Assembly (NCBI RefSeq): GCF_003781945.1
Contig: NZ_RJJW01000006.1
Location: 124,001-188,000 of the forward strand
DNA from: Halorubrum sp. CSM-61
GTDB taxonomy: Archaea > Halobacteriota > Halobacteria > Halobacteriales > Haloferacaceae
Direction: 5' to 3'
DNA: 64,000 bases
The position numbers and the translations under genes are program-made. The notes beneath the pieces are model-generated. The model did no database searches. It saw nothing but the letters and a program-made list of their open reading frames with translations, and was not told where the DNA came from. Numbering within the stretch: position 1 is the first letter of the stretch; every line of letters begins with the position of its first letter. This document shows positions 1 through 64,000 of this stretch, piece after piece.

Positions 1-537
1 GTGAAGTCCCAAGGCGGGACCGCCGACGCCCGCCCCCACGTCGAGGACGCGGAGGGTCCGGTCGAGCAGCCCGTTCTCGACGAGGTCGTCGAGGACGTAT
101 CCGACCGTCGCGTAGTAGGCGGGCAGGTGGTAGATCGCGTACCCGAGCGCCGCGACCCGGTCGTACGCCACGTCGTTCCCGTAGAGGTAGTCGTCCTTCA
201 GCCGGCGCACCGCCTCGCGCAGCTCGTCGCCGGACTCCCCGCGGTGCCAGTTCGCGCCGAACTCCCGGACCAACAGGTCTTCGAGGGCGAACGAGTACGC
301 CTCGGGGAACGCCGTCGGGGCCCAGCCGGGGTCGGGGACGGGCTCCTCGGGGACGGGCTCGAAGGCGCCGTCCTCGCGCTCGCGGAGCCGGAGGTCGAAC
401 GCCTCCTCGCGGAGCGTCTCGCGGACGACGGCGGGGTGGGCGCCCCCCTCGATGTACTCCGCGATCTCCTCGGGGTCGATCGGTCTGACGTTGCGCAGGT
501 AGTTGGCGTTGTTCCGGACGGCTGCTCTGTCTATCAT
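1..537 (-). CDS. Rsm22-like SAM-dependent methyltransferase, N-terminal 179 codons (cut by window start)
   Basis: The reading frame starts at ATG 537 and runs off the window edge, so only the N-terminal part is visible. It begins MIDRAAVRNNANYLRNVRP. A glycine-rich SAM-binding motif, LDVGAGVGGPALG, lies close to the cut, as in class I methyltransferases. A long N-terminal region before the SAM fold, with a KDDYLYGNDVAYDRVAALGY stretch, is how I remember the Rsm22 family (small-ribosomal-subunit-associated methyltransferases) in haloarchaea. Family assignment is from memory of the sequence style. Methyltransferase is firm, Rsm22 is probable, and the substrate is unknown. Confidence 0.7.
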   Translation of the reverse strand, partial: MIDRAAVRNNANYLRNVRPIDPEEIAEYIEGGAHPAVVRETLREEAFDLRLREREDGAFEPVPEEPVPDPGWAPTAFPEAYSFALEDLLVREFGANWHRGESGDELREAVRRLKDDYLYGNDVAYDRVAALGYAIYHLPAYYATVGYVLDDLVENGLLDRTLRVLDVGAGVGGPALGLH

Positions 538-588
538 GTGGGTCCTCGTCTCAGTCGCGGTCGCGGCGTCGTCTTGGCGTCTCTCGCG

Positions 589-1362
589 TTACTCGTGTCG
601 ATTCCGGCTCTCGCGGTCGCCGCGGGCGCGCTCGTACAGGTCGGCGAACGCCGCCGAGTCGGCGTCGGCGATCTCGCGGGCCGCGTCGGCCACGTCGTCG
701 GCGCCGTCGAAGGCGCGCTGGATCTCGGCGTACACCGCGGGCGACCCCTCGGTGACGGTGTCGGCGACCTCGTCGAGCGCGGCCGAGACGGGGGTGTGGA
801 ACTCCTCGCGCACGTCGTCGCCCGCGAGCCGCCACGCGAGCACGGCCGCGTGCGCGCCGGCCTGCACCGTCTCCATCGCCTCGTCGTGCTCCGCGGGCGT
901 CGTCTCGAACACCTCGTTGCCGCCGGCCTCGATCGCGGCCGAGATCCCCTCGATCACCGGGCCGCCCTCGTCGACGACCGCGGCGACGTTGCCGGGGACG
1001 CGCGGCGGCGCGAACAGCGGGTGGTAGCTCGCGCGCTCGCGGTCCGGGGCGTGCTCGCGCATCGCCGCGACCGCGTCGGTCATCTCCCCGGAGACGTCGA
1101 GGATCGCCCGCTCCGCGCGGGGGGCGTACGCCTCGACGGCGGCGGGCACCGCCGACATCGGCACCGCGAGACACACCGCGTCGTGGGCGGTGTCGCCGTC
1201 GACCGGGACCGTCTCCGCGTCGCGAGCGTCGGCCGCGTCGGCGGCGACGTCAGGGTCGCTGTCGGCGAAGGAGACGGTCGCGTCGACCGGCGACTCGTCG
1301 GCCGACACGGTGTCGGCGATCCAGCGGCCGATCTCGCCGGCGCCCACCACGAGGAGGTCCAT
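589..1362 (-). CDS. tyrA: Prephenate dehydrogenase
   Basis: 257 aa. It starts MDLLVVGAGEIGRWIADTV, a Rossmann NAD(P)-binding fingerprint (GAGEIG), followed by the catalytic-domain signature SYHPLFAPPRVPGN typical of TyrA, where the His of HPLF binds substrate. TyrA oxidises and decarboxylates prephenate to 4-hydroxyphenylpyruvate in tyrosine biosynthesis, in the cytoplasm. The length is short but normal for archaeal stand-alone TyrA without an ACT domain or a fused chorismate mutase. It lies 51 bp from the Rsm22-like gene on the same strand, so the two may be co-transcribed. Confidence 0.85.
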   Translation of the reverse strand: MDLLVVGAGEIGRWIADTVSADESPVDATVSFADSDPDVAADAADARDAETVPVDGDTAHDAVCLAVPMSAVPAAVEAYAPRAERAILDVSGEMTDAVAAMREHAPDRERASYHPLFAPPRVPGNVAAVVDEGGPVIEGISAAIEAGGNEVFETTPAEHDEAMETVQAGAHAAVLAWRLAGDDVREEFHTPVSAALDEVADTVTEGSPAVYAEIQRAFDGADDVADAAREIADADSAAFADLYERARGDRESRNRHE

Positions 1363-1458
1363 CTGTCGTCCGTACGGACGGGACGAGCGCCTTAAAAGGG
1401 CTCGACTCGGGCGGACCCGTCGCCGCAGTCCGAGCCGCTCTCGGGTCGCGAGCGGGCG

Positions 1459-2700
1459 TCACTCCGACGGCGACCGCCCGGTCCCCCCGCCGAGTCCGAG
1501 GAAGCCGTCGCCCGGCGCGATCGCCTTCACGGCCGGGAACAGCGCCAGCGCGATGGCGAGCTCGAGGCCGCCGACCGCGAGGAACGCGGGGGTGTAGCCG
1601 AACAGGTCGGTGGCGCTCCCGCCGATGAGGAAGCCGGCGAGGAACCCGAGCGAGCCGAACACGTTGAACAGCCCCATCGCCGCGCCGCGAGCCTCGGGCT
1701 CGACGAGGTCCGTGACGAGCGCCATCGTCGCCGGCGCCATCAGCGCGCCGCAGACGCCGACGAGCACCATCAGCGCGGCCGCGAGAGGGTATATCGGCGC
1801 CACGCCGACGCCGATCGTGGCGATCCCGTACGCGATCGACCCGACCACCACGGGGAGGAAGCGACCCACCCGGTCCGACAGCGAGCCGAACGGGACCTGC
1901 AGCACCGCGAACGGGACGAAGAAGAGCGCGAGCGTCGCCCCCGCGGCCCCCGCCGAGAGGCCGAACGTCTCGGGGTCCTGGAAGTAGTAGACGCCGACCA
2001 GCGCGAAGAAGCCGGCCGTGAGCCGGTCGACGAAGCCGAACGCCAGTGGGACCGCGAGCCCGCGGGTCGTCCGCGCCCGAGCGAGCACGTCGCGGAAGCC
2101 GACGTCGTCTTCGGCGCGTTCTCCTCCGTCGACGACCCGATCGTCGACGGTGGCCGCGATCAGCCCCGATCCGGCGAGCACCGCGGCGCCGGCGTAGACG
2201 GGGTAGAAGGCGTTCAGATCGGCGAGCGCACCGCCGATCACCGAGCCGACCGCCGCGCCGAGCCCGATGGCGACCCCGGCGGTCCCCATGTTCCGCCCGT
2301 TGCCGCCGCCCAGATCCATCAGCGAGGTGATCGCCAGCGAGAAGGCGCCGATGGTGAGCGCGCCGCCGACGACCCGGACCGCGAGCGCCGCCCGGAAGCC
2401 GAACCCGAGCTCGGGGACCGCGGCGAGCGCGACGTACGAGGCCGCGCCCCCGAACGCGCCGGCGGCGATCAGCGGCGATCGCCGTCCGAGCGCGTCGCTG
2501 GCGGCGCCCCAGACGACCGCGAAGGTCACGAACGCGCCGAACTCCGCGACGAGGAACCACATCCCGGCGTCGATCCCGGCCGGCGCGCCGAGCGCGACCA
2601 CGAGGTCCGGCACCCCCGGGTAGAGGAGCACCTGGGAGATCAACACGGCGAGCACGACGGCGCCCAGCCGCCGCCGGTCGCCGCGGTCGTCCTCCGTCAT
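1459..2700 (-). CDS. MFS transporter
   Basis: 413 aa with about 12 hydrophobic segments and the MFS loop 2-3 motif as GAASDALGRRSPLIAAG (G-x3-D-x2-G-R-R) near residue 65. A second, weaker copy, GSLSDRVGRFLPVVVG, follows the central loop (DDRVVDGGERAEDD), as expected for two six-helix halves. It is an integral membrane secondary carrier. The organisation resembles drug/proton antiporters or sugar efflux carriers, but the sequence does not fix a substrate. It is on the same strand as tyrA, about 97 bp upstream, and is probably a separate unit. Confidence 0.8.
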   Translation of the reverse strand: MTEDDRGDRRRLGAVVLAVLISQVLLYPGVPDLVVALGAPAGIDAGMWFLVAEFGAFVTFAVVWGAASDALGRRSPLIAAGAFGGAASYVALAAVPELGFGFRAALAVRVVGGALTIGAFSLAITSLMDLGGGNGRNMGTAGVAIGLGAAVGSVIGGALADLNAFYPVYAGAAVLAGSGLIAATVDDRVVDGGERAEDDVGFRDVLARARTTRGLAVPLAFGFVDRLTAGFFALVGVYYFQDPETFGLSAGAAGATLALFFVPFAVLQVPFGSLSDRVGRFLPVVVGSIAYGIATIGVGVAPIYPLAAALMVLVGVCGALMAPATMALVTDLVEPEARGAAMGLFNVFGSLGFLAGFLIGGSATDLFGYTPAFLAVGGLELAIALALFPAVKAIAPGDGFLGLGGGTGRSPSE

Positions 2701-2775
2701 CTACTTATAAAACGCGCCGAACGCCCAAAAGACCGACGCTCGGCGGGTCGACACGGCCGGCGCCGCCGAACCGAA

Positions 2776-3441
2776 CTACAGCGCCTCGTCGATCGCCGCC
2801 GCGATCGTCTCCGCCTGGTAATCGGCGACCGCCTCGCCGTTCACGAAGATCGTCGGCGTCCCCGAGACGCCCATCGACTCGCCCTCGGACTTGTCATTTT
2901 GAATGGACTCCTCGTACGCCGAGAACTCCGCATCGGCGAGGACCGCACAGGTATCGGCACCAGCCGGCATGTCGTCCGTACTGCTGCCTCCCCCGTAGCT
3001 TCCCTGCGACTCGTAAGCCGCAGTGGCGAACTCGAAAAATGCCTCGTCGCCGTGGCGGGCACCGACACCGCGGGCCGCGCTGGCGACGGGGACAGCCCAT
3101 TGCTCGTCGACGGGGAGCGGGAAATCCCAGTGCTCGTAGTGAACGTCGCCCGACCCGATGTATTCCTCGCGGATCGTCGGGAAGTGGTCGAGTTTGTACG
3201 TCGCACAGTGTCCGCAGGTGAAGTCTTCGAAGGCCTGAACGGTCACGTCTGCGTCGGGATTTCCAAGCGTCGGTCGGTAGTCGAGGTCAGGGTCCGACGG
3301 CTCGGAGAGATCGCAGTCGTACGCCTCGGGGTCGAGGTTTAGTCCGCCGTCGGCTCCCCCGCCACCGCCGAGACAGCCGGCCGCGCCGATAACACCGACC
3401 GAGGCCGCGCCCGCGAGCAGAGACCGCCGCGTGTGTTCCAT
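2776..3441 (-). CDS. Tat-exported lipoprotein, DsbA-like thioredoxin-fold oxidoreductase
   Basis: 221 aa from the ATG at 3441. A longer upstream start would place eight residues before the signal peptide, so I reject it. The N-terminus has a twin-arginine motif (R5-R6) and a lipobox ending in Cys23 (VIGAAGC), so the protein should be folded, exported by Tat and lipid-anchored outside the cell. The thioredoxin domain has the active site FTCGHC (Cys76, Cys79) and the cis-Pro loop SGTPTIFVNG near the C-terminus, as in DsbA/DsbG-type disulfide oxidoreductases ('Thioredoxin_4'). It probably makes or rearranges disulfides in exported proteins. It is a monocistronic unit. Confidence 0.85.
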   Translation of the reverse strand: MEHTRRSLLAGAASVGVIGAAGCLGGGGGADGGLNLDPEAYDCDLSEPSDPDLDYRPTLGNPDADVTVQAFEDFTCGHCATYKLDHFPTIREEYIGSGDVHYEHWDFPLPVDEQWAVPVASAARGVGARHGDEAFFEFATAAYESQGSYGGGSSTDDMPAGADTCAVLADAEFSAYEESIQNDKSEGESMGVSGTPTIFVNGEAVADYQAETIAAAIDEAL

Positions 3442-3571
3442 ACCGCCGATCCGGCCGGAGCGCACTTAACCGCACCGAGAGGGGAAATCGGGGGAAGAGA
3501 CGGGACGCGCCCGCGGGGTGCCGTCGAGGACGCGTCCGAACGTTTTTGCCGTCGCCTCGCAACCCTGAGGT

Positions 3572-3868
3572 ATGAGCGACTGGGACCTCGACTTACGCGA
3601 CGCCGAAGAGCAGATGGACGAGGCGTTCGCGGCCGACGGCGACGTCGTCCTCGGCGTCCTCGACGGGACGACCGACCCCGACGAGTGGGTCCGCAGCGTC
3701 GACTACGGCAACACCCTCGTGTTGTCGGTCGAGGGCGACCTCAACGAGCTGGCCGCGGGGTTCGCGCGCGAGGTCAAGGACATGGGCGGCGAGCTGATGC
3801 ACTTCCGCGGCTTCCTCGTCGTCACGCCGCCCGGCGTGAACATCGACACCGACCGCCTGAGCGAGTAG
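3572..3868 (+). CDS. Small conserved haloarchaeal protein (DUF5779-like)
   Basis: 98 aa, acidic, no membrane segment and no cysteines. It begins MSDWDLDLRDAEEQMDEAF and contains the hydrophobic core segments VVLGVLDG and FRGFLVVTPPGVN. I recall this sequence type as the haloarchaeal DUF5779 family, whose function is not known. It stands alone between divergent and co-directional neighbours, with a short leader. Real coding sequence is supported by haloarchaeal composition, a clean start and no competing frame that makes sense. Confidence 0.75.
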   Translation: MSDWDLDLRDAEEQMDEAFAADGDVVLGVLDGTTDPDEWVRSVDYGNTLVLSVEGDLNELAAGFAREVKDMGGELMHFRGFLVVTPPGVNIDTDRLSE

Positions 3869-3992
3869 CCGGCGGCGGTGGCGCTGCGCCGTGGTCTCGG
3901 TCGAACCGTTCCCCCGCGAGTCGCTCCTCGATCCGTTTCCTTCCGCTGACACGAGCACAAGAGGTATGACGCCGGGGTGAGACGGTGGGCGT

Positions 3993-4967
3993 ATGAAAGC
4001 CGTCGTACTCGCCGGGGGATATGCGACGAGGCTCTGGCCGATCACCGAGACCCGACCGAAGATGTTCCTCCCGGTCGGCGAGAACACCGTCATCGACGAG
4101 ATCTTCGAGGACCTGGAGGCCGACGACCGGGTCGACGAGGTGTTCGTCTCGACGAACGAGCGCTTCGCCGATACGTTCGCCGACTACCTCGCCGACAGCC
4201 CGTTCGAGAAGCCCACGCTCTCGGTCGAGGAGACCGTCGAGGAGGACGAGAAGTTCGGCGTCGTCGGGGCGCTCGCCCAGCTGATCGAGCGCGAGGGCGT
4301 CGACGACGACCTCATCGTCGTCGCCGGCGACAACCTGATCAGCTTCGATCTGGGCGAGTTCGCCGACTTCTTCGAGAGCAAGGGAACGCCGACGCTCGCC
4401 GCCTACGACGTGGGGGACCGCGAGCGCGCCAAGTCGTACGGGCTCGTCGAGCTCGACGGCGACGAGGTCGTGAGCTTCCAGGAGAAGCCCGACGACCCGA
4501 AGAGCACGCTCGTCTCCATCGCGTGTTACGCGTTTCCCGCCGAGACGCTGCCGGACCTCTCGACGTACCTCGAAGACGGCAACAACCCGGACGAGCCGGG
4601 CTGGTTCCTGCAGTGGCTCCAGGAGCGCGGCGCGGTCCACGCGTACACCTTCGACGGCGCGTGGTTCGACATCGGCACCGCCGACAGCTACCTCGACGCG
4701 GTGGAGTACGCCCTGGAGGGCGGCACGCTCGTCGCCGACGACGCGACCGTCGAGAACTCCGACCTCGGCGACGTGGTCCACGTCATGTCGGGCGCGACCG
4801 TCACCGACTCCACGCTCGAGCGCACCGTCGTCTTCCCCGACGCGACGATCACGGACTCGAAGATCGAAAACTCCGTGCTCGACGAGGGCGTCACGCTGGA
4901 GAACGTGGACCTGACCGGCGCGCTGATCGGGTCGTACACCTCGATCACCGACGGCGAGGAGTTCTAG
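3993..4967 (+). CDS. Sugar-phosphate nucleotidyltransferase with C-terminal hexapeptide repeats
   Basis: 324 aa. The N-terminus MKAVVLAGGYATRLWPITE is the nucleotide-binding signature of glucose-1-phosphate thymidylyl/uridylyltransferases (RmlA/AglF-like). IVVAGDNLISFD matches the metal-binding Asp loop, and VSFQEKPDDPKS the sugar-binding EKP motif. The last 80 residues form a left-handed beta-helix of hexapeptide repeats (GATVTDSTLERTVVFPDATI...). The enzyme would make an NDP-sugar from NTP and a sugar 1-phosphate, probably for surface glycan or N-glycosylation precursors. The exact nucleotide and sugar cannot be read from the sequence. No glycosyltransferase neighbours are present. Confidence 0.85.
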   Translation: MKAVVLAGGYATRLWPITETRPKMFLPVGENTVIDEIFEDLEADDRVDEVFVSTNERFADTFADYLADSPFEKPTLSVEETVEEDEKFGVVGALAQLIEREGVDDDLIVVAGDNLISFDLGEFADFFESKGTPTLAAYDVGDRERAKSYGLVELDGDEVVSFQEKPDDPKSTLVSIACYAFPAETLPDLSTYLEDGNNPDEPGWFLQWLQERGAVHAYTFDGAWFDIGTADSYLDAVEYALEGGTLVADDATVENSDLGDVVHVMSGATVTDSTLERTVVFPDATITDSKIENSVLDEGVTLENVDLTGALIGSYTSITDGEEF

Positions 4968-5002
4968 CGCGCGGTCGGCGGTGATTTTCCACTTCCCGCC
5001 CG

Positions 5003-5221
5003 CTACTCCCCCACTGAGCTCCCGGCCTGCCGGTGCGTGTGGTGGAAGCAGTCGAACGCGGCGTCCGCGTCGGCGTCGGGATCGACCGGGTGGAAACACA
5101 CCCGCCGGTATCGCTCGTTATCGAGGAGGTTGACGACGAACCCGTCGTCGTGGCGCGACATCGACGCGTAGGGGTCGCCGCAGGCGGGACAGGTCTCGGG
5201 CGGGTTCTCGGGGACGTACAT
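5003..5221 (-). CDS. Small cysteine/histidine protein, function unknown
   Basis: 72 aa beginning MYVPENPPETCPACGDPYASM. One CPAC pair lies at the N-terminus, and Cys and His residues further on (VCFHPVD, FDCFHHTHRQ) could complete a zinc site. The composition is acidic and the start is clean. I do not recognise the family. It sits alone between a convergent nucleotidyltransferase and the TrkA-DHH gene. Confidence 0.65.
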   Translation of the reverse strand: MYVPENPPETCPACGDPYASMSRHDDGFVVNLLDNERYRRVCFHPVDPDADADAAFDCFHHTHRQAGSSVGE

Positions 5222-5280
5222 GGCGGGAGCCGCGGTCGGCTCCGTCTACGGCCCGCGAGAAGAAAACCGATCCGGCGGGC

Positions 5281-6744
5281 CTACGAGCCGTTCCCGCTCT
5301 CGCCGCCGCCCTCGACTCCGAACGCGTCGAACAGCTTCCGGCGGACGGCCTCCTCGGTGAGGTGGAGCAGGGTGTCGCGGTTGTCGCCGCTCGACTGGAT
5401 CCCGGTGAAGATGCCGAGCGGGATCTCGAGCGAGCCCTGCGTCGAGTGGCCCGCGGCGTCCCCCATCTCGGAGAACGCCTCGTCGAGGACGTTACCGATG
5501 TTCAGCCGGATGTCCTTCGAGCGCGCCGCGAGGTAGATGGTGTCGTCGGCGATCCCGAGGACGGCCGTCGTCGTGATCCCCTCCAAGTTGAGCAGGTGTT
5601 GGGCCGCCTGCGCGAGCGCCTCGCGGTCGCGGATGAACCCGGCCGTCGAGAAGAGGTGGCTCCCCTGCACCTCGCGGTTCTGGATCGCCTCCGCGAGCAC
5701 GTCCAGCGTCTCCGGGCTCATCGACGGCGACTCCACCTGTTCGAGCGTGTCGTGGTTCGCGAACGGGTGGAGGTAGGCGGCCGCCGTCAGGTCCGCGGGC
5801 GTCGTGTCCCGCTTGAAGTCGAGCGTCTCGGCGCGGATCCCGTAGAGGAGGGCGGTCGCGACCGCCTCCGTCGGCGACTGGTCGAACTCCTGGAGGTACT
5901 TCGTGAGGATCGTCGACGTCGAGGAGACGTTGGTCCGCACGTCGACGAACCGGGCGTCGAAGGGGACCTCCGCCTCCAGGTGGTCGAGGTAGATATCGAT
6001 CTCGACGTCGAAGTCGAAGCCGTCCTCGGCCGACTTCGCGAGGTCGACCGCGGCGACCGTCCCGTACTCCGAGAGGTCCGGCGCGTCCGAGCGGGCCAGC
6101 AGGTCGATCCCGAGGAGGTTGACGAACGCCCGGTTCTCCTGGTGGCCCACGTCGCCGGAGTAGAGGATGTCCGCCTCCACGCCGAACGCGTCGGCGATGG
6201 CCTGCAGCGCGGTCGCCGACGCGATGGAGTCCGGCTCCGGGTTGTCGTGGGTCAAGATCGCCATCCGCCCCTCCCCGCCCTCGATGATCTCCGCGAGCTG
6301 GCGCGCCATGTACTCCAGCTCGCCGGTCTCTAACGACTGGAGCGCACTGTCGGCGATCACCGTCGAGGGGTTGATAACCACGTCCGCGCCGCGATCGCGC
6401 AGCTCGTCCTCGCTGACGGGGTCCGAGGCGCGGACGACGACGTAGTGGTCGCCGCCCGTGTCGCGCACCGCCGAGACGGCCGCCTTGTTGGCCTCGACGT
6501 CGCTCGCTAAGATCAACACGATGTCTCGGTCGTCGAGCGCCTCGACCACGTCCGAGTCGGCGATGTCCTGCACGCGGGCGTTGAGGTCCTGATCGCGGAG
6601 CGCCTCGACCCTGCTCTCGTCGCGGTCGAGGATGAGCACGTCCTTACCGCGACCGGTCAGGTCCTCCGCGACGGCGTGCCCGACGCTCCCACAGCCGAGG
6701 ATCGCGTATCGCGTTCGCGCCGATCCGGATGGCCCACTACTCAT
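5281..6744 (-). CDS. TrkA-N (RCK) domain fused to DHH/DHHA1 phosphoesterase
   Basis: 487 aa. Residues ~10-130 form an NAD-binding RCK domain (RYAILGCGSVGHAVAEDL, then ILDRDESRVEAL). From ~155 a DHH-superfamily phosphoesterase follows: THDNPEPDSIASA is the DHNPDPD-type metal motif, and DIYLDHLEAEVPFD carries further metal ligands. The C-terminal DHHA1-like part has GSHLFSTAGF and TQGSLEIPLGIF. DHH enzymes cleave cyclic dinucleotides or short oligonucleotides. Fusion to an RCK sensor suggests a nucleotide-gated or c-di-AMP-linked role in potassium homeostasis, which is inference. Known haloarchaeal proteins share this architecture. Confidence 0.85.
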   Translation of the reverse strand: MSSGPSGSARTRYAILGCGSVGHAVAEDLTGRGKDVLILDRDESRVEALRDQDLNARVQDIADSDVVEALDDRDIVLILASDVEANKAAVSAVRDTGGDHYVVVRASDPVSEDELRDRGADVVINPSTVIADSALQSLETGELEYMARQLAEIIEGGEGRMAILTHDNPEPDSIASATALQAIADAFGVEADILYSGDVGHQENRAFVNLLGIDLLARSDAPDLSEYGTVAAVDLAKSAEDGFDFDVEIDIYLDHLEAEVPFDARFVDVRTNVSSTSTILTKYLQEFDQSPTEAVATALLYGIRAETLDFKRDTTPADLTAAAYLHPFANHDTLEQVESPSMSPETLDVLAEAIQNREVQGSHLFSTAGFIRDREALAQAAQHLLNLEGITTTAVLGIADDTIYLAARSKDIRLNIGNVLDEAFSEMGDAAGHSTQGSLEIPLGIFTGIQSSGDNRDTLLHLTEEAVRRKLFDAFGVEGGGESGNGS

Positions 6745-6798
6745 TGCCCGTGATTTCCGCGGGACGACACTTAACGAGTGCGCTCTCCGCGCGGAGAC

Positions 6799-9507
6799 CT
6801 ACTGCGTGGCCGCCGTCTGGGAGTCCCGCCGCCCGCGCCTGTTCGACTCGTCTTCCTCGTGATCGTCGCCGTCCGCCCGCCGGCGGTTGCGGACGAGACC
6901 GATCACGAGCAGCGCGGCGCCGACGCCCCGAGCGACGAGCTCGTTCGTGATCGAGTTCAGCGCGACGTCGACGCCGACGAGCCCGAACGCGGCGCTCGCC
7001 GGCAACAGCACCATGGCGGGGACCGACAGCAACACCGCGGCGGCGATGAGCGCGACGCGCGACCCGGACCGCACGTCGGTGTGGTAGTAGCCGATGATCG
7101 CGACGCCGAGCGCGTACACGCCGGCGAACACCGCGACGACCGGGGCGACGACCTCGGGCAGGAAGAACCCGAGGTCGGAGACGTCGGCGCCGGTCAGAAT
7201 CGATCCCTGTCCGTCGGTCGTGCGGAGCAGCAGGATTCCGGGCGAGAACACGAACGCGAACGGAACGAGGATCTTGTTCAGCGAGAGCAGGAACGCCTGC
7301 TTGCCGGTATCGAAGGGGTCGGACTTCGCGATCCCGGCCGCGGCGTACGCGGCGACCATCACGGGCGGCGTCACGTCCGCCATCAGCCCGAGGTAGAGGA
7401 CGAACAGGTGGACCGCTAAGATCGCGATCCCGAAATCGGGGAGGACGGGGCCGAGCAGTACGACGATGATGATGTACATCACCGTCGTCGGCATTCCCAT
7501 CCCGACGATCACGGCCGCGAGGCCGGCGAGGATCAACAGCAGGACGAGCGACCCGCCGCTCACGCTAATGATGAGCGCCCGGAGGCTGCCGCCGAGCCCG
7601 GTGATCCCGATGACGCCGGGGATGATCCCGGCGGCGGCGACCGCGACGACCACGATGGTCGCGGTCTTCGCGCCGGAGTCCATCGCCTTCAGCACGAACG
7701 ACCCAAACTGGCCGGCCCGCGACGACGCGACCTCGGAGCCGGTCCGCTCGTCGAACCACGTCGCCGCGTCGATCACGTCGTCGTCGAGGTCGAGCAGGGG
7801 CGCGTCCCCACGCGGGTCGGCGAGGAGGAAGGCGACGCTGATCGCCGTGATGATCGTCGGCAGCGAGGATGCGGCCTCTCTGAGCGCGCCAGCCGCGCCG
7901 TACTCCGCGGCCTCGGCGCCGTACGCCAACTCGATCGGCGTCACGCCGAGGGATGCCAACGAGACGGCGAACAGCGCGTAGCCGGCCGCGATCGCCCCGA
8001 CGAGGTACTGTCCCGTCCGCTCGTTGTAGGCGGCGACCATGGCGATGAGCGCTACGGTCGCGATGATCGTGAGCCACCCGGCGCGGCCCACGGAGAGCCG
8101 GGCGATCACGAGGTAGTACAGGAGGAGCCCGAGCGGGACCAGATAGAACCAGCCGCGACGCATGTGCGGGCCCATGTCGAGCAGCTCGGACCGATTCAGC
8201 CCGCCGATCCCGTGTTTGGCTGCCTCGAAGTGGACCATCACCCACATCCCGAAGAAGAAGGCGATGGCCGGCAGCGTCGCGGCGATCACCACGTCGCGGA
8301 ACGGCGTCCCCGTGTACTCGACGATGAGGAACGCGGCCGCGCCCATCACCGGCGGGAGGATCTGGCCGCCGGAGGAGACCGACGACTCCACCGCGCCGGA
8401 GAACTCCGGCGAGTAGCCGGAGCGTTTCATCAGCGGGATCGTCAGCGCGCCGGTGGTCACCGTGTTCGCGACCGAGGAGCCGGAGAGCATCCCCATGAAC
8501 CCGGAGGCGACGACGCTCGCCTTCGCCGGGCCGCCCTTCCGCGTGCCCGTGATCGAGTACGCCAGATCGATGAACCACTTGCCGGCGCCGGACATCTCCA
8601 GGAACGCCCCGAAGAGGATGAAGATGTAGATGAATCGCACGGAGACGCCGACCGGCACGCCTAAGATTCCCTCGACCGTGTACCAGAGGTTCTGGACGAT
8701 CTGGTTCCAGCGCAGCTCCGAGGTGGCGAACGTCTGCGCGATCGGCAGGTCGCGCGGCAGGAGGTACCCGTACTTTGCGTACAGGAGGAAGAGGCTCACG
8801 AGTATCGTGAGCAGCAGCCCCAGCGCGCGCCGCGTCGCCTCCAACACGAGGAGGATCGCGAGCACTCCCATCAGGTACGCGAGGCTGTAGTCGGTGAGGA
8901 ACCCGACCTCCGCGAACGAGAGCCACGGGACGACCTCGCCGAGCGTGCCCGCGCCGCCGAGTCCCCGCACGCGGATGATGTCCGTGATCTCGTCGTACCG
9001 GGTGAGATAATAGAGGGTCGGGAACGTCGACAGCAGGACCAGCCCGAGGTCCGACGGCGTGATCCGGGTCGACTCCTCGTCGACGAACAGCCACCAGACG
9101 CCCCGTCGAACTCCCTCGGTCGCTCGCGTCACCGGCGAGTCGCCGAGCCTGTCTCGCGCGAGCGAGGGGAGCGCGGCGATCCGGCTCGTGATCGCCCCGC
9201 TACCGCCCGATCCCGGGAACAGGAGGAACGCCATCACGAGCGCGAAGTTGACGTGGATCGCGCGCACCTGCAGCGAGGAGAGCGCGCCGAGCCGCACCGT
9301 GGTGAGGCCCGGGATCGTGAACTCGAAGACGAACCCCCGAGCGCCGAGCCACAGCTGGTACGCCGAGAAGGCGATCCCGACGAGCGCGACGGCGACCAGC
9401 GAGGCCCCCCTCAGCGAGCGTCGGTTGTCGATCTCCTCGAATACCTGATCGGCCGCTTCGGTCCCTTCCGCGTCCGGTTCGATCCCGTCTGATGTGTTCG
9501 TCGTCAC
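6799..9507 (-). CDS. TRAP transporter fused permease (4TM-12TM), TAXI type
   Basis: 902 aa from a GTG start at 9507. Many hydrophobic helices span the whole length. The N-terminal helices correspond to the small DctQ-like part. The large part holds the DctM signature regions GFMGMLSGSSVANTVTTGA and SSGGQILPPVMGAAAF, and later VGMGMPTTVMYIIIV and VTPPVMVAAYAAAGIA. It is the membrane subunit of a sodium- or proton-driven importer served by a TAXI binding protein. It follows the DUF1850 and binding-protein genes on the same strand with a gap of 69 bp, so the three form one operon. Substrates of this type are organic acids or amino acids; the ligand here is not determinable. Confidence 0.9.
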   Translation of the reverse strand: MTTNTSDGIEPDAEGTEAADQVFEEIDNRRSLRGASLVAVALVGIAFSAYQLWLGARGFVFEFTIPGLTTVRLGALSSLQVRAIHVNFALVMAFLLFPGSGGSGAITSRIAALPSLARDRLGDSPVTRATEGVRRGVWWLFVDEESTRITPSDLGLVLLSTFPTLYYLTRYDEITDIIRVRGLGGAGTLGEVVPWLSFAEVGFLTDYSLAYLMGVLAILLVLEATRRALGLLLTILVSLFLLYAKYGYLLPRDLPIAQTFATSELRWNQIVQNLWYTVEGILGVPVGVSVRFIYIFILFGAFLEMSGAGKWFIDLAYSITGTRKGGPAKASVVASGFMGMLSGSSVANTVTTGALTIPLMKRSGYSPEFSGAVESSVSSGGQILPPVMGAAAFLIVEYTGTPFRDVVIAATLPAIAFFFGMWVMVHFEAAKHGIGGLNRSELLDMGPHMRRGWFYLVPLGLLLYYLVIARLSVGRAGWLTIIATVALIAMVAAYNERTGQYLVGAIAAGYALFAVSLASLGVTPIELAYGAEAAEYGAAGALREAASSLPTIITAISVAFLLADPRGDAPLLDLDDDVIDAATWFDERTGSEVASSRAGQFGSFVLKAMDSGAKTATIVVVAVAAAGIIPGVIGITGLGGSLRALIISVSGGSLVLLLILAGLAAVIVGMGMPTTVMYIIIVVLLGPVLPDFGIAILAVHLFVLYLGLMADVTPPVMVAAYAAAGIAKSDPFDTGKQAFLLSLNKILVPFAFVFSPGILLLRTTDGQGSILTGADVSDLGFFLPEVVAPVVAVFAGVYALGVAIIGYYHTDVRSGSRVALIAAAVLLSVPAMVLLPASAAFGLVGVDVALNSITNELVARGVGAALLVIGLVRNRRRADGDDHEEDESNRRGRRDSQTAATQ

Positions 9508-9576
9508 AGTTGTGTCACCCTCTCGTGTCCCTGTCTCGTTCCCGTCTTCCCGTGTCGGCGGACGCGACGGCGACCG

Positions 9577-10098
9577 CTACAGCCGCGGCGCCACCCGCCG
9601 CTCGACCGTCAGCTCGACGGCCCCGCCGTCGGTCATCCCCGCGATGTCGTACCGCTCGTCGCCGACGATCAGGTCGTGGTCGGCGACGTGACCCGTCTTC
9701 AGGTGTAGCGTCTCGTGCGACTCGGACGGCGGTTCGAAGACGTACCGTCCGTCGCGCTCCGTCACGTCCGCCTGCGACGGGAGCCCGGCCCCGAAGGAGC
9801 TGAACTCCATCCGAGTCATCACCAGCTCCCCGTCCCTCGGGACGTACACGTCTCGGACGGTCGTCTTCTCGACGCTGTGCGTGTACTCGATGGCGATCTC
9901 CGTGTCGTCGGAGACCGGAGCCGTCACCAGCTCGGTACCGCTCTCGTCGGTCACGACCAGCGTCGGGCCGCCGGCGACGGCGTCGACCGCGCCGGTGGCG
10001 AACGCCGCCCCCGTCGCGGCTACGAGGATCGCCACGACGGCGACCGCGACGAGGGCGGTTCCGCGTCGGCCCGACGGGAGTCGCGACCGGAACGCCAC
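9577..10098 (-). CDS. DUF1850 protein of the TAXI-TRAP operon
   Basis: 173 aa. The frame is open upstream to 10233, but that part overlaps the binding-protein gene and has non-coding composition (Arg/Ser/Thr-rich). The GTG at 10098, one base past the upstream stop, is therefore the likely start. There is one N-terminal transmembrane segment (ALVAVAVVAILVAATGAAFA), then an extracytoplasmic beta-rich domain with the DUF1850 hallmarks EIAIEYTHSVEKTTVRDVY and MEFSSFGAGLPSQAD. DUF1850 proteins commonly accompany TAXI TRAP genes; their function is unknown. Tight spacing suggests translational coupling with the binding protein. Confidence 0.85.
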   Translation of the reverse strand: MAFRSRLPSGRRGTALVAVAVVAILVAATGAAFATGAVDAVAGGPTLVVTDESGTELVTAPVSDDTEIAIEYTHSVEKTTVRDVYVPRDGELVMTRMEFSSFGAGLPSQADVTERDGRYVFEPPSESHETLHLKTGHVADHDLIVGDERYDIAGMTDGGAVELTVERRVAPRL

Positions 10099-10099
10099 G

Positions 10100-11176
10100 C
10101 TACTCGAAGTAGCGGGCCGCGCCCTCGTGCAGTTCGATCGACATCCCGTCCTGCGCGGAGTCGACGGTGATGAAGTCCGTCTTGATCGACAGCTGATCGA
10201 GGTTCTCGAAGATGGCCTCGGTGACCGCCTCAACCGCGTCGGCGGAGTACTCGGACCGGGTCGCGATCATCGCCTGCACGGAGACGGTGTCGACGTCCTC
10301 GTCGATGCCCTCGTAGGTGCCGCCGGGGATCGTGTCGTCCGCGAACCACGACGCGTCGTCGCGGGCCGCCTGCCGCTCCTCGTCGGACATGTTGAGGATC
10401 TGCACGTCCGTGGTCGTCGCGAGTTCCTCAATCGCGCCCACGGGCCACCCGCCGACGACGAACGCCGCGTCGACGTCGCCGTCGCGGAGCTGGTTGGCCG
10501 CCTGCGTGAAGTCGGTGTTCTGCTCCTCGAAGTCGTCGGTCGTGAGACCGGCCGCCGACTCGAGGATCTGAAGCGCGTTCACCTGCGTCCCGCTGCCGAG
10601 GTCGCCGGTGTTGACGCGCATGCCCTCGAGGTCGGACAGCGAGCTCACGTCGGCCTCGGGGTTGAGGAGGACGTGGATCGTCTCCGGGTACAGCGTCGCG
10701 ACGCCGCGGAGGTTCTCGACCGGGGAGCCGTCGAACGCGTCGAGGCCCTCGCCGTTGCGGGCGAAGTAGGCGACGTCGTTCTGGATCAGCGCGAAGTCGG
10801 CGTCGCCGTTGCCGAGGCTGCCGACGTTCTCGACCGACGCGCCCGTCGAGGAGACCTCGACCGGGTAGTCGGTGTTGTCCTCGATGATTCCCTCGAACTC
10901 GCCGGACAGCGGGAAGTAGGTCCCTCCCGTGCCGCCGGCGTGCCAGCGGATGACGTCTTGGCTGCCTCCGTCGTCGCCGTCGGAACCGTCGGAGCCATCG
11001 GAACCGTCGCTGCCGTCGCTGCCGTCGCTTCCGTCGCTTCCGTCACTGCCGTCTTCACCGTCGGAGCCGTCGCCGCCGTTATCCGAACAGCCGGCGATGC
11101 CGACGACGCCGGCCGCGGCCGCCCCGCGGAGGAGCGTCCGACGGTCGATACGTTCGCTGATTGGGTTGTCTGACAT
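10100..11176 (-). CDS. TAXI-family TRAP solute-binding lipoprotein
   Basis: 358 aa from ATG 11176; upstream in-frame codons would precede the signal peptide and are rejected. A Tat motif R12-R13 (IDRRTLLRG) and lipobox Cys30 (GIAGC) predict Tat export and lipid anchoring. An Asp/Ser/Gly linker of tandem DGS units (about residues 32-62) follows as a tether. The binding domain begins IRWHAGGTGGTYFPLSGEF, the TAXI (TRAP-associated extracytoplasmic immunogenic) N-terminal signature, and contains GSLGNGDADFALIQNDVAYFA. It captures the substrate for the fused permease downstream. The linker repeats are encoded by a short tandem DNA array that could vary in length. Confidence 0.9.
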   Translation of the reverse strand: MSDNPISERIDRRTLLRGAAAAGVVGIAGCSDNGGDGSDGEDGSDGSDGSDGSDGSDGSDGSDGSDGDDGGSQDVIRWHAGGTGGTYFPLSGEFEGIIEDNTDYPVEVSSTGASVENVGSLGNGDADFALIQNDVAYFARNGEGLDAFDGSPVENLRGVATLYPETIHVLLNPEADVSSLSDLEGMRVNTGDLGSGTQVNALQILESAAGLTTDDFEEQNTDFTQAANQLRDGDVDAAFVVGGWPVGAIEELATTTDVQILNMSDEERQAARDDASWFADDTIPGGTYEGIDEDVDTVSVQAMIATRSEYSADAVEAVTEAIFENLDQLSIKTDFITVDSAQDGMSIELHEGAARYFE

Positions 11177-11339
11177 ACGACATGTAGTACACAACGGGAG
11201 TTGATAACGGTTTCCCATGAGAATGTCCGCTTCGATCAGAGTATCTCGGTTACATCCGTCGGTTTCTCGATCAGACGACACGATCCGATCGCCGCCGAAT
11301 GAAAAGGCCTTTTACGTCGACGGGGGTACGATTGAGTGA

Positions 11340-11413
11340 GGGCCGGTAGCTCAGTTAGGGAGAGCGACGGACTCTTAATCCGTCGGTCGCGTGTTCAAAT
11401 CGCGCCCGGCCCG
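11340..11413 (+). tRNA. tRNA-Lys (anticodon CTT)
   Basis: 74-nt cloverleaf. Acceptor arm GGGCCGG (11340-11346) pairs with CCGGCCC (11406-11412), with discriminator G at 11413. D arm is GCTC/GAGC. Anticodon stem ACGGA/TCCGT encloses loop CTCTTAA, giving anticodon CTT at 11374-11376. T arm has GTTCAAAT. CCA is not encoded and there is no intron. It reads AAG lysine codons. The gene is also the probable source of the 3'-end copy found 124 bp downstream. Confidence 0.95.
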
Positions 11414-11501
11414 CTTTCTCGCCGCGAGCAATCTCGCGAGCGGCGAGTATCGGACCCTGCGAGATTTGAACGCAGGGAGGTCGCGCGCAGCGGAAGCGAG
11501 C

Positions 11502-11537
11502 ACGTCCGACCGTGTGTTACAAATCGCGCCCGGCCCG
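11502..11537 (+). repeat. Copy of the tRNA-Lys 3' end (possible att scar)
   Basis: The 18 bases at 11520-11537 are identical to the last 18 bases of tRNA-Lys (11396-11413). Similarity extends leftward over a further ~18 bases with mismatches and one inserted A in the T loop. The copy is in the same orientation and cannot fold as a full tRNA. Direct duplication of a tRNA 3' end is the usual footprint of a tyrosine-recombinase integration, here with only ~90 bp left between the copies. The T-rich run after 11537 could act as a terminator. Confidence 0.7.
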
Positions 11538-11594
11538 TTTTTACTGAACCGCTGAACGTCCGCGACGCGAGCGTCCGCCCCGATCGGCTCGCCG

Positions 11595-13271
11595 TCACGA
11601 TTTCCGAAACCGGACAGCGAGCGCTGTCACGAGGAGCGCGAGCACGGCGGCGATCGCGCCGAACCCGGGAACGCTCTCGTCGGTTTCGGCGTCCGCCGGC
11701 GGCGCGTCGTCGTCGGTCTCGAACACGGTGATCGTGCCGACCTCCTCATCCTCGAGTGACACCGGCCCGCTCTCGCTCGGTTCGAACCCGATCTCGACGG
11801 TCGTGTTCTCGCCCGGTTCGAGCGTCACCTCCCGTTCGGCGACGGACTCGTTGTTCATGCTGACGGTGAGATTTCGAGTCGCCGGGAGGTCTCCGGGATT
11901 CCTCACCGCGGCCCGGACCGTCGTTTCGTACCCCGCTCGAACCCGGTCCGCGGGGACCGCTCCGTCGACGACGTCGACGCGTCCGGGTTCGAGCGCGACG
12001 ACGGCGACGGGCGAGGCCGCAGGCAGCGTCGCGGCGTGAGCGTCCCCGTCCACCTCGTGCGTGACGTCGGCCGTCGTCCATTCGCCGTCGACGTACCGTA
12101 ACACCTCGACGTCTTCCGGACCCAACCCGTCCGGGATCGCCTCCTCGTCGACGTCGAACCGGAGCGTCGTCCCGCTCGTGTTCGCGGCGTCGAGCGACGA
12201 GGTGAACTCCACGTATCCGAGCGCCGTCCCGTGGGGGACGGGATCGCGACCTTCCGGCTCGGCCGTCGGCCGTCCGACCGTCGTCTCGAACGACTCCCGG
12301 TCACCGGCCGGATCCACGCCGACCGAGGAAACCGACAGGGCGGGCTGTCCCTCCGACGGGCCGGCGAGATCCACGGCGAGATCGTACTGCCCGTCGGTCG
12401 CGCCGTCGACGTCGAGGGTGACGGCCTCGTCCGATTCGGACCGGACCACGGTCGGCCCCTCGTCCCCGGTCGTGCTGGATCCCGAAGAGCTCGAAGAGCT
12501 CGACGGGTCAGACGATCCGGACGAGCCAGACGAGTCTGATGAATCAGTCGACTCAGAGGGTTCGGTGGAGTCGGTCTCTATCCCGTCCGTTTCGTTCGTC
12601 CCGGTCGGATCGGTCTCATTCCGGTCGGCGGGATCGGTCTGCTCGTCTGTTTCGTTGAAACCGGTCTCGTTCTGCTCGGCGGTCTCGTTCTGCTCGGCAG
12701 GCTCATCAGACTCGTCCGTTTCGTTCGTCTCGGTAGGTCCGTCTGTCTCGTCCGTTTCGTTCGTCGCGGTAGGCTCATCTGTCCCGTCCGTCCCGTTTTG
12801 ATCGGCGGTGTCGTTCTGGTCGGCAGGCTCATCAGACTCGTCCGTTTCGTTCGTCTCGGTAGGTCCGTCTGTCCCGTCCGCTCCGTCCGTCTCGTTCTGC
12901 TCGGCGGTGTCATTCTGCTCGGCAGATTCATCAGACTCGCTCGTTCCGTCCGTCTCGTTCCGCTCGAGGGGATCGTCAGAATCGGTCCCGGTATCGTTGG
13001 TGCCCGAGCCGATCTCCGAGTCGTTGGTGGACGATCCCGTCTCCGTGTCGTTGGTGGACGCTCCCGTCTCCGTGTCGTTGGTGGACGCTCCCGTTTCCGT
13101 ATCGTTAGTGGATGCTCCAGTCTCCGTCTCATTGGTGTCGGGAGCGTCCACCTGCAGCTCGACGGCGTCGCCGGCTGCCGAAACGCCGATGCCAGTGCTT
13201 CCCGAGAGAACCAGCACTGCGAAGATTACCACAGCACAGATCCAGATAACGGCACTCTTGCGACCGGACAT
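11595..13271 (-). CDS. PGF-CTERM surface protein with Thr/Asn/Glu repeat stalk
   Basis: 558 aa. An N-terminal Sec-type signal (WICAVVIFAVLVLSGSTGIGVSA) is followed from about residue 45 by tandem repeats: first ten-residue units ending TNDTETGAS, then blocks built from TNETD, EQNDTA and DESDEPA, then a serine run near residue 265. The globular part (~275-420) resembles the PGF-pre-PGF region (ALGYVEFTSS, VEVLRYVDGEWT), followed by a CARDB-like adhesion/Ig domain (TRNLTVSMNNESVAEREVTLEPGENTTVEIGF). It ends VPGFGAIAAVLALLVTALAV plus basic residues: a PGF-CTERM signal, processed and lipid-anchored by archaeosortase A. N-x-T sites are abundant, so it is probably a heavily glycosylated cell-surface protein. 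Confidence 0.88.
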   Translation of the reverse strand: MSGRKSAVIWICAVVIFAVLVLSGSTGIGVSAAGDAVELQVDAPDTNETETGASTNDTETGASTNDTETGASTNDTETGSSTNDSEIGSGTNDTGTDSDDPLERNETDGTSESDESAEQNDTAEQNETDGADGTDGPTETNETDESDEPADQNDTADQNGTDGTDEPTATNETDETDGPTETNETDESDEPAEQNETAEQNETGFNETDEQTDPADRNETDPTGTNETDGIETDSTEPSESTDSSDSSGSSGSSDPSSSSSSSGSSTTGDEGPTVVRSESDEAVTLDVDGATDGQYDLAVDLAGPSEGQPALSVSSVGVDPAGDRESFETTVGRPTAEPEGRDPVPHGTALGYVEFTSSLDAANTSGTTLRFDVDEEAIPDGLGPEDVEVLRYVDGEWTTADVTHEVDGDAHAATLPAASPVAVVALEPGRVDVVDGAVPADRVRAGYETTVRAAVRNPGDLPATRNLTVSMNNESVAEREVTLEPGENTTVEIGFEPSESGPVSLEDEEVGTITVFETDDDAPPADAETDESVPGFGAIAAVLALLVTALAVRFRKS

Positions 13272-13740
13272 AAGTGTCCGAGCCGACCCAAAGCCATTGT
13301 TATATGCGCTGAATGTCGGATTAAGGCAACCTTAGTGGCGGTTCTCACGCCAGTGGTGCGAGTCGGTCGACACCGGATCCCTCGATCCGACGTCGACGGC
13401 GTCCGGGAGTCCGGAGCGACGGGCTAATCGGTACTGCTAGGAGACGAGAGGTGGGCCCTCCGGCCGTCCGTGCGTCTCTTGCCGGCCCGACGCGAGGAAG
13501 CCGACCCGCGGAGTCGACCGATTTGACCGTGGAGCCACGGGTCAGTGACCGTAGCCGAAGCCGTGAGTTTCCGTCTCGTACCGCTGTGAGTTTCCCTCGA
13601 AACAGCTTTATTGAAATAATTTTTTCAGACATATTTTCGTCTGAAACATCTGGTCGCTAAAGAAGACTTACCGATCGATAGCGGGAGTACGTTTCGCAAA
13701 TCGGTTGATCGGTCGTTTATAAGTGGTCGCTGATGACGTT
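13272..13740. other. Intergenic region upstream of the surface-protein gene
   Basis: About 470 bp with no convincing gene. Short open frames here have non-haloarchaeal, Arg/Ser-rich composition. The first ~30 bp next to 13271 should hold the surface-protein promoter. Around 13606-13650 the sequence turns AT-rich with a small CAGAC/GTCTG inverted repeat. I see nothing else I can name. Confidence 0.5.
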
Positions 13741-14076
13741 GCGGTGACGACCTCCAAAGCCCCAGCCGCGAGGACTCGCGCGGCTCGCTGTCGTTCGAGA
13801 CGCCGAAGGCGTCTCGTGATGACGAAACGGCGAAGCCGTTTCGAACCACGCGCTTCAGTCGCTCACTTCGTTCGCTCCTTGCAGTGCTTGCGTCGCCGTG
13901 CTTCGTCCTCGCGACTGCCCCTTTGAGTCCCACCCGACCGCACCGCCCCTCACCTCACGCCTCCCCAGCCTCGTCGCTGGCGGCGATAGCCGCCAGCGAC
14001 TCCCTCGCGCGTGCACCTCACGCCCTTCGGGCGCTCGGCGGCACGCGCCACCGCATTGTCCTTTATAAATGCTCGT
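13741..14076. repeat. Multi-hairpin repetitive element
   Basis: A run of five inverted repeats in about 300 bp: 13764-13785 (7-bp arms), 13796-13816 (CGAGACGCC/GGCGTCTCG), 13823-13843 (CGAAACGGC/GCCGTTTCG), 13973-14000 (12-bp arms around GATA) and 14007-14048 (8-bp arms GCGCGTGC/GCACGCGC with an inner GCCC-TTC-GGGC hairpin). Open frames through it translate to low-complexity Arg/Ala text and are not credible genes. Similar GC-rich, hairpin-chained blocks recur in Halorubrum genomes in my recollection, which I cannot check here. It may be a non-autonomous repeat or a structured RNA. Confidence 0.6.
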
Positions 14077-14322
14077 CGCCGTCACTCACGGCTTTTTTAA
14101 ATACTGTCTCGCGGACACCGATCTGCAATACCCACTCCCGCTATCGATCACCACAGCTCCCGTACTGACCGAGCGAGACCAAACTATCAACTGCTGAGCT
14201 TTTCAATAGGCCCGCGAAACCGGTTGTAGGCGTCGGGTGCGCTCTTGGGGGCGTGTGCCGTCGAGCGAGTCCCATGTTATCCGACCCGATCTATTATCTC
14301 CGTCGTCGACGAGGACTCACGC

Positions 14323-15060
14323 ATGGGGACGCTCGACGACACGACGGTACTGGTAACGGGCGCGAGTTCCGGGATCGGCGAGGCGACCGCGCACGCGCTC
14401 GCGGAGCGCGGAGCGAACGTCGCGCTCCTCGCTCGCCGCCGCGAGGCGCTGGAGGCGGTCGCGGAGACGCTGGAGGCGGACTACGGCGCGCGAGCGGCCG
14501 TCGTCGACGGCGACGTCCGCGAACGCGAGACCGCCGAGGCCGCGGTCGAGTCGGTCGTCGATCGCTTCGGCGGGCTCGACGCGGTCGTCTCCAACGCGGG
14601 GATCGGTCGCGGCGGCGACGTGGAGTCGATGACCGACGAGGAGTACTTCGCCATGCAGGAGACGAACGTCGACGGGACGTTCTTCCTCACCCGGACGGCG
14701 CTCCCGGAGTTACGGGAAAGCGAGGGAACGCTCGTCGTGGTCGGGAGCTTCGCGGGGCAGTACCCCCGCTCGTACAACCCGGTGTACGCCGCGACGAAGT
14801 GGTGGACGCGGGGCTTCGCCCACAGCGTCGCGGCGCAGGTCGGCGACGAGGGCGTGGCCGTCTCCGTCGTGAACCCCTCCGAGGTGCGCACCGAGTTCGG
14901 CAGCGAGGACGGCGACCCGTTCGAGGAGCGCTTCGAGCCCGGAACGGTGACCGAGCCCGAGGAGATCGCCGAGGCGATCGCCTTCGCGGTCACGCGAGAG
15001 GGGTCGACGGCACAGGAGATCGACCTCTTCCGGAGGGACAAGTTCGCCGACATGCAGTGA
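14323..15060 (+). CDS. Short-chain dehydrogenase/reductase
   Basis: 245 aa from ATG 14323; earlier in-frame starts have an unlikely N-terminus (MGACAVERVPCYP). It contains the SDR cofactor motif TGASSGIGEATA at the start, NAG-type SNAGIG, and the catalytic Ser...YxxxK set (VVGSFAG then YAATKWW, where Tyr and Lys are in the expected spacing). The C-terminus shows no targeting signal. It is a cytoplasmic NAD(P)-dependent oxidoreductase of the classical SDR family; the substrate is unknown. It is an isolated gene with no evident operon partner. Confidence 0.88.
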   Translation: MGTLDDTTVLVTGASSGIGEATAHALAERGANVALLARRREALEAVAETLEADYGARAAVVDGDVRERETAEAAVESVVDRFGGLDAVVSNAGIGRGGDVESMTDEEYFAMQETNVDGTFFLTRTALPELRESEGTLVVVGSFAGQYPRSYNPVYAATKWWTRGFAHSVAAQVGDEGVAVSVVNPSEVRTEFGSEDGDPFEERFEPGTVTEPEEIAEAIAFAVTREGSTAQEIDLFRRDKFADMQ

Positions 15061-15122
15061 GGCGGTCGTAGACGGGGGACGAGCGTTGGCGGGGACGGAG
15101 GGAGGACCGTGGCGGTCCGACC

Positions 15123-15236
15123 TCACCCCTCGCCGCCCTCGATCCGCGCACCGCACTCCGGACAGACCTCGTCGGCGCACGAGACCGCGAGGTCGCACTC
15201 CGGACAGAACCGGCGGTCGCAGGCGGGGTCTCCCAT
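15123..15236 (-). CDS. Very small zinc-ribbon protein
   Basis: 37 aa from ATG 15236 (the open frame continues upstream but with poor composition). Two CPxC knuckles, FCPEC and VCPECG, separated by about 13 residues with one additional Cys pair in between, form a complete zinc ribbon and almost the whole protein. Single-ribbon micro-proteins of this size are frequent in haloarchaea and are often missed. Function unknown; a nucleic-acid or protein adaptor is the usual guess. Confidence 0.6.
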   Translation of the reverse strand: MGDPACDRRFCPECDLAVSCADEVCPECGARIEGGEG

Positions 15237-15346
15237 ACCCGTGCGTCCGCCCGGCCGCCGCATAAGTCCGACGGCGGACCTACCGATCCGGCCCGTCGGA
15301 CGCTTCGAACCGAAACCCATTTTGAACGGGTACGCGCCGATCCGGT

Positions 15347-16645
15347 GTGAGCAACGCGGACGCGGGCAACGGGGCGAAGCGATCGCAGTTCTGGGCGCTC
15401 TACCTCACCCGATTCGCCGAGGGGTTCGGGTTCATCACCCTACTGACGCTGCTTCCGACGTACATCAACGCGCTGGACCCCCAGTCGACGACGGTGCTCG
15501 GCCTCACCGTCTCGGCCGGGTTCATCATCGGGATGTACACCACGGGGTTCACGCTCGCGCAGACCGTCGCCGTGATCCCGCTGGCGTGGGCTGGCGACCG
15601 GCTCGACAAGCGGCTCGTCCTCCTCGTCGTTCTGGGCGTCGGCGCCGGCGTGTACGCCCTGTTCCCGCTTGTTGACTCCTCCACCTCGTTCATCCTCGTC
15701 AGGGCGCTGCAGGGGTTCGTCGTCACCGGCGCGGGGCTGATGACGCTCTCGCTGGTCGGCCAGATCGCGGACGTCGGCACGCGCGCGGACAAGATCGGGA
15801 AGGCGAACGCCGCCGCCTTCGCCGCGTCCATCGTCGGGTCGCTCGGCGCGGGCGCGGTGTACGACGCGGTCGGATTCGGACCGGTCTTCGCCATCATCAC
15901 CGCGCTCATGGTGGTCGCGTGGGTGATCACCTGGGGCGTCCTCGATCCGGACCCGACCCGGGTCAAGGGGTTCCCGTTCACCGACCTCGCGGTCAACCGG
16001 AAGATCCTCACGATGACGAGCTTCCGGGCGCAGTACGCCTTCGCGGTGACGATGGTGCGGACGTGGATCCCGATCTACGCCGGCACGGAGCTGGCCGCGG
16101 GCGGGCTCGCGGTCGGCGCGACCGCGGTCGCGGTGACGGTCACCGCCGAGAAGGCGACCAACATGGTCGGCCAGCTGTTCACCGGCCGGCTCTCGGACGC
16201 CTACGGTCGGTCGCTGTTCGTCTTCGCCGGCGGCGGCACCTATGGACTAGTCGCGATGGCGATCCCCTTTTCGGCCGCGATCGGGACCGGAGTCGGCACC
16301 GAGGTGACGCTCCCGATCCTCGGCGAGCTGCCGCCGGCGTACCTGCCGCTCGTCGCCTTCTCCGGGCTGCTCGGCGTCGCAGACTCCTTCCGCGAGCCGG
16401 CGAGCATGGCGCTGTTCGCCGACGAGGGGACCGACGACGGGGGCGTCGCGTCCAGCTTCGGCATCCGCGAGCTCGTCTGGCGACCGGGCTCCGTGGCGGG
16501 GCCCCTCATCGCCGGCTGGCTGATGGTCGAGGTGAGCATGGCGTCCGTCTTCTACGTCGGCGGCGCGTTCGCGATCACCGGCGTGCTCGCGTTCCTCGCC
16601 ATCCTCGCGCACGACCACGGGCACGCGGCGCTGTCGGCGTGGTAG
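15347..16645 (+). CDS. MFS transporter
   Basis: 432 aa from GTG 15347. It has about 12 transmembrane segments. The first-half MFS motif is AWAGDRLDKRLVLLVVLGV (GDRLDKR) and the second-half one is GRLSDAYGRSLFVFAGGG. ALQGFVVTGAGLMTLSLVG fits helices 4-5. It is an integral membrane carrier, possibly for drug or metabolite efflux. Downstream genes are on the opposite strand, so it is monocistronic. Substrate not assigned. Confidence 0.85.
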   Translation: MSNADAGNGAKRSQFWALYLTRFAEGFGFITLLTLLPTYINALDPQSTTVLGLTVSAGFIIGMYTTGFTLAQTVAVIPLAWAGDRLDKRLVLLVVLGVGAGVYALFPLVDSSTSFILVRALQGFVVTGAGLMTLSLVGQIADVGTRADKIGKANAAAFAASIVGSLGAGAVYDAVGFGPVFAIITALMVVAWVITWGVLDPDPTRVKGFPFTDLAVNRKILTMTSFRAQYAFAVTMVRTWIPIYAGTELAAGGLAVGATAVAVTVTAEKATNMVGQLFTGRLSDAYGRSLFVFAGGGTYGLVAMAIPFSAAIGTGVGTEVTLPILGELPPAYLPLVAFSGLLGVADSFREPASMALFADEGTDDGGVASSFGIRELVWRPGSVAGPLIAGWLMVEVSMASVFYVGGAFAITGVLAFLAILAHDHGHAALSAW

Positions 16646-16685
16646 GGCGGGATCTCTGCTCTCGTTGCCCGCCCCGTGATCCCAC

Positions 16686-17408
16686 CTACCGCTTCCGGAG
16701 CGCGGCCCGGTAGTGCGGTCCCTCCCCCGTCCCCTCGCGGTCGATCGCCTCGATCTCCCATCCGGTCCCAATTGCCGCCTCGCGGAGCCGATCCGGCGAG
16801 AACAGCCTGAAGCGGAGCGTCGGGTCCGTCTCCCCGTCGTACGCGAACCACATGACGCGGTGCGCGAGCCCCGGCGTCGGGTCTTCGCGGTACCCGAGGA
16901 GGTCCGCGGCCTCGGGGTGGTCCGGGTCGTAGCAGTCGACCACGGCGGTCGCGTCTCGCGCCGTCACGAACGCGAGGTCGCCGAGGAACTCGGTGAGCCC
17001 CCGAACCGACCCGGCCAGTCCGATCTGGGTGCCGATCGCGAGCGCCGACCCGAACCGGTCGCGCTCGAACGACTCCCGGAGCGCGAACATGTCGCCCTCG
17101 CGGGCGTCCGCGACGCCGCGGTCCCGCATCGTCTCGACGAGCGCGGGACTCGGTTCGAGCGCGACCGTCTCGAACTCCTCCTGGAAGTACAGCGCGTGCC
17201 GGCCCGCCCCGGCGCCGAGGTCGACGAGGGGGCCCCGAAGCCGGGACGCCAGCCATTCGCGATCCGAGTCCTCGCTCGGGTCGAAGTCGGTGAAGTAGAA
17301 CGCCTCGATCGGGTGTTCGTGGGTTTCCTCTCCGTCGCCCTGTCGGAGGGGTCGGGTCCGGTCGCCACGGTGGTGGTCGCGGATCGCTCGCCCGAACGCG
17401 TCGGTCAT
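16686..17408 (-). CDS. Class I SAM-dependent methyltransferase
   Basis: 240 aa from ATG 17408; an upstream in-frame start would add 12 basic/hydrophobic residues and is less likely. Motif I is LVDLGAGAGRHALYFQ, followed by the acidic residue that binds the SAM ribose (TVALEPSPALVETMRD) and a GDMFALRESF loop. The C-terminal half has RFRLFSPDRLREAAIGTGW, typical of small-molecule methyltransferases of the Methyltransf_25 group. The acceptor is unknown. Confidence 0.82.
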   Translation of the reverse strand: MTDAFGRAIRDHHRGDRTRPLRQGDGEETHEHPIEAFYFTDFDPSEDSDREWLASRLRGPLVDLGAGAGRHALYFQEEFETVALEPSPALVETMRDRGVADAREGDMFALRESFERDRFGSALAIGTQIGLAGSVRGLTEFLGDLAFVTARDATAVVDCYDPDHPEAADLLGYREDPTPGLAHRVMWFAYDGETDPTLRFRLFSPDRLREAAIGTGWEIEAIDREGTGEGPHYRAALRKR

Positions 17409-17522
17409 GGTTCGAGCGACCCGCGTCACCCTGAAAAACTGCACGCGAGTTAGTCACACAACCTCATGGTAGGTCTGCGCAATCCGACACCGGTCAGGTC
17501 TCGGAACGGCCGAAACGGCCCC

Positions 17523-18632
17523 TCAGTCGTCGCTTTCGGCCGCCGATCCCCCGGTCGAGTCGGCGACCCGTTTCGTCTCGCTGTCCACGCTGATCCCCTC
17601 CCAGTCGTCGTCGGTGTGGAACCCTTCGCGCTCCTTCGCGCCGGGCGCGACGCGGATGAACTCGGCTCTATCGCGGGCGCGCTCGATCGTGTGTCCGCCG
17701 CAGTACGAGAGTCCCGAGCGGATCCCCTGACAGAACTCCCCGGCGACCGTCGCGACCGGTCCCTTGTACGGCGTCAGCGCCTCGACGCCTTCGTCGGCGC
17801 CGACGTTCTCGCCCTTGTCGTCGCGGTCCTCGGCGGCGGCGGTCGTCGCCATCCCGCGCGACCGCTTGTAGCGCGTCCCGTCGACCTCGACGACCGCGCC
17901 GGGCGCCTCCTCCGTGCCGGCGAAGAGGCTCCCGAGCATCACCGTGTCGGCGCCCGCCATCAGCGCCTTCACCGCGTCGCCGGAGGTGCGGATCCCGCCG
18001 TCGGCGCAGACCGTCACGTCCAGGTCCTCGGCCGCGGTCGCGCAGTCGTCGACCGCGGTCAGCTGCGGTACGCCGGCGCCGGCGACCTTCCGCGTGGTGC
18101 AGTGCGAGCCCGGGCCGATTCCGACCTTCACGCAGTCGGCGCCGGCGGCCGCGAGGTCCTCGACGCCCGCGGGGGTGGCCACGTTGCCCGCGACTAGGTC
18201 CGTGTCCGGGAACTCCTCGGCGAGGCGCTCGACCGCCGTGATCGTCCGTTCGAGGTGACCGTGCGCGACGTCGACGACGAGCGCGTCCACGTCGGCCGCG
18301 ACCAGCGCGGCGCTCCGGGACAGGTAGTCCTCGTTGATGCCGACCGCGGCGGCGACCCGCTCGCCGGTCGCGGCCACGTCTTCGACCTGTGTCGCCTGCT
18401 CGTCGACGGTGAGAAAGCGGTGGAGGACCCCGATCCCGCCGGCGCGGGAGAGCTCGATCGCCAGCTCCGCCTCCGTGACGGTGTCCATCGCCGCCGAGAC
18501 GAGCGGTGTCTCCAGCTCGACGCCCGGCGTGAGTTGCGTCGAGAGGTCTACGTCGCTCCGGCTGTCGACCGGCGACCGCTGCGGTACGAGCAGCACGTCC
18601 CCGTAGCTCAGTCCGGTTCGTAGATCGTTCAT
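17523..18632 (-). CDS. IMP dehydrogenase/GMP reductase-family enzyme without CBS domains
   Basis: 369 aa. It begins with the family signature [17 protein letters not shown]. The active-site loop reads [13 protein letters not shown] with the catalytic Cys at residue 178. Further motifs are [12 protein letters not shown]-like ([22 protein letters not shown]) and [14 protein letters not shown]. The two CBS domains of full-length IMPDH (~490 aa) are absent, which matches either GMP reductase or the short GuaB1-type paralogue. The later loop [11 protein letters not shown]...[13 protein letters not shown] is closer to IMPDH than to GMPR. Either way it works in purine nucleotide interconversion in the cytoplasm. 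The exact reaction is undecided. Confidence 0.82.
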
Positions 18633-18729
18633 ACCCTTACCGAGGGGAGGGACACTAACTGATAAACCCCTCGGCGGCGGGCGGGGACGCGGCCGGAGCG
18701 GTTCCGACGCTCTCGGGGGTACCGGCCGA

Positions 18730-19896
18730 CTAGAACCCCTGCTCCGCCAGCGCGTCCTCCAGCGCCGCGAGGACGTACTCGACGTTCTTCGGGCGGGCGG
18801 ACCGGCCCATACAGCCGATCCGCCAGATGTCGCCCTCGAGGTCGCCGAGCCCGGACGCGATCTCGAGGTCGTACTCCGCGAGGAGGTGGTCGATGACGGC
18901 GCCGTCGTCGATCCCGTCCGGGACCCGCACCGCGTTCAGGCTCGGGAGCCAGTACTCGTCGGGGGCGTTCATCTCCAGTCCCAGGTCCTGTAGCCCCGCC
19001 TTCAGGTCGCCGGCGACCTCGCGGTGTCGCGCCCACCGCGCTTCGATCCCCTCCTCGGCGACGAGGCGGAGCGCCTCGCGGAGCGCGTACACGTTGGTGA
19101 TCGGCGCGGTGTGGTGGTACGCGCGGTCGTCCCCCCAGTACCCCTCCAAAAGCGAGAGGTCGAGGTACCACGAACGAGGCCGTTCGTCGCGGTCGAGCAC
19201 CTTGTCCATCGCGCGGTCGTTGAGCGTGAGCGGGCTCGCGCCGGGCGGACACGAGAGGCACTTCTGCGGCCCGGAGTAGGCGGCGTCGATCCCCCACTCG
19301 TCGACGCGCAGTTCGACGCCCCCCAGCGAGGTGACGGTGTCGGCGATCACGAGCGCGTCGTGGTCGTGTGCGATCTCGGTCAGCTCGGGGACGTTCGGCT
19401 GGAGGACCCCGGTGGAGGTCTCCGCGTGGACGAACCCGAACACGTCCGGCTGGTGTTCGTCGAACGCGCGCTCCACGTCGACCGGGTCGAGGGGCTCGCC
19501 CCACGGAGCCGTTACCTCGACGACCTCGCCGCCGGCGCGCTCGGCCATCGACTTCATCCGCCCGCCGAAGTAGCCGTTCGTCGGGACCAACATCGTGTCG
19601 CCCGGCTCGACGAGGTTACCGATGGCGGCCTCCATCGACGCGGAACCGGTCCCGGACACCGGGATCGTCCACTTGTTGTCGGTCCGGAACGTGTAGCGAA
19701 GCAGCTCCTGTACCTCGTCCATGATCTCCACGAACGAGGGGTCGAGGTGGCCGACCAGCGGCGTGCTCATCGCCTTGAGAACGCGCGGGTGAACGTCGCT
19801 CGGACCGGGGCCCATCAGCGTTCGGTCCGGCGGCGTCAGCTCGCCCACGTCGGGGGCGTCGTCTTCCCGCTTGGTCAGCGCGGATGCGTCACTCAT
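18730..19896 (-). CDS. PLP-dependent aminotransferase, alanine-glyoxylate/serine-pyruvate type
   Basis: 388 aa from ATG 19896. It starts a few residues before LTPPDRTLMGPGPSDVHPRV, the class V signature start of AGAT/SPT enzymes (GPGPS). VSGTGSASMEAAIGNLVEPGD binds the PLP phosphate, and AYSGPQKCLSCPPG contains the Schiff-base lysine. It would transfer an amino group from alanine or serine to glyoxylate or a related oxo-acid, producing glycine or hydroxypyruvate. Family members also include purine-catabolic ureidoglycine aminotransferases. It is monocistronic, with thrS upstream on the same strand. Confidence 0.85.
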   Translation of the reverse strand: MSDASALTKREDDAPDVGELTPPDRTLMGPGPSDVHPRVLKAMSTPLVGHLDPSFVEIMDEVQELLRYTFRTDNKWTIPVSGTGSASMEAAIGNLVEPGDTMLVPTNGYFGGRMKSMAERAGGEVVEVTAPWGEPLDPVDVERAFDEHQPDVFGFVHAETSTGVLQPNVPELTEIAHDHDALVIADTVTSLGGVELRVDEWGIDAAYSGPQKCLSCPPGASPLTLNDRAMDKVLDRDERPRSWYLDLSLLEGYWGDDRAYHHTAPITNVYALREALRLVAEEGIEARWARHREVAGDLKAGLQDLGLEMNAPDEYWLPSLNAVRVPDGIDDGAVIDHLLAEYDLEIASGLGDLEGDIWRIGCMGRSARPKNVEYVLAALEDALAEQGF

Positions 19897-19972
19897 GCGA
19901 GAGTCTATCCAGAGGAAGGGCAAAAGTACGACGAAACGCGAGAGGCGGGGTTGACCGTTCGCCCCCGAGACC

Positions 19973-21922
19973 CTACTCCGCGTCGACGAACTCCGGCTCC
20001 GTCCGCTTCTCGTCGCGCTCGTCGACGAGGTGGTCGACGAAGTCGTCGAGGTCGACGTCGCCGCGCTGGTTCTCGAAGCGGTCGCGGACCGAGACCGTGC
20101 CGGCCTCCTGCTCGTCGTCGCCGACGATCACCATGTACGGGAGGCGGTCGTCGTGGCCGGCGCGGATCTTGCGGCCGACCGTCCAGTCGCGGTCCTCGAC
20201 CTCGACGCGGAAGCCGGCGTCCTCCAGCTCGTTTTTGACGCGGTGCGCGTAGCCGAGCGTCTCGTCGGAGACGGGGAGGATGCGGACCTGCTCGGGCGCG
20301 AGCCACAGCGGGAAGTCGCCGTCGAAGTGCTCGATGAGCACCATGAAGAAGCGCTCGTAGCTCCCGTACAGAGCCCGGTGGATCATCACCGGCTGGTGGT
20401 CCTCGTTGTCCTCGCCCGTGTAGGTCAGATCGAACCGGTCGGGCATGTTGAAGTCGAGCTGGACCGTCGGGCCGTCCCAGACCCGTCCCAGCGCGTCCTC
20501 GAACCCGAAGTCGATCTTCGGGCCGTAGAAGGCGCCGTCGCCGGGCTCGACGTCGTAGTCGTAGCCGCCCGACTCCAGCACGTCGCGGAGCTGTTCCTCC
20601 GCGGACTCCCAGATCTCGTCGCCGCCGACGGACTTGTCGGGGCGGGTCGCCAGCGCGACCTCGACGTCGAGGTCGAGCGTCTCGACGACCTCGAAGATCA
20701 TCTCGATGACGGACTCGATCTCCTGGCGGATCTGGTCCGGTCGGACGAACAGGTGCCCGTCGTCGATGGTGAACGACCAGACGCGCGAGAGCCCGGAGAG
20801 CTCGCCGCGCTGTTCCTTCCGGTACACCTTCCCGTTCTCGAAGTAGCGCTGCGGGAGGTCGCGGTACGACCACGACTGCTGGTCGAAGATCGTCGCGTGG
20901 CCCGGGCAGTTCATCGGCTTGAGCCCGTACTCCTCGTCGTTCACGTCGAGGAGGAACATGTCGTCTTTGTAGTTCTCGTAGTGGCCGGACTGCTTCCACA
21001 GCTCCGTCCGGAACACGTGCGGGGTCTCGACCTCCTCGTAGCCGTGCTCGCGGTTGAGCTCGTTCGCGAAGTCCGACAGCTCCCGGAGCACGGTCTTCCC
21101 CGGCGGGTGGTACAGCGGGAGGCCGGGGCCGGTCACCGTCGGGATCGAGAACAGGTTCATCTCCTGTCCGATCTTCCGGTGGTCGCGCTCCATCGCCTCC
21201 TCGCGCATCTCCAAGTGCTCCTCGAGGTCGGACTCGGAGGCGAACGCCGTCCCGTACACGCGGGTGAGCGTGTCGTTGTCCTCGTCGCCGCGCCAGTAAG
21301 CGGCCGAGACCTCCAAGAGCGTCGCCGCGCCGATCTCGCCGGTCGACTCGACGTGCGGGCCCCGACAGAGGTCGCGCCAGCCGTCCTGCGCGTAGAAGGT
21401 GACCTCCTCGTCGTCGGCCTCCTCCGCTAAGATCTGCAGTTTGTACTCGTTGTCGGCGTAGATCTCCTTGGCCTCCTCGCTCGAGCGGACCTCGCGCTCG
21501 ATGTCGTAGTCGGCCGCGATGATGTCGTCCATCTCGTCTTCGATGGCGTCGAGGTCGTCCTCGTCGAGGTCCACGTCGGTCACGTCGTAGTAGAACCCGT
21601 CGTCGGTCGGGGGGCCGATCGTGAGCGTCGCCTGCGGGTAGAGCCGCTGGAGCGCCTGCGCGAAGACGTGGGCCGCGGAGTGGCGTAGCACCGTGAGGTA
21701 CTCGTCGGACTGGTCCGTGACGATCTCGATCCGCGCGCCGTCGTGGACCGCCGCGTGCTTCTCGACGAGTTCGCCGTCGATCTTCCCCGCGACCGTGTCG
21801 CGACCGAGCCCGGGGCCGATCTCGAAGGCGACGTCCTCGACTGTCGCCCCCGCCGGAACGTCCAGCTCTGATCCGTCCGGAAGGACGACCGTCACGTCGG
21901 CCTGCGCATCGGTCTCGCTCAT
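19973..21922 (-). CDS. thrS: Threonyl-tRNA synthetase, bacterial-type architecture
   Basis: 649 aa from ATG 21922; the open frame upstream antisense to the cysteine-synthase gene is a shadow. Domains in order: an N-terminal TGS domain ([21 protein letters not shown]), an editing domain with [13 protein letters not shown] (HxxxH) and [10 protein letters not shown], and a class II catalytic core with [37 protein letters not shown] and [17 protein letters not shown]. It ends in an anticodon-binding domain ([17 protein letters not shown]). The HSAAHV/CxGPH editing module is the bacterial kind; many other archaea carry a different, DTD-like module. It charges tRNA-Thr and hydrolyses Ser-tRNA-Thr. 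Confidence 0.95.
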
Positions 21923-22060
21923 ATCTCTTCGGAACCGGACGAGGGGCATAAGTTTGTTCGATCCCCGGCACGGTCTCACGCGCGGCGAGGCGGCGTTCGC
22001 GAGGGATCGACCGCACCGATCATGGAAACACGCAAAAGGGCCGGCAACGATTGCGGCAAC

Positions 22061-23041
22061 ATGACGACCCATCGGGAGCCCCTCTCGTCGGTGTTGGAGA
22101 CGATCGGGGAGACGCCGCTCGTCCGGGTGCACGACTCCCCGGACGAGGTGCCGGTGTACGCGAAGCTGGAGTCGTTCAACCCCGGTGCGAGCATCAAGGA
22201 CCGCATCGGGAAGTACATGCTCGAACGCATGCTCGAACGCGGCGACGTGGGTGAAGGCGGCACCGTCGTCGAGCCCACCGCGGGCAACACCGGGATCGGG
22301 CTGGCGGTCGCCGCCAGACAGCTGGGGCTGAACGCGGTGTTCGTCGTCCCCGAGCGGTTCTCGGTGGAGAAACAGCAGCTCATGCGTGCGCTCGGCGCCG
22401 AGGTGGTCAACACCCCGAGCGAGGACGGGATGGGGTTCGCCATCGATCGCGCCCACGAGATCGCCGAGGAGCTCGACGACGCGGTCGTTCCTCAGCAGTT
22501 CTCGAACCCGCTCAACGCCGAGGCGCACTACGCGACCACCGCCCCCGAGATCGGCGACGCGCTCGACGACAGGGTCGGTGCCGTCGTCGCCGGCTGCGGC
22601 ACCGCCGGGACGCTGATGGGGATGGCCCGCTACTTCCGCGAGCGGCATCCCGACACCCACGTCGTCGCCGTCGAGCCCGCCGGTTCCGCGTACCGCGAGT
22701 TCCTCGGCGAGGAGGTCGACCACGAGGAGTACAAGACCGAGGGGATCGGCACCCACGACATCGAGCGGAACGAGCTGTTCGACCCGGAGCTCGTCGACGA
22801 CATTCGGGCTATCCCCGACCGTGAGGTCCACGGGGAGATGGGTCGGCTCGCGGCCGAGGAGGGACAGCTCGTCGCCTCCTCCGCGGCCGCGAACGCGATC
22901 GCGGCCAAGCGGGTCGCTCGCGGGATCCGCGACGGCGAGATCGACGCCCCCTACGAGACGGTCGCCACCGTGTTCGCCGACTCCTCAGAGCGATACCTCT
23001 CGAAGGGCGTGTACCGCTCCTTCGAGGAGTGGGAAGGATAG
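22061..23041 (+). CDS. Cysteine synthase-family PLP enzyme
   Basis: 326 aa from ATG 22061. [20 protein letters not shown] opens the fold. [15 protein letters not shown] carries the PLP lysine, [16 protein letters not shown] is the substrate loop, and [17 protein letters not shown] binds the phosphate. [14 protein letters not shown] and EGIGTHDIE replace the usual GIGxGFVP segment. It is probably O-acetylserine sulfhydrylase (CysK) or a cystathionine beta-synthase-like paralogue, making cysteine from an activated serine. The PLP-binding set is complete. Which sulfur or acyl donor it uses is not decidable. Its start lies ~140 bp from the divergent thrS start. Confidence 0.85.
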
Positions 23042-23069
23042 GGATCGAGGCGTCGTCTGATTCGCTTCG

Positions 23070-23492
23070 CTACCCGCGAAGCCGCCCGTGTTCGACTTTC
23101 ATACACCGGTCCTGAACGACTTCGATCCCGTCGGCCTCCGCCTCCGCGGCCGCCTCGTCGTGGCTGATCCCCAACTGGAGCCACGCCGCGCCCGCGTCGC
23201 CGCGCTCCGCGTGTCGCTCGCGCACGGCGCCGAGGACCTCCGGCACCTCCCCGCTCGGGCGGAACACGTTCACGAGGTCCACGTCGGCCTCCACCTCGGC
23301 CAGTTCGTCGTACGCCGTCTCGCCGAGCACCTCGTCGGCGAAGGGGTTCACCGGGATCACGTGGTACCCGTGCTGCTGGAGGTACGCCGGCACGTCGTGG
23401 GCGGCCTTCCCGGGCGTCGTCGAGCAGCCGATTACGGCGATCGTGTCGGCGTCGAGCAGTCGATCGAGTCCCTCGTCGTCGGTGATGGGCAT
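23070..23492 (-). CDS. CoA-binding (YccU-like) protein
   Basis: 140 aa from ATG 23492. A single Rossmann-like CoA_binding domain: TIAVIGCSTTPGKAAHDVPAYLQQHGYHVIPVNPFADEVLGE, then VDLVNVFRPSGEVPEVL and AAWLQLGISHDEAAAEAEADGIEVVQDRCMKVEHGRL. This is the stand-alone YccU-type family, homologous to the CoA-binding part of succinyl-CoA synthetase alpha. Role unknown, presumably CoA/acyl-CoA sensing. The stop is 28 bp from the end of the convergent cysteine-synthase gene. Confidence 0.85.
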   Translation of the reverse strand: MPITDDEGLDRLLDADTIAVIGCSTTPGKAAHDVPAYLQQHGYHVIPVNPFADEVLGETAYDELAEVEADVDLVNVFRPSGEVPEVLGAVRERHAERGDAGAAWLQLGISHDEAAAEAEADGIEVVQDRCMKVEHGRLRG

Positions 23493-23592
23493 AGCTGTGT
23501 GTACGCGGTTGCGAGGATTAAAACGCCCGCCGGCGAAGATGTTATCCAGCTGAAACGCACGGCGGCGCGGGCGAATCGGGTCTCCGACCGGC

Positions 23593-24195
23593 TCAGGCAA
23601 GCCGGATCTTCGGCTCGCCGTCCTCGGGAACCGTGATGACGCCGTCGAAGAGCTGTTTGAGGGTGTTCATCGCCTGCTCGTCGTGAGAGGTCGAGTCGAT
23701 GCTGAACAGCCCGAGGCCGTTCACGCTCTGGATCCGACCGGTGAACACGTGGAGAAAGCGGAACACCGTCTGGAGGTCCGAGTACATCAGCAGCGTCGAC
23801 AGCGAGTGGACCATCACGCGGTTCTCCTCGATCCCGCGATCGCTGAACGCCTGCAGGAATTCCGAGAGCTTGATCCCGATGCCCGTCATGTCCACGGGCG
23901 AGGAGGCGTACTTGATCCGATCGGACTCGCGGGCGTCGCTGACGCCCTGCTGGCGGGTGACGCAGTCGACGACCGCCACCGGCTTCCCCTCGTAGGGCGT
24001 CCGCTTCTTGTAATCTCTCAGGACGCGGTCGGCACCGTCCTTCGTGGTGACGACGATCGCGCCGTCACCGTGCTCGGTCCCGGCCGCCAACAGGTCCATC
24101 ATGAGCGACCGCTTGCCCGTGAGCGGCGGCCCGGTGAGAAGGAGGTTCGTCCCGGGTTCGACCTCCTCGTCGAAGTGTGGCCTCAGGTCATACAT
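23593..24195 (-). CDS. RecA/KaiC-superfamily ATPase-like protein (RAD55-like)
   Basis: 200 aa. A P-loop LLLTGPPLTGKRSLM (residues ~18-32) is followed by AIVVTTKDGADRVLRDYKKR and the Walker B-like strand VMVHSLSTLLMYSD. The C-terminus GLFSIDSTSHDEQAMNTLKQLFDGVI matches the haloarchaeal 'HTR-like' or RAD55-type proteins that contain only a shortened ATPase core. Such proteins are often found near signal-transduction genes; a partner is not visible here. Cytoplasmic. Confidence 0.75.
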   Translation of the reverse strand: MYDLRPHFDEEVEPGTNLLLTGPPLTGKRSLMMDLLAAGTEHGDGAIVVTTKDGADRVLRDYKKRTPYEGKPVAVVDCVTRQQGVSDARESDRIKYASSPVDMTGIGIKLSEFLQAFSDRGIEENRVMVHSLSTLLMYSDLQTVFRFLHVFTGRIQSVNGLGLFSIDSTSHDEQAMNTLKQLFDGVITVPEDGEPKIRLA

Positions 24196-24409
24196 GGGCG
24201 TACCTCAGCGACGACGGAACCGACTCGGGCCACTCGTTCGGCGATGACGCCGTACGACCAAGACACATCTACTACGGGAACCATGCCGGGTCCCGATAAT
24301 ATTCTTTTTGATCACATATGACATCGGGATCGCTGACATCGACCCCAGACGGTCCATAGCGATTTCGAATCGCGGGACTTAACATCCTCACCGAAGTAGC
24401 GAGGCGTAC

Positions 24410-24484
24410 GGGCGCTTAGCTCAGTCTGGATAGAGTGCTTGGCTTCGGACCAAGCTGTCGCGGGTTCAAATCCTGCAGCGCCCA
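24410..24484 (+). tRNA. tRNA-Arg (anticodon TCG)
   Basis: 75-nt cloverleaf. Acceptor GGGCGCT (24410-24416) pairs with AGCGCCC (24477-24483), with discriminator A at 24484. Anticodon stem CTTGG/CCAAG encloses loop CTTCGGA with anticodon TCG at 24445-24447. T arm is GCGGGTTCAAATCCTGC. No encoded CCA, no intron. It reads CGA. No 3'-end copy was found downstream, unlike for tRNA-Lys. The ~250 bp after it is moderately AT-rich and empty. Confidence 0.94.
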
Positions 24485-24733
24485 TCCGAAATTAAGCCGG
24501 ATCAGAGTAAAATAAAATCAACTTCTAGAGCCGTCTACGGCTCCCAATTCGGCGGATTCGCGTTTCTCAAAATCGCCGATTTTCTGGCGACCATTTGGTT
24601 CCGAAAAACGGCCCCTCACAGTCGGGCGATTTGCTTCGCAGGCCGGACACGATGTCTCGAAGGAGGTGACTCAGTCCCGATCAAACGCCATATCTAGCTG
24701 CCACGCGTTCGGTGTTCTGAGAGGCGCTTCAGT

Positions 24734-25390
24734 ATGGGATCCGAAGAAACGCGGAACGCCGATCGTCGCCGCCGAGCGCGGAGGTGGAGCGGTGCGGCCG
24801 CTATCGTCGGGACGCTACTCGCGGTCGGCCTTCCGTGGATACAGATCGCCGTCTTCGGAACCCGCCCCTACGTCACGAGCGCCTTCGATGCGGGCTCGCT
24901 CGTCGGCTGGGTACTGATGCTTGCCGGTCTCGGAGGCGTCTCCGCGACGATCGGAGATCGATTCGGCCGACTGGGCCGCGCCAGCGTCGCCGCGACGGCG
25001 GTCGGAATGGCGATCGTTTCCGCGCTGTTGGTTCGCCGGACAGCGCTGTTCGTCGAGGCGGGGTTCCGAGCGGTTCCGGCGACGGGCGAGGATCCGGCGG
25101 GCCTCCTACTTTCGATGGCGACGCTGCTCGGACTGACCCTCACGGTCGCCGGCGCCGGCGGGATCGGGCTTGCCCTCCGCCGAGGTGAAAAACGGGCCTC
25201 CGTCACGTCGTGGCTGCTGCTACTCGCGCCAGCGATTCCGCTCGTTCTGATCGCCGCCGATCTGCTGTTCGGCCTCCCGCTACCGCTTGCACGGCTTCTC
25301 GTCCGGACGAACGCGGTCCTCATCCCGCTCGGTCTGGGATGGCTGGCACTCGGCGTGCGGCTAGTTTCACACACCCGCCCACACGCATAG
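24734..25390 (+). CDS. Multi-pass membrane protein, function unknown
   Basis: 218 aa. A basic N-terminus (RRRRARRW) is followed by about six hydrophobic segments (AAIVGTLLAVGLPWIQIAVF, LVGWVLMLAGLGGVSATIGD, ASVAATAVGMAIVSALLV, LLLSMATLLGLTLTVAGAGG, WLLLLAPAIPLVLIAADLL, VLIPLGLGWLALGVRL). No charged motif or known signature is seen. It looks like a small haloarchaeal integral membrane protein. A tRNA gene lies upstream and a convergent radical SAM gene downstream. Confidence 0.65.
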   Translation: MGSEETRNADRRRRARRWSGAAAIVGTLLAVGLPWIQIAVFGTRPYVTSAFDAGSLVGWVLMLAGLGGVSATIGDRFGRLGRASVAATAVGMAIVSALLVRRTALFVEAGFRAVPATGEDPAGLLLSMATLLGLTLTVAGAGGIGLALRRGEKRASVTSWLLLLAPAIPLVLIAADLLFGLPLPLARLLVRTNAVLIPLGLGWLALGVRLVSHTRPHA

Positions 25391-25454
25391 CGCAGGGTTC
25401 GGTTCGCCACGGTACGCATCGTCGCCCACGCCGTCGACGGTCCCACGCCGCGAC

Positions 25455-26558
25455 TCAGTCCGCGGCGTCGGGCGTGCCGGTCGATGCACCCGCTCCGCCG
25501 GCGAGCGTCGCCGGCAACTCGCCGTCGTATCCCTCCGGCACGTACGGACACAGGGGATCGCTCTCCAGCGGGTCTCCAGTCGTCGCGAACGCCCGCGAGC
25601 GACTTCCGCCGCACACCTGCCGGAACTCGCAGGCGCCGCACTTCCCCTTCAGCCGGTCGGGATCGCGCAGCGACTCGAACAGGTCCGTGTTCCGGTAGAT
25701 GTCGACGATCGACCGCTCGTGGACGTTACCGGCGGACTCCGGGAGGAACCCCGACGGGTACGCCTCGCCGGTGTGGCTCACGAACGCGAACCCGCGGCCG
25801 GCGGTGATCCCGCCGCGCCGCCGGACCGCACCCTTGTTGCCGTCTGACTGGAGCCCGACGCGGCGGTAGAAGGGCGCTTCGGTCGTCTTGACGCCGAACG
25901 GCTCCGACTCGGCGACCCCGTGGAGCCACTCCATCACGGCCTCGGCCCGCTCCGGCGGGATGGGGTCGAGGATCCGTCCCCGACCGACGGGAACGAGGAA
26001 GAACACGCTCCAGAGGACCGCGCCGAGGTCCCGCACCCGGTCGCGGATCGCCGGGAGCTCGTCGACGGTCTCCGCGCAGACGGTCGTGTTGATCTGCAGC
26101 GGCAGACCCGCGTCGGACGCCGCCTCTGCCGCTTCGAGGGTGCTCTCGAAGCTCTCCTCGCCCCGGAATCGGTCGTGGCGCTCGCGCGTCGCGCCATCGA
26201 GACTGAGCGCCATCCGCCGGATCCCGGCGTCGGCGAGATCCTCGACCCGGGCGGGCGTCAGCGACCCCGTCCCGCTGGGGGTGATCGTCATTCGAAGGCC
26301 CTGGTCGTCACCGTGCGCGACCAGCTCCAACAGGTCGTCTCTGGCGAGCGGGTCGCCGCCCGAGAGCACGACGAGCTGTCCGTCCCCGAATTCCGCCGCG
26401 TCGTCGAGGAGCCGTTTCCCCTCCTCGGTCGTCAGCTCGTCCGGGTGACGCGCCGGCTTCGCGTCGGCGCGGCAGTGACGGCAGGCGAGCCCGCACGCCT
26501 GCGTCACCTCCCAGATGAGAACCAGCGGTCGCCGGTCCGTGTCGAGGTCGTCGAACAT
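25455..26558 (-). CDS. Radical SAM/SPASM protein (TIGR04053-like)
   Basis: 367 aa. The N-terminus WEVTQACGLACRHCRADA contains the CxxxCxxC cluster motif (Cys22, 26, 29). VVLSGGDPLARDDL is the GGE-like SAM-binding loop. The C-terminal SPASM part has GKCGACEFRQVCGGSRSRAFATTGDPLESDPLCPY, enough cysteines for auxiliary clusters. The start and spacing resemble the TIGR04053 family and the AhbC/AhbD haem-pathway relatives. A tungsten-cofactor or peptide-maturation role is also possible. It would generate a 5'-deoxyadenosyl radical to modify a peptide or tetrapyrrole. The substrate is not visible from neighbours. Confidence 0.8.
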   Translation of the reverse strand: MFDDLDTDRRPLVLIWEVTQACGLACRHCRADAKPARHPDELTTEEGKRLLDDAAEFGDGQLVVLSGGDPLARDDLLELVAHGDDQGLRMTITPSGTGSLTPARVEDLADAGIRRMALSLDGATRERHDRFRGEESFESTLEAAEAASDAGLPLQINTTVCAETVDELPAIRDRVRDLGAVLWSVFFLVPVGRGRILDPIPPERAEAVMEWLHGVAESEPFGVKTTEAPFYRRVGLQSDGNKGAVRRRGGITAGRGFAFVSHTGEAYPSGFLPESAGNVHERSIVDIYRNTDLFESLRDPDRLKGKCGACEFRQVCGGSRSRAFATTGDPLESDPLCPYVPEGYDGELPATLAGGAGASTGTPDAAD

Positions 26559-26684
26559 CAGCTTACTCGGAGTTTTCGCCCTATCCGTTTGGGTCCGATC
26601 CCGAACGTGTTCACGCGCGGCGGGCTACATTCGTGGCGCCCCGATAGGCCCCGGTTTGATACCGTCACCCGTCGAAGGCGACGT

Positions 26685-27113
26685 ATGACCGACGACGTGC
26701 TCGTCGCGATGGACGACTCGCCGCTGAGCCGCGAGGCGCTCGCGTTCGCCTTCGAAACGTTCCCGGACGCGCAGATCACCGTCGTCCACGTCGCCTACCC
26801 CGACTTCGACATGCTCCCTGAGGACACGGAGGAGGTCTTTCAAGCGCCGATCGACGAACTCGACGACGTGGGCGATGAGACGGCCACGTCGGTGTTCGAC
26901 GCCGTTCGCGAGGTCGCCGGCGATCGCGACGTGGCGGTCACCTTCCTCACGGGCGAGGCGGAGCGCCGGATCGCCGAGTACGTCGAAGCGGAAGGCTTCG
27001 ATCACGTCGTGCTCGGAACGCACGGTCGCTCGGGGCTCTCACGGGCCCTCATCGGAAGCGTCGCCGAGGCAGTCACCCGAGAGACCACGGTTCCGACGAC
27101 GCTGGTGAAATAA
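26685..27113 (+). CDS. Universal stress protein (UspA family)
   Basis: 142 aa from ATG 26685. It begins DDVLVAMDDSPLSREALAFAF and ends with the ATP-binding motif GTHGRSGLSRALIGSVAEAV (G-2x-G-9x-G-S), so it should bind ATP. Cytoplasmic. Usp proteins are widespread in haloarchaea and are linked to stress and transporter regulation. It is a single gene here, 24 bp from the convergent PAP2 gene. Confidence 0.9.
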   Translation: MTDDVLVAMDDSPLSREALAFAFETFPDAQITVVHVAYPDFDMLPEDTEEVFQAPIDELDDVGDETATSVFDAVREVAGDRDVAVTFLTGEAERRIAEYVEAEGFDHVVLGTHGRSGLSRALIGSVAEAVTRETTVPTTLVK

Positions 27114-27137
27114 GCGACTCGGGTGACATCGACGTGA

Positions 27138-27986
27138 TCAGTCGTCGCCGTCGATCCCGATCCCTCCCTGTCGGGGCCGCGTTGCGCTCGATCGCGTCTC
27201 CGCGGACGCGACGATGTGCCCGGCCAGCCTAACGCTTCCCCAGCCGAGCGCGAGCCCCGCGACCACGTCCGTCAGCCAGTGGATGCCGAGGTACATCGTA
27301 GATATCACGACGCTCGTCGCGACGAACGCGGCGATCGCGAACCAGCGGGAATGTTCGCGCCGGGACCGCCACGCGACGAGGGCGACGGCCACCGCGAGCG
27401 ACGTGTGAAGGGAGGGGAAGACGTTCGTGTTCGACGACACCGCGGCCGTGAGCGTCTGCGTCGCCGGGTAGAACTGGTACATCAGCCCCTCCACGGTCGG
27501 GAGGTGGTTCCGGGGTCCGTACGCGATAAACAGCGTGTAACAGAGGGACCCGATCATGTAGTTCACCACGTACGCGACCAGCAGCTCCTTCAGCCGTCGC
27601 TGAGAGGACGACACGAAGTACAGCACCGGCGCGGTCACCAACAGGAACGCGAACCCCAAGACGTACGTCGCCGAGAAGAACTCTAGTGCCGCCGGCGGCA
27701 CAGCGTTCTGTAGCGTCGCCACGAACCCGCCTTCGACGGCGTGGAGCTCGTCGGTAACGTTCCAGTTCAGCGCGCGCGAGAGCCGGAGCCGATAGCCGTG
27801 CGTGGCCTGCTTGAGCAGGAGGAACGCCCCGGCGGCTCCGAGATACGGGGAGACGCCCCGGAACCGGACGGCGAACTCGTCCGCGGTTCGATGCAGCTGT
27901 CGACGCTCCACACAGAAGAGGAGGGCCGCCACCGTGCCCGTCAGCACCGAGAGCCCGGTGACCGTGATTACTTCGAGGAGGGACAT
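27138..27986 (-). CDS. PAP2-superfamily membrane phosphatase/phosphotransferase
   Basis: 282 aa with about six transmembrane segments. The PAP2 catalytic motifs are in order: the central PSLHTSLAVAVAL and the last YLGIHWLTDVVAGLALG (H-x5-D type). The first motif region (YGPRNHLP) is reduced and resembles the inositolphosphotransferase (Aur1/IPT1-like) subgroup more than classical PAP2. It is likely active on lipid phosphates or isoprenoid phosphates at the outer face of the membrane. The substrate is not known. Confidence 0.82.
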   Translation of the reverse strand: MSLLEVITVTGLSVLTGTVAALLFCVERRQLHRTADEFAVRFRGVSPYLGAAGAFLLLKQATHGYRLRLSRALNWNVTDELHAVEGGFVATLQNAVPPAALEFFSATYVLGFAFLLVTAPVLYFVSSSQRRLKELLVAYVVNYMIGSLCYTLFIAYGPRNHLPTVEGLMYQFYPATQTLTAAVSSNTNVFPSLHTSLAVAVALVAWRSRREHSRWFAIAAFVATSVVISTMYLGIHWLTDVVAGLALGWGSVRLAGHIVASAETRSSATRPRQGGIGIDGDD

Positions 27987-28151
27987 ACGTCGGTTAGTTC
28001 ACTCTTTCGGCGACGCACCATGAGCGGTTCGGTGTTTGCCGTCCCGACCGCCCGCGTCGGGATCGTGTTCGTCCGGACCGCCATCGCTTCGAGAGTGACT
28101 CTGCGTCCGGTTTTTCGAATCGGCGACGATTCGAGAAATCTCCCCATTCAG

Positions 28152-28173
28152 TATAGCGATATACAATTTATTT
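28152..28173 (+). repeat. 22-bp motif, left member of an inverted pair
   Basis: Begins TATAGCGATATACAATTTAT and continues TT. The reverse complement of 34040-34061 matches it at 21 of 22 positions, and a weaker copy (17/22) lies at 30292-30313. It is in a 260-bp gene-free gap beside the tyrosine-recombinase gene. No plus-strand gene follows, so a promoter explanation does not fit this copy. A 7-bp-arm hairpin (TCGAATC/GATTCGA) lies at 28115-28134. Confidence 0.6.
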
Positions 28174-28247
28174 GGTCGTCATCGAACGTCAGATGAGTTG
28201 GATACTCGGCGACAGAATTCGGTGAAGTCGCTCAGCGTATGCGGTCG

Positions 28248-29282
28248 CTACTCCAACAGCCGGTACACGTTCGCTTCGTACGTCTCGCGGACCTGATCGC
28301 CCCAGTTGTGGGTGTACGTGTCGATCACGTCGTCGGCGACATCGCCACGCAGGTACTTGATGACGCCGCGATCCCCCGTCCTGTCCCGGAGGTGCGTCGT
28401 GAAGAAGTGCCGGAAGTAGTGGGGCGTGACGTTCTCGGCGGCGCCGCCGCCCGTGCGGTACCAGCCCGCGTCGCGGGCGTAGCGCTCGACGACGTGTCTG
28501 ACCGCCTGCGGATCGAGCCGCTCGCCCCACCTCTCCGCGGTACCGACGAACAGGGGGTTCGCGTCCGAAGATCCGTCCGGCCGCACGGCGAGCCACCCTT
28601 TCAGCGTCCGCGCCAGCTCGTCGTCGACCGGGATGACGGTGGCCCGCTTGCGCTTGTTCGACGCGGTCCGAACCTCGCCGTTCAGCTCCTCGCCCACCGT
28701 CGCGTCCGGGGTGACGTACAGCGAGTTCGGCCGGTCCGCGAGGGCCGGTCGCGTCCCGAGGTCGAACGCCTCTCGGACCTCCTCGTCGTCGATCGCGAGA
28801 TCGCGGAGATCGAGGTTGCAGAGCTCGCCGACCCGCATTCCGGTCTTCAACAGGGCGACGACGAGCGCGCGGTGGAGGGGATGCCGAACACCGGCGACGA
28901 ACTCGCGCATCGCCGGAATCGACACGTCTCGTCGCGCGGGATCCTTGTCCACCGTCTCGTCCATCTCCTCCATGACGAGCGTCATGGGGTTCCCCTCGAA
29001 GACGCCGACCTCGGTCATGTACCCGTAAAACCGGTGGAGGTACGCCGCGTACGTCGCCACCGTGCTGTCGGCGGCGTCGCCGCGCAGCGAGTGGACGAAC
29101 GCCATGCAGTCGCGGTGGGTGGCCGACGCGGGCGCGGTCCCCGAGTCGAGAAAGGACTCGAACCGACGGAGCACGCGCTCGTAGGACTCCCGCGTCCGTT
29201 CGGTTTTGCCGTGATAGGTGAGGTCCTCGATGAAGTACCCGATCGGATCGTCGACCTCGGCGGGGGCTCGCGCGCTACTCAT
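28248..29282 (-). CDS. Tyrosine recombinase / XerC-D-like integrase
   Basis: 344 aa. The N-terminal SAM-like core-binding domain (YFIEDLTYHGKTERTRESYERVLRRFE) precedes the catalytic domain. Catalytic residues are Arg150 (TGMRVGELCNLDL), a probable Lys in the beta-hairpin (SNKRKRATVIPV), His288-xx-Arg291 (PHYFRHFFTTHL) and the nucleophile Tyr323 (DTYTHNW). The catalytic set is therefore complete. It overlaps the upstream DUF5805 gene by 8 bp, so the pair is translationally coupled. It may be a chromosomal XerA-like recombinase or the integrase of a small element. The flanking inverted motif pair makes the second option worth testing. Confidence 0.85.
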   Translation of the reverse strand: MSSARAPAEVDDPIGYFIEDLTYHGKTERTRESYERVLRRFESFLDSGTAPASATHRDCMAFVHSLRGDAADSTVATYAAYLHRFYGYMTEVGVFEGNPMTLVMEEMDETVDKDPARRDVSIPAMREFVAGVRHPLHRALVVALLKTGMRVGELCNLDLRDLAIDDEEVREAFDLGTRPALADRPNSLYVTPDATVGEELNGEVRTASNKRKRATVIPVDDELARTLKGWLAVRPDGSSDANPLFVGTAERWGERLDPQAVRHVVERYARDAGWYRTGGGAAENVTPHYFRHFFTTHLRDRTGDRGVIKYLRGDVADDVIDTYTHNWGDQVRETYEANVYRLLE

Positions 29283-29655
29283 CGATCAGCGCGTACCCCC
29301 CTTCCCGCCCGTTGTACCGGACGCGGTTCCGATCTTGGAGCGAATCGAGCGCGTCTTCCAGCCGACCTTCGAAGTCGTCGAACACCGCGTCGACGAGCTC
29401 CTCCCACGAGAGCACCCCGTCGGCGAGCGCCGCTTCCACCCGCCTTTCGAGGTCGCTACCCCCAGGGTCAGACCCCGACGGATCGGGTTCGACGGGGCTG
29501 CCGAGCTCCTCGATCGAAAACCCGCGTCTCCCGGCCTGTACCATCGTTCTGACGAACTCGCTTTGGGACATCCCCAACTCGTCGGCGTGGTCCTGCCAGA
29601 TCGCCTTCTGATCTTCGGGGACGTACGTCTTCACCGAGCGTCGGTCGTCGCTCAT
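29275..29655 (-). CDS. DUF5805 protein, recombinase partner
   Basis: 126 aa. The N-terminus VKTYVPEDQKAIWQDHADELGMSQSEFVRTMVQAGRR reads like a ribbon-helix-helix or Arc-type DNA-binding segment. The C-terminal half (VLSWEELVDAVFDDFEGRLEDALDSLQDRNRVRYNGREGGY) looks like a winged helix. I recall this as the haloarchaeal DUF5805 family, which typically precedes a tyrosine recombinase. Its gene overlaps the recombinase by 8 bp and is preceded by a palindrome on a TATA-like box, so it may be an autoregulator or a recombination directionality factor. Functional role is inferred. Confidence 0.75.
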   Translation of the reverse strand: MSDDRRSVKTYVPEDQKAIWQDHADELGMSQSEFVRTMVQAGRRGFSIEELGSPVEPDPSGSDPGGSDLERRVEAALADGVLSWEELVDAVFDDFEGRLEDALDSLQDRNRVRYNGREGGYALIDE

Positions 29656-29721
29656 CTCTCGACTCGGGCTACTCGGGCCGCCGCCTTCAATCTATCCCAT
29701 AATTCCGGATAAGGTCACTTA

Positions 29722-29733
29722 TACAGTACTGTA
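29722..29733. promoter_or_regulatory. 12-bp perfect palindrome over a TATA-like box
   Basis: TACAGTACTGTA is fully self-complementary. On the minus strand a TATA-like GTATAAGT (29718-29725) overlaps it, about 65 bp before the ATG of the DUF5805 gene. Repressor binding here would block transcription of the DUF5805-recombinase operon. A second inverted repeat (TTTCTAGT/ACTAGAAA, 29771-29808) lies just upstream. Confidence 0.5.
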
Positions 29734-30326
29734 GGACTGCTAAAGAGCGGCTTTGTGTCGAATATCTATGTTTCTAGTACCGTAAAGAAGAGAAGTTGTC
29801 ACTAGAAATCAAGATATAATTCAACAGTCGATCCGACGAGCTTCGCTTGCCGAGATCATCACGTCGGGTGGTACCGAGTCACTCGAGACGGCGACAACGA
29901 GACAGCGGGGACGAGTTCTCGGATCTCGAGGCGATGGTCGCCTCATTCCGTGCTCCGTCGATCGAATCCGATCGGCGGGTTCGACCTCACGTTCGAGGAC
30001 GGTGGCTACCACTCGGGCCCTGTGGCGCCGGAGAGGCGGACCAAGTCATCGTGCGCGATGTCGGGTGCTGTCCCAGACTCGTCCGGATCAACGCACTCGT
30101 CACTTCTTCCGGGGCGTCGCGGGCGCTCTCTCATCACTTACGAGTGTTCTAGCGTCACGGGAGGAGAAATCCACCGAGTAGCATCGGGCCCGTTGCGGCG
30201 CCACAGTAGTCGAGGGGGCGAGACCCGGTTACCGGGTCGCTCTCACCGCACATCGATCCGAGATGCACGGGGAAGACGATCGATCGCCGACGAGTATATC
30301 GTATGCCGCTATAGTAAGATATCGAG
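29734..30326. other. Gene-free stretch upstream of the recombinase operon
   Basis: About 590 bp without a credible gene. Its first part is AT-rich. The middle has scattered open frames with Arg/Ser-rich non-haloarchaeal composition. At the right end sits a degenerate copy of the 22-bp motif (30292-30313). I see no tRNA, CRISPR or clear pseudogene in it. Confidence 0.5.
30292..30313 (-). repeat. Degenerate third copy of the 22-bp motif
   Basis: On the minus strand it reads TATAGCGGCATACGATATAC then TC, matching the right-hand copy (34040-34061) at 17 of 22 positions and lying in the same orientation. It begins 14 bp past the stop of the HisG-like gene. Confidence 0.4.
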
Positions 30327-31232
30327 TCAGACGCGGATCTCCGAGGACGCCGCTTCGACGGCGATCGCGTCGAGCGCGCGTTCGACGCGCGGATCGCGTT
30401 CGGCCGCGTTCCGCATCAGGACGGTCTCGCTGGGGAAGAGATGTTCGCCGACGACGAGCCCGTGTTCGCGGGCCGTCGAGCCCGTGACCGTGAGGTAGAC
30501 GCCGAGCCCGACTCGAGCGATGGCGGCTTCCTCCTCTTCGTCCGCGTTCGGATAGACGAACTCGACCCCCTCCAGCGCGTCCGTTCCCAGCACGGCGGTG
30601 ACGAGCCGCTCGTAGCGCGGAGAGATACACAGCGGCCCCTCGTACTCCGCGACGAAGGCCCGATCGAGGTCGGTGCCCGGCTCGATCCCATCTGGACGCC
30701 CCATCAGCGTGTGATACACGGTGTCGCCGAGCCCGTTGACCACGCGTACGTCGGTGTCGACGGGGTCGATCCGCTCGTTGATGTCGGCGATCTGCCCGAG
30801 ACCGCCGGGCCGGATCCCGACAACCTCCTCCAAGACGAGGTCCGCGGAGTCGAACCCGAGCGCGAACTCGTGCGTCCGGAGCGCTCGGAACGGCTCCTCG
30901 CGGCCGACGAGCTTCAGCGTCACGTCGCCGAGATCGACGGTGGCCGCGTCGAAGACGATCCGGCGGGGTTTGCCGTCCCGGTCGTCGCGCAGCAGCGTGA
31001 ATTCGGGCTCGCGGGGATCTCCGGGGTCTGAGTACTCGCTCAGCCGCTCGTAGGGGCCGTCCTCGGCGTCGACGCGGCCCTTCGTGACGGCCTTCTCGTA
31101 CCGGAGGGTGTTGCTCACGCGGTCCGCGAGCCCGTCAAGCCGGTCGTCGGGGCCGACGGCCGCGATCCGCTCGAGGACCGCTTCGAGCGGTCGGCCTTTC
31201 CTCGGGACGGCGACCGGTACCGGTTCGCTCAT
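30327..31232 (-). CDS. Divergent HisG-like protein
   Basis: 301 aa. The N-terminus VPVAVPRKGRPLEAVLERI recalls the PNKGRL start of ATP phosphoribosyltransferase, and the C-terminal VGLGVYLTVTGSTAREHGLVVGEHLFPSE aligns with the HisG phosphate-binding loop region (ADAIVDLVSTGTTLRANGL type). The middle (TLKLVGREEPFRALRTHEFALGFDSADLVLEEV) is unlike standard HisG, and the usual glutamate/aspartate pairs are shifted. It has the periplasmic-binding-like two-lobe layout but may have lost or changed activity. No histidine genes are near. Neighbours are a coiled-coil protein and the recombinase unit. The assignment is by eye. Confidence 0.55.
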   Translation of the reverse strand: MSEPVPVAVPRKGRPLEAVLERIAAVGPDDRLDGLADRVSNTLRYEKAVTKGRVDAEDGPYERLSEYSDPGDPREPEFTLLRDDRDGKPRRIVFDAATVDLGDVTLKLVGREEPFRALRTHEFALGFDSADLVLEEVVGIRPGGLGQIADINERIDPVDTDVRVVNGLGDTVYHTLMGRPDGIEPGTDLDRAFVAEYEGPLCISPRYERLVTAVLGTDALEGVEFVYPNADEEEEAAIARVGLGVYLTVTGSTAREHGLVVGEHLFPSETVLMRNAAERDPRVERALDAIAVEAASSEIRV

Positions 31233-31318
31233 TACCGGAGATGGGCCGCCGCGGGTAAAACGGGTTGCGCTTTCCGCTCGCTGCCACTTCGGCGTCGCGG
31301 GGCCGCGTCAGACTCCGA

Positions 31319-32986
31319 TTACGGACCGAAGGCCTCGTTGAGCCGTTTTCTGAAGGCTTCGAGCTCTTCGAGGTGGTCGTTGATCGCGTCGATCTCCGAC
31401 TCGACGTCGTCGAGGTCCTCGCCGAGACGGCCCTCGATGTCGGTCAGGCGGGTGTCGACCTCCGCGAGGTCGTCCCAGAGATCGTCGAACTCCTCGTCGA
31501 ACCGCTCGGTCCGGGACTCCACGTCGTCCACCCGGGCCTCCGCCGCCTCCAGCCCCGCGGCGGCGTCGTCGACTTCCTCGTACAGCGTCTCCACGTCGTC
31601 GCCCAGGTCGTCGACCGCCTCGTCGAGGCCCGTCGTCTCGTCGTCGAGCCGCGACACGTCGTCGGCGACGCCGTCGACGGTCTCCTCGACGCTCGCAACC
31701 GACTCCTCGACGCCGGAAACGCCCGATTCAACGCCTTCAACACGGTCGTCGACGTCATCGACGCGCTCGGACACGGCGTCGACCTCGTCGGTCACCGACT
31801 CGACCGACTCGCCGACCCGCGAGACCTCCTCGCGCAGGTCGTTCCGGTCGGCGTCGGCAGAGGCGAGCCGGTCGTCGATCGCGGCCGTCTCGGACTCGAC
31901 CGCGTCCACCTTCTCGTCGAGCTCGTCGAGGATCTCGCGAGCGGTCCCCTCGCCGTCGATGAACTCCGCGAGCGCGTCGGCGTACGCCTCGATGTCGGCG
32001 ACGCTCGACTGGAGGCGGGCGATCCGCACGTCGACGCTGTGCGGGACGCCGATATCGAGTTCGGACCGCAGGGTTTCGAGGTCGTCGTCGTCCACCTCGC
32101 CCGCGCGGATCTCCGAGGCGAGCGCCGCGGCGAGCCCCTCCTCCGGGGCGGGCGCGGGTATCGTCCCCGCCGCGTCGATCGGTTCCTGCTCCTCGTCGAC
32201 GCCCGACTCGGGCGCTTCCGGCCCGTCGTCAACCGATTCGTCCGTCTCGCCCTCAGTCGTCCCTGCCGCCTCGTCGACCGCCGGCTCGTCCGTCTCGGAG
32301 CCGTCCGCGCCAGGCACGTCTTCGACCGATTCCTCGCCGTGCGAGGTGACCGCGGCGGTCCCCTCGACGACCTCACGCGGTTCGGGAGACTCGGTGTCGG
32401 CCGGATCCTCGTCGCCTTCCGCGGCCTCCGGGGACTCGTCGGCGTCTCCCGGTTCGGCCGCGGCTTCCGCCTCGGTGACCACGCCCTCGTCGGCTTCGAC
32501 CGCGTCCGCCTCGCCTTCGGGCGCGAGCGGCTCCTCCATTCCGGGGAGCGTCGCGCGGTCACCGGAGAGAACCTCCCTGACGGCGTCGGTGTCGCCGGCG
32601 CCGAGGACGTCTTCGATCTCCTCGCCGACCGGGACGTGCTCTATCACCGGCGTTCCGAGGAACCCGTCGAGGTCCGGGTCGTCGTCGCGGATGCCGAACA
32701 CCGTCTCGATCCCCTCGTCGGGATCGATCACGCGCTCGAACTCCACGCGGTGGTCCTTGTAGGCGGTCCAGTTCTCGCTCTCGTACTCCGGGTGGAACCC
32801 GATGCGGTCCATCGGGAACGACTCGGGGATCCGGTCGACGATGCGCACGCGCACCGGGTCCTCGCGGGTCGAGGAGAGCTCGTACATCACCGCGGGTACG
32901 GGGAACGCGTCGTCCGTGAAGGACTTCTCGACGCGAATACCGTCCTCGTCGACGGTCGTCGTCGCTTCTGCCGTCCGTTCGCTCAT
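31319..32986 (-). CDS. Acidic coiled-coil protein, function unknown
   Basis: 555 aa from ATG 32986. Residues ~1-130 form a compact domain (DGIRVEKSFTDDAFPVPAVMYEL, ESFPMDRIGFHPEYESENWTAYKDHRVEFERVI) shared by other haloarchaeal coiled-coil proteins. Then comes a long Asp/Glu/Ala/Pro disordered region (~150-290). A coiled coil made of repeated VDDVEDR/VEESVASVEE heptads runs to the C-terminus (LEELEAFRKRLNEAFGP). No enzymatic motif is visible. It may be a scaffold or cytoskeletal protein. Confidence 0.7.
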   Translation of the reverse strand: MSERTAEATTTVDEDGIRVEKSFTDDAFPVPAVMYELSSTREDPVRVRIVDRIPESFPMDRIGFHPEYESENWTAYKDHRVEFERVIDPDEGIETVFGIRDDDPDLDGFLGTPVIEHVPVGEEIEDVLGAGDTDAVREVLSGDRATLPGMEEPLAPEGEADAVEADEGVVTEAEAAAEPGDADESPEAAEGDEDPADTESPEPREVVEGTAAVTSHGEESVEDVPGADGSETDEPAVDEAAGTTEGETDESVDDGPEAPESGVDEEQEPIDAAGTIPAPAPEEGLAAALASEIRAGEVDDDDLETLRSELDIGVPHSVDVRIARLQSSVADIEAYADALAEFIDGEGTAREILDELDEKVDAVESETAAIDDRLASADADRNDLREEVSRVGESVESVTDEVDAVSERVDDVDDRVEGVESGVSGVEESVASVEETVDGVADDVSRLDDETTGLDEAVDDLGDDVETLYEEVDDAAAGLEAAEARVDDVESRTERFDEEFDDLWDDLAEVDTRLTDIEGRLGEDLDDVESEIDAINDHLEELEAFRKRLNEAFGP

Positions 32987-33092
32987 ACGGAGACCCTCCC
33001 GGAGCAGGGGCTTAAATTCCACGGGCCGCGTTTCGGCGTTGATAACCACCGATCGGAGAAAATCGCGGTATCGACCCGATCGGGGTCGAGAC

Positions 33093-33926
33093 CTACAGAT
33101 CGATCCGGTCGCCGATCTCGACTATCTCCAGCCGATTCGGATGCGAGCGGCTCCTGACGTGCTCGTGGAGGGCGGTGGGGTCCGCGGTCAGCCCCTTCCA
33201 CATGTCCCAGTGAGTCGGGACGAGCCGGTCGAGCGCGAGGTCCTCGGCGGCGGCCGCGATCTCGTTCTCGTCGCTGTACCACTTCGTTTCGACCGGCTCG
33301 CCCGTTTCCTTGTCCGGAACTCGGCCGACGGACCCGAACGCGAGGATACCGAGATCGACGTCGAACTTCTCGGCGAGCCCCGAGAACGATTCCGAGGGCT
33401 TGCTGTCGCCGGCGTGGAACAGGGTGCCCAAGTCGTGTTCGATCACGTACCCGACCGGGTGCGTCGCGTCCGCGTCCTGCGTTTCGACGACGTGTACGGT
33501 GAATTCGCCGATCTTCAGCTCGTCGCCCTCGGTCACCTCGAGGAACGCCTCCTCGTCGACCTCGAAGTCCTCGGTCCAACGCTCCTCCTCGCGGGCGACA
33601 GCGAGGGAGTCGTCCGGCGCGACGAAGTCGGCGTCGGTGTTCGCGAGAATCGGGGCCTGCGAGGGGCCGTGGACGTGGTCCGTGTGTTCGTGAGTCGCCA
33701 ACACCGCGTCCGCCTCGTCGATATCTTCGGGATCGAACGGCACCGGAATCATCCGGATCGTCCGCGGCGGGTCACCGGTGCCGACGTAGGGGTCGATCCA
33801 GAGGGTCGTCCCCTCGCTCCCCTTGATCGCGAAGCCGTTGCAGCCCAGGTACCACAGCGCCACCGTGTCGGGGTCGGCGTCCGCAATCGCGCGCGGCAGC
33901 CAGTCGCCCCAGTCGGAGTCGGCCAT
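33093..33926 (-). CDS. MBL-fold metallo-hydrolase (UlaG-like)
   Basis: 277 aa from ATG 33926; the open frame upstream to 34130 crosses the 22-bp motif and has poor composition. The metal-binding signature THEHTDHVHG sits at residues 78-87 (HxHxDH). Further ligands are GTLFHAGDSKPSE and the late LVPTHWDMWKGL. This layout matches L-ascorbate-6-phosphate lactonase (UlaG)-type and related hydrolases. It is a cytoplasmic Zn/Mn hydrolase of unknown substrate. The 22-bp motif lies ~114 bp upstream on the same strand. Confidence 0.85.
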   Translation of the reverse strand: MADSDWGDWLPRAIADADPDTVALWYLGCNGFAIKGSEGTTLWIDPYVGTGDPPRTIRMIPVPFDPEDIDEADAVLATHEHTDHVHGPSQAPILANTDADFVAPDDSLAVAREEERWTEDFEVDEEAFLEVTEGDELKIGEFTVHVVETQDADATHPVGYVIEHDLGTLFHAGDSKPSESFSGLAEKFDVDLGILAFGSVGRVPDKETGEPVETKWYSDENEIAAAAEDLALDRLVPTHWDMWKGLTADPTALHEHVRSRSHPNRLEIVEIGDRIDL

Positions 33927-34039
33927 GGCCGACGTTGGGGGTGCATCCGGGGTAATCGTTCCGCTCTCGGCGGGAGTTCGATCGGATCTGCGCGGATTCC
34001 GTTGCTCGTAGGACGACACTGAACCGTCCGAAGCCGAGC

Positions 34040-34061
34040 AAATAAATTGTATGTCGCTATA
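34040..34061 (-). repeat. 22-bp motif, right member of the inverted pair
   Basis: On the minus strand it begins TATAGCGACATACAATTTAT, matching 28152-28173 with one mismatch but in opposite orientation. A TATA-like run (TTTATATAG) overlaps its start on the minus strand, so it could also drive the metallo-hydrolase gene at 33926. Whether it is a promoter, a recombination site or a transposon end is open. Confidence 0.6.
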
Positions 34062-34274
34062 TAAAATCTGGACACAGACGACCCCCACAGTTTCGGAGGA
34101 TAGGCTAGTTTTGGTTCGAATAGCCATCAAGTCGTGGTGATTCTCAGCGGTCGGGGATCGATTTTGAATCCTTACTCTCGAACTACCGGACGAGCGTACG
34201 AAATTGCGTGGATTTTGGCGCTGCTGAATACGGTTGTCACTCTTGAGCGGCGGACCCAGCGAGAGCTCAGCCGA

Positions 34275-35900
34275 TTAGTCGTGCGGGATCAACGCCGAGG
34301 CAACGAGCTCAACACACTCACCCGCAGTAATCACAGGTGCGTAGTCCATCTCGCTGTCGATATCCGCTTTCAGCAGGAAGTCGGTCAGCCGCCAGATATT
34401 GTACAAGAGGACCGCGAACACGAAGTAGAATAGGCGAACACGGTAATCTTTTGAGGAGGTCTTCGCGAGAAAATCACCTTTGATCGATTTGTACTCACTC
34501 TCGATCTGCCACCGGCGGCTGTAGCGCTGACAGAATGTCTCGGCTTCCTCGGGACCGACTCGAAGATTCGTAGCGAAGACGGCCGTTCCCTCTCCACTCG
34601 TCGACGGTACGTACAGGAGCCGCATTGGATGCGATCCAGATTCCACATGGACAGAAGCCGATTCAACAGCCACCTCTTGGTCGTCTTCCACCATTTGTTC
34701 GAGTACATCCTGTTCGGAGCTGGAGATCCGCTTGGGTATGAGGTAGTTCACATCGAGGTTTGAGAGTGTCTGGAACACTTGTCTCGAGTCAAACTCTCGA
34801 TCACACAGTACTGTCTCGATCGGAACGTGTTCTTTCGCTCGTCGAACGAGGCGCCGAACAGTACGATGGATCTGATTCGACGGGTTCTCATCCCACTCAG
34901 AGCTCTCTCGGACCGGCTCGACAGCCAAGATCAGCGGAATGTTCTGTCCGATGATCGAAAGCGTCGCAAATTTGAACGCTCGACCGTCTCTGTCCTTCGT
35001 CCCGCTAACCATCGACATCCCTTCGACATCCCCGTAATAGGGGATGGTCGTGATGTCGATCGCCGCAGTGACTGGACGGCGGAATGAGGATTCAGAAGCG
35101 ATCACGGAAAGCAAGCGATCCGTTGTCTCATTGAAGCCGTTCACGAGCTCATCGGGATCGAACTGTTTGACAGCGCGGAGGTGCGTGTCTCCGTGGGGTC
35201 CATACTCTTCACCACGACGGTACTGGAAGCGAGTCGCTCCCTGCGCGGTTCCACACCGAACCATCCCCATGAACGTCTGTAACTCGAAAAATTGCGTGTC
35301 CTCGTACGAGGCGTTCGACGCCCGATCCGAGTCGAAGTGTTCATAGGCGTGATCACGTGCGAGGCGCGTCGTCTGGATGATCTTCTCCTGTGAGAAGGAT
35401 TTGTCTTCTACTGATCCCCCGTCTTCTTGCGTGTCGTCGACGATCTTTGCCTTAGGCCGCACCTCCGGCGCTGAGATGTTGCGATCGTGGACTTCTTTGA
35501 CAACGAAGTGGGCGGCAGCGTGGACATATTTGTGGGTCGCGTCGTCAAATCGATTTCGCCACGCCCGTGAGAACGCTGATTCATCGGGCACCCGACTAAA
35601 CCCGAGGACCGTCGCCACCTCAGGCTGTCGGGTAAGTCGTCGACTGAAGTCGGCGTACGAATCTCCAGTGATCTCCATGAACACGAATGAGAAGACCATC
35701 GCGCGAAAGGAGAGTGGCGCGGGATGCCACGACGGATACCCATCTTCAATATTATCAATCGAGTGACTAAGGCTCTCAAACGCGGTGATGAGGTTGCGGT
35801 CTTCGAGATTGTTTCTGATAGCAATTCCGAGTTGGTACGCTTCACACAGATAGCAGATTCGTTGGCTCTCACTCTGAGAAGAGCCATTAGAATAATCCAT
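34275..35900 (-). CDS. IS4-superfamily DDE transposase
   Basis: 541 aa and apparently complete. DDE residues: first Asp in AAIDITTIPYYGD, second in VLCDREFDSR, and Glu within YSRRWQIESEYKSIKGDF, which fits the Y-2x-R-3x-E-6x-K signature of IS4-type transposases. It is larger than ISH8, and I cannot name the ISH family. GCTG-ending stretches near 34219 and 35946 could be terminal repeats of a ~1.73-kb element, but the match is too weak to assert. I see no target duplication. Confidence 0.82.
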   Translation of the reverse strand: MDYSNGSSQSESQRICYLCEAYQLGIAIRNNLEDRNLITAFESLSHSIDNIEDGYPSWHPAPLSFRAMVFSFVFMEITGDSYADFSRRLTRQPEVATVLGFSRVPDESAFSRAWRNRFDDATHKYVHAAAHFVVKEVHDRNISAPEVRPKAKIVDDTQEDGGSVEDKSFSQEKIIQTTRLARDHAYEHFDSDRASNASYEDTQFFELQTFMGMVRCGTAQGATRFQYRRGEEYGPHGDTHLRAVKQFDPDELVNGFNETTDRLLSVIASESSFRRPVTAAIDITTIPYYGDVEGMSMVSGTKDRDGRAFKFATLSIIGQNIPLILAVEPVRESSEWDENPSNQIHRTVRRLVRRAKEHVPIETVLCDREFDSRQVFQTLSNLDVNYLIPKRISSSEQDVLEQMVEDDQEVAVESASVHVESGSHPMRLLYVPSTSGEGTAVFATNLRVGPEEAETFCQRYSRRWQIESEYKSIKGDFLAKTSSKDYRVRLFYFVFAVLLYNIWRLTDFLLKADIDSEMDYAPVITAGECVELVASALIPHD

Positions 35901-36076
35901 ATAATCGCTGATAAGGGTGTAATACCAACACTTTGTTGAATCCCAGCGAATCGTATAGTCGGATTGAGTTCGATCAGTAGAGAGAACTCGAATCGCTCAA
36001 TACATGGTGGTCTCGGCCGCATAGTCCAGCGGGATCTTAAATTCTTTTCAGACCGTTTGAGGGTGTATCCGGCATC

Positions 36077-36274
36077 TTAAAGAGTGGATTCCACGTGAGA
36101 TACGGGCTCATCCTCGATATCGGCTTTTGACCGGATAATTCCATCTCTGTCACTTAAGGCAAATTGATACGAACCCAAAGCGCAGTCGCTACAGTTATCG
36201 ATCCCTATGACTTCAACGATCACCTCAGTTGTGTACTCGTAGAGTTTTGTATCGGTCACTTCCTCCATTCGCAC
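36077..36274 (-). CDS. Small acidic protein, function unknown
   Basis: 65 aa beginning MRMEEVTDTKLYEYTTEVIV. It is acidic, with a balanced codon pattern despite lower GC, and has a Cys pair NCSDC that could bind metal. It lies between an IS element and a Usp gene on the same strand. It could be real or a remnant. I do not recognise the family. Confidence 0.4.
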   Translation of the reverse strand: MRMEEVTDTKLYEYTTEVIVEVIGIDNCSDCALGSYQFALSDRDGIIRSKADIEDEPVSHVESTL

Positions 36275-36360
36275 TCTATGGAGGTATTCGTGAGACGACT
36301 ATGTTCGAAAGGTGTCTCAGTTGTCAACTTCGCGGGAGTGCTACCCACGGTGCTCGATAT

Positions 36361-36789
36361 TTATTCGAGAGAACTATTTTCGGCATCTGGATCCCGGATC
36401 ACAGTTACTTCGATACCCGTCGCTTCCTCAATCACTTCCTCTGGGTCTCGCTCTATCCCGAATATCACGCTGAGGAGACGTTGCCATCGATTCCGTCGCT
36501 GTTCGCTGAGGACGATCATATCCATCTCGAATTCGATCGCTATTTCGATGACCGCTTCCTCTACAAAGAACCCATCTCGAATAACGTAGTTTGCGTCGAT
36601 CTCCCCCACTGCAGATTCAACCGCGGCTCGGAGCTCTTTCCGACTGACACGACGGTCCTCTAGAACTTGGTTAAGGTGGAAGATCAACAGTTCAGTTCCT
36701 TCATTTCCGTCGGTCAAATCCTGGCCGCGGCGGATTGCCTGTCTGTTCATCTCCGTGAGTGGATATTGGACAGGAACGAGAACGTTCAT
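36361..36789 (-). CDS. Divergent universal stress protein
   Basis: 142 aa. MNVLVPVQYPLTEMNRQAIRRGQDL is the Usp strand-helix start, and IEFEMDMIVLSEQRR corresponds to the conserved penultimate strand. The ATP-binding G-2x-G-9x-G-S motif is absent (QRRNRWQRLLSVIFG), so it is a non-ATP-binding type. Usp genes frequently sit beside cation:proton antiporter genes in haloarchaea, as here. Base composition is AT-richer than its core neighbours. Confidence 0.72.
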   Translation of the reverse strand: MNVLVPVQYPLTEMNRQAIRRGQDLTDGNEGTELLIFHLNQVLEDRRVSRKELRAAVESAVGEIDANYVIRDGFFVEEAVIEIAIEFEMDMIVLSEQRRNRWQRLLSVIFGIERDPEEVIEEATGIEVTVIRDPDAENSSLE

Positions 36790-37030
36790 TCACTACAACT
36801 AGCGATGCCGGGGTAAATGTATATTTGTCCTACGGGGCAGCTGTTCGGGATATGAGTGTAGGGAATCCATGAAACTTCAACACTTTCTGAATACTACACG
36901 CGGATACTGACCTATGACGGAGGATTTGGAAGGGGTTGCAGCTTCGTCCCATCCGACAGCAGAAAACTGAAATTCGTATAGGCACTATCAGAGGCCACAG
37001 TATTATTCGGTTAGCCGACGGACAGCCGAT

Positions 37031-37516
37031 ATGACCGTCTACGAGACCGATCTCCCTGGTGTCGGCCGCAAATTCGACCTCGAATTAGCTGATGACAGCC
37101 TCGCCTCGGTCGTCGTCCATCACGACGGCCGGTGTGAACTCTACCGACGGCCTGATCGAGACACCAACGGCGAGAAACTCCTCGACCTCACGGGAGACGA
37201 AGCAAACAAACTCGGGTCGATTCTCGAAGGGGCGTACTTCGAGTCGGTGAATGTCGACGAGTTGACCGTCCCACTCGGCGACGCAATCATCGAGTGGATC
37301 GAGGTCCCGAGGGACTCCCCACTTGCCGGGGTGACGCTCCAGGAGATCGAACTCAAACGCCGGACGGGGACGACTGTGATTGCAATTCAGCGAGGCACGG
37401 AAACGACGCCGAATCCGGCTGCCGATTTTGAACTCAGCGCAGGAGACATCCTCGTCGCTATCGGGACGCGTGAGGAGCACTCAGCACTGAATGCCCTAGC
37501 GAAGGGCGACGCCTGA
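37031..37516 (+). CDS. Cation:proton antiporter regulatory subunit (KhtT-like, TrkA-C)
   Basis: 161 aa. The N-terminal domain (YETDLPGVGRKFDLELADDSLASVVVHHDGRCELYRR) matches the KhtT family. The C-terminal ~75 residues are a TrkA-C domain (IEWIEVPRDSPLAGVTLQEIELKRRTGTTVIAIQRG ... AGDILVAIGTREE). It would gate a CPA2 K+/H+ or Na+/H+ antiporter in the membrane. Its expected partner lies immediately downstream but on the opposite strand and truncated, so the system here is probably non-functional. Confidence 0.85.
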   Translation: MTVYETDLPGVGRKFDLELADDSLASVVVHHDGRCELYRRPDRDTNGEKLLDLTGDEANKLGSILEGAYFESVNVDELTVPLGDAIIEWIEVPRDSPLAGVTLQEIELKRRTGTTVIAIQRGTETTPNPAADFELSAGDILVAIGTREEHSALNALAKGDA

Positions 37517-37524
37517 CTACGGTC

Positions 37525-37797
37525 TCACTCAGTGTGGAATCCGCGTGCGACGCGTTCGATGAAGTAAGCGTTCCGCATCAGTATCGTCCCGAGGATACTC
37601 GTGAGCAAGACGTAGCCGACGGTGAACGCCGGAATCGTCTCCCGGAGGGCGTCAGTGGTTCCAGCAGTCACGAGGAAGGCGGCGATCACTAACGAAAACT
37701 CCCCGCGGGGAGCGAGCGCACTCGCCATCTTCGAGGCCTGTTCAATGGAGAGACCGAAACTCCGGCCAGCGAAGAACCCACTCGCTATCTGGCCGAG
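37525..37797 (-). pseudogene. C-terminal remnant of a cation:proton antiporter (KefB/KhtU-like)
   Basis: About 90 codons remain, ending in an intact stop. SIEQASKMASALAPRGEFSLVIAAFLVTAG is the CPA2 family segment before the last helices, and FTVGYVLLTSILGTILMRNAYFIERVARGF is the terminal helix. The N-terminal ~300 residues are missing: the gene stops exactly at the left end of ISH8 (37798), and the far side of ISH8 holds an unrelated gene. It is convergent with the regulatory subunit, with 8 bp between stops. Confidence 0.82.
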
Positions 37798-39199
37798 CAT
37801 CCGTCTTTAGTTAAGTCTCACACCTCGGTTGTGTAGCGGTAGCGAGCGTCTCTTGTAAGATTGGTCGTTGCTGGTGGATCTTTTGAGCGTCTTCGATCAG
37901 CCGGTCGAGCAGCGGCGGCGGTGAGTAGCCGAGGAACTCACCGAGTTCGTGGAGAATGAGCTGGGCGTGCGACCGGAAGGTCGCCGCCCAGCGCTCTGTC
38001 GGAAACACAAGCTCATCATCCGCCTGCTCAGTGACTAGATCCAACAGATCGCGGCTTACAAGCAGCGACAGCAGCGCTGCGTACAATAAGATCCTCACCA
38101 CGTGTTCGTCACTCGTGTCGAACTCGTCCAATTCGTACTGCGTCTTCAGCTCCCGGAACAGCAACTCAACTTCCCACCGACAGCGGTAGATCTCCGCTAA
38201 ATCCGCCGGAAAGAACTCCTCCCTAGCTAAATTCGTCATGTACAGGTGGTAGTCGTCGGCGTCCTCGTTGCGGACGCCGACGACGCGAAATCGCTTCGTA
38301 TCCAGCGACTGTGTCCCATTGTACGGCCCCCGTTTGAATTCGACTTCGACCTCCACATCGATGTATTTCCGGTCAAGGTCATCGAGAACAGCTCGGAGCT
38401 GCTTGCCCTCTAAGGGAATGGCGCGGCCGCGCCATTCCCGTAATTCTGCCGTAATCACCGGGTTTGCGTTCTGCTTCAGCCGACTCACGAAGTAGCCGTC
38501 GTTCTCGTCGATCAGCGCAAACCGGCGGTACTTGAAGTAGGCAAGATCGAACAACACGAGGCGATTCTCAAGCCACGGCCCTGTTTTGAACAAGGTGCTG
38601 TCGTGCGTTTTCTCGTTAGCAGTATCGAGCCGTTCAATCGTCTGCTCTGTGGCATTGTGGAGCAGGTGGAGCTTCGCTCCAGCCTGCTCCTCGTGGCGGG
38701 CTTCGAATTGGTCTGAGAGAAATTCGTGTAACCGCAACACCGTTCCATCAGCGATCATCACGTCTCTAAATCGGTCGATATCAGCGTCAACAGCGTTAGG
38801 AACAGCGACCTCGTCGAGACCGCGCTCGACGAGGTCGCGGAGATACTCTGCAAGCGTCGGTGTCAACCGCTGATAGAATCCACCCGGAGAGATCGTCTCA
38901 TCGGCAGTAGAGTTGTAACAGCGTCTAAACCCGGCGAGTGTTCGGCTTTCGCCTGCGGCGAAGCCGAACACGAACGCCCAAACGAAGGCAGGGATCTGGA
39001 GCTTGCGGTCACGTTCGACCACGCCGAGTTCCTCGGCGTGCTCTTCGAGGAACTCAGAGGGAAACAGTGTAGTGAGTCGACGCATAATTCGAGATGAGGA
39101 GTCCTTGTCGTGCACAGACTGGACTTCCTCATTCCTTCCGAAAGATGCCTCGATAAGCCGCCGCTATCTCGCGGTTTCTCGCTTAACTAAAGACAGATG
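37798..39199 (-). mobile_element. Complete ISH8-type insertion sequence (IS4 family)
   Basis: 1402 bp, the length I recall for ISH8. The ends are inverted repeats: left CATCCGTCTTTAGTTAAG (37798 on) and right, read outward in, CATCTGTCTTTAGTTAAG, with one mismatch. It contains a single intact transposase. The flanks (...TATCTGGCCGAG left, ACCGCTCGAGAT right) do not repeat, although ISH8 normally makes a ~10-11-bp target duplication. This points to a deletion or recombination after insertion. Confidence 0.88.
37811..39115 (-). CDS. ISH8-type transposase
   Basis: 434 aa from ATG 39115, or 424 aa from an internal ATG at 39085 (MRRLTTLFPSEF), which I recall as the usual ISH8 start. DDE residues: Asp in VMIADGTVLRLH, Asp in LVLFDLAYFKYRR, and Glu in YRCRWEVELLFRELKTQYELDE, which fits Y-2x-R-3x-E-6x-K of the IS4 family. 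No stop or frameshift was seen, so the element is probably active. Confidence 0.9.
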   Translation of the reverse strand: MHDKDSSSRIMRRLTTLFPSEFLEEHAEELGVVERDRKLQIPAFVWAFVFGFAAGESRTLAGFRRCYNSTADETISPGGFYQRLTPTLAEYLRDLVERGLDEVAVPNAVDADIDRFRDVMIADGTVLRLHEFLSDQFEARHEEQAGAKLHLLHNATEQTIERLDTANEKTHDSTLFKTGPWLENRLVLFDLAYFKYRRFALIDENDGYFVSRLKQNANPVITAELREWRGRAIPLEGKQLRAVLDDLDRKYIDVEVEVEFKRGPYNGTQSLDTKRFRVVGVRNEDADDYHLYMTNLAREEFFPADLAEIYRCRWEVELLFRELKTQYELDEFDTSDEHVVRILLYAALLSLLVSRDLLDLVTEQADDELVFPTERWAATFRSHAQLILHELGEFLGYSPPPLLDRLIEDAQKIHQQRPILQETLATATQPRCET

Positions 39200-39250
39200 A
39201 CCGCTCGAGATTCCTCCATCTTCAGGCGCAGGAGGATGTCAAGATAGGGA

Positions 39251-41182
39251 TCAGTCGATGGTTTCGACGTGGGCGTACTCGTCGGGGAGGGCAACAGCGT
39301 CCTCGGGGAGGAGCGCGGCGACGAGGTAGTCGGCGTGCGTCCGGAAGTAGTCGACGACGCACGCGATTCGGTCCGAGTCGATTGCTTCGAGTGAGTCGAG
39401 CAGGACAAACGGGACGGTCTCGTGAACGTCGTGGACGAGGTAGCCGGCGAGCGCGAACACGAGGCCGGTCACCTCGCGTTCGCTCTCCGAGAGGTGGTCG
39501 ACCGTGTCCTCGTAGGCTGTCCCGTCGGGCGACGAGCGGACGATGTGGAGGTCGAAGCGCGTCCGCGTGACCTTGCGGCGTCCCTCCCGAACTTCGATCT
39601 CGCGACGCTCGATCCAGATCCGGTCGAGGTTCCCGTACTCCAAGATGTCGAGCACCGTCTCCATGTGCTCGTTGAACCCCTCGACGGCGTTCTCCTCAAT
39701 GCGGTCGACGCGCGTCCGGAGCTCTGTCATGCGGTCGGCGAGCTCCTCGTGCTCCGCATTCAGGTCCTCACGACGCTCGATTGCGGCCTCCCGCTCCTCG
39801 ATCTCGCCGTCGATCTCGTCGATCTCGTCTTCGAGCCGCTCGATCCGAAGCTCGATCCCGTTCGCCTCGCGGTGCTGCTCCAGCGCCTCGTTGTAGCCAT
39901 CGACGTCGGTCGACTCGGCCTTCTCCTCCAGCTCCTTGATCTCGTCCTGTTTGGACTCGAGACGCTCCTCTAAGTCGTCGATCCGCGACTCGGTCGACTC
40001 AATCTCCGTCCCGACCGCGTCGAGCCGCTCCTCGGCGCGCTCGATCTCGCGTTGCTCCTCGCGGACCGACGACTGCCGGTCGGTGAGCTCCTGTATCTCC
40101 GCGCGGATCTCGTTGTGCTCGTCGAGCTTGTCGGAGCGGAGCTCCCGGAAGCGGTCGAGCGTTGCCTCGATCTGGTCGGTCTCAACCTCGGACCCGCAGG
40201 TCCAACACATCGTCTGGTCGCCCGCGGTCAGCGCGTCCGTCGGGTCGTCGTCGGGCATCCCCTCGTCGATGTCGATCCCCGAGCCGTCAACCATGTCCTC
40301 GTTAAAGCCGATGACGCTCCCGAGCTCGTTGATCTCGTTGTCGAGCGAGCGCTTCCGGCGGCGCAGCTCGTCGATGCGGCCGGCGAGGCGGTCCGGGTTC
40401 TCGTCCGGATCCTCCGCCGCCTCGACCGTCTCCTGTAACTCTTCGCGCTCTGATTTCAGCTCCGAGAGTGTCGAGTGTTCCGTTTCCAGTTCGAACTTGA
40501 GGTCGTCGAGTTTGGACCGCGCGTCGTGGACGCGCTGGAACGCCTCCTCGAGCTCCTCTTTGCGCGTTCGGCTCTCCTCAATGTCGGCGTCGAGCTCGTC
40601 GAGCTCCTCGCGGACCGCTTCCAGTTCTTCCTGTGCCGCCTCCAGCTCCTCAACCTTCTCGCGGCGGTCGGCTTCGAGGCCGGGGAGGTCGCGTTCGAGG
40701 TCGTCGATCTTTTCGATCTCGGACTCCAGGCTGTCGCGCTCGCGCTTACACTCGCGGATCTCCGCGTCGATCGAGTCGGTGTCGATCGGACGCATGATAA
40801 TCTCGCGGAGGTCGTCGCCCCGCGCCACCGCCCGGCGCGCCTCGTTGTTCTCTAAGATGAACGCGAACAAGTCGGCCAGCTCCGGATCGTCGAGGTACGG
40901 ATCACCGCCGAAGGAGATCGAGTCGCCGCGGCGCTGGAGCGTCCGTGTGTGCGTCTCGTCGCCGAGTTCGAGGTTCACCTCGCCCTCCTCGGCGTCGCCC
41001 TTCAGCGAGCTCTGCCGGCTGCCGAGGCCGGCCATCAGCGCCTGTAGGAAAGAGGTCCGGTTCGTCGCATTTCGCCCGGTCAAAATCGAGACGCCGTCGG
41101 GGAGCGTCACCGACGCCTCGTCGATGCCGCCGATGTTTCGCACATCGACGCGGACGGCGGGTTTCGAGGTCTGAGCCATCAA
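39251..41182 (-). CDS. Archaea-specific SMC-related protein (Sph/ASRP type)
   Basis: 643 aa. Residues 36-44 read GRNATNRTS, the family's unusual Walker A. Long heptad coiled coils (~140-290 and ~335-500) flank a Rad50-like zinc-hook pair CWTC at 326-329. The C-terminal head has SESEREVTGLVFALAGYL (ABC signature region) and PFVLLDSLEAID (Walker B). These ATPases organise DNA or cell shape and are usually encoded right after rdfA; in Haloferax a relative acts with RdfA in rod formation. Here the upstream neighbour is a decayed ISH3, and an rdfA lies 20 kb away (61399-62049). Confidence 0.88.
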   Translation of the reverse strand: MMAQTSKPAVRVDVRNIGGIDEASVTLPDGVSILTGRNATNRTSFLQALMAGLGSRQSSLKGDAEEGEVNLELGDETHTRTLQRRGDSISFGGDPYLDDPELADLFAFILENNEARRAVARGDDLREIIMRPIDTDSIDAEIRECKRERDSLESEIEKIDDLERDLPGLEADRREKVEELEAAQEELEAVREELDELDADIEESRTRKEELEEAFQRVHDARSKLDDLKFELETEHSTLSELKSEREELQETVEAAEDPDENPDRLAGRIDELRRRKRSLDNEINELGSVIGFNEDMVDGSGIDIDEGMPDDDPTDALTAGDQTMCWTCGSEVETDQIEATLDRFRELRSDKLDEHNEIRAEIQELTDRQSSVREEQREIERAEERLDAVGTEIESTESRIDDLEERLESKQDEIKELEEKAESTDVDGYNEALEQHREANGIELRIERLEDEIDEIDGEIEEREAAIERREDLNAEHEELADRMTELRTRVDRIEENAVEGFNEHMETVLDILEYGNLDRIWIERREIEVREGRRKVTRTRFDLHIVRSSPDGTAYEDTVDHLSESEREVTGLVFALAGYLVHDVHETVPFVLLDSLEAIDSDRIACVVDYFRTHADYLVAALLPEDAVALPDEYAHVETID

Positions 41183-41415
41183 TATAGTATGAGAAAGATA
41201 GTTGTGGTGTTAAATCTACGGCTCTATTGTAGGTAACATACTTGACTCAACTGCGGTCAATATTAAGTGGACTACGTGAGAAACACCAAGCCGATAACGC
41301 GGCCTTTTTTATCAATTGAGCCATGTTAAGTTAACCATGATTCCACCAGACGGCGTAGCAGTAGTTTTCAGTACATCACAAAGCCGCTTAGTTAGAACGT
41401 CTGCTTGCTGAAGGT

Positions 41416-42512
41416 GTGTCTACGACCCAGCAAGCAGACAGTGAGATTCACGAGGACCAGCTTCTTAACTTTCTCGGCAACCGGCTTGACGAGGAAGTTC
41501 CGCTTTCTTTAGCCAATAACGCTAAAATCACTGCTGAGGACATCTATGAGGTCCTCGTCGGCGCTTGCGCCGACGGGACCTCTGTCTCTACGCTCTGTGC
41601 GTCGAGTCAGAACGGCCTCGCTGCCAACACGATCCTCTACCATCTCCGACGAAGTTCGAGCCGGAACGGCTCGAACGAGTCGCTAACACGCTTCTTTGAC
41701 GAGATGTCGTCGGACTGCTTCCTGAGCAGGTGGAGGTCTGCGCAGACCTCTACCTGCGGCCCTACTACGGTGATGAAGACGACACGGAGACCCTCTATCA
41801 CTCGGAAGCCAAGCGTGGAACCACCGCGTTCCACGCCTACGCGACACTCTACGCGCGTGTGAGGAACAAACGCTACACGCTGGCGGTGCGCCGTCTCGAA
41901 GACGGCGACACCGCCAGCAGCGTCCTCGCTGAGTTCTTTGGTGTCCTCGACGGCCTTGACACCGAGGTCAAGGCCGTCTATCTTGATCGCGGATTCTACG
42001 ACAGCAAGTGCCTCACGCTGCTTCAGACGCATAACTACGCGTACGTAATCCCGATCATCCGGTGGGGGAAGATGATTCAGCAAGAGCTCTCGGAAGGGTG
42101 GAGTCGTGTCATTCAGCATGATCTGACAGGAAAACTCGACGGTCCAGCTGTGACCGTCGAGTTTCCCGTCTACATCGATTGTACGTACCTGAACGGGAAG
42201 TATGACGAACACGGTATGGCGCGTCACGGCTACGCCGCTGACGCGCCGTTCATCGAGAGACCACGCGACGCTCGATACCACTACGCGAAACGGTTCGGTA
42301 TCGAGTCGAGCTATCGCTTGTCCGAGCAAGCGATAGCGACGACAACGACACGAGATGCGACGGTGAGACTGCTGTACGTCGTGGTGAGTCTGCCGTTACA
42401 GAACGTCTGGCGGTATCTCCACTACGAATATGTGGCGACGCCGCGCCGTGGCGGGCGTCGCCTCTGGTGGTGGCCGTACAAGGAGTTCGTGAAAGTAGTC
42501 CCACTGTGTTGA
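41416..42512 (+). pseudogene. Decayed ISH3-family transposase
   Basis: The GTG start at 41416 leads into the ISH3 N-terminus (IHEDQLLNFLGNRLDEEVPLSLANNA). Near 41648 one base appears lost relative to the LRTKFEPERLERV consensus, and in the restored frame a TGA interrupts at about 41697. From about 41730 the second frame continues the family sequence (VCADLYLRPYYGDEDD ... FGIESSYRLSEQAIATTTT) to 42512. The C-terminus after WWWPYKEFV is replaced by unrelated residues, so the end is truncated. Inactive copy. Confidence 0.85.
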
Positions 42513-42719
42513 CCGGAACCGGCGTAGAGCGTATCATTTTCTGAGAATTTCAACAAAGCCGATGTGACCTGTTCTTGAGACGCAAATGCGCCAGTTTCCT
42601 TGTCAAACAAGAACGTCGATGGCTGTGCCAACCAGCCGTTACTCCTATTCACCGACAGATTCGGTGAACTCGGAGATACTTCAGCGGCGACAACCGACAG
42701 GGCGCGCTCGTCATCGTCG

Positions 42720-42944
42720 CTGATCACAGGCAAGCCCGGCGCGCTCGCCTCTGCGCTGATGACGATCGACGGCCAGATGGACCGCGTGCCGAAAGAGGAC
42801 CTTCACGAAGAGGCGGAGATGAACGCCTTCTTCATCATCCCGGTCTGCGCCGGCTTCGTCGGTCGGATCGCCTCGACGCACCCCTCAACGGAAAACCGGA
42901 TCGAGTGGCTACGCGACCTCGAGCGGGAGACGGAGACGACCTGA
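42720..42944 (+). pseudogene. C-terminal fragment of an HtpX-type M48 metalloprotease
   Basis: The readable part, ITGKPGALASALMTIDGQM then DLHEEAEMNAFFIIPV and STHPSTENRIEWLRDLE, matches the C-terminal third of HtpX zinc metalloproteases. The HExxH active site and the membrane segments are absent. Upstream sequence (42513-42719) is unrelated debris at the edge of the ISH3 remnant. It ends in a normal stop, so the 3' end of a former htpX is preserved. Confidence 0.7.
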
Positions 42945-43687
42945 GGCGGGCCATCTCGATGACCACCGGTCGGCAGCGAGGTTCCGAATTTCTCTCTTTT
43001 TAAGTTGGTAGTCGAAACGCACCGGACCACCGTTTACGCCGTCACGGTGCGTTCGATGAGGTCGAATCATGAGAGGGGAAACGGCCCCCGACGACCGGCG
43101 ACCCAACTCATCGACTACGGCCAGCGTGACGGCGACGATCGGGTAGTCGGATGTTGGGTCCGCTCACGGACAGGACCTACATACCAAGAAGATATACTAA
43201 TAAGAAATATAGCACTTTGGGTGAGGTATCTCACGGATAGAGGTATAATACACAGAAAACGTCTAAACCAGAAGATGACTCAACTAGGATCTGTTATAAT
43301 ATATGAGTCTAGTTGTAGAAAAATTTGTTTTAAATCAAAATAATATGTATTCTAATTTTATTTTAACAACTTGCGAGTCAGTGGCCGAAGGCGACCGTCG
43401 ATCAACAGCCGAACATCAGTTAGAACGGAATTTAAATAAGCATACAAATTAAAATGTATGTATGAAAATTTGTAGGTACAGATTCAACGCCGAAACCCGA
43501 ACTGTACCGTCGAGATTCTCTCGGCAGTGAGCTTGTAGTGGTTGGGGTGAAGAGGAAGACAAACCGACCCAAATAACAACAGTACCTTTGTTATTTACTC
43601 GCTGAAAATCACTTTTGAGTTGTTGGCCGTGTATTTGTTCGATATGCTCGAACAAAAGGAACGGTGAGCGAGAGTCAGTCGCCGGCG
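42945..43687. other. AT-rich gene-poor stretch
   Basis: About 740 bp with no credible gene. The part from ~43190 to 43460 is strikingly AT-rich for this genome. Inverted repeats: a 7-bp-arm CAACTAG/CTAGTTG pair near 43283-43317, and AAATAACAA-N8-TTGTTATTT at 43571-43596. A palindromic operator (43634-43656) closes the region beside the IclR gene. Confidence 0.6.
43634..43656. promoter_or_regulatory. Palindromic operator, probable IclR-type site
   Basis: Arms TTTGTTCGA and TCGAACAAA are perfectly complementary (9 bp) around a 5-nt spacer TATGC. The same core (GTTCGA-TATRS-TCGAAC) occurs upstream of the IclR gene at 44507-44523. This copy lies 31 bp beyond the IclR stop and controls no gene I can see, so its target may have been lost. 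Confidence 0.65.
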
Positions 43688-44476
43688 TCAGGAGTGCGCG
43701 ATGTTGAGTTCGAGTTCGTTGGCCGCCCCGAGCAACAGGTCGGGGAGCTCGGACTCAAGTCGCTCGCCGTTCAGGCGGTGAGAGGGGCCGGTGACGCTGA
43801 GCCCGCCGATCACGTCGTCGTCCGGGCCGCAGATCGCGACGCCGACGGCGTGGGTCCCGCGGAGCGACTCCTCCCGGTTGAAGTAGTATCCCCGCTCCCT
43901 CCCGGCTTCGATCTCCGCGCGGAGCTCCTCCGGGTCGGTGATGGTGTACTTAGTCACCGGATCGAAGGATATGCGTTCGAACATATCGGACAGTTCCGGC
44001 TCCGGCAGCTCCGCGAGGATCGCCTTCCCGGCCGACGCCGCGTACAGGGGGATACGGCTGCCGATACCGGGATCGGTGCGAACCGCCTGATCGCCGACGG
44101 CCCGGGAGAGATACACCGCCTTTCCGTGCTCCTCGACGAAGAACTGCGCGCGCTCGCCGGTCACCTCGGCGATCTCCTCGACCTTCCGTCGCACGAGGTC
44201 GTACCCCCGGTAGCTGCTCCGAGCGGTGACCCCGACCTCAAGGAAGCGGAGCCCGACGTGGTAGCCGTCGTCGCGGTGAACGACATAGCCGAGCCCCTCC
44301 AAGGTGTGGAGGTGTCGGTGGACCGTACTCTTCGCGTAATCGAGCTCGCTCGCCAGTTCCGCCAGGGACGCGCCGTCGTCGTCGACGAGGCGTCGGACGA
44401 TGTCGAACATCGTCTCTGCGGTCCGAACCGTGTCGCCCCCGGCCCCGTTCTCGGCGTCGATCGATGGTTCGGTCAT
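43688..44476 (-). CDS. IclR-family transcriptional regulator
   Basis: 262 aa from ATG 44476. The N-terminal winged helix (TAETMFDIVRRLVDDDGASLAELASELDYAKSTVHRHLHTLEGLGYV) precedes the IclR effector domain (RYGYYFNREES-type: GRERGYYFNREESLRGTHAVGVAICG, GGLSVTGPSHRL). IclR proteins bind sugar-acid or aromatic effectors and repress or activate catabolic genes. It is leaderless: a TATA-like CTTATATA ~24 bp upstream places transcription start at the ATG. Its own promoter carries a palindromic operator. It is divergent from the MFS gene of the catabolic island and is the likely regulator of it. Confidence 0.9.
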   Translation of the reverse strand: MTEPSIDAENGAGGDTVRTAETMFDIVRRLVDDDGASLAELASELDYAKSTVHRHLHTLEGLGYVVHRDDGYHVGLRFLEVGVTARSSYRGYDLVRRKVEEIAEVTGERAQFFVEEHGKAVYLSRAVGDQAVRTDPGIGSRIPLYAASAGKAILAELPEPELSDMFERISFDPVTKYTITDPEELRAEIEAGRERGYYFNREESLRGTHAVGVAICGPDDDVIGGLSVTGPSHRLNGERLESELPDLLLGAANELELNIAHS

Positions 44477-44495
44477 GGTCGACACTCGGTGTCCA

Positions 44496-44524
44496 CGTAT
44501 ATAAGTGTTCGATATAGTCGAACG
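44496..44524. promoter_or_regulatory. IclR promoter with palindromic operator
   Basis: On the minus strand a TATA-like CTTATATA lies at 44496-44503. Directly upstream, GTTCGA-TATAG-TCGAAC occupies 44507-44523 (6-bp arms, 5-nt spacer), over the BRE position. This is the same half-site as at 43634-43656. A protein bound here would block TBP/TFB and repress iclR. The MFS promoter on the other strand has its own GTTTAATT box at ~44571, 27 bp before GTG 44598. Confidence 0.7.
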
Positions 44525-44597
44525 ACATCCGGCCGGCGAGCGGGCCTCGTCTGTCGTAACACGTAGGTTTAATTCGGGAGGCCGTGTGCGAACAGGC

Positions 44598-45848
44598 GTG
44601 GTATCACTCTCGTCGATCGCGGGAGCCGACTCGGGGATCGTTCGGGAACGCCCCTTCCAGTTGCTGCTGCTCATCAACGTGCTCCCGCCGCTCGGCACTG
44701 CCCTCCTGTCGCCGGTACTCGGCTCGTTGGTCGAGCCGCTCGGCGCGTCGATGGCGAACATCGGCCTCATGATGTCGGCGTTCACCGCGCCTTCCATCTT
44801 CGTCATCCCGATAGCGGGGGTCATCTCCGATCGGTACGGGCGGCGGCCGGTGCTGATCTTCGGACTGTGCTGGTTCGGACTCACCGGCACCGCGATCGCG
44901 TTCGTCTCCGCGTTCGGCGCGGCGCTCGCGCTGCGCGCGCTCCAGGGGATCGGGTTCGCCGCGCTCACGCCCATCATCATCACCAGCCTCGGCGACCTGT
45001 ACGCGGGGACGAAGGAGGCGACCGCGCAGGGGCTCCGATTCACCGGCTCCGGGCTCTCGCAGACGGTTTTCCCGTTGGCCGCGGGCGTCCTCGTCGGGAT
45101 GGCGTGGCAGTACCCGTTCCTGCTGTACGCCGTCGCGTTCCCGATCGCGGCCGTCGTCTACGTCTACTTCGAGGAGCCGCTCGACGAGGCGGCCGACGAG
45201 GAGTCCGAGGCCGGGATCCGAGAGCAGTTGAGCGACATGCGGACGCTCGTCGCGCACCGGCGGGCGTGGGCGATGGTCGCCGCCCGCGGAACGGCGAACA
45301 TCGCGTGGTTCGGGTTCCTCACATACAATTCGATACTTGTCGTCAACGTCCTCGGCTACACGCCGGCGGAGGCCGGAATCCTCGCGGCTCTCGCGAGCCT
45401 CACGTACGCGCTCGCGGCGTCGCAGGCGGGTCGCATCGCCGACCTCTTCGACGACCGGCTCTACCCGCTCATCGCGACGAACCTGTCGATGGGCGCCGGT
45501 CTCGCGCTCACCTTTCTCGCCCCGTCGATCGCGGTCGCCGCCGTCGGCGTCGTGTTCATGGGGGCCGGGTTCGGGCTCGTGCTCTCCATCTACCGGAGCG
45601 TCATCACGACGCTCCCGCCCGCAGACCTGCGCGGCGGGCTCGTTAGCCTCGGCGAGGGCAGCGGGCGCGCGGCGGCGACGGCGACCCCGGTCGTCATGGG
45701 CGTCGCGGTCGCCGTCGCGAGCGCCGCGCTCGGATTTGAAACGGCGGTTCGCGCGGTGGGGGTGGGAACCGGTGTCGTCAGCGCCGGCGTCGGAATCGCC
45801 TGCCTCCTCCTGATGAGCACGTCGCCGCCGATCCGGATGGACGAGTGA
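44598..45848 (+). CDS. MFS transporter of the catabolic island
   Basis: 416 aa from GTG 44598; a TATA-like box 27 bp upstream supports a leaderless start here rather than the more upstream ATG. About 12 transmembrane segments. The MFS motifs GVISDRYGRRPVLIFGL and GRIADLFDDRLYPLIATN are in place, and ALQGIGFAALTPIIITSLGDLY fits helices 4-5. It is probably an uptake or efflux carrier for a compound handled by the downstream enzymes. Divergent from the IclR gene. Confidence 0.86.
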   Translation: MVSLSSIAGADSGIVRERPFQLLLLINVLPPLGTALLSPVLGSLVEPLGASMANIGLMMSAFTAPSIFVIPIAGVISDRYGRRPVLIFGLCWFGLTGTAIAFVSAFGAALALRALQGIGFAALTPIIITSLGDLYAGTKEATAQGLRFTGSGLSQTVFPLAAGVLVGMAWQYPFLLYAVAFPIAAVVYVYFEEPLDEAADEESEAGIREQLSDMRTLVAHRRAWAMVAARGTANIAWFGFLTYNSILVVNVLGYTPAEAGILAALASLTYALAASQAGRIADLFDDRLYPLIATNLSMGAGLALTFLAPSIAVAAVGVVFMGAGFGLVLSIYRSVITTLPPADLRGGLVSLGEGSGRAAATATPVVMGVAVAVASAALGFETAVRAVGVGTGVVSAGVGIACLLLMSTSPPIRMDE

Positions 45849-45941
45849 GACGATAGCGCGACGCCGCCAGCTCGACGCGGCCCGCTCCCGCCGCCTACCG
45901 CCACCCCGAGAGCTTTGTCGGCCGGCCGCGTCGCGTGGACC

Positions 45942-46902
45942 ATGTCCACCATCGACGTCGCGGTGCTCGATCACGACGCGCACGGCATTCCGGCGGCCCA
46001 ATACGCGGAGATACTCGCCCGACGACTCCCCGACCGCGAGGTCCGTCTCGCCGCGACGCCCGACGAACACGAGCGGTACCTGCGGGAGGTGACGGTCGTC
46101 GCCGGGAAGTACATCGACGCCGAGGAGGTGGCGACCGCCGAGAACCTGTGGCTGTTCGCGTACAACGCCGCCGGCGTCGACCACCTCCCGCTGGACGCGC
46201 TCGCCGAGCGCGGCGTCGCGGTGACGAACGCGTCTGGCGTCCACGGCCCGAACATCGCCGAGCACGTGCTCGGCTGGGTGCTGACGTTCGCGCGGCGGCT
46301 CGACGAGGGGCGCCGTCGCCAGCAGCGCCGAGAGTGGCGCCGCTTCCAGTCGTTCACCGAGCTCGCCGGCAGCACCGTCACCGTCGTCGGGCTCGGGTCC
46401 ATTGGCGAGGCGGTCGTCGAGCGGTTAGAGGGATTCGGCGTCGATACGGTCGGCGTCCGCTATTCGCCGGAGAAGGGCGGGCCGACGAACGAGGTGGTCG
46501 GCTACGACGACCTCCCAGAGGCGTTACCGGGGACGGACGTGCTCGTCCTCGCGTGCCCGCTGACGGAGACGACCGAGGGACTGATCGGCGAGGCCGAGCT
46601 CGATGCGCTGCCGACGGATGCGGTCGTCGTCAACGTCGCGCGCGGCGGCGTGATCGACACACCGGCGCTCGTGGACGCGTTGCGCTCGAACGCGCTTCAC
46701 GGGGCCGCCCTCGACGTCACCGATCCGGAGCCGCTCCCGACCGACCACGACCTGTGGGGGGTTCGAGAACGTCTTCCTGACTCCCCACGTCGCGGGCCAC
46801 ACCCCGAAGTACTGGGAGCGGCGCGCGGACGTCCTCGTGGAGAACCTCGAACGGATCGCCGAAACCGGCGAGTACGACGGGCTGCGAAATCAGGTGGCCT
46901 GA
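45942..46902 (+). pseudogene. D-2-hydroxyacid dehydrogenase, frameshifted near the 3' end
   Basis: From ATG 45942 the protein reads as a normal D-isomer 2-hydroxyacid dehydrogenase: the NAD fold VVGLGSIGEAVVERLEGFG, the catalytic Arg region VVVNVARGGVID and Asp/Glu region ALDVTDPEPLPTDHDLWG. In the run of six Gs at 46756-46761 one base is extra. Removing it gives FENVFLTPHVAGHTPKYWERR (His of the catalytic pair) and a natural stop at 46900. Without that correction the C-terminal ~50 residues are nonsense and the catalytic His is lost. Either a recent pseudogene or a homopolymer sequencing error. Confidence 0.82.
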
Positions 46903-46938
46903 GAAGCGCGGTCCGAAGGGAGAGAAAAGCCGGCGGCG

Positions 46939-48111
46939 CTACTGGTACGCCGGGATCCCGGTGAGGTCCTCGCCGAGGATCAGGGTGTGGATGTCGTGGG
47001 TGCCCTCGTAGGTGTACACCGTCTCCATGTTCGTCATGTGGCGCATCGGCGGGTAGTCAGCGGTGATCCCGTTGCCGCCGAGCATCTCGCGGGCGATCCG
47101 CGACTGGTCGCGGGCGGTGCGGACGTTGTTGCGCTTGGCCATCGAGACGTGCTGCGGCCGCATCTCGCCCGCCTCTTTGAGGTCCGCGAGCCGGTGGGCG
47201 AGCAGCTGCGCGAGCGTGATCTGCGTCGCCATCTCCGCGAGCTTCTCCTGTTGCATCTGGAAGCCGCCGATCGGCTTGCCGAACTGCTCGCGGTCGGTGG
47301 CGTACTCGCGGGCCACCTCGAAGCAGTCCCGCGCGGCGCCGACCGCGCCCCACGCGATGCCGTAGCGGGCCTGCGTGAGACACGACAGCGGCCCCTTCAT
47401 CCCAGTCACCTCGGGGAGGACGTTCTCGGCGGGGACGTACACGTCCTGAAGGCTGATCTCGCCCGTGATCGACGCGCGGAGGCTGAGCTTCTCGTCGATC
47501 TTGTTGGTGGTGACGCCGTCCCGATCGGTCTCGACGAGGAACCCGCGGACGGGGGTCCCGTCCTCGGTGTGGTCTTTCGCCCAGACGACGGCGACGTCCG
47601 CGATCGGGGAGTTCGTGATCCACGTCTTCGAGCCGTTGAGCACGTAGCCGTCGCCTGCGTGCCCGCCGGCACGTTCGGCGCGCGTCTCCATCGCGGAGGG
47701 GTTCGAGCCGTGTTCCGGCTCAGTGAGCCCGAAGCAGCCGACGGCCTCGCCGGTGCCGAGCTTCGGTAACCACTCCTCCTTCTGCGCGTCGCTGCCGAAC
47801 GCGTGGATCGGGTACATCACCAGCGCCCCCTGCACGCTCGCCATCGATCGGAGCCCGGAGTCGCACGCCTCCAGCTCGCGCATCAGCAGGCCGTAGGCCG
47901 TCTCGCTGACGCCCGGCAGGCCGTAGCCTTCGAGGTTCGGCGCGTAAAAGCCCATCTCGCCCATCTTCGGGATGAGCTCCATGGGGAACGTGCCGTCGAT
48001 CCAGTGTTGGCCGATGTCCTCGACCTCGCCGTCGATGAACGACCGGGCGGAATCGACGAGCATTCGCTCTTCCTCGGACAGCGTCGACTCCATGTCGAAG
48101 TAATCGAGCAT
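46939..48111 (-). CDS. Acyl-CoA dehydrogenase, glutaryl-CoA dehydrogenase-like
   Basis: 390 aa. GCFGLTEPEHGSNPSAMETRA and SKTWITNSPIADVAVVWAK are FAD/substrate motifs of the family. The catalytic Glu lies in VYTYEGTHDIHTLILGEDLTG. LRSMASVQGALVMYPI keeps the Arg and Ser that bind the glutaryl carboxylate in glutaryl-CoA dehydrogenase, which favours that activity over a simple fatty-acyl one. It would oxidise and decarboxylate glutaryl-CoA to crotonyl-CoA. The start is leaderless, with a TATA-like box at ~48135. It is convergent with the hydroxyacid dehydrogenase gene. Confidence 0.85.
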   Translation of the reverse strand: MLDYFDMESTLSEEERMLVDSARSFIDGEVEDIGQHWIDGTFPMELIPKMGEMGFYAPNLEGYGLPGVSETAYGLLMRELEACDSGLRSMASVQGALVMYPIHAFGSDAQKEEWLPKLGTGEAVGCFGLTEPEHGSNPSAMETRAERAGGHAGDGYVLNGSKTWITNSPIADVAVVWAKDHTEDGTPVRGFLVETDRDGVTTNKIDEKLSLRASITGEISLQDVYVPAENVLPEVTGMKGPLSCLTQARYGIAWGAVGAARDCFEVAREYATDREQFGKPIGGFQMQQEKLAEMATQITLAQLLAHRLADLKEAGEMRPQHVSMAKRNNVRTARDQSRIAREMLGGNGITADYPPMRHMTNMETVYTYEGTHDIHTLILGEDLTGIPAYQ

Positions 48112-48112
48112 A

Positions 48113-48128
48113 CGATCGCTTGCGATCG
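48113..48128. promoter_or_regulatory. 16-bp palindrome at the acyl-CoA dehydrogenase transcription start
   Basis: CGATCGCTTGCGATCG has perfect 7-bp arms around TT. It lies directly before the ATG at 48111 and after the TATA-like TTATTTATC (minus strand, ~48133-48141), so it covers the expected start site. A repressor here would stop initiation. It does not resemble the IclR operator. Confidence 0.45.
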
Positions 48129-48211
48129 CAGCGATAAATAACCATAGTCTCCGGCGATCGGGACGCCGGGGTCGCGCGTGGAGGCGGAGTTCCGGCTCGG
48201 AACCGCCCGCC

Positions 48212-49429
48212 TCAGAACCCGTCGGTCCCGTCGAGTAGGTGTTCTTCGACGACGGCCTCGTCGAGTTCGATCCCGAGACCGGGCGCCTCCGGAACCGCGA
48301 TGCGACCGTCTTCGATCAGCGGCTCGTCGCGCACCAGCAGGTCGTCCCACCAGTCGACCTCCAGGGCGTGGTACTCCAAGAGGTCGAAGTTCGGGGTGGC
48401 CGCGCCGAGGTGGACGCAGGCCATCGTCCCCACCGGGCTACAGACGTTGTGCGGGGACATCGGCATGTAGTTCTCCTCGGCGCGGTCGGCGATGCGCATC
48501 GTCTCCGTGAGCCCGCCGACCGTCGCCGGGTCGGGGGTGACGACGTCGACGCCGTGGTCGTAGATCAGGTCCGACAGTTCGAACACGCGGAACCGGTTCT
48601 CGCCGGTCGCGACGGGCGTCCGCGTCGCCTTCGTCACCTCCTTCTGGGCGTCCATGTTCTCCGGTGGGATCAGGTCCTCTAACCACATCAGGTCAAACTC
48701 CTCTAACTCGTGAGCGAGCCGCTTCGCGCTCTCGACGGAGTAGTCCCAGTGGCAGTCGAAGGCGAGATCGGTGTCGTAACCGATCTCCTCGCGCACGGCC
48801 GCGACGATCTCCTTCTTTTCCCGGATCGCGGCGTTGTTCAGGCGCCCGTTGTACGGGTCGTTCTCGTTGTCGGCCGGGAGGTCGAGGTCGAACTTCAGCG
48901 CCGAAAAGCCCATGTCGGTGACGCGGGCGGCCTCGGCGGCGTACGCCTCGGGAGAGTACGCCTCGGCCCCGGCGTAGGCGGTCGCACCGTCCTCGACCGC
49001 GTACGCTTCGCCGGCGTGGCAGTCGCAGTAGAGCCGGACCTCGTCGCGGTACTTCGACCCGAGCAGCTGGTAGACGGGGAGGTCGAGGATCTTCCCGGCC
49101 GCGTCCAACAGCGCGATCTCGATGCCGGACGCCGCGGTGACGACCTTCCCGGTCGTGCCGCCGTGACCCGACATCTCCTGGAAGATGTAGCGAACGAGCC
49201 GCTCGACGTCGAGCGGGTTCTCGCCCACGAGGAACCGGTTCGTGTACTCGACGAGCTCCGGGACGCCGCCGCCCCGGTACGCCTCGCCGATGCCGGTAAC
49301 GCCGGCGTCCGTCTCCACTTTGATCAGGTTCCACTCGAAGTTCCCCTCGACGACGCAGGCGTCGAGGCTGGTGATCTGTACGTCTCGGTCCGGGTCGCGG
49401 GTGTCGATCTGGTCTGAGTAATCTCTCAT
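48212..49429 (-). CDS. Enolase-superfamily (mandelate racemase-type) sugar-acid dehydratase
   Basis: 405 aa. The capping domain is followed by the barrel: GFSALKFDLDLP carries the KxD-type acid/base residue, the metal ligands follow as DTDLAFDCHWDYS (Asp), MWLEDLIPPEN (Glu) and PVATGENRF (Glu), and SPHNVCSPVGTMACVHLG provides the catalytic His region. The arrangement resembles gluconate/galactonate-type dehydratases, which turn an aldonate into a 2-keto-3-deoxy acid. It is one of two adjacent enolase-superfamily enzymes, 27 bp apart on the same strand. The exact sugar is not assignable. Confidence 0.85.
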   Translation of the reverse strand: MRDYSDQIDTRDPDRDVQITSLDACVVEGNFEWNLIKVETDAGVTGIGEAYRGGGVPELVEYTNRFLVGENPLDVERLVRYIFQEMSGHGGTTGKVVTAASGIEIALLDAAGKILDLPVYQLLGSKYRDEVRLYCDCHAGEAYAVEDGATAYAGAEAYSPEAYAAEAARVTDMGFSALKFDLDLPADNENDPYNGRLNNAAIREKKEIVAAVREEIGYDTDLAFDCHWDYSVESAKRLAHELEEFDLMWLEDLIPPENMDAQKEVTKATRTPVATGENRFRVFELSDLIYDHGVDVVTPDPATVGGLTETMRIADRAEENYMPMSPHNVCSPVGTMACVHLGAATPNFDLLEYHALEVDWWDDLLVRDEPLIEDGRIAVPEAPGLGIELDEAVVEEHLLDGTDGF

Positions 49430-49456
49430 GTATATCTGAATTGTGTCTGTCGGGGA

Positions 49457-50566
49457 TCAGCCGTCGGCGAATTTCGCGAGCGCGTCTTTGTCGAGCGGGA
49501 CGCCGTGGCCGGGTCGGGCTGGCAGGTCGATAGTGCCGTCGTCGCCCGGCTTCACCGGGTCGGCGACGACGTCGTCGAACGCCTTCACGTCCATGTCGCG
49601 GTAGAAGTACTCCACCCAGAGGCCGTTCTCGATGGCGCCTAACAGCGACGCGTGGATGTTCCAGTTGTAGTGGGGCGCGATCTGCACGTCGTACGCCGAC
49701 GCGTAGTGAGCGATCTTCAGCCACTCCGTGATCCCGCCGCAGACGGTGACGTCGGGCTGGAGGATCGTCGCCGCGCCGGAGTCGACGAGCCGCGCGAAGT
49801 TGTGTCGGGTCCCCTCCAGTTCGCCGGTGGCGACGGGGTAGTCGATCCCGTCGTTCACCTCGGCCATCGTGTCGACGCGGTCGATCATCACGGGCTCCTC
49901 GATGAAGTACGGGTCGTAGGGCTCGAACGCCCGACAGTTGCGGAGTGCCTCCGTGGAGGACCCCCAGACGCCGTTGGCGTCGAGCAGGAGGGTGCGCTCG
50001 TCGCCGATCTCGTCGCGCACCGCGGCGACGCGCTCGACCTCCTCATCGGCCGACAGGCGGCCGACTTTCATCTTCACGATGTCGTGGCCCTCGTCAAGGT
50101 ACCGCCGCATCTCGCCGCGAAGCGCCTCGTGGCCCTTCTCGTCGCGGTAGTAGCCGCCGCTGGCGTACGACGGCACCGACTCCGAGTGACCGCCGAGCAG
50201 CTTGTGGAGCGGCATCTCCGCGGCCTTCGCCTTCACGTCCCAGAGCGCGATGTCGACGGTCGAAATCGCGCGCAAGAAGAGGCCGGTTCGGCCGATCTGG
50301 ACGTTGCCGTCGTACATCTTGTGCCACAGCCGCTCGGTGTCGCGGGGGTCCTCGCCGACGAGCAGCGGTTCGAGCATCGACTCGACCGCGTCGGCGATGA
50401 GGCCGGCCCCCTCGTACCCGAGCGAGTAGCCGACCCCCTCGTGGCCGGTGTCAGTCCTGACGTACGTGATCGCGTGGTCCCGATAGGTGAGCGTCCGGTT
50501 GGAGAACGACACAGGCGACTCCAGCGGGAGTTTGATCGGAAACGACTCGATTTCGGTTATCTCCAT
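49457..50566 (-). CDS. Enolase-superfamily enzyme, mandelate racemase subgroup
   Basis: 369 aa from ATG 50566. It differs from its neighbour in using a KxK motif (HDIVKMKVGRLSADEE). Metal ligands sit in TLLLDANGVWG, FIEEPVMID and ATGELEGTRH, and the late YDVQIAPHYNWNIHASLLG holds the His. KxK enzymes of this group are racemases, epimerases or acid-sugar dehydratases. Paired with the KxD-type enzyme, it may act on the C2 epimer or a downstream intermediate. Co-directional, 27 bp upstream of the other gene, probably one operon. Divergent from the LarA-like gene. Confidence 0.84.
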   Translation of the reverse strand: MEITEIESFPIKLPLESPVSFSNRTLTYRDHAITYVRTDTGHEGVGYSLGYEGAGLIADAVESMLEPLLVGEDPRDTERLWHKMYDGNVQIGRTGLFLRAISTVDIALWDVKAKAAEMPLHKLLGGHSESVPSYASGGYYRDEKGHEALRGEMRRYLDEGHDIVKMKVGRLSADEEVERVAAVRDEIGDERTLLLDANGVWGSSTEALRNCRAFEPYDPYFIEEPVMIDRVDTMAEVNDGIDYPVATGELEGTRHNFARLVDSGAATILQPDVTVCGGITEWLKIAHYASAYDVQIAPHYNWNIHASLLGAIENGLWVEYFYRDMDVKAFDDVVADPVKPGDDGTIDLPARPGHGVPLDKDALAKFADG

Positions 50567-50700
50567 GTGTGCAGCGGCGTCACACGGGTACAAGTAGACC
50601 GCTGTATCGGCAAGCTTCTCAGTGCCTGCCGCCTCGACGACACGTACGCCACCTGCCGCCTCACCCGCAGTTTTTGTACCGGCGCCGCGAGGGACCGCAC

Positions 50701-52020
50701 ATGGAGTTCCCCGACCGACGTGACGTCGACCACCTCATCGATCCGCAGCCGCTCCCGGAGTTCGCGCGGGTGCGGTACGAGCCGCGGACGGAGCGCCTCG
50801 ACGACCCGGTCGCGGCGACCCGTGACGAACTCGACGCGCTCGACCTCGACGACCTCTCCGAGGGCGCGACGGTGGCGGTCGGCGTCGGCAGCCGCGGGAT
50901 CGACCGTATCGACGAAGTCGCGGCGGCGGCCGTCGCCGGACTCGCCGAGCGCGGCTTCGACCCGGTCGTCGTGCCGGCGATGGGGAGCCACGGCGGCGCG
51001 ACGACCGAGGGGCAGCGCGAGGTGCTGGAGGCGCTCGGGGTCACCGAGGAGAGCGTGGGCGCGCCGATCGACGCGCGCATGGCGGCCAGAGAGCTGGCGA
51101 CGGTGTCCGTCGGCGACGCGGAGACGCCCGTGTACTTCTCCGAGGCGGCGCTGGAAGCCGACGCCGTCCTCGTGATAAATCGTGTGAAGGCCCACACGAA
51201 CTTCACCGGGCCGATCGAGAGCGGGCTCGCGAAGATGACCGTCGTCGGTCTCGGCAAGCAGCGCGGCGCGAAGTCGTTTCACTCGACGGCGATCGCCGAG
51301 GGATACGTCGAGACGCTGACGGCGGCCCTCGACGTCATCGAGCGGGAGACGCCGCTGGTCGGCGGGATCGCGCTGGTCGAGAACTTCGAGGAGGAGATCG
51401 GTCACCTGGAGGCGGTTCCCGCCCGCTCGTTCCTCGACCGTGAGCCGGAGCTGCTGGAGCGCGCGTACGAGGAGATGCCGACGCTCCCGGTCGACGACAT
51501 CGATCTGCTGGTCATCGACGAGATCGGCAAGGAGATCTCGGGCGCCGGGATGGACACGAACGTCATCGGCCGCTACCGCGTCCTCAACGCTCCCGATCCC
51601 GAAACGCCGGCCATCGACCTCATCTACGTCCGAGGGCTCACGGAGGCGACGAAGGGGAACGGCAACGGGATCGGGCTCGCCGACCTCACCCGGCGGGCCG
51701 CAGTCGATCAGCTCGACATGAAGAAGACGTACGCGAACGCGCTCACGAGCGGGTCGCTTTCGAAGTCGAAGCTCCCCGTCGTGGCGCCCGACGACGAGTT
51801 CGCGCTCCGGACCGGGGCGGCTGCACTCGGCGGCTACGACGCCGAGACGGTTCGGATCGTCTGGATTCAGAACACGCAAGACCTCGGCGAGCTCCGCGTC
51901 TCCGACGCCGTCGTCGGCGACCTCCCCGAGGCGGCGCGGGTGGTGGGACGCGAGACGGTGGCGTTCGACGACGGAACGGCGGGCTTCGAGGCGGCGACGG
52001 ACGACGACCCGGACGCGTAG
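50701..52020 (+). CDS. LarA-like (DUF2088) nickel-pincer racemase/epimerase homologue
   Basis: 439 aa from ATG 50701; the upstream open frame is Arg/Pro-rich shadow. The N-terminal LarA domain has VAVGVGSRGIDR and VVPAMGSHGGATTEGQREVL (GSH instead of GTH). The central RVKAHTNFTGPIESGLAKMTVVGLGKQRGAKSFHS supplies His and Lys residues at positions expected to hold the nickel-pincer nucleotide. LarA enzymes move a hydride at a 2-hydroxy acid: lactate and malate racemases, and short-chain aldonate C2 epimerases, are known. No larB, larC or larE cofactor genes are in the window. In this island an aldonate epimerase or lactate racemase role is plausible. Confidence 0.82.
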   Translation: MEFPDRRDVDHLIDPQPLPEFARVRYEPRTERLDDPVAATRDELDALDLDDLSEGATVAVGVGSRGIDRIDEVAAAAVAGLAERGFDPVVVPAMGSHGGATTEGQREVLEALGVTEESVGAPIDARMAARELATVSVGDAETPVYFSEAALEADAVLVINRVKAHTNFTGPIESGLAKMTVVGLGKQRGAKSFHSTAIAEGYVETLTAALDVIERETPLVGGIALVENFEEEIGHLEAVPARSFLDREPELLERAYEEMPTLPVDDIDLLVIDEIGKEISGAGMDTNVIGRYRVLNAPDPETPAIDLIYVRGLTEATKGNGNGIGLADLTRRAAVDQLDMKKTYANALTSGSLSKSKLPVVAPDDEFALRTGAAALGGYDAETVRIVWIQNTQDLGELRVSDAVVGDLPEAARVVGRETVAFDDGTAGFEAATDDDPDA

Positions 52021-52167
52021 CGGTCCGACACGGCTCGGGCGCGTACCGGTCCAACTGTCGCCGCGGCGCGGTCGACGCGCAGTCGGGGCCGGTCGCGTCT
52101 CCGGTGCGGTATCAGTTGCCTTGCCAATAGAGAAGCGTTTTCACGGACCACTCGGAATGAGTGAGAC

Positions 52168-52956
52168 ATGCACCTACAGATCGACGGGAACGCGGCCCTC
52201 GTCACGGCATCGTCCAGCGGACTCGGAAAGGCATCGGCGAAGGCGCTGGCCCGCGAAGGCGTCAACGTCGTCATCAACGGCCGCGACGAGGACCGGCTGG
52301 CGGCCGCCAAGGAGGAGGTAGAGGCGGTTGCGACCGGCGAGGTCGTCGCACAGCCCGCCGACCTGACCGAGGCCGACGAGGTCGCGGCGCTCGTCGAGAC
52401 GACCGTCGACGAGTTCGGCACGATCGACCACCTCGTGACGAGCGCGGGCGGGCCGCCCTCGGGCGCGTTCCTCGACACCGACGACGAGGACTGGCAGCAC
52501 GCCTACGACCTGCTCGTAATGAGCGTCGTCCGACTGGCGCGGGAGGCGTATCCGCACCTCAAGGAGGGCGACGGCGGCACGATCGTCAACATCACTTCCC
52601 GCAGCGTCAAGGAGGCCATCGACAGCCTCGTGCTCTCGAACTCCGTCCGGATGAGCGTCATCGGGCTGGAGAAGACCCTCTCGAAGGAGTTCGCCCCGGA
52701 GATCCGCGCGAACGCTGTCCTGCCGGGCCCTCACGAGACGAGCCGGATCCGCGATCTCGTCGAAGCCGCCGTCGAGCGCGGTGACTACGACTCCTACGAG
52801 GAAGGGCTCGACGACTGGGCGGGGAACCCGCTCGGCCGCATCGGCGACCCGATGGAGCTCGGCAACACCGTCGCGTTCCTCTCGTCGCCGAAGTCGGGGT
52901 ATATCAACGGTACCGCGCTTCCGATCGACGGCGGTTCCACCGGGGCGAACCTATGA
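52168..52956 (+). CDS. Short-chain dehydrogenase/reductase of the SDR-cupin-FAH operon
   Basis: 262 aa. It begins with the SDR cofactor motif ALVTASSSGLGKASAKAL and has LVTSAGGPPSGAF and the catalytic Ser-...-Tyr/Lys region altered to ITSRSVKEAIDSLVLSNSVRMSVIGLEK, where the usual YxxxK Tyr is not obvious (NSVRMSV). The C-terminus INGTALPIDGGSTGANL is typical. That resembles a divergent 'FabG-like' SDR subgroup. A 4-bp overlap (ATGA) couples it to the cupin gene. In a diketo-hydrolase route it would oxidise a 2-keto-3-deoxy acid at C4. Confidence 0.82.
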   Translation: MHLQIDGNAALVTASSSGLGKASAKALAREGVNVVINGRDEDRLAAAKEEVEAVATGEVVAQPADLTEADEVAALVETTVDEFGTIDHLVTSAGGPPSGAFLDTDDEDWQHAYDLLVMSVVRLAREAYPHLKEGDGGTIVNITSRSVKEAIDSLVLSNSVRMSVIGLEKTLSKEFAPEIRANAVLPGPHETSRIRDLVEAAVERGDYDSYEEGLDDWAGNPLGRIGDPMELGNTVAFLSSPKSGYINGTALPIDGGSTGANL

Positions 52957-53300
52957 AGCCGGTCGCGTTCGACGACGCCGAGACGTACGAGCCCGAGGAC
53001 GGCTGGCGGCGCGTGTCGATGGCGGGCAGCGACCAGTTCTCCTTCGAGTGGTTCGAGAAGCCGTCGGGCCACAGTTCGCCGATGCACGACCACGAGAACG
53101 AACAGGTGTGTCTCTGCTTAGAGGGCGAGCTCACAGTCGCCACCGAGGACAACTCGGTCACGCTCCAGAAGAACGATTCCGTCCTCATAGAGTCCAACGA
53201 GACCCACCGAGTCGAGAACACCGGCGGCGAGCTCGCGGTCGGGCTCGACGTGTTCGCGCCCGGGCGCTCGTTCGACTTCTGGACGGACCGCGAGGAGTGA
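52953..53300 (+). CDS. Cupin-domain protein
   Basis: 115 aa, a single cupin_2 barrel. The first metal motif is SPMHDHENEQVCLCLEGELTV (H-x-H-x-E type) and the second is VLIESNETHRVEN. It has a 4-bp overlap with the SDR and is 7 bp before the FAH gene. Small cupins in sugar-acid operons act as isomerases, decarboxylase helpers or sensors. The function is not fixed by sequence, but tight coupling shows it acts in the same pathway. Confidence 0.8.
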   Translation: MKPVAFDDAETYEPEDGWRRVSMAGSDQFSFEWFEKPSGHSSPMHDHENEQVCLCLEGELTVATEDNSVTLQKNDSVLIESNETHRVENTGGELAVGLDVFAPGRSFDFWTDREE

Positions 53301-53307
53301 GCGAGCG

Positions 53308-54129
53308 ATGAAGTACCTCGCACGCACGGCGACCGGCGACCCGCTGCTCGGCGACGGCGAGGGATACGTCCCCCTCGGCGCCGTCGAACCCGATCTGGGG
53401 AGCGTCCGGGAGGCACTCCCACGCGCCGCCGCGGGCACGCTCGGCGACGTCGCGGACGCGTCTGCCGTCCCCATCCCCGCGGCCGACATCTCGTTCGGCG
53501 TGCCGCTCGAATCGTTCGGGAAGCTCTGGGGTATCGGCCTGAACTACGCGGAACACGCCGGAGACCTCGACGAGCAGCGCCCGGACGAGCCGGCGAGCTT
53601 CATGAAGCCGTCGTCGGTGCTGACGGGACCGAGCGGGCCGATCCGCCTGCCGCCGGAGTCACAGAGTGAGCGGGTGACCGCCGAGGCGGAGCTGGCCGTC
53701 GTGATGGGGCGCACGTGCCGAAACGTCGAAGAGACCGCGTTCGAGGACGTGGTGGCCGGTTTCCTCCCTGTCATCGATATGACCGCTGAGGACGTTCTCC
53801 AGCGGAATCCTCGGTTCCTCACACGGGCGAAGAGCTACGATACCTTCCTCGTTCCCGGCGCCGCGCTTGCGGTCCCGGAGGAGCCGCTCGACCTCAACAC
53901 CCTCTCCGTACAGACGGAGGTCAACGGCGAGATCGAGGCCGAAAACGAGATCCGGAACATGCTGTTTCCCCCGTCGGAGATCGTCTCGTTCCACTCCGAC
54001 GTGATGACGCTGGAGCCCGGCGACCTGTTCAGCACGGGCACGCCCGGCGCCGCGCACATCGAGCCCGGCGACGAGGTGCGGGCGGTCGTCGAGTCGATCG
54101 GGACCGTCGAGGCGCCGGTCACGCAATAA
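53308..54129 (+). CDS. Fumarylacetoacetate hydrolase-family protein (diketo-acid hydrolase-like)
   Basis: 273 aa. The FAH barrel is recognised by LWGIGLNYAEHAGDLD, the metal-binding EAELAVVMGRTCRNV (E-x-E-L), DMTAEDVLQRNPRFLTRAKSYDTFLVPG and STGTPGAAHIEPGDEV. The family includes 2,4-diketo-3-deoxy-L-rhamnonate hydrolase, which cleaves a diketo acid to pyruvate plus a 2-hydroxy acid, as well as acylpyruvases. Operon position after an SDR and beside two dehydratases supports a sugar-acid diketo hydrolase. The substrate remains inferred. Confidence 0.85.
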   Translation: MKYLARTATGDPLLGDGEGYVPLGAVEPDLGSVREALPRAAAGTLGDVADASAVPIPAADISFGVPLESFGKLWGIGLNYAEHAGDLDEQRPDEPASFMKPSSVLTGPSGPIRLPPESQSERVTAEAELAVVMGRTCRNVEETAFEDVVAGFLPVIDMTAEDVLQRNPRFLTRAKSYDTFLVPGAALAVPEEPLDLNTLSVQTEVNGEIEAENEIRNMLFPPSEIVSFHSDVMTLEPGDLFSTGTPGAAHIEPGDEVRAVVESIGTVEAPVTQ

Positions 54130-54188
54130 GGGATCGACAGCCCCACCGGCAGGCACATTTATTACCCGCTGTTCAGTTAAGGTCTCGC

Positions 54189-54617
54189 ATGTACCGCGTA
54201 CTGCTCCCCGTCGGCGGGGACTCCGAGCACGTACAGTCCGCAGCCGACGCCGTAATATCGCTGCCGAATGCCACGACCGAGGTCGAAGCAGAGATACTCA
54301 ACGTCTACGAGGGGTTCGAGGTCAGCGGCGAGGGTGGTCGCGTCGACTCCGAGGACGTGTGGAACGAGGAGAACTACCCCGACAGCGTCGGCGTCGTCGA
54401 GGACCGGCTCACGGAGGCCGGTGTCTCGGTGTCCAAGCGGCGCGAGCACGGCGATCCGGCGGAAGTGATCATCGAGGTCGCCGAGGAGCTGGATGTCGAC
54501 AACATCACCATGAGCGGGCGGCGTCGGAGCCCGACCGGCAAGATGCTGTTCGGGAGCACGACCCAGTCGGTGTTGCTCGCGGCCGACCGACCGGTAACGG
54601 TGATCCTCGACGAGTGA
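54189..54617 (+). CDS. Universal stress protein
   Basis: 142 aa. MYRVLLPVGGDSEHVQSAADAV begins the Usp fold. The ATP motif is partial: SGRRRSPTGKMLFGSTTQSV has the first and last glycines but Arg at the second glycine position. It lies 59 bp after the FAH gene and upstream of the TAXI-TRAP genes. Usp genes often accompany TRAP transporters and can regulate them by ATP binding, so it probably belongs to the uptake system. Confidence 0.85.
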   Translation: MYRVLLPVGGDSEHVQSAADAVISLPNATTEVEAEILNVYEGFEVSGEGGRVDSEDVWNEENYPDSVGVVEDRLTEAGVSVSKRREHGDPAEVIIEVAEELDVDNITMSGRRRSPTGKMLFGSTTQSVLLAADRPVTVILDE

Positions 54618-54784
54618 ATTGCGGGCGACACGTGTGTGGTAGCGGTCACGATCGGATGTTGTCTCCCAGACATCACGACCGCGAAAACGTGTGAAGCTGC
54701 CGTCACGACGTGGAATATTCTCTGCGTTTAAACTGGAACAAACAGATACATTGTTAACAGTAGGCAGATTGATTACGGTTGAGC

Positions 54785-55876
54785 ATGACAGAAGGCTCAG
54801 TCAATCGACGTAAGTTCCTGTACGGTACCGGTGCGGTCGGCATCGCTGGACTCGCCGGCTGTAGCGGCGGCGGCGACGGCGGCGACGGCTCCGACGGATC
54901 GGACGGCTCTGACGGCTCCGACGGCGGCAGCGGGGAGCTCTCGCTGCGCGTCGGGACGTCGGCCGGCGGGACCCAGGACGTTGGACTCGCCGTCGAGCGC
55001 GCGGTGAGCCAGGAGAGCGACACCCTGAGCTACTCGACGATCGAGAGCCCGGGCTACGTCGGAACGATCCGCCGGATGGCCAACAACCAGTTCAACGCCG
55101 GCATCACCGACAACAACTCGCTGGACAAGGCGATCAACGACACGGGGGCGTTCGAGGAACAGGGTGTCGAGCGCATTCCGCAGTTCGGATTCTACGCGTT
55201 CCCGTACAGCATTTACGTCATCGCCCGCGACGGCACGGACATCGAGACGTTCGACGACCTCGCCGGCAAGAACGTCTACCCCGCCGAGCCGGGGTACTCG
55301 ACCCGCGCGACGACGCTGGACGTCTGGTCGCAGGAGCCGACGGCGGACGTCTACGACCAGATGAACATCCAGAACATGGGCGTCGACTCCGCTCCCGGCG
55401 CGATGGAGGAGGGGAACATCGACGCCACCATCGCCTACGGGACGCCCGGCGTGCGGTATACCGGCTTCGTCCAGGAGATCGCCTCGCGCGTCGACGTCCA
55501 CTACGTCGAGCCGACGGACGCGCTCCGCGAGTCCGCGGAGATGTTCGCCGGCGCCGGCTCCGGCACCACGGCCTACGACGACTGGCCAATAGCCGACGCG
55601 GACATCGGCACTGACGAAGTGTTCCACTGGAACCTCGAAGTGAACTACACGTTCAACCCCGAGGCCACCCCCGACGCCGTCTACGAGCTGTGCCGCGTCG
55701 TCGACGAACACAACGACACGGTCAACGAGGGCGAGGCGCAGTTCAACGACTTCGAGTCCACTGGGGACATGCTCGGTTCGGCCCGCGAAAACATCCCCGT
55801 CCACCGCGGTGCGGTGCAGTACTACAAGGACAACGACGCGTGGGACGACAGCCTGACTGAGGGCGACAGCGCCTGA
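54785..55876 (+). CDS. TAXI-family TRAP solute-binding lipoprotein, second system
   Basis: 363 aa from ATG 54785. The Tat motif R8-R9 and lipobox Cys26 (GIAGLAGC) are followed by an Asp/Gly/Ser linker and the TAXI fold starting LSLRVGTSAGGTQDVGLAVERA. It then diverges from the first system: NQFNAGITDNNSLDKAIND replaces the usual DFALIQND. It is exported by Tat, lipid-anchored and delivers substrate to the permease 155 bp downstream. By location the ligand is probably the acid degraded by the island enzymes. Confidence 0.9.
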   Translation: MTEGSVNRRKFLYGTGAVGIAGLAGCSGGGDGGDGSDGSDGSDGSDGGSGELSLRVGTSAGGTQDVGLAVERAVSQESDTLSYSTIESPGYVGTIRRMANNQFNAGITDNNSLDKAINDTGAFEEQGVERIPQFGFYAFPYSIYVIARDGTDIETFDDLAGKNVYPAEPGYSTRATTLDVWSQEPTADVYDQMNIQNMGVDSAPGAMEEGNIDATIAYGTPGVRYTGFVQEIASRVDVHYVEPTDALRESAEMFAGAGSGTTAYDDWPIADADIGTDEVFHWNLEVNYTFNPEATPDAVYELCRVVDEHNDTVNEGEAQFNDFESTGDMLGSARENIPVHRGAVQYYKDNDAWDDSLTEGDSA

Positions 55877-56031
55877 TCGGCCGGTAACCCGTCTTTCCTC
55901 ACTGTTCTCCGGGACGTACCGATCAGTAATTTAAAATCATTGAATGCGTAACCGACAACCCAGACACCAACCATGACACGACTAAACATGTCCGGGCAGA
56001 CAAACATCCAATCTAACGTACGCTGGCGCCA

Positions 56032-58023
56032 ATGAGCACGGAAACGGACGCGACAGAGCGGGACTCCGGACTGCTGCGGGGGCTCGACGTGACCGTCACG
56101 GCGGCAGCGCTGCTGTTCTGGGCCGGGGTGCTCTACTGGGCGCAGACGCAGGAGATCTCGCAGGTACAGTACGCCACCGCGTTCGTCGGCGGCATCCTGA
56201 CGGTGTACGCGCTCAACGAGACGCGGCTCGCCATCTCCGACGGCGACTGGATCGACGGCGCTGTGTTGATCCCGGCGTCGCTGGCGCTGATGACCGCGTC
56301 GGCGTTCTTCGCGATCAACTTCCAAGACGTGTATCTCCAGCGGCAGGGGTACGCGCTCGAACACGAGTACATGCTCGCGCGCCTCGTGGTCATCTCGCTG
56401 ATGTACCTCACGTGGCGCGAGTTCGGGAACGTGTTCCTCGGGCTCATCTTCGCCGTGTTCGGGTACGCGATGTTCGGGAATTTCGTCCCGGGAGTGCTGG
56501 GTCACGCGGGAATGAATCAGGCGACGCTACTGCAGGCGACGGTCACCGACCTGTACGGGTTCTACGGGAGCCTCACGCAGATCACGGCCTCGTGGATCGC
56601 GCCGTTCCTGCTGTACGCCGGTCTGCTGTTCGCGTACGGTGCGTTCGACCTCATCCTGCGGGTCGCCATCGTGGCGGCGAAGTACATCGAGTCTGGGATC
56701 GCCCAGACCGCCGTGCTCTCTTCGGCGGTCATCGGCTCCATCAACGGCTCGTACACCGCCAACGCGGCGATGACGGGCTCGTTCACCATCCCGACGATGC
56801 AGGAAGCGGGGATGAAGGGTCACCGCGCGGCCGGCATCGAGGCGGTCGCCTCGACCTCCGGACAGGTACTCCCACCGGTGATGGGGGCGTCCGCGTTCGT
56901 GATGGCGTCGTACCTCGGGGTCCCGTACCTCAACATCGTCGTCGCCGGTCTCGTGCCGGCCGCAATCCTGGTCGTGTCGAACTCGATCGCGGTCCACTAC
57001 CTCGCCATCTCCGACACCAGCAGCCAGGAGATGGAGTTCTCCGAGTTCTTCGACGACGAGCTCTCGACGGAAAAGAAGGTGTTCGAGGCGCTCCGGTTCG
57101 GCGTCCCGTTCGCGATACTCATCTACCTCCTCGGGGTCGTCCAGTACACCGTGATGACGTCTGCGCTGTACACGGTGGTCGCGATGATGGTCACCGGCGC
57201 GCTCATGCCGCCGATCCAGCGAGTTGTGGACAGCTCCGGGGTCGGACCCGGAGAGGAGTTCGTCACGCAGGTGAAAAACACCGTCCACGGGATCCGACGC
57301 GGCGCCATCATCCTGGCGCCGATCGCGATCATCCTGGTCGTGATCAGCGGCGTCGTGAACCTGTTCAGCACGACCGGCATCCCGGCGAAGATCGCGCTGC
57401 TGCTCATCAACATCTCGGGCGGCGTGCTGCTGTTCGCGGTGCTGCTCGGGATGGTCGTCGCCATCCTGATGGGCGTCGGCATGCCGACGGTCGCCGCGTA
57501 CGTCATCGTGGCCATCCTCATCGTGCCGACCTTCGTCTCTGACTTCAACGTCGCGCCCATCACGGCCCACTACACGATGTTCTACGCGGCCATCCTCGCG
57601 GGTATCACGCCACCGGTGGCGACCGCGGCGGTGATCGCGGCGGGGATCGCGGAGGCGAACTTCTGGCGGACCTGTGGCGCCGCGATTCGGATCGCGGCAC
57701 CGCTGTTCGTCCTCCCGGTCGCATTCGTCTACAACCCCGATCTGATCTCGATGGAGCCCGGACTCAACACGCTGTACGTCGGGCTGCTCGTGCTGCTCGG
57801 CGCGGTGGCCATCATCTACGGGCTCAACTACCCGTTCGAGATGCGCCCCGGGCGGAAGATCGGCTCGCGCGCCCTGCTCGCGACGCTCGGCGTCCTCATC
57901 ATGGCGTACCCGAGCAACGTCGCGAAGATCGCGGGGATCGGCGTCTTCGCCACCGTCTTCATCGCCGAGAAGGTGATGATCCGCGGTCTCTCACTGCCGT
58001 TCAGCAAGGAGGCAAGCCAATGA
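56032..58023 (+). CDS. TRAP transporter fused permease, second system
   Basis: 663 aa, shorter than the first permease by ~240 residues. N-terminal helices are the DctQ-like part. DctM signatures are SSAVIGSINGSYTANAAMTGSFT, STSGQVLPPVMGASAFVMASYL, GVGMPTVAAYVIVAILIVPTF and GITPPVATAAVIAAGIAEANF. It is membrane-integral and driven by an ion gradient. The last bases overlap the 77-aa gene (ATGA), so both are translated together. No DUF1850 gene is present in this operon. Confidence 0.9.
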   Translation: MSTETDATERDSGLLRGLDVTVTAAALLFWAGVLYWAQTQEISQVQYATAFVGGILTVYALNETRLAISDGDWIDGAVLIPASLALMTASAFFAINFQDVYLQRQGYALEHEYMLARLVVISLMYLTWREFGNVFLGLIFAVFGYAMFGNFVPGVLGHAGMNQATLLQATVTDLYGFYGSLTQITASWIAPFLLYAGLLFAYGAFDLILRVAIVAAKYIESGIAQTAVLSSAVIGSINGSYTANAAMTGSFTIPTMQEAGMKGHRAAGIEAVASTSGQVLPPVMGASAFVMASYLGVPYLNIVVAGLVPAAILVVSNSIAVHYLAISDTSSQEMEFSEFFDDELSTEKKVFEALRFGVPFAILIYLLGVVQYTVMTSALYTVVAMMVTGALMPPIQRVVDSSGVGPGEEFVTQVKNTVHGIRRGAIILAPIAIILVVISGVVNLFSTTGIPAKIALLLINISGGVLLFAVLLGMVVAILMGVGMPTVAAYVIVAILIVPTFVSDFNVAPITAHYTMFYAAILAGITPPVATAAVIAAGIAEANFWRTCGAAIRIAAPLFVLPVAFVYNPDLISMEPGLNTLYVGLLVLLGAVAIIYGLNYPFEMRPGRKIGSRALLATLGVLIMAYPSNVAKIAGIGVFATVFIAEKVMIRGLSLPFSKEASQ

Positions 58024-58253
58024 GTGACGACAACTCTCCCGAGTCGATCGCAGAAGAGTCCATACAACAGGCGGGCGGTCTCGGCGAAATCGTCCCGAAG
58101 CCGCTGATGCCGATGTGGAATCAGGTCGAGAAGGTGCAGTCGTTCCGCGGGACGCACGGCGAGAAGTACGTCGGCGTCCTCGAGCTGCTCACCGCGCTCA
58201 CGCTCACTGTCGGCTACGTCTGGTGGCTACTCATCTTCCTCGAAGTGCTGTGA
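58020..58253 (+). CDS. Small single-span membrane protein translationally coupled to the TRAP permease
   Basis: 77 aa starting inside the permease stop (4-bp ATGA overlap). The acidic soluble N-terminus (~45 residues, with EIVPKPLMPMWNQVEKVQSF) is followed by one hydrophobic helix at the C-terminus, LLTALTLTVGYVWWLLIFLEVL. I recognise no family. The overlap argues that it is an accessory subunit of this transporter, perhaps taking the place of DUF1850. Too short for most gene finders to name. Confidence 0.7.
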   Translation: MSDDNSPESIAEESIQQAGGLGEIVPKPLMPMWNQVEKVQSFRGTHGEKYVGVLELLTALTLTVGYVWWLLIFLEVL

Positions 58254-58277
58254 GGCCGTAGTCGGCGTCGGACCGTC

Positions 58278-58290
58278 CGTTTCTTTTTTA
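58278..58290 (+). terminator. T-rich transcription terminator after the TAXI-TRAP operon
   Basis: A CGTTTCTTTTTTA run follows the 77-aa gene by 25 bp, in a convergent gap with the CoA-transferase gene. Archaeal termination relies on such oligo-T tracts without a hairpin. Confidence 0.5.
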
Positions 58291-58319
58291 AACCGTAACG
58301 AGCGATTCGCGAGGTCCCG

Positions 58320-59786
58320 TTACTCGAACCACTCCGCCGCGCGCTCGACGTCCTGCGGGATGTGAGACTCCCGTTCGGTGACGTCGTCGAGGTACGAGCG
58401 TAGCTCCGGCGCGTACTCAGGATGCGCGCAGCGCTCGACGATTAGCTCGGCGCGCTCGACCGGCGACAGCCCGCGCACGTCGGCAACGCCCTGCTCGGTG
58501 ACGAAGATGTCGACGTCGTGTTCGGTGTGATCGACGTGGAAGGTCTGCGGGACGATCCGTGAGACTGCGCCGTCATTCAGCGTGGAGGGGAGCGCACAGA
58601 CGGTGACGAGCGCGTTCCGATTGTAGTCGGCCGAGCCGCCGACGCCGTTTATCATGCGCTCGCCACGAACGTGCGTGGAGTTGACGTTGCCGTAGATGTC
58701 GACCTCGATGGCGCTGTTGACGCCGACGACGCCGAACTGATCGATGAGACCGGGGTGGTTAGAGATGTCGGCCGGCCGGAGCACCACGTCCTCGGCGTAC
58801 CGCTCGACGTCGTCGAAGAGCCGCCGTTGCCCCTCGTCGGTAAGCGCGAGCGACGTGGCGCTCGCGGACTCCAGCCGTCCAGCATCGATCATGTCGAAGA
58901 GGCCGTCTTGGATGAGTTCGCCGAAGTAAACGACGTCGCGGCCGCCAAAGTCGAGCTCCTTCAGCTCGCCCATCAGAGCGTTGCCGAGCGAACCGACGCC
59001 GAACTGGAGGTGGATCGCGTCATCGAACACCGGGGATCGGTCCATCTCGCGGCGGAGGAACGACCCGAGGTTGACGGCGATGGCGAGATCGTCGTCGGTC
59101 GGGTCGCGGAACGTGTACGTCGAATCTGCCATGTCTGTCCTGACGACCCCCGCGAGCTTCTCGGAGTCGAACTCGACGTGCGCGGTACCGATGCGCTCGC
59201 CCGGGTCCGACAGCGGGATCTGCCCGCGGTTCGGAGGGGCATCGGGCCGGTACACGTCGTGGAGCGTCTGGAGTTCGAGCGGCTGGTGGCGGTTCAGCTC
59301 CACGAACAGCGTGTCGGCGGCCTCGACGAACGCCGGGACCTGCCCGAGCGACGTGGAGGGTACGAACCAGCCCTCGCCGACGGCGACCGCTTCGACGACG
59401 GCGACGTCGGGGTCGACGAGCCCCCCGTACTGGACCTCGTCGCCGATCGAAGAGGCGTTGCGGTCGCTGAAGGCGATCTCGCGGGCGTCGGTCTTCTCGC
59501 GGGCGACCCGCGAGGATTGGTAGGAGAAGCGCCGCTCAACCTGACCGGAGCCGACGAGTTCGACGTCAATCTTGTCGCCGACCTTCCCGCTGGCGACGAG
59601 GGTGAGCGACAGATCGCGGGGCGACGACGCCAGCGCGAGCGGGATCGCCTTCGGGTACCCGACGCTGCCGAAGCCGCTCGTGAGCACCGTCGCGTCAGAA
59701 TCGATCGCGGCGGCCGCCGACTCCGCGTCGATGATCGGCACGTCGTCGTGGAGCCGGCTCTCGACGGGGCCGGGGCCAGGACTCAT
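58320..59786 (-). CDS. Acetyl-CoA hydrolase/transferase-family CoA-transferase
   Basis: 488 aa. VLTSGFGSVGYPKAIPLAL is the N-terminal CoA-transferase start. VVYFGELIQDGLFDMIDAG contains the probable catalytic Glu, and RMINGVGGSADYNRNALVTVCAL is the family's glycine loop. This is the Cat1/YgfH-like class I group that swaps CoA between acetyl-, succinyl-, propionyl- or 4-hydroxybutyryl-type acids. Beside a glutaryl-CoA dehydrogenase-like gene and LhgO, it could activate glutarate or 2-hydroxyglutarate. Donor and acceptor are not known. Confidence 0.86.
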   Translation of the reverse strand: MSPGPGPVESRLHDDVPIIDAESAAAAIDSDATVLTSGFGSVGYPKAIPLALASSPRDLSLTLVASGKVGDKIDVELVGSGQVERRFSYQSSRVAREKTDAREIAFSDRNASSIGDEVQYGGLVDPDVAVVEAVAVGEGWFVPSTSLGQVPAFVEAADTLFVELNRHQPLELQTLHDVYRPDAPPNRGQIPLSDPGERIGTAHVEFDSEKLAGVVRTDMADSTYTFRDPTDDDLAIAVNLGSFLRREMDRSPVFDDAIHLQFGVGSLGNALMGELKELDFGGRDVVYFGELIQDGLFDMIDAGRLESASATSLALTDEGQRRLFDDVERYAEDVVLRPADISNHPGLIDQFGVVGVNSAIEVDIYGNVNSTHVRGERMINGVGGSADYNRNALVTVCALPSTLNDGAVSRIVPQTFHVDHTEHDVDIFVTEQGVADVRGLSPVERAELIVERCAHPEYAPELRSYLDDVTERESHIPQDVERAAEWFE

Positions 59787-60024
59787 TGCGGCCCCCGGTC
59801 CGGCCGGTGGGAGCGTTCGCGAGTCGCGGTGCGATCTGTAGCTGCGAGGGGCGTGCAGCCGCTGTACGTCGGGGAGGACGTGTGAGTTGACATGGGTGTG
59901 ATGACGGGGCGAGTCGCACAGGGGAAGCGCGAGTGCTCCGCCGACTCGACCCCGCGAGTGGTGGTCAAACCCTCGGACGGTCGGGACTTAAACCATGAGA
60001 TCCGGCGGAGCGACCGGGAGGTAT

Positions 60025-60052
60025 GGGAGGGCGGGACGGCGGGGCGGCGGGG
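60025..60052 (+). other. G-quadruplex-forming tract
   Basis: On the plus strand the G-runs GGG-A-GGG-C-GGG-ACGGC-GGGG at 60025-60044, plus another GGGG at 60049-60052, meet the intramolecular G4 pattern with short loops. The tract is in the 291-bp gap between LhgO (stop 60078) and the CoA-transferase start (59786). No gene occupies this gap. Confidence 0.5.
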
Positions 60053-60077
60053 CGGCGAAACGGCGCGGCGGCGATGC

Positions 60078-61280
60078 TTACACTTTCGCCGCGAGTCGTT
60101 GCGCGATGTGATCGCCGAACGGCAGCGAGGAGGTGAGGCCCGGGGAGACGGCGTTGAGGATGTGGACGGCGTCCTCACGCTCGACGAACAGCGGGTCCTT
60201 GACTAGCTCGCCCTCCTCGCTGACGAGTTGGGCGCGGATCCCCGCGTAGCTCTTCTGGAGGTCCTCGGCGCGCACCTCGGGCACCAGCTTCTGGGAGGCG
60301 GCCGCGAACTTCTCCTTGCGATAGGACTTGTTCAGCTCCGACCATGCGACTGAGAGCATCAGCGGCGAGGCGAGCAGCCGCTGGAACCCGCCGTAGGTGA
60401 GCGTCTCCAGCAGTTCCCGTGGGTTCACGTCCGTGTTGTCGTACGCCTCGCGGCCGAACGCGAGGACGGCGTTCGGGCCGACGATCACCTTTCCGTCGGT
60501 GCGGCGCGTGTAGTGGACACCGAGGAACGGCAGTTTGGGGTTCGGCGTCGGATAGATCATCGTTTCACAGAGGTCGGCGCGCTCGGGACGCACCTCGTAG
60601 TACTCCCCTCGGAACGGGACCACCTGGTACTCCTCGCCGACGCCGACCTGATGGGCCAGGGTGTCGGCGTGGAGCCCCGCGGCGTTGACGAGGTACGAGA
60701 CCTCAAACCGGCCGTTGCTCGTGTCGAGTCGGTACCCCTCGGCCGCCGCCTCGATCTGCGAGACCTCGTATCCCGTGTACACCGTAACGCCCGCCTCTCG
60801 AATCTCTCTCGCGAGCGCGTAGACGTACTGCTCGGCGTCGACGGAGGCGGCCTCCGGTGCGTGGAGGGCGGCCTGCCCCTCCGCGTGGGGTTCGTGTTCG
60901 CGGATCGCTTCGCGGGAGTCGAGCAGCTCGTAGGCGACGCCGTTGGCCTCGGCCTGCTCGGCGAGGTCGGCGAGCCGCGCCTCCTCCTCGTCGTCCGTCG
61001 CCACGACGAGGACCCCGAGTTCCTCGCAGGGTACGTCGTGCTCCTCGCAGTACGCCTTCATCCGGGCGGTACCCTCGGTGGCGAACCGCGCCTTCTTCGA
61101 GTCCGGCGGGTAGTTGAACCCCGGGTGGAGCACGCCGGAGTTCCGGCCGCTCTGGTGGGACGCGAGGTGGTGTTCCTTCTCCAAGACGGCGATGTCGAGG
61201 TCGGTGCGCTCGGTGAGGTGTTTGGCGACCGACAGCCCGACGCAGCCGCCGCCGACGATGGCGACGTCGTGACGCATCAT
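60078..61280 (-). CDS. lhgO: L-2-hydroxyglutarate oxidase/dehydrogenase
   Basis: 400 aa from ATG 61280 (the ATG at 61277 is an alternative). The N-terminal FAD fold VAIVGGGCVGLSVAKHLTER is followed by EKEHHLASHQSGRNSGVLHPGFNYPPDSKKARFA, the LhgO hallmark (RNSGVIH..YYxPxSLKA-like). Further regions are VNAAGLHADTLAHQVGVG, FRGEYYEV, PNPKLPFLGVHYTRRTDGKVIVGPNAVL and the C-terminal SYAGIRAQLV. It oxidises L-2-hydroxyglutarate to 2-oxoglutarate at the membrane, passing electrons to the respiratory chain. The assignment is one of the firmest in the island. Confidence 0.9.
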   Translation of the reverse strand: MMRHDVAIVGGGCVGLSVAKHLTERTDLDIAVLEKEHHLASHQSGRNSGVLHPGFNYPPDSKKARFATEGTARMKAYCEEHDVPCEELGVLVVATDDEEEARLADLAEQAEANGVAYELLDSREAIREHEPHAEGQAALHAPEAASVDAEQYVYALAREIREAGVTVYTGYEVSQIEAAAEGYRLDTSNGRFEVSYLVNAAGLHADTLAHQVGVGEEYQVVPFRGEYYEVRPERADLCETMIYPTPNPKLPFLGVHYTRRTDGKVIVGPNAVLAFGREAYDNTDVNPRELLETLTYGGFQRLLASPLMLSVAWSELNKSYRKEKFAAASQKLVPEVRAEDLQKSYAGIRAQLVSEEGELVKDPLFVEREDAVHILNAVSPGLTSSLPFGDHIAQRLAAKV

Positions 61281-61398
61281 TTCTTGTCCATCGGATCCGA
61301 GGGTGGGGGCTTATAGATGCTGTTCGACGCAGACCGGCTGTGCCGCGGTCGGGCCTCACGGCAACGCCTATGTCGCTGCTCGACGGTGGTTGGGACGA

Positions 61399-62049
61399 AT
61401 GACCGACACGGACGGCGCGGGCGGCCGCCGGAACAAGGTGGCCCGCCTCATCGACGAGTACGATCTGAGCGGCGTCGGCGACGAACTGGCGGCGCGGTGG
61501 ACGGCGACTGGCGACGACCACTGGAGCCTGCGGGACCTCGCCGCGATGTTCAACCGCGAGCTGATCGAGGCGCGGCTCGACGAGGCGGACGTGCGGCTGT
61601 CGGAGCGCGAGGTGGACGGGGTGGTGCGGTCGCTGACCGGCGACGAGGTGAGCGCGGCCGACCGGACCCGACTCCGGCGACGGCTCGAACGCGACGACGT
61701 CGACATCGACGCGCTCGACAGCGATATGCTCTCGTACCAGGCCGTTCGGAGCTACCTCAAGGAGTACCGCGGCGCCGACTACGATCGCGAGACCGGCGAC
61801 CGGATGGACACCGCCGCCAAGGCGATCCAGAAGCTCCGCGGGCGGCTCTTCTCGGTGATCGAGACGAAGCTCAACGGGCTCCGGAACTCCTCGAACCTCA
61901 CGCTCGGCGAGTTCCGCGTGACGATCGACGTGCGGGTACTGTGTACCGAGTGCGACTCGCGGTACGGCGTCGAAGAACTGCTTTCGTCGGGCGGATGTGA
62001 CTGCGCCGACACGGGAGACGCGACGGCGGACGCCGAGACGGAGCGGTAG
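61399..62049 (+). CDS. rdfA: RdfA family protein (rod-determining factor)
   Basis: 216 aa from ATG 61399. The N-terminal RRNKVARLIDEYDLSGVGDELAARWTATGDDHWSLRDLAAMFNRELIEARL is the RdfA motif. The C-terminus FRVTIDVRVLCTECDSRYGVEELLSSGGCDCAD carries a zinc-knuckle-like CTEC..CDC pair seen in this family. In Haloferax, RdfA with an SMC-like partner is needed for rod shape; other copies are of unknown role. The SMC gene normally follows rdfA, but here ~1.5 kb of gene-free DNA follows. An SMC-related gene lacking its rdfA lies at 39251-41182. Confidence 0.85.
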   Translation: MTDTDGAGGRRNKVARLIDEYDLSGVGDELAARWTATGDDHWSLRDLAAMFNRELIEARLDEADVRLSEREVDGVVRSLTGDEVSAADRTRLRRRLERDDVDIDALDSDMLSYQAVRSYLKEYRGADYDRETGDRMDTAAKAIQKLRGRLFSVIETKLNGLRNSSNLTLGEFRVTIDVRVLCTECDSRYGVEELLSSGGCDCADTGDATADAETER

Positions 62050-63063
62050 GCACGCCGACCGTGCGCGAGTTACTTCCAGACCGCGCCCGTCGTCTCCCGG
62101 TCGCCGCCCCCGGCACGTGCACGTCGGGCTCGATCGTGACCGACAGCGATATTGTGACGTTACCCCTGATACATCCGTAATAGTAGTAGTGTTCCAGATC
62201 CACGAGACGATAACACGATGTTGGCGACGTGGAAACAGCGAGGCCTCGATCCACCAGAGCAGCTCCAATCAATTTTGGTGGGAGAGAACTTCGGTAAAGA
62301 CGAGAGGCATCACTGAACATCAGATCTGGCTTCTGCTATCCAACTACGCTCAGTCTTACGACTTCGCTCGTAGAAGTGAGGCTTGTCCATGAACTCAGCT
62401 TCGAACCTTCTGGGTGGGAGGTAAATCCGCCACTCAGCGTCACCGTTCCAGACTTCAGGGCGAGTTGAGTCCGATGACTGCGCCGGAATTATTGTTTGAG
62501 CGCTTGTTTGAGATTTAGACTACGGCGATCAACCCGAGTCCGCGGAATAAATATGGCAACTCTACAATCCCGGAAGATGGATCTGATACCTACCTTTCGT
62601 TCATTGGAAGGTATTATTCCAGCGGTGCGGTGCCGTGGGGTTCCCGCGTGTTCACGCGCGGGACACAATTTTGGAGGATGTGTTTGATGCGTGCCTTATT
62701 TTCACAGTTACTGGGAGGGTATTTGCTGAGAGCATGTGCGTATTAATCGCCGTCGTCATCGACTAGTTGACGAGTGCAAACAGCGATAGAGACGAACCTT
62801 AATCTCCGACCGCATTTGGCTATATCACCACTTATAGATACAATCTTAATTTCCGATATATTAGGGGTCAACCAGTGCCGTTCCAGTATTCACCGCTGGG
62901 TCAAAAGGTAGATCTGGCTCTGTTGACTCGATGGAAACGCTGCTATCCTTGGAGAACGTGAAACAAGATATGGGGCGCAAGAGACCGATAAGGATTCCGT
63001 GCCATCGAGCACGTTCTGTTGACTGGTCCATGCGCGAAAGAAGTCGAGCCATGGGCGCTACAG

Positions 63064-63092
63064 CCCGGATGCCGCGCAGCGCGGCATCCGGG
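63064..63092. repeat. 13-bp perfect hairpin
   Basis: CCCGGATGCCGCG pairs perfectly with CGCGGCATCCGGG around a CAG loop. It is very stable, has no coding context, and lies 104 bp before a second hairpin of the same arm length. Confidence 0.6.
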
Positions 63093-63195
63093 AAAGCCCG
63101 AATAGGTGAATCTCTACTTCACGTGCTGGCGTCCCGAGTCACAAGATCGCCTCTCCGAACGATGATGACCACTGGCCGGGCAGACAGACGAGGGA

Positions 63196-63226
63196 GCTGA
63201 GGGCCGCCGAGCTGGCGGCCCTCAGC
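63196..63226. repeat. 13-bp perfect hairpin with 5-nt loop
   Basis: GCTGAGGGCCGCC pairs with GGCGGCCCTCAGC around GAGCT. A C-box-like GATGATGA stands ~30 bp before it and a CTGA lies in its left arm. Pyrimidine-rich sequence with a short T run (CCTTTCTTTAGC) follows. It could be a terminator or part of an RNA. Confidence 0.55.
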
Positions 63227-63528
63227 GGTCGGTCGGAGCCTTTCTTTAGCATCTGCTATCGCTAGACAGCGACCGCACCGCAGACACGTTCCGACCGCCT
63301 GCCGGTTGTGAGAACAGCAGATCCCCGGACGGCGTAATTATTTTGTCGTTAGACGTGGTTTGCCCGGGTAGCAGCGTTTCCATAGGTGAAATCCTCTTCT
63401 TCAGATATATCCTCTCTCGAAACAGCTGTTCGGTGATGACTGCGTATTGGCGGCGTGAAATAAGACCAACCAAAATCGAGTGAGAGCACAACACCAATAG
63501 TTTTGAGGGTAGTGGGCGTACCACACAC

Positions 63529-63735
63529 ATGTCCTCTGAGAAGGCTTGTCCGGACTGCGAAGAAGTATTAGAGCAGATGGAGTTACAGGGGACCGACGTC
63601 GTGGAGACGCTCTCTATCGTCTCAAAAGCGTCAGACGACGGATTCCTTAGTAGTATGCGGGCGGACGAAATTCTCACGCCAGTTCCATACGTTTGCCCCA
63701 ACTGTCGACGAACCCTCCTGTATGCCGAAAAGTAG
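63529..63735 (+). CDS. Small zinc-ribbon protein
   Basis: 68 aa with two CPxC knuckles, KACPDCEEVL at the start and YVCPNCRRTLLYAEK at the end, spaced ~45 residues apart, enough for one zinc-ribbon. The middle (QMELQGTDVVETLSIVSKASDD) is acidic. It has haloarchaeal composition and a clear start at 63529. No family recognised. It is isolated between the gene-free region and the next gene. Confidence 0.6.
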   Translation: MSSEKACPDCEEVLEQMELQGTDVVETLSIVSKASDDGFLSSMRADEILTPVPYVCPNCRRTLLYAEK

Positions 63736-63840
63736 CCGATAAATTAGTCACCTGTACTTATCACACCTTTCTCGCTCTACAACAACCAATAAGCAGACTG
63801 CGGGTGTCATTCTTTCATCGGTATCTTTTTTATCATCTTT

Positions 63841-64000
63841 ATGAGATTGCGAGCTGTGACTGATCTTAACGAGATTGAAGCCGTTGCCGGTGCAGTCGTA
63901 CAGGCTGGGGGCGCAGAACTTCGCCAGCGGTACCGCGACGGTGACAATGATGGCAATTATAGCACCTATGACGTAAAAGCCGCTGCTGATGAGGCCGCAG
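63841..64000 (+). CDS. Inositol monophosphatase-family protein, N-terminal part (cut by window end)
   Basis: 53 codons are visible from ATG 63841 (GTG 63856 is an alternative). EIEAVAGAVVQAGGAELRQRYRDGDN followed by TYDVKAAADEAA is the N-terminal pattern of archaeal inositol-1-monophosphatase/fructose-1,6-bisphosphatase (SuhB-like) proteins. Codon use is AT-richer than most of the window, so it may belong to a different compartment. The metal-binding and catalytic motifs lie beyond the window. Confidence 0.65.
   Translation, partial: MRLRAVTDLNEIEAVAGAVVQAGGAELRQRYRDGDNDGNYSTYDVKAAADEAA

Follow-up and report, generated by a model that had tools for sequence, protein, structure and literature searches.

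A widespread and apparently undescribed family of repeat units behind tRNA genes of salt-loving archaea

The tyrT repeats of Escherichia coli are a classical oddity. At tyrV of E. coli MG1655, three copies of the tRNA 3' end follow the gene at spacings of 178, 356 and 534; rttR is annotated in the first repeat, and an antisense segment of about 10 nt (GGGGAAGGAT) is complementary to ATCCTTCCCC of the copy. Integron cassette arrays also consist of tandem, gene-poor modules at one anchor, each ending in an imperfect palindrome, and the core of the attC site reads GTTRRRY. Integrative elements with attachment sites in the T-loop or 3' end of a tRNA gene produce a direct repeat of the tRNA 3' end; they are kilobases long and carry an integrase-like ORF. 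Among haloarchaeal repeats, the PATEs and small mobile repeats (SMRs) of Haloquadratum are described without target duplication, and the MITEs with ITRs of known transposons, as PMC3119063 reports. The casposase of Aciduliprofundum recognises TCAAATC upstream of its insertion site at the 3' end of tRNA-Pro, and the duplicated segment of 14-15 bp lies downstream of this motif (PMC6614799).

We compared these systems with a locus of Halorubrum sp. CSM-61 that lies in a window of 64,000 nucleotides, the whole stretch of DNA that was analysed. Of 34 named loci compared with the Leu-TAA region of this genome, those of Halorubrum were the most similar, reaching 88.8% over 3.2 kb. The tRNA-Lys(CTT) gene at 11340..11413 on the + strand (Rfam RF00005, 66.7 bits; the ARAGORN call ends at 11414) is the anchor of one non-coding repeat unit of 124 bp (11414..11537, + strand), which consists of a first hairpin (HP1), a linker, an antisense arm, a core and a copied tRNA 3' end. 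An earlier note on this DNA had reported 18 identical bases at 11396-11413 and 11520-11537 with a spacing of 124 bp, which we confirmed; without gaps, the direct repeat reaches 22 nt with one mismatch (11396-11417 and 11520-11541). The weaker similarity that the note had seen to the left of these bases is real (copy GTGTTACAAATC vs tRNA GTGTTCAAATC), and, allowing for one inserted base, the repeat begins at about position 53 of the tRNA. The duplicated segment of the tRNA (11393..11413, + strand) thus comprises positions 53-73, i.e., the T-loop, the 3' strand of the T-stem, the 3' strand of the acceptor stem and the discriminator, with a boundary drawn from the 150 non-redundant units described below. 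Two features had been missed: an inverted pair at 11393-11413 and 11451-11471, 81% complementary, which is the antisense arm, and the fold predicted for 11415-11545 (-62.3 kcal/mol, z -3.9, reached by 0 of 200 shuffles).

HP1 (11418..11447, + strand) is a predicted stem-loop directly after the tRNA, and a similar sequence, L1, occurs in other families. HP2 (11451..11537, + strand) is a long imperfect palindrome, defined by its predicted fold and by the covariance model R1, which matches 11445-11537 with 91.8 bits, the window unit itself being among the 14 used to build R1. The palindrome begins with the antisense arm A' (11451..11471, + strand), the reverse complement of the tRNA 3' end identified by the inverted repeat and a per-position test; its best conserved part is GATTTGAAC at 11463-11471. 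The core (11472..11515, + strand) is common to units behind other tRNAs and in other families, as seen from a 29-nt core pattern and from an identity of 75/76 between 11463-11538 and a Halovenus locus (L174). Sequence comparison placed the copied tRNA 3' end (GTTACAAATCGCGCCCGGCCCG, with one extra A in the T-loop) at 11516..11537 on the + strand. A folded imperfect palindrome was predicted at the end of each module.

The surroundings of the unit contain further features. A pair of GNA hairpins (stems of 9 bp, 27 bp apart) lies at 13804-13840 and adjoins 13850-14094, which matches places in three other Halorubrum loci (L163, L165 and L171; 77-86%); the two together are probably another haloarchaeal intergenic repeat. 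An ORF of 558 aa on the - strand (11595-13271) has long repeats rich in Asn, Glu, Thr and Asp and a C-terminal VPGFGA-hydrophobic tail, and by eye looks like an archaeosortase-anchored surface protein. By eye, the region 6799-11281 (- strand), divergent from the tRNA, encodes a 902-aa permease of TRAP-like type along with a binding protein that resembles a lipoprotein and has a (GSD)n linker.

Units of this kind were then compared across loci. We assembled 189 distinct units (150 non-redundant after removal of near-duplicates) from 29 tRNA species; the loci were mostly fetched by Lys-based queries, and Lys is therefore over-represented among the 189. In the 150 non-redundant units, the identity of the copy to the local tRNA was 0.83 at position 53, 0.65 at position 52 and 0.32 at position 51. 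One-base insertions cause register shifts at positions 54-57, with an identity of 0.74-0.85; positions 61-73 belonged to the selection of units and their identity carries no evidence. Base 57 (A or G) of the copy was that of the local tRNA in 125 of 150 units. The antisense arm was closer to the local tRNA than to the mean of other tRNAs in 94 of 105 units (13.8 vs 11.7 of 21); by the per-position test, the excess sits in the T-loop and T-stem, and the acceptor part is mixed, at about chance level. This test was used in place of a strict 16-nt antisense test (3/43 vs 10/1674), which was too strict for imperfect arms. Some antisense arms are complete, e.g., that of Gly-CCC, which includes its trailer. 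Loop polarity is reversed in a second, shorter type of unit (most below 100 bp, by eye), and no consistent terminal inverted repeats were seen in the insert by eye.

The one-base insertion in the T-loop recurs in the copied ends of ten further loci (L011, L012, L014, L015, L027, L031, L131, L174, L179 and L188) besides the window; it takes the forms GTTACAAATC, GTTCACAATC, GTTCAAAATC and GTTCATAATC, and is absent from the tRNA tails printed beside them. Such an insertion may disable the copy as a recombination site. In a tRNA-Ile unit (L193), the core is apparently inverted relative to the arms (by eye), which suggests recombination between inverted arms. At L130 and L131, extra hairpins enlarge the tip of the HP2 core (by eye), indicating that the tip of the palindrome tolerates insertions.

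To describe the distribution, we counted tRNA contexts in which a copy of the tRNA's own tail lay downstream (15 nt, at most two mismatches, at most 450 bp downstream). In the window's genome, this held for 20 of 43 distinct contexts, two of which are neighbouring tRNA-Asp genes with one common array; the controls gave 13/1674 for the tails of other tRNAs, 1/43 for the upstream side and 0/43 for the reversed tail. Counts in three further genomes were made on the best-scoring 30 tRNA loci of 41 (G137), 50 (G335) and 43 (G056). G137, from another family, gave 18/31 (control 4/826); G056, a haloarchaeon without model matches, gave 0/29 (control 1/752); and G335, a non-haloarchaeal genome outside the order, gave 0/32 (control 0/894). 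The model R1 was made from 14 HP2s and its structure was written by hand, as RNAalifold on alignment A1 gave only 6 pairs. At E<=0.001, R1 matched 268 of the 293 genomes from the order. In a sample of the phylum it matched 43 of 246 genomes, all 43 within the order; R1 is tuned to the haloarchaeal HP2, and absence elsewhere means absence of that sequence type.

A whole-genome scan of the window's genome with R1 gave 15 matches at E<=1. Of these, 14 fell on 11 tRNA loci, including two opposite-strand matches and one to the tRNA itself. The sole match away from a tRNA (L198, G000:C11:342898-343005, E 0.013) lies in a palindrome-rich stretch. For 20 hand-picked strong R1 matches, a tRNA was present in the fetched stretch in 19, and a tail copy with at most two mismatches in 17 of these; the twentieth (L178) has a copy of a tRNA-Lys end directly before HP1 and no tRNA nearby. 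A search of relatives showed the order tRNA, HP1, HP2 and copy in other species and at other tRNAs, sometimes twice in tandem. Among 25 Lys-CTT loci of the same genus, 8 had a copy within 1.5 kb, and these 8 differ in core type (by eye); in G037 and G027, an HP2 match lies 5 and 20 kb downstream of the Lys-CTT tRNA, respectively. A literature search, with thin coverage of subscription papers, turned up no account of these units from haloarchaea. The units constitute a widespread, apparently undescribed family behind the tRNA genes of salt-loving archaea.

The cores are shared between tRNAs and lineages. The core pattern (29 nt, one free base) occurred at 35 sites in 34 stretches of named genomes, from Halorubrum, Halobellus, Natrialba, Natronomonas, Haladaptatus, Halomarina, Haloarchaeobius, Halobaculum, Halovenus and other genera. 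Of these sites, 31 lay at most 201 nt behind a tRNA, with 8 tRNA species represented; the other four had no tRNA upstream within the locus, two of them being at the locus edge. Near-identical cores thus stand behind different tRNAs, and the copied tails match the local tRNA. The 75/76 identity between the HP2 of the window and that of Halovenus carboxidivorans (L174) comprises one gap and includes the extra A, while the best same-genus unit compared was 93.4% identical and HP2s of several other families were 94-97% identical (L090, L148, L101, L126 and L010). A coding stretch common to the window and Halovenus loci was 72.7% identical over 1405 bp.

Two pairs of loci also differ in whole units. 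L121 and L123 differ by one unit of about 111 bp between flanks that are 90-95% identical, and L209 and L210 differ by about 187 bp, with one unit vs three. No relative compared had both flanks of the window unit without other changes, which would have given a clean empty-site alignment; the comparison of L121 with L123 was used instead. In G026, four near-identical units of 111 bp stand in tandem, and further on an Arg-type unit lies within the Lys-TTT array; it is the only foreign tail found, apart from that of a neighbouring tRNA gene. G028 and G006 contain the same Arg/Lys chimaera, whose junctions fall in the shared AATCCC/GATCCC.

The layout can now be set against the described systems. 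Like the 178-bp repeats of E. coli tyrT/tyrV, the haloarchaeal units stand in tandem directly behind a tRNA, each ending in a copy of its 3' end and containing an antisense segment. The E. coli unit is longer, no HP1 of the haloarchaeal kind was noticed in it, and it was looked at in one locus, whereas many tRNA genes per haloarchaeal genome carry units; Rfam scans detected no sequence homology to the E. coli RtT family in the haloarchaeal units. As judged from sequence, the haloarchaeal units have the same layout as the E. coli tyrT/rttR repeats, which are the closest precedent, without a detected sequence relation. Integron arrays resemble the units in their tandem, palindrome-ended modules; however, the anchor here is a tRNA gene, and the arm GTTCAAA misfits the attC core. 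PATEs, MITEs and small mobile repeats of Haloquadratum are likewise short, haloarchaeal, transposase-free and palindrome- or repeat-bearing. In the available part of PMC3119063, however, they are not tied to tRNA 3' ends, whereas the units duplicate about 21 nt of tRNA; this duplication, seen in 150 non-redundant units, departs from IS605-type PATEs, which lack target duplication. Casposons (PMC6614799) share with the units a target recognised through TCAAATC near a tRNA 3' end and a target duplication, but are large elements with inverted repeats. Their duplication of 14-15 bp downstream of the T-loop motif also contrasts with that of the units, which covers positions 53-73 and includes the T-loop.

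The earlier note had read the repeat as an attachment site left by an integrated element, since lost, or as a cryptic site. Real integrative elements do occur at tRNA-Lys(CTT), at L134 and L139, with the attR TCAAATCGCGCCCGGCCCG or a one-base variant of it. In G037 (L134), the order is tRNA, a 5.2-kb element, attR and an intact unit, and a 340-aa ORF of the element is a putative tyrosine integrase by eye; in G035, an interval of 7.7 kb ends in a similar attR without a unit. These elements use nearly the same segment, and the attR in G037 and G035 has no HP1 or HP2 of its own. They are alike to the units in the TCAAATCGCGCCCGGCCCG segment at the same tRNA and in the direct repeat of the tRNA 3' end, but differ in their kilobase length, their integrase-like ORF and their position between tRNA and unit. 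The reading of the note is partly supported: the repeated segment overlaps the attachment segment of a real integrative element, and the feature is one of DNA recombination, has its anchor at the tRNA 3' end and varies among relatives (8 of 25 same-genus loci). The comparison with related strains that the note had proposed did reveal an element at this very tRNA, in G037, but the intact unit lies beyond its attR. The matching attP that was expected in viruses or plasmids did not appear: neither the core pattern nor the 21-nt attachment sequence had an exact match in the viral contigs scanned, and the plasmid search gave no match. A phage search returned 204 records; the 20 matches listed are confined to query bases 1-80 of 201, which cover the tRNA and its border. 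The note had also considered an ancient tRNA-derived feature, with a copy invariant in all relatives; presence varies, though distant families have the unit.

The direct repeat and the use of nearly the same segment by a real element in a relative speak for a scar. However, the same structured unit recurs at many tRNAs and in tandem, and most genomes sampled from the order have it; it coexists with a real element in G037, and viral contigs and plasmids lack a match, while the phage matches listed cover the tRNA part only. Its recurrence at many tRNAs and its coexistence with a real element led us to reject the lost-element reading, to which we leave hardly any probability: the roughly 100 bp between the repeats are not remains of an element but a conserved two-hairpin unit found in many haloarchaeal genomes. 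On the sequence evidence, the feature is a member of a tRNA-anchored repeat family rather than a lone attachment-site scar.

We asked whether the palindromes behave as DNA or as RNA. RNA helices are expected to favour G.T over A.C. Among 3107 aligned pairs of 121 non-redundant units, palindrome mismatches comprised 87 G.T vs 93 A.C, and the control, tRNA acceptor stems, gave 16 G.T vs 4 A.C; the near equality in the palindromes speaks for DNA rather than RNA structure. GNA mini-hairpins have an exceptional stability in single-stranded DNA. In 157 units, the strand of the tRNA had 215 of them vs 51.6+-7.9 in shuffled sequence, and the opposite strand 53 vs 20.4; when the stem had to span at least 5 bp, the count was 7 vs 0.95. 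Both the GNA and the wobble counts overstate independence, as the units are related to each other. Runs of at least five T within 60 nt followed 3 of 122 tRNAs with units, 12 of 122 last copies and 8 of 57 unit-free tRNAs, and this scarcity after unit-bearing tRNAs hints that tRNA and units may be co-transcribed. A terminator role was tried and rejected, as TTTT within 10 nt gave no clear contrast (9/57 without unit, 18/122 after the tRNA and 26/122 after the last copy). In Rfam scans of five loci, only the tRNA reached the gathering score; the window stretch had four matches at E<=1 with no RtT among them, and those to families other than tRNA were weak and sub-threshold.

These results bear on a possible functional RNA. 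In that case one transcript would carry both the tRNA and the units, and the RNA formed by the units would regulate or process the tRNA in the manner of an attenuator or of the E. coli rtT RNA; the antisense arm could pair either with the 3' end of the tRNA or with the copy downstream. Such an RNA would suit the tracking of the local T-arm by antisense arm and copy, the strong predicted fold, the T-run pattern (3/122, 12/122 and 8/57) and the conservation of HP2 across families, which exceeds that of the neighbouring gene; in addition, the E. coli tyrT repeats of the same layout contain the annotated small RNA rttR. We nevertheless consider it fairly unlikely, given that the palindromes lack the excess of G.T over A.C seen in tRNA stems (16 vs 4), that 17 of 25 same-genus Lys-CTT loci have no copy within 1.5 kb (at least two of these species, G037 and G027, having an HP2 match farther downstream), that no unit is present at 29 tRNAs of G056 and that no Rfam family except tRNA reaches its gathering score. 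Two narrower candidates were set aside: a guide RNA for T-loop modification, since the matches extend past the loop and vary by tRNA, and a tRNA-primed retro-element with the arm as primer-binding site, since the Gly-CCC antisense arm holds the trailer and not the complement of CCA (by eye). A purely recombinational or replicative origin was also weighed, in which slippage and template switching would duplicate the tRNA 3' end in sense and antisense without any mobile-element enzyme, and ectopic gene conversion through the conserved T-loop would distribute the cores. Two template switches give the order sense-antisense-sense, which is nearly perfect in Gly-CCC, and tandem identical copies, chimaeric junctions within 5-12 bp of shared sequence (by eye) and the resemblance of L193 to an inverted core (by eye) agree with it. 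The same core behind 8 tRNA species and the near-identity with Halovenus, however, ask for transfer of a defined sequence, and the common boundary at position 53 suggests a specific process; we therefore regard this origin as unlikely.

We favour, by a modest degree of confidence, a haloarchaeal non-coding tRNA-anchored family that behaves as small mobile DNA cassettes. The unit stands directly after a tRNA, contains HP1 and HP2 and ends in a copy of positions 53-73 of that tRNA; units are single or tandem, cores are common across tRNAs while the end copies are local, and two locus pairs differ by whole units. The cassettes would recombine within the segment from T-loop to 3' end that every tRNA gene offers, where TTCRAAT flanked by the T-stem inverted repeat could act as a recombinase-core-like site, and the copy would restore the 3' end and keep the tRNA whole. 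Once in place, units may expand and contract by recombination between direct repeats of about 21 bp, and either template-switch correction of the palindrome or selection for a hairpin in DNA may maintain the match between the antisense arm and the local T-arm. The most likely candidate for a mover would be integrases of T-loop-targeting elements acting in trans. Several observations weigh against mobile cassettes. If different tRNAs simply underwent site-specific exchange, the recipient tRNA would take on a foreign acceptor end and be spoiled; one chimaera only was found, inside an array. Distant families sometimes have a similar order of units (e.g., L121 and L179, by eye), as expected from vertical descent with loss no less than from mobility, and HP2 identities of 94-97% in several families could mean selection for some function rather than spread. 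Moreover, terminal inverted repeats are not consistently present in the insert (by eye), agreement of the antisense arm with the acceptor part is at about chance, neither free circles nor intermediates were observed, and no recombinase was found within the units or linked to them. Insertion of the unit, with target-site duplication, by a Cas1/casposase-like integrase directed to the T-loop of any tRNA gene would explain why any tRNA serves and why the copy is local, and the Aciduliprofundum motif TCAAATC has the same letters as the T-loop here (PMC6614799). That source places a duplication of 14-15 bp downstream of the motif vs about 21 nt including the T-loop here, and no terminal inverted repeats were seen in the units by eye; we judge such an enzyme very improbable. 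As a more speculative version, which we hold to be quite doubtful, the units could form arrays like integrons without genes: the T-loops of tRNAs would be the anchors, HP2 would be extruded as a single-stranded hairpin with GNA mini-loops to serve as the mobile site for a recombinase of the host or of an element, and units would jump between tRNAs and species with their arms rewritten.

These findings indicate that short duplications of tRNA ends in haloarchaea should not be counted as marks of lost viruses or islands. The tRNA 3' end is a common site where small units and true integrative elements meet. The layout of the E. coli tyrT type is here a genome-wide and order-wide phenomenon, and its many parallel cases of locally matched ends make the origin of such repeats testable, across the tRNAs of one genome or at an engineered tRNA locus.
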